Positions 1 to 41,065 of a DNA stretch of 41,065 nt are shown here, in pieces. Position 1 is the first letter of the stretch. Each line of letters begins with the position of its first letter. Under the pieces are notes generated by a model, which saw nothing but the letters and a program-made list of their open reading frames with translations, was not told where the DNA came from and ran no database searches. Source of the stretch: a virus. The position numbers were made by a program, and so were the translations under genes. The stretch spans positions 1-41,065 of the IMG/VR virus record IMGVR_UViG_3300042543_000436; one strand, written 5' to 3'.

Positions 1-135
1 CCCCTTACGGGAAATTACGAAGCCCAGGCGCGGAACTACGTACATTCCGACCTGAGTTTGTGCGCTTTTGTTACAAATGATCAGCCGCTTTTTCTCGCGG
101 TCGCCCCCCCTGCGGTCCCGCCCCCAGCCGGTTAG
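1..135. repeat. Left copy of the terminal direct repeat
   Basis: This stretch recurs at 40931-41065. The first 126 bases are identical; position 127 is G here and A at 41057; the last eight bases match again. It lies in the non-coding region between the P-loop protein gene and the small terminase gene, where cos, pac or terminal-repeat sites usually lie. It may be a true direct terminal repeat or the overlap left when a circular molecule was assembled. The mismatch argues against a plain k-mer overlap, which would be exact. The minus strand carries clustered G runs (104-125). Confidence 0.9.
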
Positions 136-147
136 GGGTACGCCCCC

Positions 148-190
148 CTACGTAGTTGGGTGCGTGTTTGGGGTAGTCGCTACGTAGTTG
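148..190. repeat. Two direct repeats CTACGTAGTTG next to the packaging genes
   Basis: The 11-mer CTACGTAGTTG occurs at 148-158 and again at 180-190, 32 bp apart, about three helical turns. Each copy contains the perfect 8-bp palindrome CTACGTAG. A related CTACGTAC lies at 36-43 inside the terminal repeat. The second copy overlaps the stop codon of the P-loop gene. Evenly spaced palindromic repeats beside the terminase genes suggest binding sites for the small terminase or a nicking site. That role is inferred from position only. Confidence 0.5.
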
Positions 191-614
191 CCGTACCTGC
201 GATCGAACGTTTGTTCGTGTAAGCGCGTTCGATCGTGCCTACAGGGTCGGGGTTCTCAGGAACCACGATCAAATCAGGGTCAACGTCGTAGCGTTCAGCG
301 AGAGCGCGGCCTATGTGATCCCGTGACCAGCGCCTCGCATACAACCTGCGACGCACAAGGTAATCGGGAGCCTGAACTTCAACGACCAGGGTTGCTTCAT
401 CGACAAGGCGCGGGTGCGGGGAGCAGCACTCGATTATTAGATCCTGACCACGCATCGAGCGGGCCAGATGAATTAGCTTCGCCTGAGCAGCTTCAGCGGT
501 TGCCGAGTGACGGCGCTTGTGATCAACGCTGACCCAATCGCAATTCAAATGCTCAAAGAGTTCTTTACAGATCCAGGTCTTCCCTGAACCCGGACGCCCG
601 TAAATCAGAATCAC
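180..614 (-). CDS. P-loop NTPase/kinase-like protein
   Basis: The protein has 144 residues. A clear Walker A motif, GRPGSGKT, sits at residues 6-13, right after a hydrophobic first strand (MILIY), as in small nucleotide or polynucleotide kinases. A later Arg-rich stretch (VRRRLYARRW) could be a lid. The substrate cannot be told. The GTG start at 612-614 overlaps the TGA of the upstream 27-residue membrane ORF as GTGA, which decides the start and suggests coupled translation. It is the last gene before the packaging region and is followed, across the genome end, by the small terminase. A DNA-end or nucleotide processing role fits but is inference. Confidence 0.75.
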   Translation of the reverse strand: MILIYGRPGSGKTWICKELFEHLNCDWVSVDHKRRHSATAEAAQAKLIHLARSMRGQDLIIECCSPHPRLVDEATLVVEVQAPDYLVRRRLYARRWSRDHIGRALAERYDVDPDLIVVPENPDPVGTIERAYTNKRSIAGTATT

Positions 615-694
615 GGATCAACCGTCAGCAAGATTCCGATAAACAAGGCGAGCAACAAACCCGAAACGATCAGCACTTCAACTCCGAGCGGCAT
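611..694 (-). CDS. 27-residue single-pass membrane peptide
   Basis: This is a short ORF of 27 codons. It starts with ATG at 694, seven bases after a G-rich ribosome site (GGGGGA), inside the 3' end of the HNH gene. Its TGA overlaps the GTG of the P-loop gene as GTGA. The central residues (VLIVSGLLLALFIGILLTV) form one hydrophobic helix with almost no charge on either side. The strong ribosome site plus exact stop-start coupling support real translation. Function is unknown; a tiny holin-like or membrane-modulating peptide is possible. Confidence 0.55.
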   Translation of the reverse strand: MPLGVEVLIVSGLLLALFIGILLTVDP

Positions 695-1022
695 TCATTC
701 CCCCAGCCGTAATCGCTGAATGGTGCGAGTGACAAAGCGCCTGTAAGTTTGCTTCGTTATGACCATCGGGACCAAGCGGACCCAGGCCGTCCAAATGGTG
801 AGCGTCGGTCGCAAGCTCCGAGCAACCGTCGATCGCGCAAACAGGGTGGGCAGCGAGGAAGCGAGCGCGGGTGCGTCGCCAACGATGGCCGTAACCTCTG
901 GCCGCAGCGCTGCCCCTCTGTCGCTCTGAACGTTGACGTCGGTTAGCGATCTGAGCAGCGCAGCTTTCGCAGTAGCGGCCCGGTGAGATTCGCCCGCAAC
1001 CAACGCAAGCGAAGTCAGGCAT
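678..1022 (-). CDS. HNH endonuclease (near terminase)
   Basis: The protein has 114 residues. An N-terminal zinc ribbon (CVGC...CESC) is followed by a basic segment and a classical HNH module: HPVCAIDGC, then DAHHLDGLG, then HNEANLQALCHSHHSAIT. It contains the metal-binding His pair, the Asn and the final His. ATG start at 1022 with AGAGGA upstream. HNH proteins next to terminase genes are known to be needed for cleavage at cos sites in HK97-like and related phages. Here one small membrane gene and the P-loop gene separate it from the packaging region, so the same role is likely but not proven. Confidence 0.85.
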   Translation of the reverse strand: MPDFACVGCGRISPGRYCESCAAQIANRRQRSERQRGSAAARGYGHRWRRTRARFLAAHPVCAIDGCSELATDAHHLDGLGPLGPDGHNEANLQALCHSHHSAITAGGMNAARS

Positions 1023-1182
1023 CGTCCTCTAGTTGAAGCTCGCCTTGCCAGTACGTGATCGGAAGATCCTCGTAGCTAGGAGCTTCGCGTTGAAGCTTGA
1101 CCGCAAGCCAAGCGATCTGTCTCTCGATTGCTAGACGCAGCAACCAGCGACGTTCGCGCTCGTCAAGGTAAATAACGGGCAT
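1015..1182 (-). CDS. Small hypothetical protein (55 aa)
   Basis: The 55-codon ORF starts MPVIYLDERERRWLL at ATG 1182 and ends with an acidic tail (QLEDDA). Its stop lies eight bases inside the start of the HNH gene, and its start overlaps the end of the upstream 86-residue gene by 20 bases. An AGGGGG ribosome site lies about ten bases upstream. The first half is a charged amphipathic helix (residues 8-30). No family is recognised. The tight packing into the operon is the main evidence that it is real. Confidence 0.6.
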   Translation of the reverse strand: MPVIYLDERERRWLLRLAIERQIAWLAVKLQREAPSYEDLPITYWQGELQLEDDA

Positions 1183-1423
1183 CGAAAGTCAGCCCCCTGT
1201 CAGGAAGTAGCTCGTGGGCTTTGATCGCAACCGCAACCAAAGCGCGGCTGCGAACCCTTCGGTCTTCGTGAGTGAGAGCAATCCGGGCAATCGGATTCGG
1301 GTCAAGAGACACAACCGCCACCTGCTCCCAGGCGTCCTCGTCAATGACCGGGATACAAGTCGGAACGCAACCACGATCCGCGAACTGAACAGCGAGATCG
1401 TAAGCGTCTTCCTGGTAAATCAC
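1163..1423 (-). CDS. Hypothetical protein (86 aa)
   Basis: 86 residues starting at GTG 1423, where GTGA overlaps the stop of the upstream 49-residue membrane ORF. The sequence is mixed alpha/beta (AVQFADRGCVPTCIPVIDED, then an Arg-rich helix near RRVRSRALVAVAIKA). The two Cys near residues 19-23 could pair or bind metal, but there is no known motif. No ribosome site is visible, so translation probably depends on the upstream ORF. I do not recognise the family. Confidence 0.6.
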   Translation of the reverse strand: MIYQEDAYDLAVQFADRGCVPTCIPVIDEDAWEQVAVVSLDPNPIARIALTHEDRRVRSRALVAVAIKAHELLPDRGLTFDARYLP

Positions 1424-1569
1424 TTCAGCGACCAGGGAAAATCTGCGCGATCGTGCGCTATTAGGATTGCGCCAACAAGAACAGCGCCAACACCAACAAG
1501 ACCGTGATGAACGCGCAGTCCCAAAACGTGGACTCGACGCTTCTCAGCGTCAATATCAAGCAAGCGCAC
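1420..1569 (-). CDS. Small membrane protein (49 aa)
   Basis: The 49-codon ORF has a GTG start at 1569, seven bases after a perfect GGAGG. It begins MRLLDIDAEKRRVHVLG, continues with a His pair (LRVHHG) and a hydrophobic helix (LVGVGAVLVGAILIA), and ends HDRADFPWSLK. Its TGA overlaps the next gene's GTG as GTGA. Length, hydrophobic segment and motif order resemble small membrane proteins I have seen in actinophage early regions, but I cannot name a family. The ribosome site directly follows a strong terminator-like hairpin, an odd arrangement noted separately. Confidence 0.65.
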   Translation of the reverse strand: MRLLDIDAEKRRVHVLGLRVHHGLVGVGAVLVGAILIAHDRADFPWSLK

Positions 1570-1580
1570 AAGACGCCTCC

Positions 1581-1608
1581 AAAAAAGAAACCGGCTCCCC
1601 TTGCCGGT
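1581..1608 (-). terminator. Rho-independent terminator or attenuator hairpin
   Basis: On the minus strand a 6-bp stem (ACCGGC/GCCGGT, 7-nt loop AAGGGGA) is followed at once by TTTCTTTTTT. That is the strongest U tract after a stem that I noticed in the window. Only the ribosome site GGAGG (1576-1580) and a six-base spacer separate it from the next gene. It would end transcripts from the genes above 1742. The genes below 1569 then need their own promoter or antitermination. Confidence 0.65.
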
Positions 1609-1741
1609 AAATAGAAGATATGCCCGACGTTCAATTCCACCCTGGGCGAACGCCGGGTCTATAGAGGATCGGGGAGTCGCCGTCGATCCATTGTTTCCCT
1701 TCCGAGCAGGCTACGCCCGCAACGGGGGGGAAGATCAAAAA

Positions 1742-1888
1742 CTATAAACGCACAATCGGACAGATAGTTACACCCATAATCAAAAGTCCCAACGCCGGGA
1801 TAACCACCAACCTTTCACGCTCCCCCGAAGCCCCAACGTTTTGTGTAGCGAAGACAAGTCGCCCTAACCCGGCCCCTACCAAAAACAC
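1742..1888 (-). CDS. Two-helix small membrane protein (48 aa)
   Basis: This ORF lies in what otherwise looks like a 500-base gap (1570-2069). GTG start at 1888 with GAGGG seven bases upstream. It begins MFLVGAGLGRLVFATQ, has a short charged turn (GERER) and then a second hydrophobic helix (LVVIPALGLLIMGVTICPIV), ending in RL and a stop. The ribosome site and two membrane-like segments support coding. Small membrane proteins of this type in phage early operons are often holin-like or act in superinfection exclusion, but nothing here shows which. The rest of the gap holds no convincing gene; 1889-2069 contains a weak hairpin (CCCGC/GCGGG, 1913-1927) only. Confidence 0.5.
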   Translation of the reverse strand: MFLVGAGLGRLVFATQNVGASGERERLVVIPALGLLIMGVTICPIVRL

Positions 1889-2069
1889 ACGTTGGCCCTC
1901 GCTTCCAGCGCCCCGCTAAACGCGGGTACGCGCAGACCAACCCCTCTCGTCTCCCCCTACCAGGAACAACGACGCCCAGGCACAAAACCTGAGAACGGGT
2001 GAAGCATCGCCTTACCCTCGCGCCGCAAGTAGGAGCAACGAGTCAGCGACCGCCCAAACGGGTCTTCAG

Positions 2070-2384
2070 TTACGCGACGCGCTCCGCACGCCTAAGCGAC
2101 GGGCGAGCAGACCTACGCGACCCCCTCTCCTCCTCCGCACGTTTCTTCAAACGCGCTACAACGTCGTCAAAAAGCTCGTACCTCTGCGCCCTATCTCCCC
2201 CGCGCTGATAAACCCCACAAACCACCATCGAACCAACCAAACGCAGGATCTCCGTCTCAACCCGGTTCCTGGGCGCAACATCGACTAACTCCGCTGCGAT
2301 CTCCTCCGCAGTAAGCGAACGGCCCCGCAAAGTGTCTGTGATCGCCAACCGCAACGCCTTACGGTTCGCCACAAGATCAGACAC
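2070..2384 (-). CDS. Winged-helix-like DNA-binding protein
   Basis: 104 residues from a GTG start at 2384. Residues 10-75 follow a winged-helix layout: first helix (ALRLAITDTLRG), a short LTAEEIAAEL helix, then VETEILRLVGSMVVCG as the likely recognition helix, followed by a wing (VYQRGGDRAQRYEL). The C-terminus is rich in Arg and Glu and may be disordered or contact DNA. It follows the upstream gene by three bases, so it belongs to the same operon. A role as a small regulator, or possibly as the directionality factor for the serine integrase, is speculation. Confidence 0.6.
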   Translation of the reverse strand: MSDLVANRKALRLAITDTLRGRSLTAEEIAAELVDVAPRNRVETEILRLVGSMVVCGVYQRGGDRAQRYELFDDVVARLKKRAEEERGSRRSARPSLRRAERVA

Positions 2385-2387
2385 CCG

Positions 2388-2621
2388 TCACGCAACCCTT
2401 CTACGAATCGCAAGAAGCCCAATCTCAGCCAACCGGCGACGAAGACCGCTGATCTCGTCCTCCAAGTCCTCAATGAGCGCCTGAGCGTGAGCAAGCTCTT
2501 CTTCAGCGGGCCGGATAGCAAACTCGGCAACCGCCTGAGCCTGACCAAGCCGAAACGCCGAACAAGCCTCCAACGTCGGCGTGATCTCAGCGTTACGAAG
2601 CGTCTCCTCAACCGAACTCAT
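2388..2621 (-). CDS. Coiled-coil hypothetical protein
   Basis: 77 residues. The ATG at 2621 overlaps the upstream TGA as ATGA, which is preferred over an in-frame GTG eight codons earlier. The middle (EEELAHAQALIEDLEDEISGLRRRL) is a heptad-like coiled coil, so the protein is probably oligomeric. No catalytic motif is visible and the family is not recognised. Confidence 0.6.
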   Translation of the reverse strand: MSSVEETLRNAEITPTLEACSAFRLGQAQAVAEFAIRPAEEELAHAQALIEDLEDEISGLRRRLAEIGLLAIRRRVA

Positions 2622-2851
2622 TTCCCCAACCCCTGGTTGATCCACTCAAACTCGTCACTCAAAGCCCGCAAACGCGAACCTTCTACATACCCGGCACGAA
2701 TCAACGCCCGCTCATAACCGTCACGCCGCGCCCTAGCGACCGCCTCCAAAGCCTCAAACGCATAAACGTAATGACCATTCTTCGCCGTCAAGTGAGCCAA
2801 ATACGGCTGACCGAAAATCGTTCGTCTGATCTTCAAATGAAAACGCTTCAC
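2618..2851 (-). CDS. Hypothetical basic protein (77 aa)
   Basis: 77 residues, GTG start at 2851 overlapping the upstream TAG by one base (TAGTG), with AAGGGA six bases upstream. The N-terminal half is basic beta-like (MKRFHLKIRRTIFGQPYLAHL) and the rest is helical. It sits between an HNH nuclease and a coiled-coil protein in one operon. No function can be assigned. Confidence 0.6.
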   Translation of the reverse strand: MKRFHLKIRRTIFGQPYLAHLTAKNGHYVYAFEALEAVARARRDGYERALIRAGYVEGSRLRALSDEFEWINQGLGK

Positions 2852-3171
2852 TACAGATCCCTTCGATTCGTCGTAATGCGGTAGGCCGCAGCAATTCCCC
2901 CAGCCGCTTTAACCGCCTGAATCTGCTCGTCCAACGTCAAAACTTCCAAAATCGAAAAACCGCTCTCGTGACCGTCTAGGCGATCGTGGCAACGACGGCA
3001 CAAAGGAATCGTGGACTCGTAACCCTGATTGCGGTCAAGCCCAGGGGCCAAAGAACGCGGGATAACGTGAGCCGCGTCAATCGGACCCTGCGCGGAGCGG
3101 CAACGACGGCACCGCCCGCCCTCGTCAACGATCTTCCGGTGCGGCTCAGACCAATCACGCCGCCCGCTCAT
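2851..3171 (-). CDS. HNH endonuclease beside the methyltransferase
   Basis: 106 residues from ATG 3171; GGGAGG five to six bases upstream favours this over the GTG two codons earlier. Zinc-binding CRRC, then the HNH core DAAHVIPRSLA and IPLCRRCHDRLDGH show the metal His, the second CxxC and the final His. The 5' end lies inside the last codons of the C5 methyltransferase, so the two are co-translated. An HNH nuclease behind a C5 methyltransferase could be a restriction-modification pair, a homing or packaging nuclease, or simply a cargo pair. The short length without an added recognition domain leaves this open. Confidence 0.8.
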   Translation of the reverse strand: MSGRRDWSEPHRKIVDEGGRCRRCRSAQGPIDAAHVIPRSLAPGLDRNQGYESTIPLCRRCHDRLDGHESGFSILEVLTLDEQIQAVKAAGGIAAAYRITTNRRDL

Positions 3172-4003
3172 AATCACCCTCCCATTCCATTACTCGCCTT
3201 CCGACCCATTCCGCGACCTGCGGGACGAGGGCGTTTCCAAGCGCTTTAAGACGGTCCACTCGATGGGGAACCCCATTAACCATTCGACCCACGTCGGGTT
3301 CAGTTGTCCAGAAGGTTGGCCCTCCCGGTGCCAAACGACCCTGGGCAAAAGACCGTTCGCGGGAACCTTTGAGAGATCCCCGGTGTCCTTGTGATCCCTC
3401 GCCGTTGGGGTCGGCCACTTTTTCCCTACTGCCGCCACCTGATCCGAAAGGTCGTTCGACCTTTTTGGATCGTGCCAACGCTTCGGATCTCCCTTTGAGT
3501 TCGCCGGGTGACGACCCAGGCAAGCCGTTGGGGTAGCCCACAAGCCAGATCCGGTCTCTCCTGTGAGGGGCGCCAACGGCTGAAGCCGGTACGCAGTCCC
3601 ATTCCGCGTCATACCCGATCTGGGCCAAGTCTCCAAGCACTCGGCCAAGTCCTCGATTAAGCAAAGCTGGGACGTTCTCCACGAAAACGTATTGGGGTCG
3701 AAGCTCGCCAATAACGCGGGCGAACTCCGACCAAAGACCCGAACGCTCCCCTTCAATTCCTGCCCCTCTTCCCGCGTAGGAAAGGTCTTGACAGGGAAAC
3801 CCTCCGCAGAGCGCATCGACCGGCTCAACGTCCGAGCCTTTCAACTGGCAAATATCCGGGTAAATAGGAACCCCCGGCCAATGCTTCGCAAGTACGCGCT
3901 GACAAAACTCGTCCTGCTCGCAAAACCAAACGGTTTCGAAACCTGCGCGTTCCAAACCAAGATCGAACCCGCCGATCCCCGAAAACAAGCTCCCGACCTT
4001 CAC
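3155..4003 (-). CDS. C5-cytosine DNA methyltransferase
   Basis: 282 residues with the standard order of motifs. Motif I is LFSGIGGFDLGL (residues 6-17). Motif IV is GGFPCQDLS with the catalytic Cys at 71. Motif VI is VENV (108-111). Motif VIII is HRRDRIW (147-153). Motifs IX-X are LKALGNALVPQVAEW. It transfers methyl groups from SAM to cytosine C5 in DNA. The target-recognition part between VIII and IX is only about 90 residues and low in complexity, so specificity is unclear; the enzyme is short but complete. GTG start at 4003 overlaps the upstream stop (GTGA). It may protect phage DNA against host restriction. A second long frame lies inside it. Confidence 0.93.
   Translation of the reverse strand: MKVGSLFSGIGGFDLGLERAGFETVWFCEQDEFCQRVLAKHWPGVPIYPDICQLKGSDVEPVDALCGGFPCQDLSYAGRGAGIEGERSGLWSEFARVIGELRPQYVFVENVPALLNRGLGRVLGDLAQIGYDAEWDCVPASAVGAPHRRDRIWLVGYPNGLPGSSPGELKGRSEALARSKKVERPFGSGGGSREKVADPNGEGSQGHRGSLKGSRERSFAQGRLAPGGPTFWTTEPDVGRMVNGVPHRVDRLKALGNALVPQVAEWVGRRVMEWEGDYERAA
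3190..3828 (-). CDS. Overprinted ORF inside the methyltransferase gene
   Basis: A 212-codon frame on the same strand runs inside the methyltransferase gene from codon 59 to near its end. It opens at TTG 3828, eight bases after AAAGG. Its product has segments I recognise from many annotated phage proteins: SAEGFPVKTFP, SWRTSQLCLIEDLAE, TWPRSGMTRNGTAYRLQPL, WPTPTARDHKD and LNPTWVEWLMGFPIEWT. The two products align at fixed places (GFPVKTF opposite GFPCQDLS; PRSGMTRNG opposite IGYDAEWD). The similarity may mean a real overprinted protein. It may also only reflect that any frame of a conserved gene looks conserved. The function is unknown. Confidence 0.45.
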   Translation of the reverse strand: MSRSMRSAEGFPVKTFPTREEGQELKGSVRVFGRSSPALLASFDPNTFSWRTSQLCLIEDLAECLETWPRSGMTRNGTAYRLQPLAPLTGETGSGLWATPTACLGRHPANSKGDPKRWHDPKRSNDLSDQVAAVGKKWPTPTARDHKDTGDLSKVPANGLLPRVVWHREGQPSGQLNPTWVEWLMGFPIEWTVLKRLETPSSRRSRNGSEGE

Positions 4004-4503
4004 GCCGCAACCTGCGCATACGCGACCCTCCGACCCAACTCGTCCAGCGGTAAAAGCTCGCTCTGCGGCACAAAGAACGCAGGAGTGCGGCCCCCATAGG
4101 ACTGAAGGAACTCAGGGCGCTTCGCGTCGCGGCCCCTGATCCACCCGTGAATCTCAAACTCAGGAGCGACACCCGTAACCAGCACCCACGCCGCCTCGTC
4201 CGAGTCGTGCGGACGCACAATTAGGTCGTAATGCGACTTAGATCGCGTCCGGACCTCGATCCGGCCAACATCGCCGCCGTCCGCGAACGTGTTAATCGAC
4301 CCGTTCCAAAACAAGTTTGCGGCCTTCGCGAAAGCAAGCTCTCCGCACGCGCCCTGAACGTGAATCTCCCACGCCCCATCGCGTGTTTGCGAGAAGGCAG
4401 CCGAAGGCGCTCGATGGTCTTTGATCGCCTGAACGTTGCGCTCGATCCCAACCTGGGCGGCGTGACGGACCTCGTACCACTCCAAGCGCACGCGGACGCT
4501 CAC
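4000..4503 (-). CDS. Conserved phage protein, possible PD-(D/E)XK-type nuclease
   Basis: 167 residues, GTG start at 4503 overlapping the upstream TGA (GTGA). The core reads ACGELAFAKAAN, then NTFADGGDVGRIEVRTRS, then DLIVRPHDSDEAAWVLVTG and IHGWIRGRDAKRP. An early helix Glu, then Asp followed by ExR on the next strand, then a strand with acidic residues resembles the PD-(D/E)XK fold with Arg in place of Lys. That assignment is tentative. Its stop overlaps the methyltransferase start, so nuclease-like protein, methyltransferase and HNH protein form one translationally coupled set. Confidence 0.7.
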   Translation of the reverse strand: MSVRVRLEWYEVRHAAQVGIERNVQAIKDHRAPSAAFSQTRDGAWEIHVQGACGELAFAKAANLFWNGSINTFADGGDVGRIEVRTRSKSHYDLIVRPHDSDEAAWVLVTGVAPEFEIHGWIRGRDAKRPEFLQSYGGRTPAFFVPQSELLPLDELGRRVAYAQVAA

Positions 4504-4751
4504 GACGAAATCACCCTTTGCGCCTCCCTGACCCCCGCCGCAGCGTTCGGAAGCGTAAGAGGCACCCCAGCGATCGTCACAAGCGCCGTCCGGTAACGAT
4601 TCGCTGAACGCTCTAGTTCGTCGCGTTCCATCGCCACCAAAGCCGACGAAGCGACGTATCGAACAACATCAGCGAAACGCACCCACTCCCCATCAGGGCG
4701 CTCAACGGGCGCTACCCCGTCCCCGTCAGAAACCAAATCAAATCGCTTCAT
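4500..4751 (-). CDS. Hypothetical protein (83 aa)
   Basis: 83 residues from ATG 4751, chosen because ATGA overlaps the upstream stop. An ATG four codons earlier (MAQP) is an alternative. Residues 25-60 are helical and charged (FADVVRYVASSALVAMERDELERSANRYRTAL), the rest is short and uncharged. No motif is recognised. Its own stop overlaps the next GTG. Operon position is the only context. Confidence 0.6.
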   Translation of the reverse strand: MKRFDLVSDGDGVAPVERPDGEWVRFADVVRYVASSALVAMERDELERSANRYRTALVTIAGVPLTLPNAAAGVREAQRVISS

Positions 4752-5140
4752 CGGTTGCGCCATACGAGCTTTCCGCCCCGGCGAGCCGACACAACCTGCC
4801 AACCACCAATCGGCTTACCCCGGTACAGATCCCGCTTGCTCAGGACGCGGAACGTGACGGTGCGGCGACCCCACGCCCCCATCGTTCCGCAGTCACGCGC
4901 CCAAAAATCAAGCTCGAAACCTGGGCCTCCCCGGTCGAAAATCCGGTAGTAACGCAAGCCCTGAACACGCGAAGGACGCTTCATTTCGACCCACGTTCCA
5001 AACGGCAGCCAATTATTCGCGGCGTAACCCACCTGAACGGTCCTGCCGCTCGCCGTCATAGTCGTAGACCCGTCGCACGAGTGATACATCGTTGACGAGC
5101 CGGTAACGAGAGCAGCGGCAGCAAAAGCGGTAGCAATCAA
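4748..5140 (-). CDS. Secreted double-psi/3D-domain-like barrel protein
   Basis: 130 residues. The start is hydrophobic and Ala-rich (IATAFAAAALVTG), like a signal sequence but without the usual positive charges. The body has the order seen in small double-psi beta-barrel or 3D domains: TMTASGRTVQVGYAANNWLP, FGTWVEM, YYRIFDRGGPGFELDFW, and WGRRTVTFRVL, with two conserved-looking Asp. Such domains bind or cut peptidoglycan in RlpA- and MltA-related proteins. TTG start at 5140 with GAGG five bases upstream, overlapping the previous stop (TTGA). A cell-wall protein in an early operon is unusual; exclusion of other phages or changes to the host wall are possible. Confidence 0.65.
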   Translation of the reverse strand: MIATAFAAAALVTGSSTMYHSCDGSTTMTASGRTVQVGYAANNWLPFGTWVEMKRPSRVQGLRYYRIFDRGGPGFELDFWARDCGTMGAWGRRTVTFRVLSKRDLYRGKPIGGWQVVSARRGGKLVWRNR

Positions 5141-5382
5141 GACGCCTCACCGGCCTTAGAACGCACTTCTGTCACGATCCGAGCAACATCGGCAGGACTA
5201 GTCGTTCGATCCGGATTACTGCCGCGCTTATCCACCGGAAACGGCTCCCCGTTCTCGTCAAAGGGCGAACACCCGCAACCAGCGCACGCCTCCGCAATTC
5301 CGACCCGCTGCCAACAAGGAAGCTCGCACGTAGAAAGGCACGAACAACCAGGAATACGCGCAACGTCCAAAATCGCCCTCAC
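5137..5382 (-). CDS. Cysteine-rich hypothetical protein
   Basis: 81 residues. Residues 13-40 hold eight Cys in a pattern CSCLSTCELPC...CAGCGC, which suggests a zinc- or iron-binding knuckle. The C-terminal half is acidic and flexible. GTG start at 5382 overlaps the upstream TGA (GTGA), and its stop overlaps the secreted barrel protein. Functional class is not recognised; a small zinc-binding host-takeover protein is a possibility only. Confidence 0.6.
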   Translation of the reverse strand: MRAILDVARIPGCSCLSTCELPCWQRVGIAEACAGCGCSPFDENGEPFPVDKRGSNPDRTTSPADVARIVTEVRSKAGEAS

Positions 5383-5558
5383 GACTTCCCGCCCTTCTCC
5401 CGAAGCGCTTTCAACCTCGCAATCTCACGCGAAGCCTGAACCCGCGTCATATCCCTATCCGCAGGCTCCGGGAACTGATCCAACTCCTCCCGAAGCCTCG
5501 TAATCGCAAGCCTCTGCTCACGAGTTGCCTTCCCAAACGGCCACGCAAACCCGCTCAC
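5379..5558 (-). CDS. Hypothetical protein (59 aa)
   Basis: 59 residues. The GTG at 5558 overlaps the upstream TGA and has AGGGGG six bases upstream, so it is preferred over a start eight codons earlier. Sequence begins MSGFAWPFGKATREQRL and continues as a long charged helix. No motif is visible. It belongs to the leftward operon that begins at 5842. Confidence 0.6.
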   Translation of the reverse strand: MSGFAWPFGKATREQRLAITRLREELDQFPEPADRDMTRVQASREIARLKALREKGGKS

Positions 5559-5842
5559 GACGCCCCCTGATCCTGAAGCCAAAGTTGATAGGCGACTTGA
5601 ACCTCCGACGACGTTCCCCGAACGCCGTTCTCAACCGCCCAACGAACAACCTTGACCGGAACCGGGACGTACTCCGGCTGCGATTCTGACACCCGCGCAC
5701 AAAGCGCCTGGGCGTGTTCTAAATCGAATCCATCGCCGCCAGGAACAAACCCGTACTTCCCAACCAGCGCACGATCAGAGCGAACCGGAAGATACTTCTC
5801 ACGGACCGCCTTTTCCTTGCGCTCTACCTTGCGTTTGCGCAC
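5555..5842 (-). CDS. Hypothetical protein, first gene of the left operon
   Basis: 95 residues, GTG start at 5842 with AAGGGGAG upstream. It begins with a very basic segment (MRKRKVERKEKAVREKYLP) followed by a compact domain (RALVGKYGFVPGGDGFDLEHAQALCARV) and a helical end. It is divergent from the integrase, with the candidate attP between them. Being first in the operon next to the integrase it may be a DNA-binding accessory protein, but no known excision factor is recognised. Confidence 0.65.
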   Translation of the reverse strand: MRKRKVERKEKAVREKYLPVRSDRALVGKYGFVPGGDGFDLEHAQALCARVSESQPEYVPVPVKVVRWAVENGVRGTSSEVQVAYQLWLQDQGAS

Positions 5843-5857
5843 CTGATCTCCCCTTCT

Positions 5858-5899
5858 TGCGCAATCGCGTCTCGTGGTGTTTTGAGATTCGATTGCGCA
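5858..5899. promoter_or_regulatory. 42-bp dyad, candidate attP (or integrase operator)
   Basis: Perfect 10-bp arms TGCGCAATCG (5858-5867) and CGATTGCGCA (5890-5899) flank a 22-bp centre. Inside, TCTC (5870-5873) and GAGA (5884-5887) continue the same symmetry, so 14 of 21 positions pair about the axis between 5878 and 5879. Large serine integrases use attP sites of about 40-50 bp with imperfect inverted arms around a central dinucleotide, usually beside the integrase gene. Here the axis dinucleotide is TG. An autoregulatory operator is the main alternative. Confidence 0.6.
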
Positions 5900-5919
5900 T
5901 AGTCGTTATCTTCCCCAGC

Positions 5920-7341
5920 GTGAAACCCTGGGCCGGTTACGTAAGAGTCTCTTTCGTCGGAGAGCGCGGCGGGGACAGTTTCCGCAGCCCCGAAGACCAA
6001 GCCGCGACGATACAGGCGTGGGCGAACGCTCGTAACGAACCCGTCCAGATCCTTACCCCCGAACTCGATCGAAGCGGCGGGGACACCAACCGCCCAATCC
6101 TGAACCAAGCCATCGAAGGCATCGAACAAGGCCAATACCGGGGCTTGGTCGTCGCCTACCTCAGCCGAGCAAGCCGCAGCGTCAGTCACCTTCTCAAAAC
6201 GTGGGACCGCATCGAACAAGCCGGGGGCGAAGTCGTCGCCGTCAACGAAAACATCGACACATCGACCCCCGCCGGACGCCTCACCCGAACAATGCTCGCC
6301 GCCATAGCCGAACACGAACTCGATCTCTACAGAGAACGCTTCGAAGAACTCCGGGCGTCCGCCACCCAACGCGGAATCTGGCAACGCCGCCAAACCCCCA
6401 GGGGCTACGACCGCGACCCCCAAACCCGACGCCTCACCCCCAACCAAGACGCCGAACTGATCCGCCAAACCTTCCGAGACTTCGCCAACGGAGCCGCAAC
6501 CGGCACACTCAGCGAACGCCTCCAAATGACCCCCAGCGGCGTACGAAACCTCCTCCGCAACCGCGTCTATCTTGGAGAACTCCGCGTCGGCCAACACACC
6601 AACCCCGAAGCGCACCCCCCCATCGTCACCGAAGCCGAGTTCAACGCCGCCCAAACCCGCGACGGAACCAGCAAGCCCAGGCCCAACCGGCCACCAAGCC
6701 TCCTCGCCGGAATCATCAGATGCGCCGGGTGCGGCCACGTAATGATCAAGGCAACCAGCGAAAAAGGCCGATACGTCTACTACCGGTGCCGCAAACGGCA
6801 CTCTGCGGGATCCTGCGAAGCACCCGCAGCAATCGACCTCGCCAAAACCGACGCCCTCGTAGAAAAGATCGCGCTCAACGAAATGCGACGATTCGCCGCT
6901 CAACGAGCCAACAACACCCAAACCGTCAACGCGGCCCGCGAAACGCTCGCCCACGCCGAAACCGAACTCGGAACCTACCTCCAAGCCGTCAGCGCAGCCG
7001 ACGTCGGAGCCGACCGCTTCAACGAAGGCGCAACCATCAGAAGGCAAGCCGTCGATAAAGCCCGCGCCGAACTTGACGCGCTCGCCGGAACCAACCGGAC
7101 AGAAACCAAGCGCCTTGTAACTGAATGGCCGAAACTGAGCGCCAATCACAAGAACGCCCTCCTACGCAGCCTTCTTGAAGTCGTCTTGGTCAGGCCGGGA
7201 CGAGAACCAATCAACGATCGAATCCAAATTGTCGCTCACGGGGCCGGGATCATTCAGCCCTACCGGGGCGGCGGGGTTCCCAGGCCCAACGAGCCGGTCG
7301 CTTTCCTCAATGAAACCGACCCACGAGTTTTGCGGCTCTAG
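5920..7341 (+). CDS. int: Large serine recombinase (phage integrase)
   Basis: 473 residues from GTG 5920. This start places the catalytic Ser at residue 11 in GYVRVS, as is usual; the frame is open 21 codons further upstream but that would cross the dyad. Resolvase domain with LDRSGGDTNRP, AYLSRASRS and TPAGRLTRTMLAAIAEHE. Then a recombinase domain with the RGYDRDPQTRRL region, a zinc ribbon (CAGCGHVM...YRC...SCEAP), a coiled coil around 330-400 and a conserved end (LLEVVLVRPGR). It would integrate the phage at attP/attB without host factors. It is the only plus-strand gene in the left third. Confidence 0.95.
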   Translation: MKPWAGYVRVSFVGERGGDSFRSPEDQAATIQAWANARNEPVQILTPELDRSGGDTNRPILNQAIEGIEQGQYRGLVVAYLSRASRSVSHLLKTWDRIEQAGGEVVAVNENIDTSTPAGRLTRTMLAAIAEHELDLYRERFEELRASATQRGIWQRRQTPRGYDRDPQTRRLTPNQDAELIRQTFRDFANGAATGTLSERLQMTPSGVRNLLRNRVYLGELRVGQHTNPEAHPPIVTEAEFNAAQTRDGTSKPRPNRPPSLLAGIIRCAGCGHVMIKATSEKGRYVYYRCRKRHSAGSCEAPAAIDLAKTDALVEKIALNEMRRFAAQRANNTQTVNAARETLAHAETELGTYLQAVSAADVGADRFNEGATIRRQAVDKARAELDALAGTNRTETKRLVTEWPKLSANHKNALLRSLLEVVLVRPGREPINDRIQIVAHGAGIIQPYRGGGVPRPNEPVAFLNETDPRVLRL

Positions 7342-7392
7342 CTCGCCCATAATCCGGGCAAAAGCGTCAAGGGCGTTTTGAACGTGACTCAC
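7162..7392 (-). CDS. Hypothetical protein antisense to the integrase 3' end
   Basis: 76 residues from a GTG at 7392 whose GTGA overlaps the stop of the upstream gene, as at most junctions in this operon. The product looks protein-like (MSHVQNALDAFARIMGEL, then an acidic C-terminus). It overlaps the last 180 bases of the integrase on the other strand. It is the last gene of the early operon that starts at 11855. The integrase end is conserved only up to about IQIV, so its last 40 residues may be shaped by this overlap. Coding is likely but not certain. Confidence 0.5.
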   Translation of the reverse strand: MSHVQNALDAFARIMGELEPQNSWVGFIEESDRLVGPGNPAAPVGLNDPGPVSDNLDSIVDWFSSRPDQDDFKKAA

Positions 7393-7721
7393 GCGAACTC
7401 CGGCGTAGCTACGTAATCACGCATTCTCGGACTGTTGCCTTCCGCGACGCGCACAAAACGAATAACCGTCTTGTGATCGTGCGGGATCGCAAGATCAACC
7501 GGCAAGAAAGCGGCATAGTCGCCCATACGCTCCCGAAGCTCGTCAACCGAAGAAATCGGATCAACAAACGCGCAACCAACGTCCACAAGCTCGCGCTCTT
7601 CGTCTCCGTCTTCCCAAACCCGACCGAAGTACGAAGAATTGCCGTTATGGTCGTGGTGCCAGCCAACGCGGACTTCCAAGAACCCGTCAGCCGAAGCGGT
7701 AGTAAACACACACTCGCTCAT
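7389..7721 (-). CDS. Hypothetical early protein (110 aa)
   Basis: 110 residues from ATG 7721, overlapping the upstream TAA by one base (TAATG), with GAGG upstream. Compact beta-rich sequence: VFTTASADGFLEVRVGWHHDH, SYFGRVWEDGDEERELVDVG, AIPHDHKTVIRFVRV. It resembles small proteins common in actinophage early regions, but no function is known to me. Confidence 0.65.
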   Translation of the reverse strand: MSECVFTTASADGFLEVRVGWHHDHNGNSSYFGRVWEDGDEERELVDVGCAFVDPISSVDELRERMGDYAAFLPVDLAIPHDHKTVIRFVRVAEGNSPRMRDYVATPEFA

Positions 7722-7930
7722 TACGCCGCCTCGTCCCCGCCCTTCAAATAGTCGCGAAGCTCCGCGAGCGCGATCGTTGTGCGGCGTCGCAGGTTCGGTG
7801 AGTCCAGAAGCTCGCCATACGGGGACTGAACCCAAAACGCGGTCATAAAGACGTCTACGGCTTCGTCGTCGCAGATCCGGTCGATAAGCGCCCGCTCGCG
7901 GTAGTCGTCAAGGTTCGTTACCTCGTTCAC
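7721..7930 (-). CDS. Hypothetical protein (69 aa)
   Basis: 69 residues, GTG start at 7930 overlapping the upstream TGA (GTGA). Begins MNEVTNLDDYRERALIDRI and contains two amphipathic helices and an acidic tail. No motif is visible. Part of the leftward early operon. Confidence 0.6.
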   Translation of the reverse strand: MNEVTNLDDYRERALIDRICDDEAVDVFMTAFWVQSPYGELLDSPNLRRRTTIALAELRDYLKGGDEAA

Positions 7931-8853
7931 GACCGATACCTCTCGCGCAAGTCGTCCAGGACTTCTTCAGGGATCCCCTCACAACGCGGACAGTCCCGAC
8001 GCTGGGACTCCTGCTCGCCTGAGTTACCCGAACCCTTCCCGTACTTCTCGCGCAGGTCACGGATCCCCAAAACCTCCGCGTCCGTGACCGCCTCCTCCGC
8101 ACTAACGCGCCCCTCCCTAACCGCAGGAAGAGTTACGTCCAGCTTCGAAGGACCGGCAACCGAAAGCCGCGCCGGGTCAACGCCGCCCTCTATAACCAGC
8201 CGCTCCCAAATCGCCGCGAAACGGAAAAACTCCGACCGGCTTAAAGACACCCTGGGGTCGGCTAGGAACTCCGCGAGCGTTTCGTAAGACAGGCTCACAT
8301 AAGCCCGGTCCCTCGATATTTCGTAGCAAGCCTCCGCAACCAGAGCGAGCGCCAACCGCGCACCCGTCAAGCCCTGAATCAGTTTGTCAAACGACGCCTT
8401 CGCAGGCTCATAATCGACAATTTCCCCCGCCGTCGTAAGCGTCCCAGCCCCCGACGAAAAACGAATCCCCTTCGGCGCGTAGTGCTTAACAATCGTTTGG
8501 TGCGGCGTACGCTTCACAACCGCCGTAACCTCCGCGCCCACCTGAGAAGCAAGCGCGACACAAGTCGCCTGGGGATCCGCCGAGTCAGCCTGAATGTTCA
8601 ACCGGGCCGCAAAATCCACAAGCCCGCGCTTCTGCGCATCAGTCAACGCGAAAGGATCATCACCCGACTTCGCCAAATTGCGGATCTCAACCGCACTCCT
8701 GCCGTTCTCGTGAAGCTGCGAAATCAAGCGAAGGCACCAACCACCCTTCTTCTTCTCAAACCAGCGAACCTCAACCAGCCGCGCCAAATGCTCGCCTTCC
8801 GGCAAAGCACCCTCACTCGTAGCGGCCAACTGAGCAACCAAACGATCGCTCAT
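7927..8853 (-). CDS. Early protein with SSB-like N-terminus
   Basis: 308 residues from ATG 8853 (ATGA overlap, GGAAGG upstream). The first 110 residues (LPEGEHLARLVEVRWFEKKK, GWCLRLISQL, then VEIRNLAKSG and VGAEVTAVVKRT) follow the strand order of phage OB-fold SSB-like proteins also suggested for the 143-residue gene at 9978. Residues 150-260 are helical (LTGARLALALVAEACYEI, TLAEFLADPRVSLSRSEFFR) and may be a helix-turn-helix or a ParB-like segment. The C-terminus ends with CPRCEG. A role in recombination or replication initiation is suggested by its neighbours but the assignment is weak. Confidence 0.6.
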   Translation of the reverse strand: MSDRLVAQLAATSEGALPEGEHLARLVEVRWFEKKKGGWCLRLISQLHENGRSAVEIRNLAKSGDDPFALTDAQKRGLVDFAARLNIQADSADPQATCVALASQVGAEVTAVVKRTPHQTIVKHYAPKGIRFSSGAGTLTTAGEIVDYEPAKASFDKLIQGLTGARLALALVAEACYEISRDRAYVSLSYETLAEFLADPRVSLSRSEFFRFAAIWERLVIEGGVDPARLSVAGPSKLDVTLPAVREGRVSAEEAVTDAEVLGIRDLREKYGKGSGNSGEQESQRRDCPRCEGIPEEVLDDLRERYRS

Positions 8854-9050
8854 AGATCCGCCTTCCGGTCAGAGACCAGCCCGCGAGCTTCCACAAGCTG
8901 TTTCCCAAAGCTTTTGTCGGCCTCGCGGCGACGCTCGTCCAACGCGATCAAAACGAGGATCTGCGCCTCTGCCTGAGCCTTCGCGTCCAGGGCATCGGCA
9001 AGCTCGCCGCGCAGCCGCTCGATCTCGGCTTTACACCCACACTTCTTCAC
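8850..9050 (-). CDS. Coiled-coil protein with Cys-rich start
   Basis: 66 residues, GTG start at 9050 overlapping the upstream TGA, with GGGAGG upstream. It begins MKKCGCKAEIERLRGELADA and is one long coiled coil. Probably an oligomeric accessory protein. Function unknown. Confidence 0.6.
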   Translation of the reverse strand: MKKCGCKAEIERLRGELADALDAKAQAEAQILVLIALDERRREADKSFGKQLVEARGLVSDRKADL

Positions 9051-9250
9051 AACGCCTCCCTCGCCAACCTCGCGGCGTGTTCAAGTTCCGCAAGCCGAGA
9101 AGCAAGATAAAGGCGATACTCGGCCTTCTCGCTCTCCCGCCACGAAACGATTGCGGGAACTACCTCACAAGCCCGGTCCGCAACGTAGTTCAGGTAAGGC
9201 GCGGCAGCCTTTCGCCGTGACGCCTCCGTACTGAAATCAAGACGGATCAC
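9047..9250 (-). CDS. Hypothetical helical protein (67 aa)
   Basis: 67 residues, GTG start at 9250 overlapping the upstream TGA (GTGA), with GGAGG upstream. Begins MIRLDFSTEASRRKAAAPYL and is mostly helical with a C-terminal Ala/Leu-rich helix. No motif recognised. Its stop overlaps the next start in the same way. Confidence 0.6.
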   Translation of the reverse strand: MIRLDFSTEASRRKAAAPYLNYVADRACEVVPAIVSWRESEKAEYRLYLASRLAELEHAARLAREAL

Positions 9251-9972
9251 GCCGCCTCCTGCTCCAACTCATAACCCGTCTCCGGGTCAAGACCCAGCTT
9301 CTCGCGGTTCTCCCGAATCTGCCGGGGCAGGCCAGCGGACCCCTGACTCATAACCGCTACCTGCTCCGGCGAATACCCCCGGTACTGTCGAAGCTGATCA
9401 TCACGATTAGAAACCGTCGCGGGCTTCAACGGCGAGCGCTTCTGACGCTCAACCATCGCCTCCAACCGGCGCACCGTCCGCAAAGCGATATTCGTTGCCT
9501 TGCGAACATCATCGAACCCGTCGTCCTCCGGCACGATCGAGCCGCCCTCCTTGCCCTTAATTACGTCCCCGAAAGACTGCGACTTGCCATCAGCGGCTAA
9601 AGCAAGCTCCGCGATCGCCGCGTTGATCCGGTAGCCCAGGCTGCGGGATCCGCGCAACTCCTCCGCGTCGCGGCGTTCCATTTCCCGCCTGCGCCTCTCA
9701 GCCTCCAAGCGGTCAGCCTCGATCTGCTCCCGGCGCTCCAAATGCTCAATCGACGTCTGTGCGCGGTGTTCGATCTGAGCGAGAGCCTTCGCCGGTCCAA
9801 CCTTGCGCACGTAGTACCTCACGTACTCGTCAGTTGGAACCCAAACGTGTTCGTACGGCCTGAAATCAGGGTTACTAGGCGAAGGGTTGCGAAACCTCTC
9901 GCGGTTGACCCGGAGTTCGTGGGCGTAACGAAGTACGTCCTGAAGCGAAGGCTCTCGTTCGACCGGCGGCAT
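9247..9972 (-). CDS. Hypothetical coiled-coil protein of the recombination cluster
   Basis: 241 residues from ATG 9972. N-terminal region with YAHELRVNRERFRNP and VWVPTDEYVRYYVRK, a long charged coiled coil from about 85 to 125, and a C-terminal Arg/Gln-rich part with GYSPEQVAVMS. The gene lies directly after the SSB-like gene. It could be a replication or recombination partner, for example a loader, but no ATPase, helicase or nuclease motif is visible. Confidence 0.65.
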   Translation of the reverse strand: MPPVEREPSLQDVLRYAHELRVNRERFRNPSPSNPDFRPYEHVWVPTDEYVRYYVRKVGPAKALAQIEHRAQTSIEHLERREQIEADRLEAERRRREMERRDAEELRGSRSLGYRINAAIAELALAADGKSQSFGDVIKGKEGGSIVPEDDGFDDVRKATNIALRTVRRLEAMVERQKRSPLKPATVSNRDDQLRQYRGYSPEQVAVMSQGSAGLPRQIRENREKLGLDPETGYELEQEAA

Positions 9973-9977
9973 AGCGC

Positions 9978-10409
9978 TTAGAACGGAACCCCGTCGTCAG
10001 CGCTTGCCCCGCTAGCGTCCCCAACGTCGGGGCCGCCGCCGTTTTCAATGGGAGAGAACGTATCGACGCGAGTCTGAACGTTTGACTCCCAAACCTCGTG
10101 CTTGACCGAAACCTGACACTTGCGGCCAATCAGCGTCGAAGGGTCAAGCTGAAACTCGCCCTCCTCCGGCACCGGCACACCAAGCGCCTTCAGCGCGAGA
10201 CCAACGCGCCAAAGAGCCTTCGGGGTCAGGTACAGGAACTCTCTAAGTCCCCTGCCGTTGTATTCGCCGCCCTGAATCTCTAGATCAAGCTCGATCTGCG
10301 GCGTTTGTTTCTTTGAACTGCGCCCTTCCTTCGCGTCAGTTACGACGACGGTGTAGGTGCCGGGACCAACGAGCGTCGGATCCTCAGCTTCGGAAAGGTC
10401 AATCTTCAT
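9978..10409 (-). CDS. SSB-like (DUF669-type) DNA-binding protein
   Basis: 143 residues from ATG 10409, with GAGGGAGAC just upstream; the longer open frame to 10640 lies inside the ATPase gene and is rejected. The core GPGTYTVVVTDAKEGRSSKK, IELDLEIQGGEY, GLREFLYLTPKALWRVGLAL and CQVSVKHEVWE matches the OB-fold layout of phage DUF669-like proteins that act as single-strand binding proteins with Sak4-type recombinases. The acidic Gly/Asp-rich tail ending DDGVPF is the typical SSB protein-interaction tip. It sits next to the Sak4-like ATPase, which supports the role. Confidence 0.75.
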   Translation of the reverse strand: MKIDLSEAEDPTLVGPGTYTVVVTDAKEGRSSKKQTPQIELDLEIQGGEYNGRGLREFLYLTPKALWRVGLALKALGVPVPEEGEFQLDPSTLIGRKCQVSVKHEVWESNVQTRVDTFSPIENGGGPDVGDASGASADDGVPF

Positions 10410-11205
10410 TGTCTCCCTCGCTTTCCTGGTTAATGAACGGAACGTCCGAAAGATCAGGGGCCAGCGCCGAGCGGAACACCTGAACCCACTCAGCCATCGG
10501 CACGAGATCGCGCCACGCCCCCAAAGCCCCCGAACGGTCCTTTGCTCTGCGGCCCTTATCCGGGACGATCTGACCAACGAAACGCTGATTGCCGTCGTCG
10601 TCGTGAACCGCCGTGTAAGCGCAAACGTCAACCTCTCCAAGAAGAAGCTCCGCTGCCTTACCCTTCGCGTCGATCTCCGGCCTAACGACCAGCTTCCCGT
10701 CGTCTTCGGTGATCTGCTCGTGACAGACCCAAACCGTTGAACAACGAAGATCGCGGCCCTCCCGAAACAAGTCTTTTAGGTAGCGGGCAACCTGCCCCCA
10801 ATCGGCAACCTGCGGGTTCGGGCCACCAATCGCGGTCGCGAGGCTTTCGCGCAGCTTGCCTACCCCGTCAATGACGAGGGCATCGACGTTGCCGACGAGA
10901 CAGAAGTCCAGCGCCTCTCGCAGACGCGGGCGAGGATCTTCGTCGTGACCGATACGCGCTTCCAGGATCTCTACGTTGCGTTCGGCAGCGAGCTTGCGAG
11001 CGAAGAACAACGAGTTAGGGCCGTCCATATTGACCCAAACAATCCGCCCGCCCTCTGGGGCGATCGTCGCCGCAGCACTCGATTTCCCTGTACCGGCAGG
11101 CCCGTACAGGCAGATATTGACCCCCTCCGGGGCCAGTACCGGCGCTGAATCAACCCACGCGGGCCGCTTCGGCTTCGCGTCCTTGATCGTTGGCGGAACG
11201 GTCAC
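10399..11205 (-). CDS. Sak4-like RecA-fold ATPase (AAA_24 type)
   Basis: 268 residues, GTG start at 11205 overlapping the upstream TGA. Walker A GPAGTGKS (residues 35-42), an early GGRIVWVNMDGPN strand and Walker B DALVIDGVGK (Asp113). The sensor-like stretch TVWVCHEQ and the region VGQIVPDKGRRAKDRSG follow. Single-domain ATPases of this form with a DUF669-like SSB neighbour are phage single-strand annealing or strand-exchange recombinases of the Sak4 group. It would act in phage DNA replication and recombination. The SSB-like gene overlaps its end. Confidence 0.8.
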   Translation of the reverse strand: MTVPPTIKDAKPKRPAWVDSAPVLAPEGVNICLYGPAGTGKSSAAATIAPEGGRIVWVNMDGPNSLFFARKLAAERNVEILEARIGHDEDPRPRLREALDFCLVGNVDALVIDGVGKLRESLATAIGGPNPQVADWGQVARYLKDLFREGRDLRCSTVWVCHEQITEDDGKLVVRPEIDAKGKAAELLLGEVDVCAYTAVHDDDGNQRFVGQIVPDKGRRAKDRSGALGAWRDLVPMAEWVQVFRSALAPDLSDVPFINQESEGDNED

Positions 11206-11468
11206 GCCGCCACCCGCAATTCGACCTCGTACGGCTCCATCACCCGCGACACAAACTCGTCAAAGTCCGCGTCCGCCTCGTCCGGGCGAAGCTCCGTAAT
11301 TGCCGAGCAATCATCGAGCCTGCGCCTGATCAAATGAACAAGACGAAGAACCTCCGTCTCGCGGTCACTAACCGGCTCGCTCTCGTCAAGCGCGGTCCGG
11401 GTCAGCATTACGCCCAACTCAGAGATCCTTCTTCCGAGTTCGGCAACATCGGTCTTTGTATCCAGCAT
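11202..11468 (-). CDS. Hypothetical early protein (88 aa)
   Basis: 88 residues from ATG 11468 with GAGGAGCGGGGGA directly before the start. Helical and charged (MLDTKTDVAELGRRISELG, then RETEVLRLVHLIRRRLDD). No motif is visible. It couples by GTGA to the Sak4-like ATPase and is probably made together with it. Confidence 0.6.
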   Translation of the reverse strand: MLDTKTDVAELGRRISELGVMLTRTALDESEPVSDRETEVLRLVHLIRRRLDDCSAITELRPDEADADFDEFVSRVMEPYEVELRVAA

Positions 11469-11481
11469 TCCCCCGCTCCTC

Positions 11482-11619
11482 TCAGTCCTTGTCCATACGT
11501 CCGTAAACGCGCTCCCCGAAGTAATCGAGAAGCGTCTTTCCGACCAGCACAACGAGGACGACACCCGCAACCCAGCCGAGCATCACCAAGTACGCCGCGC
11601 AGGCGTCAACGACGGTCAC
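11482..11619 (-). CDS. Small membrane protein (45 aa)
   Basis: The 45-codon ORF has a GTG start at 11619, with GGAGG six bases upstream and a GTGA overlap with the stop of the first operon gene. A single hydrophobic helix (YLVMLGWVAGVVLVVLVG) follows a short acidic N-terminus; the end is basic and polar (LDYFGERVYGRMDKD). The ribosome site and stop-start overlap make it a convincing gene. Function is unknown. Confidence 0.6.
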   Translation of the reverse strand: MTVVDACAAYLVMLGWVAGVVLVVLVGKTLLDYFGERVYGRMDKD

Positions 11620-11855
11620 GCCGCCTCCGCAACGGCGCTCTCCAAAAGAGCAACCGAAAGCGCGAGTTCAGCCCGCGCTACATCGAAAAGAATCTGCCTG
11701 ACCGCAAACGCAACCAGGGCGCTTGTTTGATCGTCGCCGTAGTGATCGAGAACGCGGTCGGCGGTCTCGATCATTTTCTCCGAGCAGTAGCGGTGACGCT
11801 CCACGCGGTAGCCCAGGTCCGTAACCGGCTCAACTTCTTTCAACTCCCCTAGCAC
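11616..11855 (-). CDS. First gene of the leftward early operon (79 aa)
   Basis: 79 residues from GTG 11855 with AGGGGG seven bases upstream. Almost entirely helical (RVERHRYCSEKMIETADRVL, AFAVRQILFDVARAELALSV). No motif. As the first gene read from the operator region it should be among the earliest made. It may be an anti-host or regulatory protein, but this is position-based inference. Confidence 0.65.
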   Translation of the reverse strand: MLGELKEVEPVTDLGYRVERHRYCSEKMIETADRVLDHYGDDQTSALVAFAVRQILFDVARAELALSVALLESAVAEAA

Positions 11856-11902
11856 TTCCCGACCCCCTTTCGCAGCGGCTTACCCCTGCTTAGTTCGCGG
11901 TA

Positions 11903-11985
11903 TGTTCCCGAAGTCCTCGCGGGAACAGCGCGGTATCTAAGCACAGCGGTCGGCGGAAACGCGGGAACTACTGCGGAACTTCCGC
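11903..11985. promoter_or_regulatory. Operator region between early operon and repressor
   Basis: The gap 11856-12031 between divergent genes holds a perfect 8-bp inverted repeat TGTTCCCG (11903-11910) / CGGGAACA (11920-11927), a further half site GCGGGAAC (11961-11968) and a perfect 13-bp palindrome GCGGAACTTCCGC (11973-11985). All share the half site CGGGAAC or CGGAAC. A short direct repeat CGCGGTAT flanks the first dyad (11897-11904 and 11930-11937). These are likely repressor-binding sites that control both directions. No consensus -35/-10 pair is clear here. Confidence 0.65.
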
Positions 11986-12031
11986 CAAATGCGGGTTTTT
12001 CCGTGATCCAGCGCCGCTATCGTCGCGAGCT

Positions 12032-12412
12032 ATGACGGAGGAGACAACGCTTCCAGGGCGGCTAAGAGACCTCCTGAACACTCGCGCCGTAGGCAAATCC
12101 CAGGCTCAGATTTGCCGCGACACCGGCATTGACCGCCAAACGCTCAAACGGCTTCTGGAAGACGAGGACTGGAAGCCGCGTTACGTCACGGTTCAGAAGC
12201 TCGCTCGATACTTGAACACGAGCGTTGAGTACCTGCTAACCGGGCAGGGATCCAAAGACGAAAGCCCGACCAGCGACCTAGACGACCTTCGTCAAAGGGT
12301 CGATCAGCTAGACCGTCAGCTAAACGCTCTGCTCAAAGCGGACGGAGAAAAACTACGGGCAGCTATCGACGCGGCAGAGCGCTTGTCTTCTCAAAGTGAC
12401 GAAGGTGCGTAG
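12032..12412 (+). CDS. XRE-type immunity repressor
   Basis: 126 residues from ATG 12032. Residues 8-60 form a helix-turn-helix domain of Cro/CI type: LRDLLNTRAVGKSQAQICRD, TGIDRQTLKRLLED, VQKLARYLNTSVEYLLTG. The rest is a coiled-coil dimerisation tail (LDDLRQRVDQLDRQLNALL). It lacks a LexA-like protease domain, so induction is not by self-cleavage. There is no ribosome site before the ATG, which fits a leaderless transcript; this is inferred. It lies divergent to the early operon with operator dyads between. Confidence 0.85.
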   Translation: MTEETTLPGRLRDLLNTRAVGKSQAQICRDTGIDRQTLKRLLEDEDWKPRYVTVQKLARYLNTSVEYLLTGQGSKDESPTSDLDDLRQRVDQLDRQLNALLKADGEKLRAAIDAAERLSSQSDEGA

Positions 12413-12521
12413 CGAGTTGTTCGACGCCGCTTCGTAGCGGGTCGTCAGCCGGAATCTTCGGCAGGGAACGAGCAAGCAACGTAGCGACAGCGGCAAGCAA
12501 TTCGGCGGACGAAACGGACAC
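12363..12521 (-). CDS. Possible small protein opposite the repressor 3' end
   Basis: The 52-codon frame starts at GTG 12521, six bases after a strong GGGAGG. It begins MSVSSAELLAAVATLLARSL and ends in a basic tail (HLRHFEKTSALPRR). It overlaps the last 50 bases of the repressor on the other strand. The product could form an amphipathic helix. There is no other minus gene near it and no clear promoter, so it is only a candidate. If transcribed, its RNA would be antisense to the repressor. Confidence 0.35.
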   Translation of the reverse strand: MSVSSAELLAAVATLLARSLPKIPADDPLRSGVEQLATHLRHFEKTSALPRR

Positions 12522-12641
12522 CTAGAACCTCCCAGGGCAAGCTTTGAATTAGAAGAAGACGCGCAGCCTTGCCTAACCGCGACGTTGATTCAATACGCAG
12601 TTTCGCGAAAAAAGCGCTTTATCAAGCCCCAGGAACGACGA

Positions 12642-12692
12642 AAGCCCCCCACCCGTCAGCCCGAAGGCTGATCGAGTGAGGGGCTTCGGGTG
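12642..12692. terminator. Nested hairpin, probable bidirectional terminator
   Basis: Several helices share one 50-base stretch: AAGCCCC (12642-12648) with GGGGCTT (12680-12686); TCAGCC (12656-12661) with GGCTGA (12666-12671) around a CGAA loop; CACCCG (12650-12655) with CGGGTG (12687-12692); and CCCGAAG (12660-12666) with CTTCGGG (12684-12690). The last competes with the first and second. On the minus strand the stem ends GGGGGGCTTTCGTCGTT, a form typical of terminators in high-GC Gram-positives. It may stop leftward readthrough from the late genes before it reaches the repressor. Confidence 0.5.
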
Positions 12693-12792
12693 CGCGTTGC
12701 GTACGAGAGAAAACGCCGCGCACAATGACCGGCGAGAGGAGCAGGGGAATACTCGCTCTTTGCTGCCGGACAACTAGCGACCCAAAACGGGT

Positions 12793-12809
12793 CTAAACTT
12801 TTTGTTTAG
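12793..12809. promoter_or_regulatory. Inverted repeat upstream of the plus promoter
   Basis: CTAAAC (12793-12798) and GTTTAG (12804-12809) form a perfect inverted repeat around five T, ending eight bases before the -35 element. Next to it ACCC/GGGT (12780-12792) forms a smaller one. An AT-rich dyad here in a high-GC genome is a good candidate regulator site, but could be only a weak hairpin. Confidence 0.4.
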
Positions 12810-12816
12810 GGGGGTA

Positions 12817-12845
12817 TTGACAAACGTCCTATAGACCCCTATAGT
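12817..12845 (+). promoter_or_regulatory. Consensus housekeeping-sigma promoter
   Basis: TTGACA (12817-12822), a 17-base spacer and TATAGT (12840-12845) form a near-perfect SigA/sigma-70 promoter. A second TATAGA lies at 12830, making two CTATAG hexamers ten bases apart over the -10 region. Transcription would start near 12852 and give a 32-base leader before the 97-residue gene. The CTATAG pair may be an operator. It drives the plus-strand cluster 12884-14006. Confidence 0.8.
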
Positions 12846-12883
12846 TCTGTTTGTCGGATCAAACGAGAGAAAGGAACCCGACA

Positions 12884-13177
12884 ATGGACAAGTTCACTAA
12901 GGATCCCATCGAAGAGATCACAAGCGACCAGGACAGGCAAGACACCCTCTACCTGATCGCAGAGAACGCAATCGGACTCGGCGGCTGGAAGGTAGACCCC
13001 GCCGACCCGTTCAAGGCTCCCTACACCCCGCGCAACGCCGCAGGGGCCGCAGGCCGCCTCTACTCGATCAAGTACGGCCAGCCGTTTGAATACCGCGACG
13101 GCGAGCTTGACGCGATCGCGACGATGGTTCAGGAAGCTAAGGACGCTGACCCCAACAACCCCGACGACTACCGGTAA
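12884..13177 (+). CDS. Hypothetical protein under the strong plus promoter
   Basis: 97 residues from ATG 12884 with GAAAGGAA upstream. An acidic protein with helical N-terminus (MDKFTKDPIEEITSDQDRQD) and a middle part AENAIGLGGWKVDPADPF, ending DADPNNPDDYR. It is the first gene after a consensus promoter in the immunity region, so it may be expressed in the lysogen. No family recognised. Confidence 0.7.
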   Translation: MDKFTKDPIEEITSDQDRQDTLYLIAENAIGLGGWKVDPADPFKAPYTPRNAAGAAGRLYSIKYGQPFEYRDGELDAIATMVQEAKDADPNNPDDYR

Positions 13178-13191
13178 GGGGGCGATTCCTA

Positions 13192-13653
13192 ATGACCACC
13201 AAGACTGATACTTACGAATCGCGGTTCCTAGACGCGATCAAAAACACCATTCACGACGACCCGATAATTACAAAATGGCATTCGGGCGGCGGGGTAATGG
13301 TGCTTGACGTCAAGTTTCCCACCGTCTCGCCCGAAGTGTTCCTTTGCTTCGGCTTTGGTCCGGGCGTTCCCGCGTCTGCCAAAGAGGCAAAAGCAAACTC
13401 AACAGTAAGCGAGTATTGCCTACTTTGGCAGCTCGTCGGAGCTGACGGGTGGCCGCTTGAAGAAGACGGCGAGGGAGAACACCTCATCGGCTACGTCAAC
13501 GATCTACTTGCTGACGTAGATACCGACGAAGCTTTCTTTGAAGCCGAAGTCTTCGGTGGCTGGCTGGCAGCAACGATCAACAAACACCTTCACCCGTTTG
13601 GAGAACCGGTCGAAACCGCCGTCGCGGAAGCACAAAGGCGAAACAATGAGTGA
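13192..13653 (+). CDS. Hypothetical acidic protein (153 aa)
   Basis: 153 residues from ATG 13192 with AAGGGGG upstream. Mixed alpha/beta with YESRFLDAIKNTIHDD, SGGGVMVLDVKFPTVSPEV, LCFGFGPGVPA and a helical acidic end (DVDTDEAFFEAEVFGGWLA). It follows the 97-residue gene by 14 bases in the plus-strand cluster and may be a lysogenic-expression gene. Function unknown. Confidence 0.65.
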   Translation: MTTKTDTYESRFLDAIKNTIHDDPIITKWHSGGGVMVLDVKFPTVSPEVFLCFGFGPGVPASAKEAKANSTVSEYCLLWQLVGADGWPLEEDGEGEHLIGYVNDLLADVDTDEAFFEAEVFGGWLAATINKHLHPFGEPVETAVAEAQRRNNE

Positions 13654-13834
13654 GCCGCTAAAGCAAGCTGTCAAAGCCAACCGCGAGTACCAACGAGCCG
13701 CAAAGCGAAGCAACGAGCTACGCGAAAAACGCAACCAAGCAATCAAGGCAGCCGTAAAAGCCGGAGTCAGCGAAGCCGAACTCGCCCGCGCACTCAAACT
13801 CAGTCCAGGGCGAATCAACCACCTAACCGACTAA
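13646..13834 (+). CDS. Small helix-turn-helix protein
   Basis: 62 residues from ATG 13646, overlapping the end of the previous gene; AAAGG lies nine bases upstream. A basic helical first half (MSEPLKQAVKANREYQRAAK) is followed by a short helix-turn-helix (KAGVSEAELARALKLSPGRI). It resembles the small DNA-binding domains of sigma region 4 or resolvase type. A Cro-like or accessory regulator is possible in this immunity block. Confidence 0.65.
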   Translation: MSEPLKQAVKANREYQRAAKRSNELREKRNQAIKAAVKAGVSEAELARALKLSPGRINHLTD

Positions 13835-13835
13835 C

Positions 13836-14006
13836 TTGCGTCCCCTCGTAAAACCCATAAGGCCAATCGAGCTTCGGTTAGGGCCACAACAAGCCGAAGC
13901 GCTAGCCGAAGCCGCGATTGCCGGAAGCGAAGCGCTCACGCCCGCCCAACAACGCGCCTTTGCGGAAGCTATGCGCAGGCTTCAAGAAGCCCGCTTCCCG
14001 CGCTAA
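13836..14006 (+). CDS. Small hypothetical protein with TTG start (56 aa)
   Basis: A 56-codon frame begins at TTG 13836, two bases after the previous stop, and ends in TAA at 14006. The product is helical and Ala/Gln/Arg-rich (RPLVKPIRPIELRLG, then EALAEAAIAG, PAQQRAFAEAMRRLQEARF). No ribosome site is visible, so it would need translational coupling. It meets the minus-strand RusA gene tail to tail with four overlapping bases. It is a plausible, unproven last gene of the cluster. Confidence 0.45.
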   Translation: MRPLVKPIRPIELRLGPQQAEALAEAAIAGSEALTPAQQRAFAEAMRRLQEARFPR

Positions 14007-14419
14007 AGCGCGTCGATCTCCTCAACGACGATTTCCACGCGCTCAGGATCCCCATAACGCTTCGCGGACCCAATCTCCAAGATCCCGCGATCATCGGTAA
14101 TTACCGACGCGGCCCCAGCCTTCATCTGAAGCAAATCCCCAACCGCCCGAAGGTACTTATCCAAGTCCCCCGAACGCGGATAAGTCGGCTTCTGCGGGGC
14201 AGCGAAAAAGAAATCAGCCGTGAGCCGGTACGGCGGCTGAAGCGTCACCCCATCGAACTGAGCCTCGATCTGCTCCAAAGCCGACCGCGACCAAGAAGGC
14301 CAACGCTTCGACGCCTCCCGGTTCACGATCTTTCCGTTAGGCAACCGGTGAGTAACGCGGCTGCCCTTCGGAACAGGCTTGCCCTCGATCGTCAGCGAAA
14401 CCCTACGGCGCGGACTCAA
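14003..14419 (-). CDS. rusA: RusA-type Holliday junction resolvase
   Basis: 138 residues, TTG start at 14419 overlapping the upstream TGA (TTGA). N-terminal strand VSLTIEGKPVPKGS, then RLTADFFFA and the catalytic pattern SGDLDKYLRAVGDLLQ (Asp85, Asp87, Asp95) followed by VITDDRGI (Asp109/110) and a final strand (VEIVVEEI). This matches RusA nucleases, which resolve Holliday junctions before packaging. It is the last gene of the long leftward late operon and faces the plus-strand cluster. Confidence 0.9.
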   Translation of the reverse strand: MSPRRRVSLTIEGKPVPKGSRVTHRLPNGKIVNREASKRWPSWSRSALEQIEAQFDGVTLQPPYRLTADFFFAAPQKPTYPRSGDLDKYLRAVGDLLQMKAGAASVITDDRGILEIGSAKRYGDPERVEIVVEEIDAL

Positions 14420-14886
14420 AGATCAACGCGCATATATTCCGAAAGGCTCGCGTACGCCGTGACCGACGCCGCAAGGGCCATCTTCAAAAGCATTATCGCC
14501 TTACCCGCGTCCTCGTCGTCGCGGTCAGCGTCGATCATCTGAAGAAGCGCCATTACGTAAGCCGAAAGATCAACGGCTTCTTCCATCGCCTCAATCGCAA
14601 AATTGCGTTGCTTGACGTCCCGCCAGGGCGCGTCCGCGTTGGTGCGAAGCTCGCGGTACGTGCTAAACGCCTCCGCGATCCCGTCCGGCTCAGTTACGTA
14701 CTGCGCGTACTGAGCGGCCTCCGCAACCCAACGGCGTTCCTGATCCAAGTCACGCGCCATTTCGTCCGGCTCGCGAAGCCTGCCGCAACGCCCACAAAGA
14801 TTCTGTAGACGCGGATTAGCGATAGCAGTCGGAATATGGCCCGACTGAAGACACTCGTCATACGGTGTCATTGTTGAACTAGTCAT
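14416..14886 (-). CDS. Hypothetical protein, zinc knuckle and helical domain
   Basis: 156 residues from ATG 14886 (ATGA overlap with the upstream stop, AAGGGGG upstream). An N-terminal knuckle (LCGRCGRLREP) is followed by an all-helical part with NFAIEAMEEAVDLSAYVMAL and DAGKAIMLLKMALAASV. The EEAxDL pattern recalls all-alpha NTP pyrophosphatases (MazG type), but the other metal-binding residues are not clear, so this is only a hint. Confidence 0.55.
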   Translation of the reverse strand: MTSSTMTPYDECLQSGHIPTAIANPRLQNLCGRCGRLREPDEMARDLDQERRWVAEAAQYAQYVTEPDGIAEAFSTYRELRTNADAPWRDVKQRNFAIEAMEEAVDLSAYVMALLQMIDADRDDEDAGKAIMLLKMALAASVTAYASLSEYMRVDL

Positions 14887-15113
14887 ACTTTCCCCCTTAT
14901 CGGCTCGACAACGAATCCCGGCTCCACTTCCAAACGGGGCCGGTCCCTCTCTGATTCCTGCTCGATAAACGCCGTAAAAGCCCTGCGGTGTCCGAGACAA
15001 TGCGGCACCGAAAACAACGCGACCGTTTGCCGTCCCTCGAAACGGATCCCGTGAAGGCTTGCGTACCTGTAACCGCAGCTATGAAGCGTGCGAAGAACTG
15101 TCAGCCGGTCCAT
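14883..15113 (-). CDS. Hypothetical protein (76 aa)
   Basis: 76 residues from ATG 15113, three bases below the stop of the phosphoesterase. Beta-rich and basic (RTLHSCGYRYASLHGIRFEG, TVALFSVPHCLGHRRA) with Cys and His residues that could bind metal. No family recognised. Its stop overlaps the next start (ATGA). Confidence 0.55.
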   Translation of the reverse strand: MDRLTVLRTLHSCGYRYASLHGIRFEGRQTVALFSVPHCLGHRRAFTAFIEQESERDRPRLEVEPGFVVEPIRGKV

Positions 15114-16334
15114 TCACGACCAGCGCTTCCCCCGCCAAAGCAACGCCCCGTCTTGCTCGCTGTCCTTCACGTAGACCGCGAGATCAAGCGAAAACAAGTC
15201 GTCCCACACCTGAGCGGTACAGAAGCCTTGCTGCCAATCAGGGCGGGCAGCGTGCGTAAGGCCATTACGAATCATCGCCAGCGTCCCCGTCTCCGCAGCA
15301 ACCAGGGTGCGAGGCTCATTGTCGATCGTCCACTCAGTTTTGTAATGAAGACCGTTGCGGTGCGTATGCCCCTGAATCGTGGACACCCGCATATGGTCAA
15401 GCGTCGCCGCAGCCGACGAAGCCGAACCCTTACGAGCAATCCAGCCGTGAATAGCCTGTAGCTCCGAAGAGACGCGGGCTGCGGCGTGCTGATAACCCCC
15501 GGCCTCCGAACGGACGTACTCAACGCGAAGCTCGTCCAAGCGCAAAAGGAACGCTGGGGAAAGAACGCTCTGCTCGTCCCCTGCCCGGTGAAGCCCGTAA
15601 ATCGCTCCGAAGCCTTGCCTGAAAATCGCGTCCCTTAGCCGGTCCTCGTGATTACCGGCCATATAGAAAATCTCGGCGTCAGGGGCGGCCTCACGGTAAG
15701 CGCGAAGGATCTCGTACCCGGCGTCGATACATTCCTGAACCGATCCAGTCCCACCGTCGGGACTTACGTTTTCGGGGTTTGGTTGCCAACGCGACACACT
15801 CGCAAAATCAAGCAAGTCACCCAGGCAGTAGATCCGGTCGGGCTTCTCGTCCCTAAGCCATTGACAGACCAACTCGTGAAGATCGCGGTCGTGATAAGGC
15901 GCGTGCTGATCGCTCAGAAACGCAACAAGCTCGCCGTTCTTGCTCGCCCGCTTGCGAGGCTTCGGAGCCTTCCAGCCATCAGCCCTCGCGGGCATAACAA
16001 CCGACGCGACCGGCTCCAAATCAACGCGAAGCTGACGCTCGTCCGCCCACTCATTGACGCGAACCCGCGTGATCAGGAAATCATCAGGGTTCAGGTTGCG
16101 GCGCTTCAAAAGCTCGCGAATATCCCCCCACTCGGCGGGATCATCACTAGTTACGTTCGCTGAACTAGCCGCCTCACTATTGGCGACGTCCGCAATCTTG
16201 ATCCCAAACGAACTAGCCCTAGTTTTGATCTGACTTACCGAACGCCCGGTCGCCTTAGCCGCAGCCGTCCACGATCCATACCTACGGCCTAGCTCGCGAA
16301 TCTCGTCGGCGCTCAAAGGAGCGCGATCGCTCAC
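15114..16334 (-). CDS. Calcineurin-like metallophosphoesterase
   Basis: 406 residues, GTG start at 16334 overlapping the holin stop (GTGA). An N-terminal helix-turn-helix-like segment (ELGRRYGSWTAAAKATGRSV) precedes the phosphoesterase core: FLSDQHAPYHD, CLGDLLDFASV, MAGNHEDRL and IQGHTHRNG, all metal-binding motifs of the family. Phage enzymes of this type are usually thought to act on DNA or nucleotides; the Sbc-like or RNA substrate is not known here. Located after the lysis genes, far from the recombination cluster. The N-terminal DNA-binding part suggests action on DNA. Confidence 0.88.
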   Translation of the reverse strand: MSDRAPLSADEIRELGRRYGSWTAAAKATGRSVSQIKTRASSFGIKIADVANSEAASSANVTSDDPAEWGDIRELLKRRNLNPDDFLITRVRVNEWADERQLRVDLEPVASVVMPARADGWKAPKPRKRASKNGELVAFLSDQHAPYHDRDLHELVCQWLRDEKPDRIYCLGDLLDFASVSRWQPNPENVSPDGGTGSVQECIDAGYEILRAYREAAPDAEIFYMAGNHEDRLRDAIFRQGFGAIYGLHRAGDEQSVLSPAFLLRLDELRVEYVRSEAGGYQHAAARVSSELQAIHGWIARKGSASSAAATLDHMRVSTIQGHTHRNGLHYKTEWTIDNEPRTLVAAETGTLAMIRNGLTHAARPDWQQGFCTAQVWDDLFSLDLAVYVKDSEQDGALLWRGKRWS

Positions 16335-16489
16335 GGCTTCAGATACGAAGCGGCGAAAGCAACCAGCACGCCGATAGCGGCCCCGACGTCACCGGGGATC
16401 TCAACGCCGACTTGCTGCGCGGCGAAAATGACCACGACGCTTACCGCCCCAGCAATACCGCCAGCGGCCACTTTAGGAACAGGCTTCAT
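16331..16489 (-). CDS. Holin (52 aa, two membrane helices)
   Basis: The 52-codon ORF has an ATG start at 16489 and a very strong ribosome site (GGAGGGGAAGT). It has a basic start (MKPVPKV), a first membrane helix (AAGGIAGAVSVVVIFAA), a short loop with GVEIPGD and a second helix (VGAAIGVLVAFAASYL) ending KP. Size and layout match class II actinophage holins. It follows the endolysin with 12 bases between and overlaps the phosphoesterase start. It would form the membrane lesion that releases the endolysin or collapses the membrane potential. Confidence 0.8.
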   Translation of the reverse strand: MKPVPKVAAGGIAGAVSVVVIFAAQQVGVEIPGDVGAAIGVLVAFAASYLKP

Positions 16490-16501
16490 ACTTCCCCTCC
16501 T

Positions 16502-17113
16502 CTACCGCGTAACGCGGAGATAGTCGTTTACCTGGGACTTAGGGCGACGCTTCCTGTAGACACCATCGCCACCCGTCGCAGAATCCGAGACCGCGCCCGA
16601 AGCACCCGTGTTGCCTTCGATCGTCTCGATAAACGCGCCCTGATCACGCACGAACATTCCAACGTGATCAAACGTAAACCGCACAAGATCACCGGCAAGC
16701 GGCTTCTGAACACGCTTCACACCCACAACGCTTCCAAGAAGCCGGACGGCAGCCCACGAGCGAGTCACGGCCTTACTCCCGGCCCGCTGATAGCAGTACG
16801 CAACAAAGTCTCCGCACCAGGGTTCAGGCCCGGTGCCACCATTAGCGCGAATAATCTTCGAGACCATCGGCCCCTGATTGTTGCCGCCAATCTCCATCAC
16901 ACCAACCAACGACTCGGCAACATCGAGCGCACGAAGCCGCATCGGCAACGCACGCTTGCGCCAGAAATCAACGCGCTTCTGCGCGTAACGAACCTTGCGG
17001 CGCAGATACTCAACGCGCTTCCCGTTATGAGCCTTCTTCGCACGAGCGAGAGCGCGACGCCTATACGCAAGCCGCCACTCCCAAACCCGCAGATACCTCT
17101 TCGCTTTACTCAC
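16502..17113 (-). CDS. Endolysin with CHAP (amidase/peptidase) domain
   Basis: 203 residues, GTG start at 17113 with GGGGG upstream. The first 60 residues are extremely basic and helical (RYLRVWEWRLAYRRRALARA), unusual for an endolysin and perhaps a wall-polymer or membrane targeting segment. The CHAP domain follows: EPWCGDFVAYCYQRAG with catalytic Cys100, LVRFTFDHVGMFV with His150, and FIETIEGNTG with Glu/Asn near 166-168. It would cut peptidoglycan peptides or amide bonds. Located between an XhlA-like gene and the holin. Confidence 0.88.
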   Translation of the reverse strand: MSKAKRYLRVWEWRLAYRRRALARAKKAHNGKRVEYLRRKVRYAQKRVDFWRKRALPMRLRALDVAESLVGVMEIGGNNQGPMVSKIIRANGGTGPEPWCGDFVAYCYQRAGSKAVTRSWAAVRLLGSVVGVKRVQKPLAGDLVRFTFDHVGMFVRDQGAFIETIEGNTGASGAVSDSATGGDGVYRKRRPKSQVNDYLRVTR

Positions 17114-17186
17114 TAGTTACCCCCGCCGAAAACGGCATCGTTAAACCCTCCGCACAAAGCGGCCCGACAAACCCATAAAGCGGCGG

Positions 17187-17396
17187 TTAGCCGGTGAGAA
17201 TGAAACCGACGATCAAACCCGTAGCAATCGGAGAAAGCACCGTCAGAGGAATAAGAGCGCCCATCACTCGTTCACGAAACTTCTCTAACTCTTTCACCCG
17301 CCCGTTCGTTTCTTGGGCCTGACGAAGAATCGCGTCTAGCTTCCTATTTGCCTGCTCTAGCTCTTGTTTGAGCAAAGCTACTTCAGTTGCCGTCAT
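17187..17396 (-). CDS. XhlA/hemolysin-like lysis-associated membrane protein
   Basis: 69 residues from ATG 17396 (ATGA overlap). A coiled coil (residues 5-45, LLKQELEQANRKLDAIL ... VKELEKFRERV) is followed by a C-terminal membrane helix (LIPLTVLSPIATGLIVGFIL). This matches the XhlA layout, in which such proteins help the holin and endolysin of Gram-positive phages. It starts the lysis cassette behind the tail fibre. The 73 bases up to the endolysin hold no further gene. Confidence 0.75.
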   Translation of the reverse strand: MTATEVALLKQELEQANRKLDAILRQAQETNGRVKELEKFRERVMGALIPLTVLSPIATGLIVGFILTG

Positions 17397-18133
17397 AGCG
17401 CTCGAATAATTGAATTGAGAACAATGAACGAAGGAGTATTTGCGTTAGAACTATTGCCGCTTGTGACCATTCCATTTACGGTTGTCGCAAATAGCCTTTG
17501 TCCGGTTGTCGCGGTAGAAGTCGTAAAGAAACTGCTGTTACCTGTAGCCCCGGAGTTTTCGTGCGAGGCAAACTGTCCGCCTCTGCCAGTAGTCAAGCTG
17601 TGATAGTGCTTCGGCGTTCTGCTCGCAACGGCTACGCCGTCATTTTCGCCTAAAGTATCTACATCAGCATTTGTGCCTTTACCGACTGTCACGCGCCCGC
17701 GCAAATCAGGAAGATTAAAAGTAGTTGAACCGTCACCTGATCCGTAAGTAGTTGAAAGCGCAGTAAACAAATCCTGGTAAGTAGACCGGCTAACGGCCTG
17801 TCCTTCACATAACAGCCAATTTGTTGGAGCGGTTGAACCAGCATACGACTGAACCGAACCAATCGGAATAGCGTTATCTATTGTCCCGTTAGTCGCAACC
17901 TCAATCCAGGCCGTCCCGGTATCGAGATAAAGCCGGGAGGTATCGGTCGCGTAGTAGTAGCGTCCGTCAACACCCGGCGAACCAACGGTAGAAGTCGGGC
18001 GGTTGGCAAACAACCCCTTGCCAAAAACGGCGGCGTTGTCAATATCGGACGCAAGGTTGCCAATATCACGCGGAACATCTGCGGTATCAGCGGACGTCGG
18101 GTAGCGAAGCGCAAGACGCGCAGTAGTAGCCAA
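17393..18133 (-). CDS. Tail fibre with phage collar domain
   Basis: 246 residues. An N-terminal region (RYPTSADTADVPRDIGNLA) links to a short beta region (GRYYYATDTSRLYLDTG) and then a phage tail-collar domain: IPIGSVQSYAGSTAPTNWLL, CEGQAVSRSTYQDLFTAL, GSTTFNLPDLRGRVTVGKG and TPSFIVLNSIIRAL. The collar domain forms trimeric fibre tips or plates that recognise the cell surface. It is the last structural gene before lysis and follows the baseplate gpI gene, as a receptor-binding fibre would. The variable receptor-binding part must be short (about residues 170-230). Confidence 0.85.
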   Translation of the reverse strand: MATTARLALRYPTSADTADVPRDIGNLASDIDNAAVFGKGLFANRPTSTVGSPGVDGRYYYATDTSRLYLDTGTAWIEVATNGTIDNAIPIGSVQSYAGSTAPTNWLLCEGQAVSRSTYQDLFTALSTTYGSGDGSTTFNLPDLRGRVTVGKGTNADVDTLGENDGVAVASRTPKHYHSLTTGRGGQFASHENSGATGNSSFFTTSTATTGQRLFATTVNGMVTSGNSSNANTPSFIVLNSIIRAL

Positions 18134-18145
18134 TTTCCCTCCTAT

Positions 18146-18736
18146 TTAGGGCGCTTGGTAGTCGCGAACGGCGAGATAGTCCGCGAACGTTGATTCAAGG
18201 TCTGCGTAATCGTCGTAGCTTGATTCAAGCTCGGCGTAAACTTGTCCATCGACCCGAACGTACGTCAGGATTATTCCGGCAGGCTTATGAAGATTCAAAG
18301 CCGCTTCAGTCGCGGCTTCATCGGGAGTATCAGAAGTGTAAGTAACGGCGGTTAGCTGATAAGCGCTTCCGTCGCGCTCGTAAAAGTTGACTATCTTATT
18401 CCCGGTAAGGGTCTTTGCTGCCGCAGCGGCCATAGAAGCCGGGGTGCCGCGAGAGAAACCGTCAACGTCCCCAATCGCAATACGAAACGTCTCGTCGGTG
18501 TATTCAGCGCGAGGACGAACACCAACAAACTGACCCAACCACGCGAGCGCCGGGGACTCGCTCAACGTAACGGGAACAGTCCAGCCGGGTTGATCGCCGT
18601 CAATGACAATCTCCTGAACCTGCTCAAACATCACGCCGATAGCGTCAACCAGCACGCCGAGATTAGGACTAAGGAAAGGCTCTAGCCGCTCGCGTGAGTC
18701 CTCCGAAAACTTCTCAGCGCCGAACGTGCCAGCCAT
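18146..18736 (-). CDS. Baseplate protein of the gpI (tail protein I) family
   Basis: 196 residues from ATG 18736, overlapping the end of the gpJ-like gene. Features of the family: a long helical start (PNLGVLVDAIGVMFEQVQEI), PALAWLGQFVGVRPRAEYTD and RGTPASMAAAAAKTLTGN, then HKPAGIILTYVRVDGQ near the end. gpI proteins sit at the outer baseplate wedge and join it to the fibre, which is the next gene. The tail end YDDYADLESTFADYLAV is a repeated acidic motif. Confidence 0.8.
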   Translation of the reverse strand: MAGTFGAEKFSEDSRERLEPFLSPNLGVLVDAIGVMFEQVQEIVIDGDQPGWTVPVTLSESPALAWLGQFVGVRPRAEYTDETFRIAIGDVDGFSRGTPASMAAAAAKTLTGNKIVNFYERDGSAYQLTAVTYTSDTPDEAATEAALNLHKPAGIILTYVRVDGQVYAELESSYDDYADLESTFADYLAVRDYQAP

Positions 18737-19887
18737 CAGATAGCGGTCGCGACAATTGTTCCAGGCTCAGGCAGCGGGGCGTACCCCGAAAGCACAATCT
18801 CAGAGCCGTAAGGGTTGCCGTCAATCTCCAAATAGTCTATGTAGTCAACGCCGGGAACGCTGTTGACGACTGCCGCGACCTCGTAGAACCGAACGGTCGT
18901 TGTGTTGGTCCAGCCTGTCGCCTCGCCTCCTTCAGCGGGCAAACCCCAGGTAGCCGGTGACAGATAGGTATTCAGCGCGTCTTCTACCGCGTCTTCAACA
19001 TCGGTCGGGTCGTAGCCCTCAACGATCGTAAAGTCAACCGACACATCGACCGGGGAAAGCTCCGGGTCAATGACGTAAACATTGAAGTTGACTTCGCGAG
19101 CGCCCTCTAGAGCGTCCTCGATCTCACCCTTCATCGTGGGGCTAACCGGCTGACCATCAGCATCGACCGCCGCGACCGTAACCGAACGCTCCGCTGAAGT
19201 ATCCGGCGTAATCGGGTCCAGAAGATCAATCGCGACCGCACGCTCCACACCCTCAATTTGCTGCGCCAAAAGGGCAAAGTCACGCGGGATAATCGGACGG
19301 GGAGCGAGAGTCTGAAGAAGCGCCGACAAACGATTCAAATAGTCCTCGTCAGTCTCAGCGTCAACGCCGCCAGAAGAAGTCGTAGTGAACGTGACCGACG
19401 AAATGAACGCGAGAGGATCCACAAGCTCTGCGGCACCCGTCAAACTGTTGCCGTCAACCCCAGGCTCAACCGCCGCCATTTCAACAAGCGTCTGCGTTGT
19501 GCTGCCGTTAGCGATAGTGAAAGCGTTTACGTTCGCGAATGCGACTCCCTCAACATCGACAACGGTTCCGGCGGGAATCGTATAGCCCGCGTTATCGGCC
19601 ATAACCCAGGTAGCGAACGCCGAAGCGGAAACCGCGTCCTGGGGCTGGAAACCAAGAAGGGAAGCGCCGAAGTAGCGGAAGATTGACTCCGGGACCGTTG
19701 CGGTGATCTCGGCAAGTTCAGCGGCTTGCTGCGCGAACGCCTCAATGATCAGGACGTCAAGGTTTCCCGGCGAGGGCTGCCAGCCCGGAATCTGAGACTG
19801 AATGTAGTCGTAGGCTGCCTGCGCCAGCGAAGAAGTGTCCTGATCGAGCGGGTAGGTGATATATCCGGTAGCGGGAACGTCAGTCAC
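18736..19887 (-). CDS. Baseplate J-like protein
   Basis: 383 residues, GTG start at 19887 overlapping the gp25 stop (TAGTG). Contains the J/gp47 hallmarks: AQQAAELAEITATVPESI, YFGASLLGFQPQDAVSASA, YTIPAGTVVDVEGVAFANV, GVDGNSLTGAAELVDPL, TDEDYLNRL and PRPIIPRDFALLAQQIEGV. It forms the baseplate wedge of contractile tails with gp25 and gpI. Its place in a gp25-gpJ-gpI order is the standard one. Confidence 0.9.
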   Translation of the reverse strand: MTDVPATGYITYPLDQDTSSLAQAAYDYIQSQIPGWQPSPGNLDVLIIEAFAQQAAELAEITATVPESIFRYFGASLLGFQPQDAVSASAFATWVMADNAGYTIPAGTVVDVEGVAFANVNAFTIANGSTTQTLVEMAAVEPGVDGNSLTGAAELVDPLAFISSVTFTTTSSGGVDAETDEDYLNRLSALLQTLAPRPIIPRDFALLAQQIEGVERAVAIDLLDPITPDTSAERSVTVAAVDADGQPVSPTMKGEIEDALEGAREVNFNVYVIDPELSPVDVSVDFTIVEGYDPTDVEDAVEDALNTYLSPATWGLPAEGGEATGWTNTTTVRFYEVAAVVNSVPGVDYIDYLEIDGNPYGSEIVLSGYAPLPEPGTIVATAI

Positions 19888-20177
19888 TAGCTCTCCTTCA
19901 CTCGCGCCGTCACCGTCGCGGTCGCGTCCTCAATAACTTGGTCAATGCTTGTGTCCGCTCGCGGCTCCCAGCGCGTAACCGCAGCGCGAAGCTCTGAAAG
20001 GTCAGCGCCGTTTTGCCGGAACGCCTGATCGCTAATTCCAAACTGCGGCTCTTCAGCCCTAAACCCAACCGGGCAAGACAAGATCGCTGCGACGCAAGCG
20101 GTTACGTCCTCGATCGAGTCCTGCTCGTTGTAGGCGTCGAAGTTGAACGGGAACGTGAAGTGCGGGATCTCAGCCAT
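19887..20177 (-). CDS. gp25/gpW-like baseplate wedge protein
   Basis: 96 residues from ATG 20177 with AGGAGAC upstream; the longer frame from 20228 lacks a start signal. The sequence FDAYNEQDSIEDVTACVAAIL, CPVGFRAEEPQFGISDQAF, and LRAAVTRWEPRADTSIDQV follows the gp25 lysozyme-like wedge family, where the ExR..P.FG motif is typical. It anchors the baseplate wedge and links it to the sheath. Confidence 0.82.
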   Translation of the reverse strand: MAEIPHFTFPFNFDAYNEQDSIEDVTACVAAILSCPVGFRAEEPQFGISDQAFRQNGADLSELRAAVTRWEPRADTSIDQVIEDATATVTARVKES

Positions 20178-20188
20178 AAACAAGTCTC

Positions 20189-20455
20189 CTAGTAAGCGGC
20201 GCTTCCGTTCCACCAAGCAAGAACCCAAACCTGATTCTCATTGGAGAAACCCACAAGCGCCCGGTCCCCAGCGGAAGGAAGCTCGCCAGCCTTCGGCATA
20301 AACAAGGCCGGACCCCACTTGAACGAGTCGTCAAAGGACGGAATAACAACGTAAAGATCATCGTTGCCGTCAGCGGGAGAGTTCACAACCTCCGCTTCCA
20401 GCAAAACCCCAGGTTCGCCCTTGCGGGTCGTGAACACATCGGCAAGATCGGTCAT
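20189..20455 (-). CDS. gpV-like OB-fold baseplate spike/hub protein
   Basis: 88 residues. The ATG at 20455 overlaps the upstream TAA by one base (TAATG); the longer frame to 20512 is rejected. The sequence GVLLEAEVVNSPADGNDD, LYVVIPSF, RALVGFSNENQVWVLAWW is OB-fold-like, as in gpV/gp5 N-terminal domains, but no beta-helix tip follows. The missing spike tip may be supplied by another protein, or the tail has a simple spike. Confidence 0.65.
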   Translation of the reverse strand: MTDLADVFTTRKGEPGVLLEAEVVNSPADGNDDLYVVIPSFDDSFKWGPALFMPKAGELPSAGDRALVGFSNENQVWVLAWWNGSAAY

Positions 20456-22374
20456 TACGTCCCCGGCCAATGACGCGGCGTAAACCCAGCCGTTGAGCGC
20501 GGCGAGTGCCAACCCGTCCGGGCCTTGTTAGCCCCGCCAGCTTCCGCAAAGCGAGTCTTGCCGCCAACCTTGAAAGTAATAAAAGTGTGCGAAGCGCGAG
20601 CGTTACCGGTTTCCTTAACCCAAACGGTCATAATCCGGCCCTCGCCTCGCTTACCCCAACTGTTCAACCCAACCGTCGTCAACGGCGAACCCTTCAAGAT
20701 TCCTGCCGCGTGAAGCACCGACGAAACAAACCCTGAGCAGTCATAACCGCGAGGATCATTGAAACCGCCGTGACCACCGCCCCAAACGTAAGCCTGTTTC
20801 TTCGCGTCAATCGCGTTTACGCGAGCAATCGCCTTGTTCACAATCTCGTTGTCGGTACTGTCGCTACCTGAAGCTCCGTCGCTCTCGCTCTCACCCTTCG
20901 GCTCCGGCAGACGCTTAGACGCCCTGCGCAACTCAACAGTCGCTTCAAGATCCGTAAGGCTCCGGCGGAAGCTCTGAACGATCCAGCGGCCATCAGCGGG
21001 ACCGGCCTCCTGAATCTCAACAACCGCCCCAGGATTCACGCGCCAACGCGAAGTTCGCAGCACAACCGTTGCCTCTTGAACGCGCTTGCCGGAGTCAAAC
21101 TCGAACTCCAAACTCATAACCCCCGGATCAAACTCGGCAATTACAAGCTGCGGCTGCGACTTGATCAAATCCTCGTCAGAGAGAAAATAGATCGTGTTAG
21201 CCGAACAAAACGCCCGAAAGTTGACCTCTTCAGCAAGCCGCTGAATACAAGTCCAGGAATCCTCTCGCTCTTTGCCCTGACCGCGACTAAACTCGTACTT
21301 GCCGTCAGCGGCAGCGCCTCCACCCGTACCGTAAGCCGAAATGATCTTCTCGGCTTCCGCCTTGCGACCGTTGACCTTGCTCACGTAATCCGGGGAACCC
21401 TCACCCCCATTCACAACCCCGTTATTGACCAGGGCCGCAATCTTTCCAATCGACCAACTAGGGTGCCTGCGAGCAACCCCAATCAGGCCGCCACCCTTGC
21501 TGTTTTCGAAGCTAGTAGTTGAGTGCTTCAGGATCGAGCGGACCGAATAGGCGATATTGAGTGCCTGGGCCTTCGTGAACGTTCCGTCAATGCCGCTAGA
21601 GCGCCCGGGGATCGCCTGAATGACTCCAAAGGAAATGGAGTCCGCGCCCTTGCCCTGAATGTTCTTGAACTCGCACTCAACAATGATCATCGCGACAAGG
21701 GCGGTCAGCGCCTTGCCGGTAGCGCCCTCACTCGTAGCGGCGTCCAAAACCTCGTTCATAACGCGGATCTGCGAACCCGAAGCGCGAGCGCCTTTGACAG
21801 TCACGTTCGCGTTCTTCGCGATACCACTTGACTTCGTTTGCGTCCGCTCAGTCTGCGTCTTCTTGACGCGACCGGCTCTCGTGAGATCCGGGGCGTAAAA
21901 GTCAATCGGGTACGTCTTGACTTCCTCAACAAGACGCTTCACAAACTGAGAGCGCGTGATCTTGTCGCGACTGACCTTCAGCGGCTTGTCTTTTCTTCTC
22001 AAAAGCGCAACTGCCCGCTCCTCAAAGGTAAGCCGAAGCTCATTGTCATTCTTGCCGACAGAAACAAGACGGAAATACAAGCCGTCAAGCTGAATATCAA
22101 CGGCGGTTTCAAAGATCCCCGAACGAAGAAGCTTGCGGTCCGGGTCGTGAAGGGAAATCGAAAGCGTCGAAGCGCCGTCAATCGTGCGCTCCAAATCCGC
22201 GCTCGTGATCGCACCCGCAACGTTGAAATCGCCGGTCTTGAAGTTCTCCAAGACCAGCTTCTCGATCCCAGCGTCCATACCCGGCGAGATATTCCGGGTA
22301 GCCCGCATCGAGTCGATCAGCTTCGGGGGCAGCGCCACCTTCGCAATCGGACCCGGCAGCTTCTTTTTCGGCAT
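20455..22374 (-). CDS. Baseplate hub with lytic and NlpC/P60 domains
   Basis: 639 residues. The outer parts (about 35-165 and 355-490: LSISLHDPDRKLL, FRLVSVGKND, LEFEFDSGKRVQEATV) match the XkdQ/gpD baseplate hub. Inserted at about 200-345 is a transglycosylase-like domain (ALVAMIIVECEFKNIQGKG, with Glu233/235 as candidate catalytic residue, and SFGVIQAIPG). After a Ser/Asp linker comes a C-terminal NlpC/P60 domain: YVWGGGHGG, YDCSGFVSSVL (Cys546), and ASHTFITF (His596). Both enzymes can cut the wall during injection. Three domains in one hub protein is unusual. Confidence 0.85.
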   Translation of the reverse strand: MPKKKLPGPIAKVALPPKLIDSMRATRNISPGMDAGIEKLVLENFKTGDFNVAGAITSADLERTIDGASTLSISLHDPDRKLLRSGIFETAVDIQLDGLYFRLVSVGKNDNELRLTFEERAVALLRRKDKPLKVSRDKITRSQFVKRLVEEVKTYPIDFYAPDLTRAGRVKKTQTERTQTKSSGIAKNANVTVKGARASGSQIRVMNEVLDAATSEGATGKALTALVAMIIVECEFKNIQGKGADSISFGVIQAIPGRSSGIDGTFTKAQALNIAYSVRSILKHSTTSFENSKGGGLIGVARRHPSWSIGKIAALVNNGVVNGGEGSPDYVSKVNGRKAEAEKIISAYGTGGGAAADGKYEFSRGQGKEREDSWTCIQRLAEEVNFRAFCSANTIYFLSDEDLIKSQPQLVIAEFDPGVMSLEFEFDSGKRVQEATVVLRTSRWRVNPGAVVEIQEAGPADGRWIVQSFRRSLTDLEATVELRRASKRLPEPKGESESDGASGSDSTDNEIVNKAIARVNAIDAKKQAYVWGGGHGGFNDPRGYDCSGFVSSVLHAAGILKGSPLTTVGLNSWGKRGEGRIMTVWVKETGNARASHTFITFKVGGKTRFAEAGGANKARTGWHSPRSTAGFTPRHWPGT

Positions 22375-23006
22375 CAGGGAATACGCAGCTTCTCGCCCTC
22401 AACGACGTCTTTAGGAGACCGCCGCGCCTTGCCCTTCTTCTTGCCTCTCGTGAACTTCGGGTTAGCGGCCAGAAGCTCGCGCCAACGCCCACCAAACCCC
22501 AGCACTTCCCCAGCAATCTTCGAAAGGGTGTCCCCCTTCTTGACCTCGTAAAGCCGAACCCTGTCACGGGTTGTGCGCTCGATCGCATCATCAGCGACCG
22601 CTTCAATCAAGGAAAGGTTAATCCCAACGCGGCAAGGCTTACCCGCCGCGTTAAGCGCGGTCGGTGTCCAAACAAGATCAGTTACGTACCACGAGATCAA
22701 ACCGTTACCAGGAACCCCATCACCGGCAACCTTGATCTTCGGGGGAGCATTCAGTCCGTCGTTGCTTGCCAGCCGCGCAAGCTGAAAAAGCTCGCCGTCA
22801 ACCGCTCGATCGTCAGCAAACCCATCGAGAAGTAGCGAGATTTCAAGGGTGCGGGCAGGGGGCGACTTCCACTCAGCGACCGGGGAACGCTTCGGGCGCT
22901 CTACTTCCTCAAAGCCTCCGTAGCCGCCGCCAAAGACCGGGGGATCCTCACCCATCAGAAGATCAACCGAAGCCTGCGGGTTATCGCACGAAATCCGAAC
23001 GTTCAT
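22374..23006 (-). CDS. LysM-containing tail/baseplate protein (XkdP/gpX-like)
   Basis: 210 residues. The first half is the tail-adaptor part (ISLLLDGFADDRAVDGEL, KVAGDGVPGNGLISWYVTDL). The C-terminal LysM (VRLYEVKKGDTLSKIAGEVLG, then LLAANPKFTRG and VEGEKLRIP) binds peptidoglycan or links hub parts. In XkdP-type systems this protein sits between the tape measure and the hub, as here. Overlaps the hub start by one base. Confidence 0.82.
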   Translation of the reverse strand: MNVRISCDNPQASVDLLMGEDPPVFGGGYGGFEEVERPKRSPVAEWKSPPARTLEISLLLDGFADDRAVDGELFQLARLASNDGLNAPPKIKVAGDGVPGNGLISWYVTDLVWTPTALNAAGKPCRVGINLSLIEAVADDAIERTTRDRVRLYEVKKGDTLSKIAGEVLGFGGRWRELLAANPKFTRGKKKGKARRSPKDVVEGEKLRIP

Positions 23007-24505
23007 CGCCGCGCCTGCCTATCCGCAAACTCGGAGCCGACCGCCTCCGCGATCTGACGACGATCCAAGTAAACCTTCGTGACAATCGGACGGCCCGCGC
23101 CCCCACCCATAACCGGGACGGGATTCACGCGGCCACCCCCGCCGAAATGCGCCCGCTGCGCCCGACCAACAAAGTTAAGGACGCCGGGAACACCGGTCAT
23201 ACGTTCAAGGATTCGCTCGCCGGAACCGGTGACGACAAACTCGCCTGGGGAAAGCATCGCGGGAACGGTGTCAGCGGACACCCTCGCGCCGGGAACGTAT
23301 CCGCCCCCCGCGAACCCAATACGTCCGCCCTGACGTCGCCCTATGCCGTCAGAGCCGCCGGGAAGAAGTCCCCTGAGCGCACCAACGGGATCTTGAACAA
23401 CTTGTTTTATGTCTTCAAACGCGCTTTTCGCTGCCCTTAAAGCCTCAATGAATGATCCAAGCGGCGTCATATCAAAAACCTGCTTGAAAATCTCGCGAAG
23501 GACGCGCATCTTCTTGAACGTTGAAACGGCAGTTTTGACGCGACCAACAACCCAACGAAGAACGCCGCCGACGTCTCGAACAACGCTCCAAACATCTTTC
23601 ATTGTGCGGCTGAACTCGCCGCCCGCGCCCTTCCCGGTTCGCATCTGACGAATAAACCGCGTAAGCGTCCTGACGACCGAAAGCATCGCGGGGCGAAGCT
23701 GATCTCCAAGCTTGACCTTCGCATCGGAAATCTGCGCCGAGAGAATGCGTTGCTGATTAGCGAGACCGCCGCTTGTGCGAGCAAAGTCGCCCTGGGCCTT
23801 GCTTGTCTGACGGAAGATAAGCGCCTGGGCCGCAAGCGCCTTTTGCTGCGGCGTTAGAGCGTCCTTCGTGGTCTTGATCAGACCCAGCCGAAGGGCAGCC
23901 GTCCGAAGTTGCGCGTCGTTGATATTGACACCGAAGCGGCGAAGCGGCTCAGTCTCACCAACAAGACCGGAACGCAGAGCCTCTAGAGCGTCCTCGATCG
24001 AAGTGTTGTTGAACGACGCAAGATCAGAAGCGAGCTTGGTCAGAGCAACCGAACTTTTCGCGGAAGCTTCCTCACCTACACCAACGGCCCGGAACAGGTT
24101 TCCGAAGACGCCCGTGTATTCCAGGGCTGCGGCCTGACTGATACCAAACGAAAGCGCCGACGAATCAGAAAAAGCTTTGACGGCCTTTGCGCTACGACCA
24201 AAGAGAACTTCGTTCTTCGAAAGTGACTCGCCAACCGACGTCGAAAGGTTGATTGAGTCACCAAGAACGCGAACGGCGGTATCCAGCCCAACATAGGCAC
24301 CGATAGCGGCAGCGGCCCCGCCAGCGATTCCCTTCAGGCCGCCAGCAAGAAGACCGGTTGCGCCAGCGGTCCGGCGGGTCGTGCGATCGGTCTTGTCAGC
24401 CGAACGCTCAATCCCGTCAATGCTTGTAGCAACCTTCTTGGAATCACCTACGAACTCACGGGAGTTCTTCAGGCGAACCGCAATATCTATATTGCCCTGA
24501 GCCAT
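23003..24505 (-). CDS. Tail tape measure protein
   Basis: 500 residues from ATG 24505. An N-terminal helical part leads to a hydrophobic segment (GLKGIAGGAAAAIGAYVGLD). The middle has the tape-measure repeats (LSFGISQAAALEYTGVFGN, LASDLASFNNTSIEDALEAL, RSGLVGETEPLRRFGVNIN). The C-terminus has Gly-rich motifs (GRIGFAGGGYVP, DTVPAMLSPGEFVVTGSG). At about 1.5 angstrom per residue the tail would be near 75 nm. It lies directly after the chaperone frameshift ORF, the standard position. Confidence 0.92.
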   Translation of the reverse strand: MAQGNIDIAVRLKNSREFVGDSKKVATSIDGIERSADKTDRTTRRTAGATGLLAGGLKGIAGGAAAAIGAYVGLDTAVRVLGDSINLSTSVGESLSKNEVLFGRSAKAVKAFSDSSALSFGISQAAALEYTGVFGNLFRAVGVGEEASAKSSVALTKLASDLASFNNTSIEDALEALRSGLVGETEPLRRFGVNINDAQLRTAALRLGLIKTTKDALTPQQKALAAQALIFRQTSKAQGDFARTSGGLANQQRILSAQISDAKVKLGDQLRPAMLSVVRTLTRFIRQMRTGKGAGGEFSRTMKDVWSVVRDVGGVLRWVVGRVKTAVSTFKKMRVLREIFKQVFDMTPLGSFIEALRAAKSAFEDIKQVVQDPVGALRGLLPGGSDGIGRRQGGRIGFAGGGYVPGARVSADTVPAMLSPGEFVVTGSGERILERMTGVPGVLNFVGRAQRAHFGGGGRVNPVPVMGGGAGRPIVTKVYLDRRQIAEAVGSEFADRQARR

Positions 24506-25224
24506 CTAGCCCTTTCCGCCGAACAACTGTCCAACTGCGTTCGCAATCCGAATCGCGAGCGCTTCGTCCCTTTGCTCCGCGACCTCAACAACCTTCGCAA
24601 TAAGCGCCGTGATCACCGGGAGATCAGCGCTAGAGGCTTCAAGAACGAGCATCGGGTCAACCCCAAAGCTCGCCGCGACCGCCGCCGCCTCAACTGCGGG
24701 GTCGCTAGTTAGCCTTCCCCCAAATCAGAAGAAACCTCCTCGTCAACGTTCGTAATCCACTCCGCGACTTCCAAAGCGTGAGCGTTGATCGTGGTTTCAA
24801 TCGGGGAGCCGTCCGGGAACTGCGGAAAGCACCCGTAAACAACCTCGCGGGCGCTCTCGGCCTCAAAGCCCAGGATCTCCGCAAGTTGCTTATCGAACCG
24901 GACCGGGGCATCTTTTCCGGCCTCGTCCTGAAGCGTGCGCTTCTCACCATCGACCACGACCAGGATCTCCTTACAGGTCGTGATAATCAGGTCAGCCGCA
25001 GCCGCCAAATCCGCTTCGGGTGTCGCCTGAGATTCCAGACGATCAACCCTTGACGCAAGCTTTCGCATCTCGCCTGCGCGAACCGGGGTGTAACGGGCAA
25101 CAAGCATTCCCGACCACCCCGGCACTCGCAGATCGAGCGTGCGTTCGCGCCTAAGTTCGGCGTGCTGTTCACGCAGCCGAACAATGGCGCTATCAACTAC
25201 CGCCTCGTTCCCCTGGGCTTCCAT
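24506..25224 (-). CDS. Frameshifted tail assembly chaperone (gpG-T type)
   Basis: The 171-residue chaperone ends at 24709. In the -1 frame the reading continues from the slippery run through about 70 residues (GRLTSDPAVEAAAVAASFG, VDPMLVLEASSADLPVITAL, VEVAEQRDEALAIRIANAVG) to a TAG at 24506, right before the tape measure ATG at 24505. No independent start or ribosome site is seen for this part. Tail phages commonly make a longer chaperone by programmed -1 frameshift here. The joined protein would be about 240 residues. Confidence 0.75.
24709..25224 (-). CDS. Tail assembly chaperone (gpG-like, short form)
   Basis: 171 residues from ATG 25224 with the stop at 24709-24711. Mixed helical protein with VPGWSGMLVARYTPVRAG, MRKLASRVDRLE, LIITTCKEILVVVDGE and FDKQLAEILGF. 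It sits between the tube and the tape measure genes. The short form and its frameshifted longer form together act on the tape measure during tail assembly. Acidic C-terminus (VDEEVSSDLGEG). Confidence 0.82.
   Translation of the reverse strand: MEAQGNEAVVDSAIVRLREQHAELRRERTLDLRVPGWSGMLVARYTPVRAGEMRKLASRVDRLESQATPEADLAAAADLIITTCKEILVVVDGEKRTLQDEAGKDAPVRFDKQLAEILGFEAESAREVVYGCFPQFPDGSPIETTINAHALEVAEWITNVDEEVSSDLGEG
24715..24721 (-). promoter_or_regulatory. Slippery heptamer GGGGGAA for -1 frameshift
   Basis: In the chaperone frame the codons are TTG GGG GAA GGC TAA. Slipping back one base gives GGG GGA AGG CTA ACT, which stays open for about 70 codons. The P-site codon re-pairs perfectly. The A-site codon GAA would re-pair as GGA. 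The stop three codons on (TAA) and the open -1 frame reaching the tape measure fit the usual programmed-frameshift design. Confidence 0.65.
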
Positions 25225-25226
25225 TA

Positions 25227-25649
25227 CTAGGAAACAGTCGCGTTAGTCGATACTTCCAGTTCCAGCATTCCCGGATCGTTGCTCTGCGAATCGTGATCCG
25301 GGAGCTTGACGTTCTTCAGAATGCCGTTGTATACAACCGGCGAGCCGTAGGCGTTGCCGTCAGCATCGAGCGGCTGTTTAGTGATCGTGACCGCACCCTT
25401 GCCGATAGCGGCCTTCAGCGAAGCAAGGTTCGCCGCGTGGTCGCCGTCAAGCGAATAGATACGCGAGACAGTCACGTTGGAAACGGTCTTCGGACCGCCG
25501 AGAGCAACTTCCGCACCCATTCCACCGGGGCGGTACTTGGTCTCCTCTGAGTCAAGCTCGCCGCCGCTCAGTTTGTCGAACGTCCCCAGGGAGACGCCCG
25601 CAACCGAAACGGTGACGGCGTACTGATCTTCTCTACTTTGAATAGGCAC
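25227..25649 (-). CDS. Tail tube protein
   Basis: 140 residues ending at 25227. Beta-rich sequence with DQYAVTVSVAGVSLGTFDKL, SGGELDSEETKYRPGG, VSNVTVSRIY and LSSLKAAIGKGAVTITKQP-like strand order (with LPDHDSQSNDPGMLELEV near the end), as in XkdM/tube proteins of contractile tails. It directly follows the sheath gene and overlaps its end by one base, the standard sheath-tube order. Confidence 0.88.
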   Translation of the reverse strand: MPIQSREDQYAVTVSVAGVSLGTFDKLSGGELDSEETKYRPGGMGAEVALGGPKTVSNVTVSRIYSLDGDHAANLASLKAAIGKGAVTITKQPLDADGNAYGSPVVYNGILKNVKLPDHDSQSNDPGMLELEVSTNATVS

Positions 25650-27070
25650 TAGTTGATCTCCTGACTGACCGGAACCTTCACGATCTCAATAACCACAAGT
25701 TCAGCCATAGGCGAAACTCGCATCGAGATAACGGCCCGAAGCTGACCGGCCTCGATCGTTTCGGGGGTATTGACTGACGTATCCACGCGGAACGCCTCTT
25801 CGGGAGTGTCGCCGTACAGGCCGCCGGACTCGTAGTAGCCGGTAAGCATTCCCGAAAGGTCGCCAGCGAAAGCGGCAATCGTGCGGCCCTTACCGTCAAT
25901 CTGCGAGAGGACGTAACGCTCGGCAATCTCAGAAGCCTTCGCGGTCACGGCCATACGCAGACGCGAATTACCAAGCTGCCAGTTGTTCGGGTCCGTATCC
26001 GGATCAACAAGGGTGCGGTAGCCGTACGTGCGCGGCCCGCCATAAACGAGCTTCGCGACGTTGACACCGGCATCGTTCAGGGTCTCGCGATCATCGTCAG
26101 TCCAAGACTGAGCAAGCTCGATCACCGAAACGGGCTGACCATTGACACCAGCGGCGGGAACGTTCGGGTTAAGACCCGAAGCGTCACGGCGAGCTTCAAG
26201 CCCCGCCTGAACCGCCGAGTAAGGAACCGTCCTGACGCTACCGCCAGAAACCCCAGCGATCTTCGCCCAGGGCGCAAACAGAGCGCCACGCGAAGCACCG
26301 GGAAGGATTGAAGCGGCAGCCGCCGCAGCGGTCAGCGTCGCAACCGTCGCGGTATCCGCAGCATCGAGCAGAGCAATACGGTTCGTATCTTCTGCGTGCT
26401 GTAGAAGCTGCGAATGAGCAGTACCGGTAGTGCGACCAGGATAAGACACCTGACCGGGGCCGAGATCCGCGACAAACAGATCAAGGGCAGTCTGCCAATC
26501 AGAATCGGTCGCGCTTGCGTAATCATCGCTACCACCCGAAAGCGAAGAAGTCCCAACGCTGGGATCGCTCGCGGAACCGGCGTTATCGGTGATCGTCACG
26601 TAAGCGCTATCCCAATCCTCCGCGTCCGCAACGGTCGCGTAATCAGGGCTTGTCTCAGACACCGAAGCGTCGCTGTCGTGCGTGACCACAAACCGGAAAG
26701 TGCCGGACTGCGAACCAGCCTCAACCTCAACGTTCAGGCCATTACCGAACGCACCCGGATACTTCGCCTCAACGTCAACCGTTGAATCAATCGTTACCGA
26801 AGCGTTAGCCGCAGCGGGACCAACAACGCGGGCGACGTAACACACCGAACCACCCTCACGGAAGAACGTCTCTACCGAATCGCAAAGCGAACCGGAGTTA
26901 ACGCGCCCGCCAAACGCGGACTTGAACTCTTTGAGAGACCGGACCTTTACCGCCTCGTCGGTCGGGCCGAAATCCGCGAAACCGGCTGCGAACCAAGTTC
27001 CGGTATCGGTCGGCGCGGTGCGAGCGGGCGGCGCATCACGGTTAATTACCAAACTGCCTGGGAGAGTCAC
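25649..27070 (-). CDS. Contractile tail sheath protein
   Basis: 473 residues, GTG start at 27070 overlapping the upstream TGA (GTGA). Sheath hallmarks are GTWFAAGFADFGPTDEAVKV, SLKEFKSAFGGRV, YVARVVGPAAANASVTI, the KYPGAFGNGL region, the long Ala/Asp-rich inserted domain, and a C-terminal part with VYGGPRTYGYRTLVDPD and LRAVISMRVSPMAELV. This shows the tail is contractile, so the phage is a myovirus type. Confidence 0.95.
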   Translation of the reverse strand: MTLPGSLVINRDAPPARTAPTDTGTWFAAGFADFGPTDEAVKVRSLKEFKSAFGGRVNSGSLCDSVETFFREGGSVCYVARVVGPAAANASVTIDSTVDVEAKYPGAFGNGLNVEVEAGSQSGTFRFVVTHDSDASVSETSPDYATVADAEDWDSAYVTITDNAGSASDPSVGTSSLSGGSDDYASATDSDWQTALDLFVADLGPGQVSYPGRTTGTAHSQLLQHAEDTNRIALLDAADTATVATLTAAAAAASILPGASRGALFAPWAKIAGVSGGSVRTVPYSAVQAGLEARRDASGLNPNVPAAGVNGQPVSVIELAQSWTDDDRETLNDAGVNVAKLVYGGPRTYGYRTLVDPDTDPNNWQLGNSRLRMAVTAKASEIAERYVLSQIDGKGRTIAAFAGDLSGMLTGYYESGGLYGDTPEEAFRVDTSVNTPETIEAGQLRAVISMRVSPMAELVVIEIVKVPVSQEIN

Positions 27071-27237
27071 TTAGAAGCTCCTCGCTTTGATTGCTTGACT
27101 CGAACTAGACGCCCTTCAGAAACGAGGGCTTTCACTTCAGGATCGCGTTCGCTGACCGTTACAACGTCCTTCGGGGCAGCGGTGCGACCATCTGGAAGGT
27201 CGATAGCGTGCGGGGAACGCACGCGAAACTTAGGCAT
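27067..27237 (-). CDS. Small structural-region protein (56 aa)
   Basis: 56 residues from ATG 27237, overlapping the end of the upstream gene; the longer frame is rejected. MPKFRVRSPHAIDLPDGRTA, then PEVKALVSEGRLVRVKQSKR. The strand-rich basic small protein between the tail terminator and the sheath resembles the tiny proteins often found there in myoviruses. Its role is unknown. Confidence 0.6.
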   Translation of the reverse strand: MPKFRVRSPHAIDLPDGRTAAPKDVVTVSERDPEVKALVSEGRLVRVKQSKRGASK

Positions 27238-27901
27238 TATCCAAACTCCAATCAACGGGGCCAGTCGGTAGCGGGCCAGTCGGAAGCGGACCGGTTTCGC
27301 TAACCAAGTTGACTTCTGTCTCCTCAACAACCGGCCACTCAGGCGACGTTTCGCTTTCCGAAGCGTCCGGCGCGACCGGGCCAGCATTGGTGCTGATCAC
27401 TCGATCAACGTCAACGGTGAACCCTTCAATCACGCACGCGAGCGAACGCGAGGTCTCAGAAGGAATATCGTCGTAGCTCTCGTCAACCCAACGCAGCCCC
27501 GAAGCGAAACCGTCTAAGGACGGGTGCTGAAGAAGGGCGGCGGCAAGGGCGGTGCCGTACAACCGGGCAAGCTGCCGAGTCGCGCCCTGCGTGTTGGCCG
27601 AAACCATCGCCGCAACCGACACCCCGTAGCGGGCGCGATAGAAACCTGTCCCCTCGTGATACGGCTCTTCCGCGAACCCAGGACACATAATGACAATTGC
27701 CGGGATCTGATCCTCCGGCCAGCGAGTCGGATCGTCAGCTTCGCTAACAAGCTGATAGCTGCGGGGAGAAGGAAGCGACCCCTGGGCGCGGTCGTGCTGA
27801 CGCTCAACCTCACGAAGATACGTCGGCAACCAATCAACTAGCGCGTCCTTAACGGCGTTCTCAACAACGCCGCCGTGAACCAACGGACCAAAAAGCGTCA
27901 T
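27230..27901 (-). CDS. Tail terminator/tail completion-like protein
   Basis: 223 residues from ATG 27901 (ATGA overlap). VENAVKDALVDWLPTYLREV, DQIPAIVIMCPGFAEEP, RARYGVSVAAMVSANTQG and RQLARLYGTALAAALLQHP follow the strand-helix layout of tail terminators. The C-terminal extension has a tandem PLPTG repeat encoded by a 15-bp duplication near 27260-27290. The position before the sheath fits the tail terminator role. Confidence 0.65.
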   Translation of the reverse strand: MTLFGPLVHGGVVENAVKDALVDWLPTYLREVERQHDRAQGSLPSPRSYQLVSEADDPTRWPEDQIPAIVIMCPGFAEEPYHEGTGFYRARYGVSVAAMVSANTQGATRQLARLYGTALAAALLQHPSLDGFASGLRWVDESYDDIPSETSRSLACVIEGFTVDVDRVISTNAGPVAPDASESETSPEWPVVEETEVNLVSETGPLPTGPLPTGPVDWSLDNA

Positions 27902-28398
27902 ACGTCAGTAATCAGATAGTCGCGCATCTTCTCAGCAAGGAAAACGTGCGCGTTGGCATTGGCGCGAGCAAACGGGCGCGACTTAGAGACGTACCACGCA
28001 TAACCCGCACCCCCACTTCGCTTACTGCTCGCCTGCCCGCTAGTTGTGTTGATCCCGTAACGAAGCATCGTCGGGGTCGTGCGAATCTTGGTCTGCGGGG
28101 GCTTTGGACTCACAAGAAGCGAACGCATACGACCCGAAGCTTCCAGCACGCGAGGACTAGTCGAATAGCGCTTCTCGCGGGCGTAGCGCTGACTCGTAGC
28201 GGCCTTGCGCGGTTTCCAAGCTGACCCCTGCGACGCGCCCTGCGAGGCAAACGCCGTCCGGAAATCATCAGCGAGCATCTTTACGACGTCGCGCTTGAAA
28301 AACTCCTGGGGATCCTCTAGGCGCTTGCGCATACGGTCAATGACCGCAGCGGCCTCTTTCGCGCCCTTGACCGAAACGTGAATCGTGACGGGCGGCAC
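27898..28398 (-). CDS. HK97 gp10/virion morphogenesis-type protein
   Basis: 166 residues, GTG start at 28398 directly after the upstream TAA. HVSVKGAKEAAAVIDRMRKR, VVKMLADDFRTAFASQG and WKPRKAATSQRYAREKRYS with LEASGRMRSLL follow the gp10/gpS tail-completion layout, and the end AHVFLAEKMRDYLI is a typical C-terminal helix. It probably completes the neck at the head-tail joint. Confidence 0.72.
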   Translation of the reverse strand: MPPVTIHVSVKGAKEAAAVIDRMRKRLEDPQEFFKRDVVKMLADDFRTAFASQGASQGSAWKPRKAATSQRYAREKRYSTSPRVLEASGRMRSLLVSPKPPQTKIRTTPTMLRYGINTTSGQASSKRSGGAGYAWYVSKSRPFARANANAHVFLAEKMRDYLITDV

Positions 28399-29106
28399 TT
28401 AGTCGGCTACTTCCTCGATCGTTGACTTCATCTTTACGGAGACCGGCCCATAACCGCGAACGCCGCCAGAATCAGCAAGCGACGCTTTAAACGCTTCCAG
28501 CGCGTCAACGAACATTTCGCGCAAGTGACCATACGGGCTGTTCTCGCGCTGAACCTGCTCCGGCCAATACGTCAGTTCGACCATCATCGCGGTACGCAAA
28601 GCAACCACGTATTGACCAAACGGAACTAGCCGCGACGGAACATCACCGTTAGCGACCGCAGCGACCATCGCCGCCGCCTGAGCGATCAGATCCTCAACCT
28701 CCGAGTCAGTCGGGCGAGTATCCGAGTTGAAGTCCCCAACCTCGTTGCCGGAATCGTCTTTAGTCCGGGCGCGAAGAAGCGAAGCGACGTCCTCAACCGG
28801 ACACTCCAAGAAAGTAGGTGCGGGATCCGGGACGCTGTAGGTAACAACGAGTTCTTCGGTCGCGTACTCCGGCGTCGCCCCGCCCGAATCCCAAACAATC
28901 AGATATTGACCTTCGAGAGCGGGAGCCGTCAAAACCGCCGTGTAAATCCCGGACCCCGCCGGAGACTCAACAACGCTAGTCGTGCGGCGAGTAATCGTAG
29001 TGCCGCCCGTACCGTCCATCACCCTGACCCCAATCGTGCCAACTAGGCCACTAGGGAAATTGCTTGCGGTCGTCTCAAAACTGACCGAAGGCGCAGAGTT
29101 CGGCAT
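28399..29106 (-). CDS. Head-tail connector with N-terminal Ig-like domain
   Basis: 235 residues. The ATG at 29106 shares one base with the upstream TGA (TGATG) and has GGAGACC before it. Residues 1-95 are an Ig-like beta domain (SVSFETTASNFPSGLVGTIG, YTAVLTAPALEGQYLIVWD). Residues 105-225 are helical, with VEDVASLLRARTKD, SEVEDLIAQAAAMVAAVANG and LTYWPEQVQRE, as in gp6-type connectors. The fused extra domain is unusual and might decorate the neck. Confidence 0.7.
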   Translation of the reverse strand: MPNSAPSVSFETTASNFPSGLVGTIGVRVMDGTGGTTITRRTTSVVESPAGSGIYTAVLTAPALEGQYLIVWDSGGATPEYATEELVVTYSVPDPAPTFLECPVEDVASLLRARTKDDSGNEVGDFNSDTRPTDSEVEDLIAQAAAMVAAVANGDVPSRLVPFGQYVVALRTAMMVELTYWPEQVQRENSPYGHLREMFVDALEAFKASLADSGGVRGYGPVSVKMKSTIEEVAD

Positions 29107-30152
29107 CAGGTCTCCAAATCCACCCGGCAGGCATCGCGATACCAACCCAGGTTCTTTCGTAAACGATCATCAGTAGGGGCCAACTCAACGGCGTCTATGC
29201 CGTGACGAAGAGCCTCCGCGAAAAGCCCCAGGTTGTAAGCAGCGAGGGCGGCTAGGTCGTGCGGAAAGTAGCCCCACGCTCGCGGCTCCGTGAAGTACGT
29301 AAGGTCACGCTCCGTAATGGAAAGGGCTTTCAAAGCGGCGAAGTAGCAGCCCGCCCAATCCTCACGCTTGTAGTAAACGTCCGCGAGATCAACCCACCCC
29401 TCGCGACGCTCCGGGATCTCCGCACAAGCTCGCAAAACCCAACCTTCGGCTTCTTCGGGCTGCGCCTGGGCTAGATAGCGCATAGAAGCGGCTCGCTCAG
29501 GCTTCCAAGTTTCAAGTTCAAGCTGCCGGAGCAAGTGCGGGACCGCTTCCGCCCAACGGCTCTCATAGGCGTACTCGCGACCCAAATAGAAGCGGTATCG
29601 ACTGTTGTCCGGCTCGCGTTCAACTGCCGCTTCAAGCATCGGGAGATACTGCGCCCGCGACTTAGAGCGGTCCGGCTTGTGAGCCATAACCAAGTCACAA
29701 GGCGCTTGAATCTCAGGGGAAGCGTCCTCTTGCCGGGTTAGGTACTCGTGAATCGAACCGCGCCACTCGTACCCGCCGTCATTGAGTCCGATTGCGTGAC
29801 CGGCGTACTCGTAACCCGGAGCAAATATGTACCGGTAGCGCGGCCTAGTAACGCCTTCCGGGAGAGCTTCTAGGGCTTTGCGCCAGCCGGGGTGAAGAAC
29901 CTCGTCCAGATCAACGTTAACCGCCCACGCACCATCAGGGACAAGCGCCAACGCCTCGTTTCGGGCTTTATCGAACGCCCAGGGATTAACGACCGTTTCG
30001 TGAACCTCAATTCCCAAAGACCGGGCAAGCTCTACGGTCGCGTCGTCGCTTCCCGTATCGAGAATGACGCGCTTATCAGCGTCGCGGCTTGCCTGCTCCC
30101 AACGCTCTACGTGCTTTGCTTCGTTCTTGGCAATCCCGTAGACACAAATCAA
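29106..30152 (-). CDS. GT2 glycosyltransferase with TPR-like C-terminus
   Basis: 348 residues, TTG start at 30152 overlapping the TGA of the 17-residue ORF (TTGA) with AGGCGGG upstream. The glycosyltransferase start is ICVYGIAKNEAKHVERW, then VILDTGSDDATVELARSLG and the DxD stretch WAVNVDLDEVLHPGW. The C-terminal half is a repeat of helix pairs (YAYESRWAEAVPHLLRQL, YKREDWAGCYFAALKAL), TPR-like. It resembles SunS-type enzymes. It sits between fibre genes and the connector, so a virion protein is the likely target. Confidence 0.85.
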   Translation of the reverse strand: MICVYGIAKNEAKHVERWEQASRDADKRVILDTGSDDATVELARSLGIEVHETVVNPWAFDKARNEALALVPDGAWAVNVDLDEVLHPGWRKALEALPEGVTRPRYRYIFAPGYEYAGHAIGLNDGGYEWRGSIHEYLTRQEDASPEIQAPCDLVMAHKPDRSKSRAQYLPMLEAAVEREPDNSRYRFYLGREYAYESRWAEAVPHLLRQLELETWKPERAASMRYLAQAQPEEAEGWVLRACAEIPERREGWVDLADVYYKREDWAGCYFAALKALSITERDLTYFTEPRAWGYFPHDLAALAAYNLGLFAEALRHGIDAVELAPTDDRLRKNLGWYRDACRVDLET

Positions 30153-30202
30153 CTAAGCCCGCCTACTGGCTGACCGGGAAGCGCCGCTAGGTGAAAGCGC
30201 AT
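30149..30202 (-). CDS. 17-codon relay ORF between fibre and glycosyltransferase
   Basis: The frame MRFHLAALPGQPVGGLS is bounded by overlaps on both sides: its ATG shares a base with the fibre stop (TAATG) and its TGA shares two bases with the glycosyltransferase TTG (TTGA). It could be a translated coupling peptide or chance. At 17 residues it is unlikely to fold; its role may be only to carry ribosomes to the next gene. Confidence 0.35.
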   Translation of the reverse strand: MRFHLAALPGQPVGGLS

Positions 30203-30837
30203 TAGCCAACACGCACGGGGCGTACTACAAAAGCCGGATAACGATACGCGGCGTTTGCTGTGACCGCTTTCCATTCCGGCGTCAGCGTGACGGCGGAAAG
30301 CCCCGTCTTAATTTGCGTTCGCGTTATCCAAAGCGAGGGTGCGTTAGAAGCCCCTAGTGATTCCGTAAACATCGCGTCCGTATCGCTGCTAGCCGCAGAG
30401 CCAATTTTGAAACTCATATACGCAACACCTGACGATGCGGTGTTTCGTGAATAGGTATTCATAGTGATTTGGTAATCACCAGCGAGCGGCAGCGTGATCG
30501 CGGCGCAAGCACCCGTGATTGTTCCGTAGCCCCCACCTGCTGTGCGCGTTGAGTCATTCGCGGTTCCCTGAGTCATTAGCGGCGACCCGCCGACGAACTC
30601 CCACTTGTAAGACGAGCTAGACCCACTTCGATACCGCAAGTGCCAGATCACGCCATCAGTCGCATTGGCCGCGTAGTAAATTTCCTGCCCGTCAATAGGG
30701 CTTGACGGCAGAGACGTTTCATACGTCGGACCCTTAGCTAACGTCGGGTTCGGGTACGTCCCGGTAAGGTCGCCACCAGCCGTACCGCTGATCTTTTGTA
30801 GCTCCTGGCCGGCGCTGTCGTAAACCTGAAAGCCCAT
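30202..30837 (-). CDS. Fibre/decoration protein B (211 aa)
   Basis: 211 residues. The start MGFQVYDSAGQEL leads to a Gly-rich linker and a shared module (TSLPSSPIDGQEIYYAANAT, GVIWHLRYRSGSSSSYKWEF, VGGSPL), then a beta-rich C-terminal domain with ITLPLAGDYQITMNTYSRN. Ends VVRPVRVG. It is a paralogue of the next gene; the shared part is in the N-terminal half and the tails differ. Fibre proteins of this kind form trimers; the target is unknown. Located between capsid-linked genes and a glycosyltransferase. Confidence 0.75.
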   Translation of the reverse strand: MGFQVYDSAGQELQKISGTAGGDLTGTYPNPTLAKGPTYETSLPSSPIDGQEIYYAANATDGVIWHLRYRSGSSSSYKWEFVGGSPLMTQGTANDSTRTAGGGYGTITGACAAITLPLAGDYQITMNTYSRNTASSGVAYMSFKIGSAASSDTDAMFTESLGASNAPSLWITRTQIKTGLSAVTLTPEWKAVTANAAYRYPAFVVRPVRVG

Positions 30838-31394
30838 TAGCCGACGCGAATAGGGGTTACTTGAAATCGCCTAAAGGCGACGCTGGCAGTCCCGCTCGTA
30901 CATCTATATTGAATCTTGACAACTGTGTTCGCAGATATTCCAGTCTTTACGCTTTGTCCACCTGCGGCAATTGTCCCGACATTACTTTGGGCTAGCCTGT
31001 CATTATCACTTGTTGCGGCGCTTCCAATTTTAGGAGCAATAATGGTCGCCTGAGACCCCGCATCTGTATTTACAGTCAAACGCAAAACGTAATCTCCAGC
31101 AAGAGGAACAGTTACGCTTGGGCCAACGGTCGCAAGATCAACAAAGGTTGTGCTGTTACAGGTTTCGTTAGTGGCAATTTCGTGCCAAAGTGGGGAGCCG
31201 CCGATAAACTCCCACTTGTAGCTAGACGACGAAGACGAGCGGTAACGCAAGTGCCAAATTACGCCGTTGGTCGCGTCAGCGGCGTAATAAACCTCCGTAC
31301 CATCAGCAGGGGTAGAGGGCAGCGACGTAACGTATGAAGGCAGCCCAGGCTTAGTGATTAGCGCCCCGGCGCTGTCAAACGTCTGCCAAGTCAT
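30837..31394 (-). CDS. Fibre/decoration protein A (185 aa)
   Basis: 185 residues. Starts MTWQTFDSAGALITKPG and then has the same module as protein B: TSLPSTPADGTEVYYAADAT, GVIWHLRYRSSSSSSYKWEF, IGGSPL. The C-terminal domain is different (VTVPLAGDYVLRLTVNTDAG, IGSAATSDNDRLA) and ends VTPIRVG. The two genes overlap by one base (TAATG) and are a tandem duplication. Confidence 0.75.
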   Translation of the reverse strand: MTWQTFDSAGALITKPGLPSYVTSLPSTPADGTEVYYAADATNGVIWHLRYRSSSSSSYKWEFIGGSPLWHEIATNETCNSTTFVDLATVGPSVTVPLAGDYVLRLTVNTDAGSQATIIAPKIGSAATSDNDRLAQSNVGTIAAGGQSVKTGISANTVVKIQYRCTSGTASVAFRRFQVTPIRVG

Positions 31395-31717
31395 TAGGTG
31401 ATCTCAACCCCGGAGACCGTGATCGTCAGCTTCGACGCAACCTCACCCTGACTGCTCAACGTCTCGTTATTGCTCATAACGATAGACCCGTTGAACTCAG
31501 CCCAGCCACCCGCAGGAATCGTTGTCTGCGGGAGAATGAGATTGCTGTCAGCAGTCCCGGCCTGCCAGAGCTTCACCCACCTAGCCGACGTATCCGTGTT
31601 CACGATACGAATGCTCTTAACAATCGTCGAGTTGCCCGCAGTCGCGGGCGAAGTGTAAAGCGTCCCGGCCGACGAACCAGCCTGCGCCTGAGCTAATTTC
31701 TTGAAAGTTTCAGCCAT
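31394..31717 (-). CDS. Small beta-sandwich capsid/fibre-associated protein
   Basis: 107 residues from ATG 31717. MAETFKKLAQAQAGSSAGTL, STIVKSIRIVNTDTSARWVK, IPAGGWAEFNGSIVMSNNETLS and SKLTITVSGVEIT are strand-rich, as in small jelly-roll or decoration proteins in many actinophage genomes. It sits between the collagen-like fibre and the two paralogous fibres. Confidence 0.65.
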   Translation of the reverse strand: MAETFKKLAQAQAGSSAGTLYTSPATAGNSTIVKSIRIVNTDTSARWVKLWQAGTADSNLILPQTTIPAGGWAEFNGSIVMSNNETLSSQGEVASKLTITVSGVEIT

Positions 31718-31720
31718 AAC

Positions 31721-33316
<1,596 letters not shown>

Positions 33317-33359
33317 CTGACAACCTCAACGGAGAGCGGGGACGAAGAAGAACTGCGAA

Positions 33360-33428
33360 GGCGACGGCGGGGAATCGAACCCCGCCAAACCCGGAGTCCC
33401 AACAAGGGGACTCGTCCAGGGCGTCGCT
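33360..33428 (-). ncRNA. Compact tRNA-like RNA between capsid and fibre genes
   Basis: The 69-base element begins nine bases past the capsid stop. It has a T arm with 5-bp stem (CGGGG/CCCCG) and the canonical loop TTCGATT. A matching acceptor-like helix (GCGACG with CGTCGC) closes it, the outer base pair being A/C. Between them, in place of D and anticodon arms, is one long stem: CCTGG/CCGGG, a 3-base bulge, then AGTCCC/GGGACT with a 6-base loop (CTTGTT). No usable anticodon loop and no CCA. It resembles the tRNA-like part of tmRNA or viral tRNA-like structures rather than a tRNA gene. Confidence 0.6.
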
Positions 33429-33436
33429 GAACCTGC

Positions 33437-34354
33437 CTACGAAGCGTTCGTGATCTTGCTGAACGCGCCGTTGAGATCGTGGACGGCGAAACCGACCCTC
33501 ATCTCCCAAAGGACCGCAAGCTGATTGGTCTGCCAGAGGTTCACCGGAGTACCGCCAACGCTGACGGTCGCCTGATCGCTCGTCTTGACCGTAATATCGC
33601 TACGAATAGCGATCACGGCCTGAGACCAATCACCAACAACACCGGCAACCTTGCCAGCGCCAGCCGGGAACCCGTCCAGGTTAGACGAGTAATTAATCGG
33701 CAGGCCGTACAGGGTGTCCGGCTCGCGATTAAACCCAGCGGTGTAAACCGGGACGGTCGTCTCAACCGTGTTCCGGGCGTCGCGCAGGTGAGCGCGAACG
33801 TCCGAAGCGGCGACAACCGCGTTCGGGGAGTAGCCCGAACCCTCTACGTCCTCCATCGCGTCAGAGACGGCCTTAGCAAAAGCATCGCCAGTCGTGCCGA
33901 TCTCCGCGCTTTGAGTCGTATCGGTGATCTCGTCGTCAAAGTTGCCGGTGATCGCCGTACCGTTGGCGTATCCGAGCATATGAGCGTCGAGCTTGTCAGC
34001 AAAAGCGCCAACAACGTCGGGGGTAACGAGACGACGAGGGTCGTCCTGAGCGTCCTCTAGAAGCTCCTGCGTGTAGAGAACAATCGCGGCCAGCTTCTTG
34101 ACGTTAATCGTCAGGGAGCCAAACTCCGCGCCGGTAACGGGCTTCTCTGCCGCTTCATCGACAAAATCGACTTCGGGGCGGCCAGAGTAGACCGAGTAAA
34201 CACGCTGATTTGAGCCGATCCGCTCAACACGCGCCAGAGACGCGACGGCGGACTCACGACGAAGACCGTCAATGAGGGTTGCCCCGTACTCTTCCGGTAC
34301 GAGGATTCCGCCTGCGGCATCGGTCCCTTCAGCGAAGGGGATCTGATTAGCCAT
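33437..34354 (-). CDS. HK97-fold major capsid protein
   Basis: 305 residues from ATG 34354. Motifs of the HK97 family: AGGILVPEEYGATLIDGLRR, then the P-domain-like VTGAEFGSLTINVKKLAAIV, YTQELLEDAQDDPRRLV, and the end VAIRSDITVKT-type strands with VSVGGTPVNLWQTNQLAVLW. No N-terminal protease domain; the scaffold is a separate gene. AAGGAG lies 12 bases upstream in a small hairpin. The downstream tRNA-like element begins nine bases after the stop. Confidence 0.9.
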   Translation of the reverse strand: MANQIPFAEGTDAAGGILVPEEYGATLIDGLRRESAVASLARVERIGSNQRVYSVYSGRPEVDFVDEAAEKPVTGAEFGSLTINVKKLAAIVLYTQELLEDAQDDPRRLVTPDVVGAFADKLDAHMLGYANGTAITGNFDDEITDTTQSAEIGTTGDAFAKAVSDAMEDVEGSGYSPNAVVAASDVRAHLRDARNTVETTVPVYTAGFNREPDTLYGLPINYSSNLDGFPAGAGKVAGVVGDWSQAVIAIRSDITVKTSDQATVSVGGTPVNLWQTNQLAVLWEMRVGFAVHDLNGAFSKITNAS

Positions 34355-34363
34355 AGGTAATAT

Positions 34364-34377
34364 CTGCTCCTTAGCAG
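34364..34377 (-). promoter_or_regulatory. Hairpin holding the capsid gene ribosome site
   Basis: CTGCT AAGG AGCAG forms a 5-bp stem whose 4-base loop and first stem bases are the ribosome site AAGGAG. The distance to the ATG is 12 bases, longer than usual. The hairpin may limit or stabilise initiation of the most strongly needed virion protein. It is short and could be chance. Confidence 0.4.
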
Positions 34378-34388
34378 TTTTCGGTTAA

Positions 34389-35123
34389 CTAAATTGAGCG
34401 CTTTTGCGCTCGTAGCCGCCGTTCCCGGCGTTTGTTCAGCCGCTCTTTCCTACTGAGAGAACGTGGACCCGGTTCTTCGATTCCCGCCCGGTCACGGGTC
34501 GCGTAATACGCGAGAGCAGCGTCAGCCCGACCCTGGGGCCGGTCCTTTTGACGATGTTCAACGATGATCTTCTGACTCAGGTCAGCTTTAGGCATTCCGT
34601 GTAGCGGGTGCCAAAGCCAACGCCCGTCGCGAAGTTTCCAATGGTGGTGCGCCGGACCAACCTCAATGCCCCTGTAGGGGCGAAATAGCAGCGGGTGAAG
34701 GCTGATACCCGTCGTATTGTCCAGCGTGACGCACGCGACGCTTTCGCGAACGTCCTTCAGGGCTTCTCTCGCGCCCAGGTGGTCGGTGATAACAAAGTCA
34801 CCGTCCAGAATGAAAAACCAATCCCCAGCCTTGTTCGACGCGAGTCTTTCGCCGTAGCGAAACATCTTCTCTCGCTTCTCAACCTCCCCACCAACCCAAA
34901 CGGTTTCCGGAACGTAAAGGTTGAGTTCAATCCCAATTTCCTGACAGACGTCGCGAATAACGTCGTGACTGCGCTCACCGCTAGAGGGCTTGCCGCCGGG
35001 ATAAAGCTTGTAGGCACCATCGACCGCCACGAGCGCGTCAGCGAACCCCTGAAGACTGCCGATCGACTCCCTGAGCATTTCGTCTGTCTCGTCGTAAAAC
35101 GAGAGCAAGGCGACAATCCTCAT
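34389..35123 (-). CDS. Glycosyltransferase in the head module
   Basis: 244 residues, ATG at 35123 overlapping the ATP-grasp stop (ATGA). Start RIVALLSFYDETDEML, then GSLQGFADALVAVDGAYKL, VGGEVEKREKMFRYGERLAS and the DxD-type stretch WFFILDGDFVI show a GT-A (GT2-like) fold. A His-rich part (EVGPAHHHWKLRDGRWLW) and a very basic C-terminus (RLNKRRERRLRAQKRSI) follow. It sits directly before the capsid gene and is co-translated with the ligase. Glycosylation of a head protein is likely but not shown. Confidence 0.8.
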   Translation of the reverse strand: MRIVALLSFYDETDEMLRESIGSLQGFADALVAVDGAYKLYPGGKPSSGERSHDVIRDVCQEIGIELNLYVPETVWVGGEVEKREKMFRYGERLASNKAGDWFFILDGDFVITDHLGAREALKDVRESVACVTLDNTTGISLHPLLFRPYRGIEVGPAHHHWKLRDGRWLWHPLHGMPKADLSQKIIVEHRQKDRPQGRADAALAYYATRDRAGIEEPGPRSLSRKERLNKRRERRLRAQKRSI

Positions 35124-36112
35124 AGCGAAACGACTTGTGAACCCGAATCAAGTTCGCGATACCAAGCAACATCACTCGGCACAACTCGCGGCCCGCTCAT
35201 AGGCTCCCCACGAGCCGCCTCAACTAGCACCGCAGGAAGATTTACGCCGGTACTCGCAAAGTGATAACTCGTGGTCCCAAACCGGCCAGCGTTGATCTCC
35301 GTTAGCTTCGGAACGCCGTTGCGGTCCTCGCGCAAATCGAACATCAGAACGCCGTTAGCGCTCCCAGGCAAAGCCTCAACAACCCGGTAAACAACGTTGC
35401 GAACATCGAGCCGGTCAACCGTTACCTGAAGATTCGCAGTCGAAGCGACCCTCGCCGGGTTACGAGAAGCGCCGTGAAGCCGCAAACGCTCCTTCATTCC
35501 AAACGCGAGCAGTTTCCCGTCGCGCCAAACGCCCGTATAGGACAAGTCCTTACCGGGCAGGCGCTCGCTGATAACCCACTCCTCCGGCTCAATTCCGAAC
35601 CGGTCTCGATGGTGGTCAATCCACGCCTGAGCGATCCCAGCATCAGAAACGGGAAGAGCGCCAGAGGAACCCGCCCCTGACCGCAACCGAAGCCAACAAT
35701 CGCCGCCCAACTCGTCTATGACCTCACCAATCGGCTGATCTTCCGAGACAAGCCTTGTCTCCGGCGCGTCAGTCCCAGCAACAATCGCGGTTCGATACTT
35801 GTCCTGCGCCACAAACAACGCCGCCCGATCCGGGAGCATTGTCGGCGCGTTCAACTCGTGCGCGTGACGGGAGAGGTACTGAACCTCCGGGTCGGGCTGC
35901 GCGTGAACAAACCCAACGTCGTACCGGTCGATCAGATCATTCAAGACCTCAACCGGACGATCCGGGTCCACAAGCTCGCGAAACCTACCCCTAGCTACCT
36001 GAATAGCTACCGGGTCAACGTCAACCGCAACGGTTTCGTGACCCATTTCGTAGATCGCTCGCGTGAAGTTGATCCCAGCCGGTCCCCCAGCGCCCAGGAC
36101 AAGAACGCGCAC
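35120..36112 (-). CDS. ATP-grasp ligase (carbamoyl-phosphate-synthase-like)
   Basis: 330 residues, GTG start at 36112 sharing a base with the scaffold TAG. A pre-ATP-grasp Rossmann part (RVLVLGAGGPAGINFTRAIY, VAVDVDPVAIQ) leads to the ATP-grasp region: CWLRLRSGAGSSGALPVSD (Arg where Lys is usual), EWVISERLPGKDLSYTG, and GVLMFDLREDRNG with VPKLTEINAGRFGTTSY, the Mg-binding Glu and Asn. Such enzymes join a carboxylate to an amine or similar group with ATP. Its place between scaffold and glycosyltransferase suggests virion modification. Confidence 0.88.
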   Translation of the reverse strand: MRVLVLGAGGPAGINFTRAIYEMGHETVAVDVDPVAIQVARGRFRELVDPDRPVEVLNDLIDRYDVGFVHAQPDPEVQYLSRHAHELNAPTMLPDRAALFVAQDKYRTAIVAGTDAPETRLVSEDQPIGEVIDELGGDCWLRLRSGAGSSGALPVSDAGIAQAWIDHHRDRFGIEPEEWVISERLPGKDLSYTGVWRDGKLLAFGMKERLRLHGASRNPARVASTANLQVTVDRLDVRNVVYRVVEALPGSANGVLMFDLREDRNGVPKLTEINAGRFGTTSYHFASTGVNLPAVLVEAARGEPMSGPRVVPSDVAWYRELDSGSQVVSL

Positions 36113-36684
36113 TACTTACGGGCGGCTTTGAGAATCTTCGCTCCAAGCTCGGCGGCGGGATCCAGCGACTCGTTCGGAGCAGTCGCCCTAACGCCCTGAT
36201 CCGCCGGTTGCGGAGTCCGCGAACCGAACAGGTGCGGCTTGCTCTCCACAAGCGCTTTCACTCGCTCGTCTGCGTCCTCAACCTTCCCGGTCTCCGGGTC
36301 GATCGTGAAAGTCTCAGACGCAAGAAGCGCAACAACGTCGTCGGGGTCAATTGCCCCCTGACGAGACGCCTCCGCAACCAGAGCGCTTCTGATCGCCTGC
36401 TGATCAGCACGCTTCGCGATCTCCTCGCGCTCACGCTCGGCCTTTTCGGCGCGCTCAATCAGCTTTTCAAGCTCTGTTTTCTGCTCGGCCTGAAGTTCAT
36501 CGAACTGCTCGGCCTTCGCTTTCATTTCATCAAAAGCGGAAAGCTTCTGCTCTACTTCCTTACGGTCACGAGCGAGCCTCTGCGCCACAACCCGATCGAC
36601 CTCTTCCTGAGTCATATAGACCTTCGACTCCGGGGCCGTCTCCTCGCTGACGGCTTCCTGAACCTGCTCCGTATTCTCTTCCAT
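36112..36684 (-). CDS. Head scaffolding protein
   Basis: 190 residues from ATG 36684 with AAAGGG upstream. Very acidic helical protein (EENTEQVQEAVSEETAPESK, DRVVAQRLARDRKEVEQKL, EKAEREREEIAKRADQQAIR) with a C-terminal basic helix (LGAKILKAARK) and the SRTPQPADQGVR linker. Typical of scaffold proteins of the portal-MuF-scaffold-capsid order. Two modification genes are inserted between it and the capsid gene. The 60 bases upstream (36685-36743) hold a weak AAACG/CGTTT hairpin only. Confidence 0.85.
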   Translation of the reverse strand: MEENTEQVQEAVSEETAPESKVYMTQEEVDRVVAQRLARDRKEVEQKLSAFDEMKAKAEQFDELQAEQKTELEKLIERAEKAEREREEIAKRADQQAIRSALVAEASRQGAIDPDDVVALLASETFTIDPETGKVEDADERVKALVESKPHLFGSRTPQPADQGVRATAPNESLDPAAELGAKILKAARK

Positions 36685-36743
36685 ACGTACCCTTTCCACC
36701 CCAGGGGGCGTGATAACCGCTCGTTAAACGCCGAACGTTTGCG

Positions 36744-37586
36744 TTAAGACGAAATGAGATCCGTCAAAGGCTTTTCGCTGACCATCGGAGCGCCACCAAG
36801 CTTCATAGGAAGTTCGTTGACAAGCTCCGAAAGCGGAAGGCCGCCACGAATCAGGTCAGCTTTGCGTTCCCCGCCGCGACCCTCAAAAAGCGCGTCCTGC
36901 TCCGCTTTTGTCTTCTGATCGAAGATTTCTTTTCCGGTCGGGCGACTGATCGAGCCGCGATCACCAACAAGAACCGGCTCTTGGACACAATGGCAGTTAG
37001 GGTGGCCCCGGAACGCCTCTTCCGGCTCGTGAACGCGGCCATCTGACAACGCAAGGCAAGCCCCGCAAGCTGAAGCGCGAGGAACCCGGATCCAACCCTC
37101 GATATAGGGGGAGGCAACCATCAGGTCTTTCATCGCCTCGCGTCCGGAGTGCGCGATCATCGTCGTAGCGATCCGACGCGCCCTAGCCGAACCAAGCTTC
37201 TGAGCAATCGGAACCGCGACGTTCTTCAGGATCCCCAGCTTGAACGTGTAAACCGCCGGTTCAAGCGCCCTTCTGATCGACCGTCCGAACTGATCAGTCA
37301 GCGAATAGTTCGCGGTACTGATCCCCTGCGGCGCAACCCTAGTCCCCAACTCGTTTGTGACGTACGACGCGAGATACGAGTCAGCAAGAATTGTTTGCTG
37401 GGCCTGGAACCCACCAATCGAAGCGGCAGCAAAAATCGCGAACCGGTCAAAGCCGCCGTCAATATCCGTCCAGGAAACAAGCTCTTCAAAGCCCGACTCG
37501 ATCTGCGCCCCGCCTTCCTCGCTGATCAGCCCTGCCCTGTCGCGGTACTGATCAGTTATGAAAAGCGAAGACTCATTGACCGGCAT
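36744..37586 (-). CDS. MuF-like minor head protein
   Basis: 280 residues from ATG 37586, overlapping the portal end. The first half is helical (GAQIESGFEELVSWTDIDG, AASIGGFQAQQTILADSYL). The conserved MuF part has ARRIATTMIAHSGREAMKDL, then RVPRASACGACLALSDGRV and FRGHPNCHCVQEPV, with the Cys/His cluster likely metal-binding. MuF proteins are injected or capsid-bound and help head assembly. No added toxin domain is visible. Confidence 0.85.
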   Translation of the reverse strand: MPVNESSLFITDQYRDRAGLISEEGGAQIESGFEELVSWTDIDGGFDRFAIFAAASIGGFQAQQTILADSYLASYVTNELGTRVAPQGISTANYSLTDQFGRSIRRALEPAVYTFKLGILKNVAVPIAQKLGSARARRIATTMIAHSGREAMKDLMVASPYIEGWIRVPRASACGACLALSDGRVHEPEEAFRGHPNCHCVQEPVLVGDRGSISRPTGKEIFDQKTKAEQDALFEGRGGERKADLIRGGLPLSELVNELPMKLGGAPMVSEKPLTDLISS

Positions 37587-39096
37587 CTTCAGGCTGCGTT
37601 ACATCGAGAGGTAGACCCTGACCGGTATCAAACAAGCCCATTTCAAGCGCCTGCTCACGCAACATCGACTTGAAACGGCTGATCTCCTGCGGCGAGTACC
37701 CAGCGTCAGCCCAAAGCTGTTCCTGCGGCACCCCAAACGCGAGTTTCTTCACAAGCGAATCGACGTACTCGCTTTCAGAGCGCGTCTCCGGATTCTTCCA
37801 CTCCACTTCAGCCATCGGGGAGTTCGCCTTCTCAAAATCACCCTCAACCGCGAAAGCAAGCCGCATAGCCTGTTCGATTGCTTCGCCGTAACTGCGCTGC
37901 TTGTCTCTGACGCGGTTCGCAAGACCCGACTCAGCGGCCTTCAGGGCATCACCGGAAGCATTGACGATCGAACCAAGAAGGTAATGCGGCGGGGTGCGCG
38001 TACGGGCCGCAAGGGACTGAATGCGCGACTCGATCGCTCGCGTGTAGTTCGAAAGGTCGTTCGCGGCAAACTCGCCAAACTTGGTGTCAACGTCAGGGCT
38101 GACCCAAAGCCGGTTAACGGCGTGTTCGAACGGCTGAATCGGCTCGCCCGTAACTTCGTCAAACGGGATCTCTAAGCCGGTAGCCCAACGCTGACGAAAC
38201 GCGCTGACCTCCGACGCAACCATCAGGTCGCAAAGAAGCTTGTTGATCTGATCCTGAGTGCTGATCACATCGGCCAGATCAGAGCGGCCCAGGCCAATAG
38301 AAGCTTCGGGGAGATTATGCGGCGAAGCGAGGAGACTTCCCGGCGGGTAGCTCGGCAGCATCGCCGGGTTGTTGACAACCGGAATCACCGGCACAACACC
38401 CAAAGGATTGTTCTCTATCGCCGGGGAGCCGCTGCGAGCAGTCCACTTAGACCCGGCGGCACGAAGGCGCTCATAGCGGTAAATCGCGTCCGGCAAGAAA
38501 AGCGTTGCGTAAAGAGTGCCGTCTTCACCAACCCATTTCTTCAGGGCAGCGGAAATAGTGTCGCGGCTACCGGCCTTGCGCTCAACGATTACCTGGGCTG
38601 GGTGTTCAACCGTGATCTCCGCACGCGGCCCCGAACGACGCGAAACCATCGGGCCGGAAACACCGGGAGCGTCTTCGCCCCACCAAACCATTATGTACGC
38701 CTCACCGATCTTCGACGCTTCGGTGAAAAGAACCTGACTATCGAGATCAAGGTTCGATTCCTGCCAAAGCCTCCAAGCGTCAGCATCAGCTTCTAGCTGA
38801 TCAGACTCACCAAGCCGGAAACCCTGAACAACCAGCCGCTCAATCGGCGCGTTGATAACCAGGGGAAGCCAGTTATCAGAGACCGCAGCGAGCATCGACG
38901 CAAACGTTTCCCTGAACTTAGAAGTCGCGAACGCAAGCTCGAACCGGCCCTCGTAGTAGTCGCTGTAAAGCTCGACAACGGGGCGGCGATACGCAAGACG
39001 CCTCTCCAACCGCTGAAGCCACCAATCCGGCGTGTAAGCGTCCAGATCGTGAGCCTTCGGCGGCAAGATCAGTTCTTCTTCAGACCAAACACTCAA
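37573..39096 (-). CDS. Portal protein (SPP1 gp6-like)
   Basis: 507 residues. TTG start at 39096 with GAGG six bases upstream. Portal landmarks are DWWLQRLERRLAYRRPVVEL (residues 24-43), VSDNWLPLVINAPIERLVVQ, the ASKIGEAYIMVWW segment, VPVIPVVNNPAMLPSYPPGS, RSDLADVISTQDQINKLLCD, and RTRTPPHYLLGSIVNASGDA near the stem helices. The C-terminus is acidic and helical. It forms the head vertex ring through which DNA is packaged. Confidence 0.92.
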   Translation of the reverse strand: MSVWSEEELILPPKAHDLDAYTPDWWLQRLERRLAYRRPVVELYSDYYEGRFELAFATSKFRETFASMLAAVSDNWLPLVINAPIERLVVQGFRLGESDQLEADADAWRLWQESNLDLDSQVLFTEASKIGEAYIMVWWGEDAPGVSGPMVSRRSGPRAEITVEHPAQVIVERKAGSRDTISAALKKWVGEDGTLYATLFLPDAIYRYERLRAAGSKWTARSGSPAIENNPLGVVPVIPVVNNPAMLPSYPPGSLLASPHNLPEASIGLGRSDLADVISTQDQINKLLCDLMVASEVSAFRQRWATGLEIPFDEVTGEPIQPFEHAVNRLWVSPDVDTKFGEFAANDLSNYTRAIESRIQSLAARTRTPPHYLLGSIVNASGDALKAAESGLANRVRDKQRSYGEAIEQAMRLAFAVEGDFEKANSPMAEVEWKNPETRSESEYVDSLVKKLAFGVPQEQLWADAGYSPQEISRFKSMLREQALEMGLFDTGQGLPLDVTQPEDAGQ

Positions 39097-39113
39097 AGGA
39101 AACCTCGAAAGAG

Positions 39114-40565
39114 TTAGAACGAATAGAGCGCACGCGGCCTGTCGCTCTCTAGGCTCGCGGCTAGTGCTACCGAATGCGCCATCGAAAGCGCCCGGAGAGC
39201 GTCAATCGGTTTACGCGGACCCTTTTTGGCCCGGTCAAACCGGAACTTCTCGCCACCCAACGGCTTTTCGACCGCGTTCAAAACGTGATCGCGAAGAACG
39301 GGATCGCCGTCGTGAACAACCGACTTTCGTCTAACGGCCTCCATAAAACGAGCATCAGCAAGCGCAATCGGGGCGTTCGACTGCGAATGCTCAACAAACC
39401 GGATCGCGTGATCGCGCTCCAACGTTTGAACCATTTGTTGACCGCCAGCGTTCGGGTCATACACGACGCCGAGAACGTGGAAACGCTCGCAAAGCTCCAC
39501 AAGCGCGTCAACGATCAAACGATCATCGAGCAAACCATCTTCCGGCGGCTCTAACACGATCGCGTCGCTGACAACTACGCGATCTTCGCTTTCAAACATC
39601 ACCGGAACCAGGGCGGTTGTGTCCCGCTTCCAACCAAGATCCAAACCGACGTAAACATCAGCCCCGGCAGGAATTGAAACACCGGGATCACAAAGACCGT
39701 CCCACTCAGCCGGGGAAATCGCGGAACTCTCGCCGCGAAGCCAAACACCGCACGCAAACCGCGCCCACGCCCATTTCGTCATAGACGGGCTGTTAAAGCG
39801 GCGAGCGAGAGCTTCGGGGGTCTGCCAGGACGCGGGGTTCGCGGTCTTCACAACCTCCATATCGTCCAGGTTGTCTTCTTCGGTAAGGCTCCACTCGTGA
39901 AGCACAAACGCGCCGTCCTCGCTGCGAGCGTACGTGTAAGCACCCTCACGCTTGGCACCCGGCAGGGCGTGTGCGTTAGAGCGCATCACCCCCAGCGGCG
40001 AAGAATCATCATCGCCCGCCGTCGAGATCGTGACCATACGGCCATCACGCGGCCCCAACCCGTCACGAAAGACGCCGTAAAGCTCCGCGCTTGAATGCCG
40101 GTGAAGCTCGTCCACAAGGCAAGCCGTCAGAATCACTCCATCGGCGGTCTGAACATCAGAGGCAAGAACCCGGATCCTGCCGTTATCGGTCCGGGACCGA
40201 ATCTCGCGATAACCGCGCTTGACGTCAACCAATGACTGAAGCATCGGGGAACGAGTCACAAACCCAACCGCTTGGTTGTAAAGAATCGTTGCCTGATCTC
40301 GCGAAGCGGCAGCAATCACGCACTCCGCGTTAGCCGTCACAAGCAAATGGTGAAGAGCAAGCGCCGAGAGCAGCGTTGACTTCCCATTCTTCTTCCCAAC
40401 GATGATCAGCGTCTCGCTAGTCCCATCGAAGTAATCCCTGACCATCGTCTCCTGGAACGGCTCCAACACAAACGGTTTGCCGTTCTCAATGGTCAACTCC
40501 TGACAGAAACGCTTAAACCCCTGAAGACCCTCCGGCCCGTCGTTCTCTGCGGTCCGCGAGTTCAT
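39114..40565 (-). CDS. terL: Terminase large subunit
   Basis: 483 residues from ATG 40565, eight bases after GGAGG; it overlaps the small terminase gene by 53 bases. The ATPase part has VGKKNGKST (56-64, a variant Walker A), CVIAAASRDQATILYNQ, and ACLVDELHRH (Asp152-Glu153, Walker B), with TISTAGDDDSSPLG. The nuclease part begins YVGLDLGWKRDTTALV near residue 300, with further acidic residues at LGVVYDPNAGGQQ and near ADARFMEAVR. It pumps DNA into the head and cuts it. Confidence 0.95.
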   Translation of the reverse strand: MNSRTAENDGPEGLQGFKRFCQELTIENGKPFVLEPFQETMVRDYFDGTSETLIIVGKKNGKSTLLSALALHHLLVTANAECVIAAASRDQATILYNQAVGFVTRSPMLQSLVDVKRGYREIRSRTDNGRIRVLASDVQTADGVILTACLVDELHRHSSAELYGVFRDGLGPRDGRMVTISTAGDDDSSPLGVMRSNAHALPGAKREGAYTYARSEDGAFVLHEWSLTEEDNLDDMEVVKTANPASWQTPEALARRFNSPSMTKWAWARFACGVWLRGESSAISPAEWDGLCDPGVSIPAGADVYVGLDLGWKRDTTALVPVMFESEDRVVVSDAIVLEPPEDGLLDDRLIVDALVELCERFHVLGVVYDPNAGGQQMVQTLERDHAIRFVEHSQSNAPIALADARFMEAVRRKSVVHDGDPVLRDHVLNAVEKPLGGEKFRFDRAKKGPRKPIDALRALSMAHSVALAASLESDRPRALYSF

Positions 40566-40926
40566 CGAAGAAGCCTCCACCCTCTGAACCCTCGCCGTCC
40601 TTGTTGCGCTCACTCGGCTTACTCCATCTTTCCGGGTACTGACGCTCCAAGATCCAAGCGTGCGCCTGCCACGACTTAGAAGACGCGATCGCCTCAACGC
40701 GAGCGGCCTCCGCAATAGCGCGAGCCTCCTCCACGTTCTCCAAGAACGCAACGAAAGCCTCGTCCCCAGGCTCCGCAGCTTTGCCGCGCTCAATCCAACG
40801 ATGAAACGTCATACGGGTAATGCCCGCCGCTTCCGCCGCGACTGCGTTATCATTACCCGCAACGATCATCGAGCAAATCCGCTCGGTGACTTCAGGACTC
40901 AACTTCGTGGGACGACCAGCCAACAT
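40513..40926 (-). CDS. terS: Terminase small subunit
   Basis: 137 residues from ATG 40926 with AAGGGGG upstream, part of which lies in the terminal repeat. The N-terminal helix-turn-helix (AGRPTKLSPEVTERICSMI, DNAVAAEAAGITRMTFHRWI) binds DNA; the rest is helical (FLENVEEARAIAEAARVEAI) with the AHAWILERQYPERW motif typical of small terminases, and a flexible acidic and Gly-rich end. It should bind the repeats or G-rich sequence in the adjoining terminal region and start packaging. Confidence 0.88.
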   Translation of the reverse strand: MLAGRPTKLSPEVTERICSMIVAGNDNAVAAEAAGITRMTFHRWIERGKAAEPGDEAFVAFLENVEEARAIAEAARVEAIASSKSWQAHAWILERQYPERWSKPSERNKDGEGSEGGGFFDELADRRERRAGGSSGV

Positions 40927-40930
40927 CAGC

Positions 40931-41065
40931 CCCCTTACGGGAAATTACGAAGCCCAGGCGCGGAACTACGTACATTCCGACCTGAGTTTGTGCGCTTTTG
41001 TTACAAATGATCAGCCGCTTTTTCTCGCGGTCGCCCCCCCTGCGGTCCCGCCCCCAACCGGTTAG
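40931..41065. repeat. Right copy of the terminal direct repeat
   Basis: Same 135 bases as 1-135, with A at 41057 where the left copy has G at 127. It begins four bases upstream of the small terminase ATG and includes the gene's ribosome site. Joining the two copies gives a circle of 40,930 bases in which the P-loop gene and small terminase are separated by about 180 non-coding bases. Confidence 0.9.

Follow-up and report, generated by a model that had tools for sequence, protein, structure and literature searches.

A tRNA-like RNA without an anticodon arm follows the capsid gene of an uncultured virus and belongs to a broader set of elements at phage gene junctions

The acceptor and T stems of a tRNA stack into a helix of 12 bp, and a 3' CCA aids cleavage by bacterial RNase P. 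In mitochondrial tRNA punctuation the excision is done by RNase P and RNase Z, and the same two enzymes process mascRNA and menRNA, tRNA-like structures at an RNA 3' end (that of MALAT1). The bacterial Y RNA YrlA imitates the T arm and the elbow and has no tRNA function. According to the available part of PMC11143913, RNase P is thought to measure the distance from the T loop to the 5' end, and hairpins reduced to acceptor stem, T stem and T loop are still cut at the correct site. The same excerpt names M3 RNA, the C4 antisense RNA of P1 and P7 and T4 gene 32 mRNA as phage substrates of RNase P and treats the processing of polycistronic mRNAs by this enzyme as already known (PMC11143913). Among the matches listed in a search of the open-access literature, the titles and beginnings of abstracts contained no description of anticodon-less tRNA-like elements at phage gene junctions.

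The window, i.e. the whole stretch of DNA analysed here, is a virus record of 41,065 bases. A preliminary description had placed a tRNA-like RNA between its capsid and collagen-fibre genes; this RNA proved to be conserved, covarying and located on the minus strand, which is also the coding strand of both genes. The features of the locus are:

33437..34354, minus strand: major capsid protein (Pfam PF05065, E 7.7e-31; PHROG major head protein)
33361..33427, minus strand: tRNA-like element of 67 nt, from the acceptor 5' end to the acceptor 3' end (fold, conservation, covariance model)
33423..33427, minus strand: acceptor 5' strand GCGAC, partner of 33361-33365; in relatives both bases differ at two of the five pairs
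33389..33422, minus strand: single bulged middle arm in place of D and anticodon arms, with GCCC, bulge UGGAC (33414-33418), 7-bp stem, loop CUUGUU, bulged C and GGGU (fold; four upper-stem pairs change on both sides)
33366..33386, minus strand: T arm whose 7-bp stem closes the loop UUCGAUU (33373-33379); in relatives both bases differ at two of the seven pairs
33361..33365, minus strand: acceptor 3' strand GUCGC, the next base 3' being C at 33360 (fold, alignment of relatives)
33324..33327, minus strand: probable Shine-Dalgarno sequence GAGG of the fibre gene, read from the sequence
31721..33316, minus strand: collagen-like tail fibre (Pfam Collagen, E 2.9e-69; PHROG tail fiber)

We number the element from +1 at 33427 to the last acceptor base at 33361, with a discriminator-like C at 33360. 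The distance from the capsid stop to +1, given before as nine bases, was re-measured and is 9 nt. The fold likewise agrees with the canonical T arm, acceptor helix and one long bulged stem that had been proposed, the acceptor having 5 or 6 bp depending on the split: GCGAC/GUCGC is stacked straight on the stem of the T arm GGCGGGG-UUCGAUU-CCCCGCC, and the total of 12 bp can be read as 5+7 or 6+6. The middle arm has the sequence GCCC-(UGGAC bulge)-GAGUCCC-CUUGUU-GGGACUC-C-GGGU, for which folding gives an alternative shifted pairing of nearly equal energy. As in the T arm of a canonical tRNA, the loop follows UUCRANN and stacking on the acceptor gives 12 bp; this 12-bp acceptor/T-stem stack with a T loop is also the geometry of an RNase P substrate. 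The 7-nt anticodon loop of a canonical tRNA is missing, the middle-arm loops being CUUGUU, ACCGU or UGUU, and the acceptor is followed 3' by C-UUCG, so that an encoded CCA, and with it the RNase P-type 3' RCCA, is absent.

The TTG start of the fibre gene (33316; start codon picked from the sequence) lies 44 nt past the element, and in the related contig L006 the GTG start of the fibre gene is preceded by GGAGG. The minus-strand head operon runs in the order terminase, portal, probable minor head protein (Pfam VG15, slightly under the cut-off), scaffold, ATP-grasp-like, possible glycosyltransferase, capsid and collagen-like fibre. The possible glycosyltransferase gene (a reading of the sequence; no Pfam match) and the ATP-grasp-like gene (Pfam match under the cut-off) at 34389-36112 on the minus strand thus sit between scaffold and capsid, to our knowledge an unusual place for such genes.

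On the minus strand the region folds with a z-score of -3.13, one of 200 shuffles being as stable, and the opposite strand also folds well (z -2.68). A descriptor combining T arm and acceptor matched once in the window, compared with a mean of 0.17 (at most 1) in shuffled windows. On its own, the window sequence is thus no more than suggestive. What decides the matter is that relatives keep the element in this location and show compensatory changes. ARAGORN found no tRNA gene in the window and none in 22 related loci, and a tRNA or tmRNA gene was accordingly rejected. Rfam 15 gave no family at the gathering threshold in the window or in the loci L138 and L133, and scores below gathering only in the stretches L148 and L151; membership in an Rfam family was rejected as well. 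The best sub-threshold match of the element was mascRNA-menRNA (RF01684; 18.3 bits, E 0.28, gathering score 42.5 bits), and tRNA-Sec (RF01852) reached 15.4 bits against a gathering score of 47 bits. A sub-threshold match to the plastid ycf2 leader (E 0.007) lay on the opposite strand of a Gordonia element.

Searches of IMG/VR with the capsid protein yielded eight other contigs with capsids of at least 64% identity (L002-L004, L005, L006, L039, L040 and L042), and the element is present 3' of the capsid stop in all eight; a capsid search of the genome contigs collection found no relative. L002-L004 have the same sequence as the window, and the element of L042 is identical to that of L039. The spacing from capsid stop to element is 8-13 nt (window, L005, L006, L039, L040, L042). 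In an alignment made by hand and fitted to the structure, with five rows of which two (window and L005) are nearly identical, eight base pairs change on both sides: two in the acceptor (one being A-U, G-U or G-C, the other C-G or A-U), two in the T stem (exchanges between G-C and C-G and between C-G and U-A) and four in the middle stem. In the four rows that differ most from each other, pairing is kept in 71 of 72 cells, compared with 51-65 of 72 in all nine derangements of the 3' strands; the single mispaired cell belongs to the T stem of L039, where L039 and L042 share a U-C mismatch. The stack measures 12 bp in the window, L005 and L040, 12-13 bp in L006 and 12 bp with the one U-C mismatch in L039 and L042. 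The covariance check on relatives for which the preliminary description had called thus shows changes in acceptor, T and middle stems, and neither of the outcomes set beforehand as refuting, namely no compensatory change or a proper tRNA, occurred, ARAGORN having come back empty. We regard the observation as confirmed, the element being real and on the minus strand. Its reading as a tRNA-like RNA is supported by the covariation and by the absence of an ARAGORN tRNA and of an Rfam family at threshold, and the interpretation offered in the preliminary description is partly supported.

The gene following the element encodes the collagen fibre in the window, L005 and L006, and a different protein of 149 residues with no PHROG match in L039, L040 and, judged by the identical flank, L042. 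Since a different downstream gene leaves the element in its place behind the capsid gene, the element seems to belong to the 3' end of the capsid mRNA, and this comparison of neighbours argues for a role there. A regulatory leader of the fibre gene is disfavoured for the same reason, and the earlier proposal that the element uncouples capsid from fibre expression was too narrow, because the next gene in L039, L040 and L042 is not a collagen fibre. In L041, with a capsid of 57-59% identity, one extra small gene separates the capsid gene from a cloverleaf-like fold (L041:5103-5170). Each of its two side arms has a 4-nt loop, and its T arm is set off from the acceptor by an additional base. Scans and inspection of the flanks revealed no T arm beside the capsid in L109-L115 (44-56% identity), L159 and relatives of about 40%, where L110, L111 and L115 are among the contigs that end less than 700 nt from the capsid gene.

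Several capsid relatives of at most 56% identity carry, as judged by eye, plain strong hairpins at this site, so that a plain hairpin may serve the same job. This leads to the first alternative, that the element is a GC-rich 3' hairpin acting as a terminator or as a block to 3' exonucleases after a highly expressed capsid gene, its tRNA likeness being a by-product or a matter of stability. We consider this unlikely, though it is the main rival. It is favoured by the T-arm-less relatives L110-L113, L115 and L159, which by eye have other strong hairpins in the same place or one small gene further on, and intrinsic terminators without a U tract have reportedly been found in the actinophage phiC31, although the intergenic repeats of phiC31 that were inspected lack the T-arm form. 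Against it, an intrinsic terminator scan of 32900-34500 gave four sites, all of them elsewhere and none at the element, which also has no U tract in the sequence 3' of it. Moreover, a plain hairpin needs neither a UUCRANN loop, nor a 12-bp length built from two strands around an inserted arm, nor covariation in the acceptor.

Exact-match search, pattern search and blastn of phage records led to other phages whose elements are smaller ("minis"), with acceptor and T stem of 4-8 bp each and a sum of 11-13, and with usually 8-20 nt, often a tiny arm with a GG loop, in place of the D and anticodon arms. A covariance model (R1) was built from the five capsid-linked sequences only, using as seed a MAFFT alignment that misplaces the L006 acceptor, and was run against 54 sources including its own seeds; the window element, itself a seed, scored 89.9 bits. 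Beyond the seeds it matched L139, L137, L038/L118, L133, L132, L141, L140, L138 and Gordonia phage VanLee (L147) with E-values from 2e-7 to 0.09, while in the same search the best true tRNA had E 0.3 and a likely chance match in L055 E 0.84. G001, of the second group described below, has no match to the window capsid. A simple descriptor asked for a UUCRANN loop, 11-13 stacked pairs and an insert of 6-45 nt; as it demands pairing, the pairing of minis is not independent evidence, but strand bias, position in gene gaps and comparison with shuffles are. As controls we used phages that had surfaced earlier for other reasons: ArV2 and ToastyFinz gave no descriptor match each, and Anubis, covered up to base 50,000 of 50,854, gave three, all annotated tRNAs and each also of 12 bp. 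In phiC31 the one match is an annotated tRNA-Thr.

Three candidates were rejected. MT835625 has a short match only. Pseudomonas phage AH02 (MZ501271, about 33430-33680; L144) has a different structure, a T arm within an inverted repeat, long and imperfect, that lies between genes and is possibly Y-RNA-like. The region 31424-31511 of phiC31 (NC_001978), considered as a degenerate element, is called by ARAGORN as a tRNA-Gly (ccc) with a long odd anticodon-side region and is unannotated in the record. The window element belongs to a broader set found at the gene junctions of phages, which includes:

NC_073474, 72.1-81.5 kb and 62140-62180 (L147), minus strand: 16 VanLee elements, almost one per gap of the leftward operon
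KX815338, L151:1605-5885, coding strand: 7 elements of Streptomyces phage Joe with 5-bp acceptor and 6-bp T stem
L118:16284-16326 and about 17050-17095, L132-L141, L161: G001-type elements with variable stems

The earlier statement that no described family has this shape in a head operon held among the matches listed from the open-access literature, but the element is part of a class that extends beyond such operons: the VanLee and Joe elements seen lie outside them. In VanLee the descriptor gave 17 matches on the minus (coding) strand and none on the plus strand, with a mean of 0.07 in 30 dinucleotide shuffles. Sixteen of the 17 lie in gene gaps 2-88 nt past a stop, 14 of these within 24 nt; the remaining match (10160-10212), antisense inside the tail chaperone gene, is taken as chance. 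A descriptor match is present in 15 of the 17 gaps longer than 40 nt in the leftward operon at the right end, and the gap 74484-74660 holds a copy with, by eye, an imperfect T stem. VanLee also carries an annotated Ro-like RNA-binding protein and one tRNA-Arg. Elements occur in stretches of ObLaDi, Cafasso and Morgana too; 16 kb of ObLaDi contain eight on one strand and two on the other, where the genes likewise run that way. An annotated hypothetical gene of ObLaDi (gp146, OP297535 77015-77173) begins within an imperfect VanLee-like element (L148:7992-8037) and may be a false gene call or have a false start.

The seven elements of Joe all lie in gene gaps on the coding strand of its right 10.3 kb, with none on the other strand; six are within 15 nt past a stop, and six have the insert ACYGGCAGACA in common. 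A lone T arm of Joe (L151:1283) has a weak mascRNA match (26.2 bits, E 0.037). The elements are unannotated in the VanLee and Joe records, and a term search of the Joe genome paper (PMC5311408) showed no occurrence of tRNA, hairpin, terminator or intergenic. The second group (G001/L118, L132-L141) often shares the insert GCUUGGAGCGC but has variable acceptor and T stems. In six of ten G001-type elements the acceptor begins on the final base of an in-frame UAG, with 65-199 open codons upstream. The copy in L161, a contig of a Dehalococcoidia MAG, is identical to that of L138, and Halorubrum tailed virus 27 (MZ334522, L152:1488-1524), which is an archaeal virus, has one similar minihelix between two of its genes.

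A scan without preference for 12 bp returned 64 matches, 43 of which had 12 bp, 12 had 13, four had 11 and five had 14-17; its score cut-off of 10.5 drops short ones, it includes near-duplicates and a few chance matches, and it leaves Joe out. The stack is 11 bp long in 7 of 7 Joe and 7 of 36 Gordonia elements, and the next outer pair is missing in 63 of 68 elements, for those of 11 bp partly by construction. Because the sum is constant although its division between acceptor and T stem varies, the elements fit a ruler rather than a conserved sequence. A conserved GG exceeds the expectation from insert composition in Joe (7 of 7, expected 3.3) and Gordonia (35 of 36, expected 27.8), and there is no such excess in the capsid-linked, G001-type or mixed groups. 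These counts of outer pairs, 11-bp stacks and GG composition leave out L040:2, L060:3795, L029:1555, L137:8344, VanLee:10160, L148:4519 and L038:16, removed by hand, and their "other" group of 11 consists of unchecked candidates, mostly loci fetched by a tRNA-like pattern. Hairpins with GG in the loop are found in 29 of 37 Gordonia inserts (17.7 after shuffling), 10 of 10 of the G001 type (6.9) and 2 of 7 of Joe (0.1). The conserved GG could dock to the T loop and thereby mimic a D loop. The minis whose folds were scored have weak z-scores (-1.1 to -1.6; L143:2484-2532, truncated at its 5' end, is left out), and the unconstrained minimum free energy fold loses a helix in 2 of 16 VanLee, 4 of 17 other Gordonia, 3 of 7 Joe and 2 of 10 G001-type elements, L040:2, L060:3795, L029:1555, L137:8344, VanLee:10160, L038:16, L148:2227, L148:9483, L149:9494 and L150:8893 being excluded and L148:4519 kept.

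We see a nearly even chance that the elements are minimal tRNA mimics which would be cut by host RNase P, together with 3' tRNA nucleases, and thereby punctuate phage mRNAs. The window element imitates the upper half of a tRNA, i.e. acceptor and T arm with 12 bp, and carries a non-coding arm instead of the D and anticodon arms. From the observed structure, covariation, position, strand, recurrence and length of 11-12 bp we infer transcription, cutting and an effect on expression as follows. The element would be transcribed within the head operon mRNA, and its elbow and helix length would be recognised by tRNA-processing enzymes of the host. RNase P is predicted to cut at G33427, directly past the stop codon of the capsid gene, and the 3' end of the element may be processed by RNase Z or trimming exonucleases, so that the capsid mRNA would gain a defined, structured 3' end and be parted from the next cistron. 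Recruitment of RNase P or RNase Z is preferred because the acceptor/T-stem stack is exactly 12 bp long, and a cut releasing each upstream mRNA would agree with the placement directly past stop codons. The wider class would represent "tRNA punctuation" without tRNAs, in some phages at almost every gene gap. More tentatively, judging from sequence, anticodon-less minihelices cut by RNase P and RNase Z might be a general means of operon punctuation in several tailed-phage lineages, reached independently or by descent. This general reading, put forward with the same reserve, would include Streptomyces and Gordonia phages, uncultured relatives and possibly a haloarchaeal virus; some operons would have an element in nearly all gene gaps, each gene obtaining its own mRNA with a tRNA-like 3' boundary at the stop codon or directly past it. 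The missing encoded CCA, the 11-bp cases and the minis that lose a helix count against a simple punctuation model, and the UAG overlap in six of ten G001-type elements conflicts with it, since a cut at +1 would leave an incomplete stop codon.

That the released tRNA-like RNA is itself the product, as a decoy or sponge that occupies enzymes which process or bind tRNAs or as a stable small RNA acting in trans, appears improbable to us. The many copies in some phage genomes (16 in VanLee) would suit such a role, whereas the window has one descriptor match only, the copies are placed directly past stop codons rather than arrayed, and, the T loop apart, the loops of the capsid-linked family are variable, so that a trans target is not evident. 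We are more doubtful still of a degenerate tRNA gene, or of a tRNA remnant stemming from recombination or from an attachment site. The T arm does resemble real tRNA T arms (phage tRNA-His matches), and the fold of L041 is a full cloverleaf-like one with a loop of 4 nt at the position of the anticodon loop; but the compensatory changes indicate a structure under selection, for which reason a tRNA pseudogene of host origin was rejected, the 22 related loci are negative for tRNA in ARAGORN, and the VanLee and Joe copies with their differing stems are not remnants of one tRNA. A tRNA mimic like bacterial Y RNA with a Ro-type protein as its binder is the least probable explanation: the annotated Ro-like protein of VanLee speaks for it, but the fold has no long basal stem under the tRNA-like part, Rfam gave no match, no Ro match was found by Pfam among the 10 window proteins scanned, and the 10.3-kb stretch of Joe has no Ro annotation.

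If the elements are cut by RNase P, phages would have their mRNAs processed by the most conserved RNA enzyme of the host, and its natural substrates would here be about the size of the designed minimal hairpins. Punctuation would also explain why VanLee-type operons have gaps of a regular size, about 100 nt, and would constitute a new rule of phage gene expression. It would warn annotators who overlook the elements or call genes across them, and it would supply many natural sequences for probing the requirements of RNase P and RNase Z. Punctuation is directly testable in cultured Streptomyces and Gordonia phages.

Compared with the model hairpins of RNase P (AT1) in the available part of PMC11143913, the phage elements have the same stack of acceptor, T stem and T loop and likewise no anticodon domain. 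The model hairpins were designed and used in vitro, whereas the phage elements are natural, lack CCA and have a middle arm; as they keep the T loop and a continuous helix to the 5' end, we regard them as putative natural minimal substrates of RNase P and probably of RNase Z. The M3, C4 and T4 gene 32 RNAs are phage transcripts cut by host RNase P, as is predicted here, but they appear in the same excerpt as single RNAs, C4 being an antisense RNA, and not as a dispersed family at gene junctions (PMC11143913). Mitochondrial punctuation, as outlined in the accessible section of PMC8601606, also places tRNA-shaped RNAs between genes so that their excision frees the mRNAs. It uses real tRNAs, in contrast to the phage elements, which have no anticodon arm and cannot decode. 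The family of mascRNA and menRNA (RF01684) is the best sub-threshold Rfam match of the window element, but its members are products of animal long non-coding RNAs. In contrast to YrlA, no Ro-binding stem was seen, and the phage elements sit past stop codons. The enzymes and the principle are known; judged by the matches listed from the literature, the form, position and scale of the elements are new.
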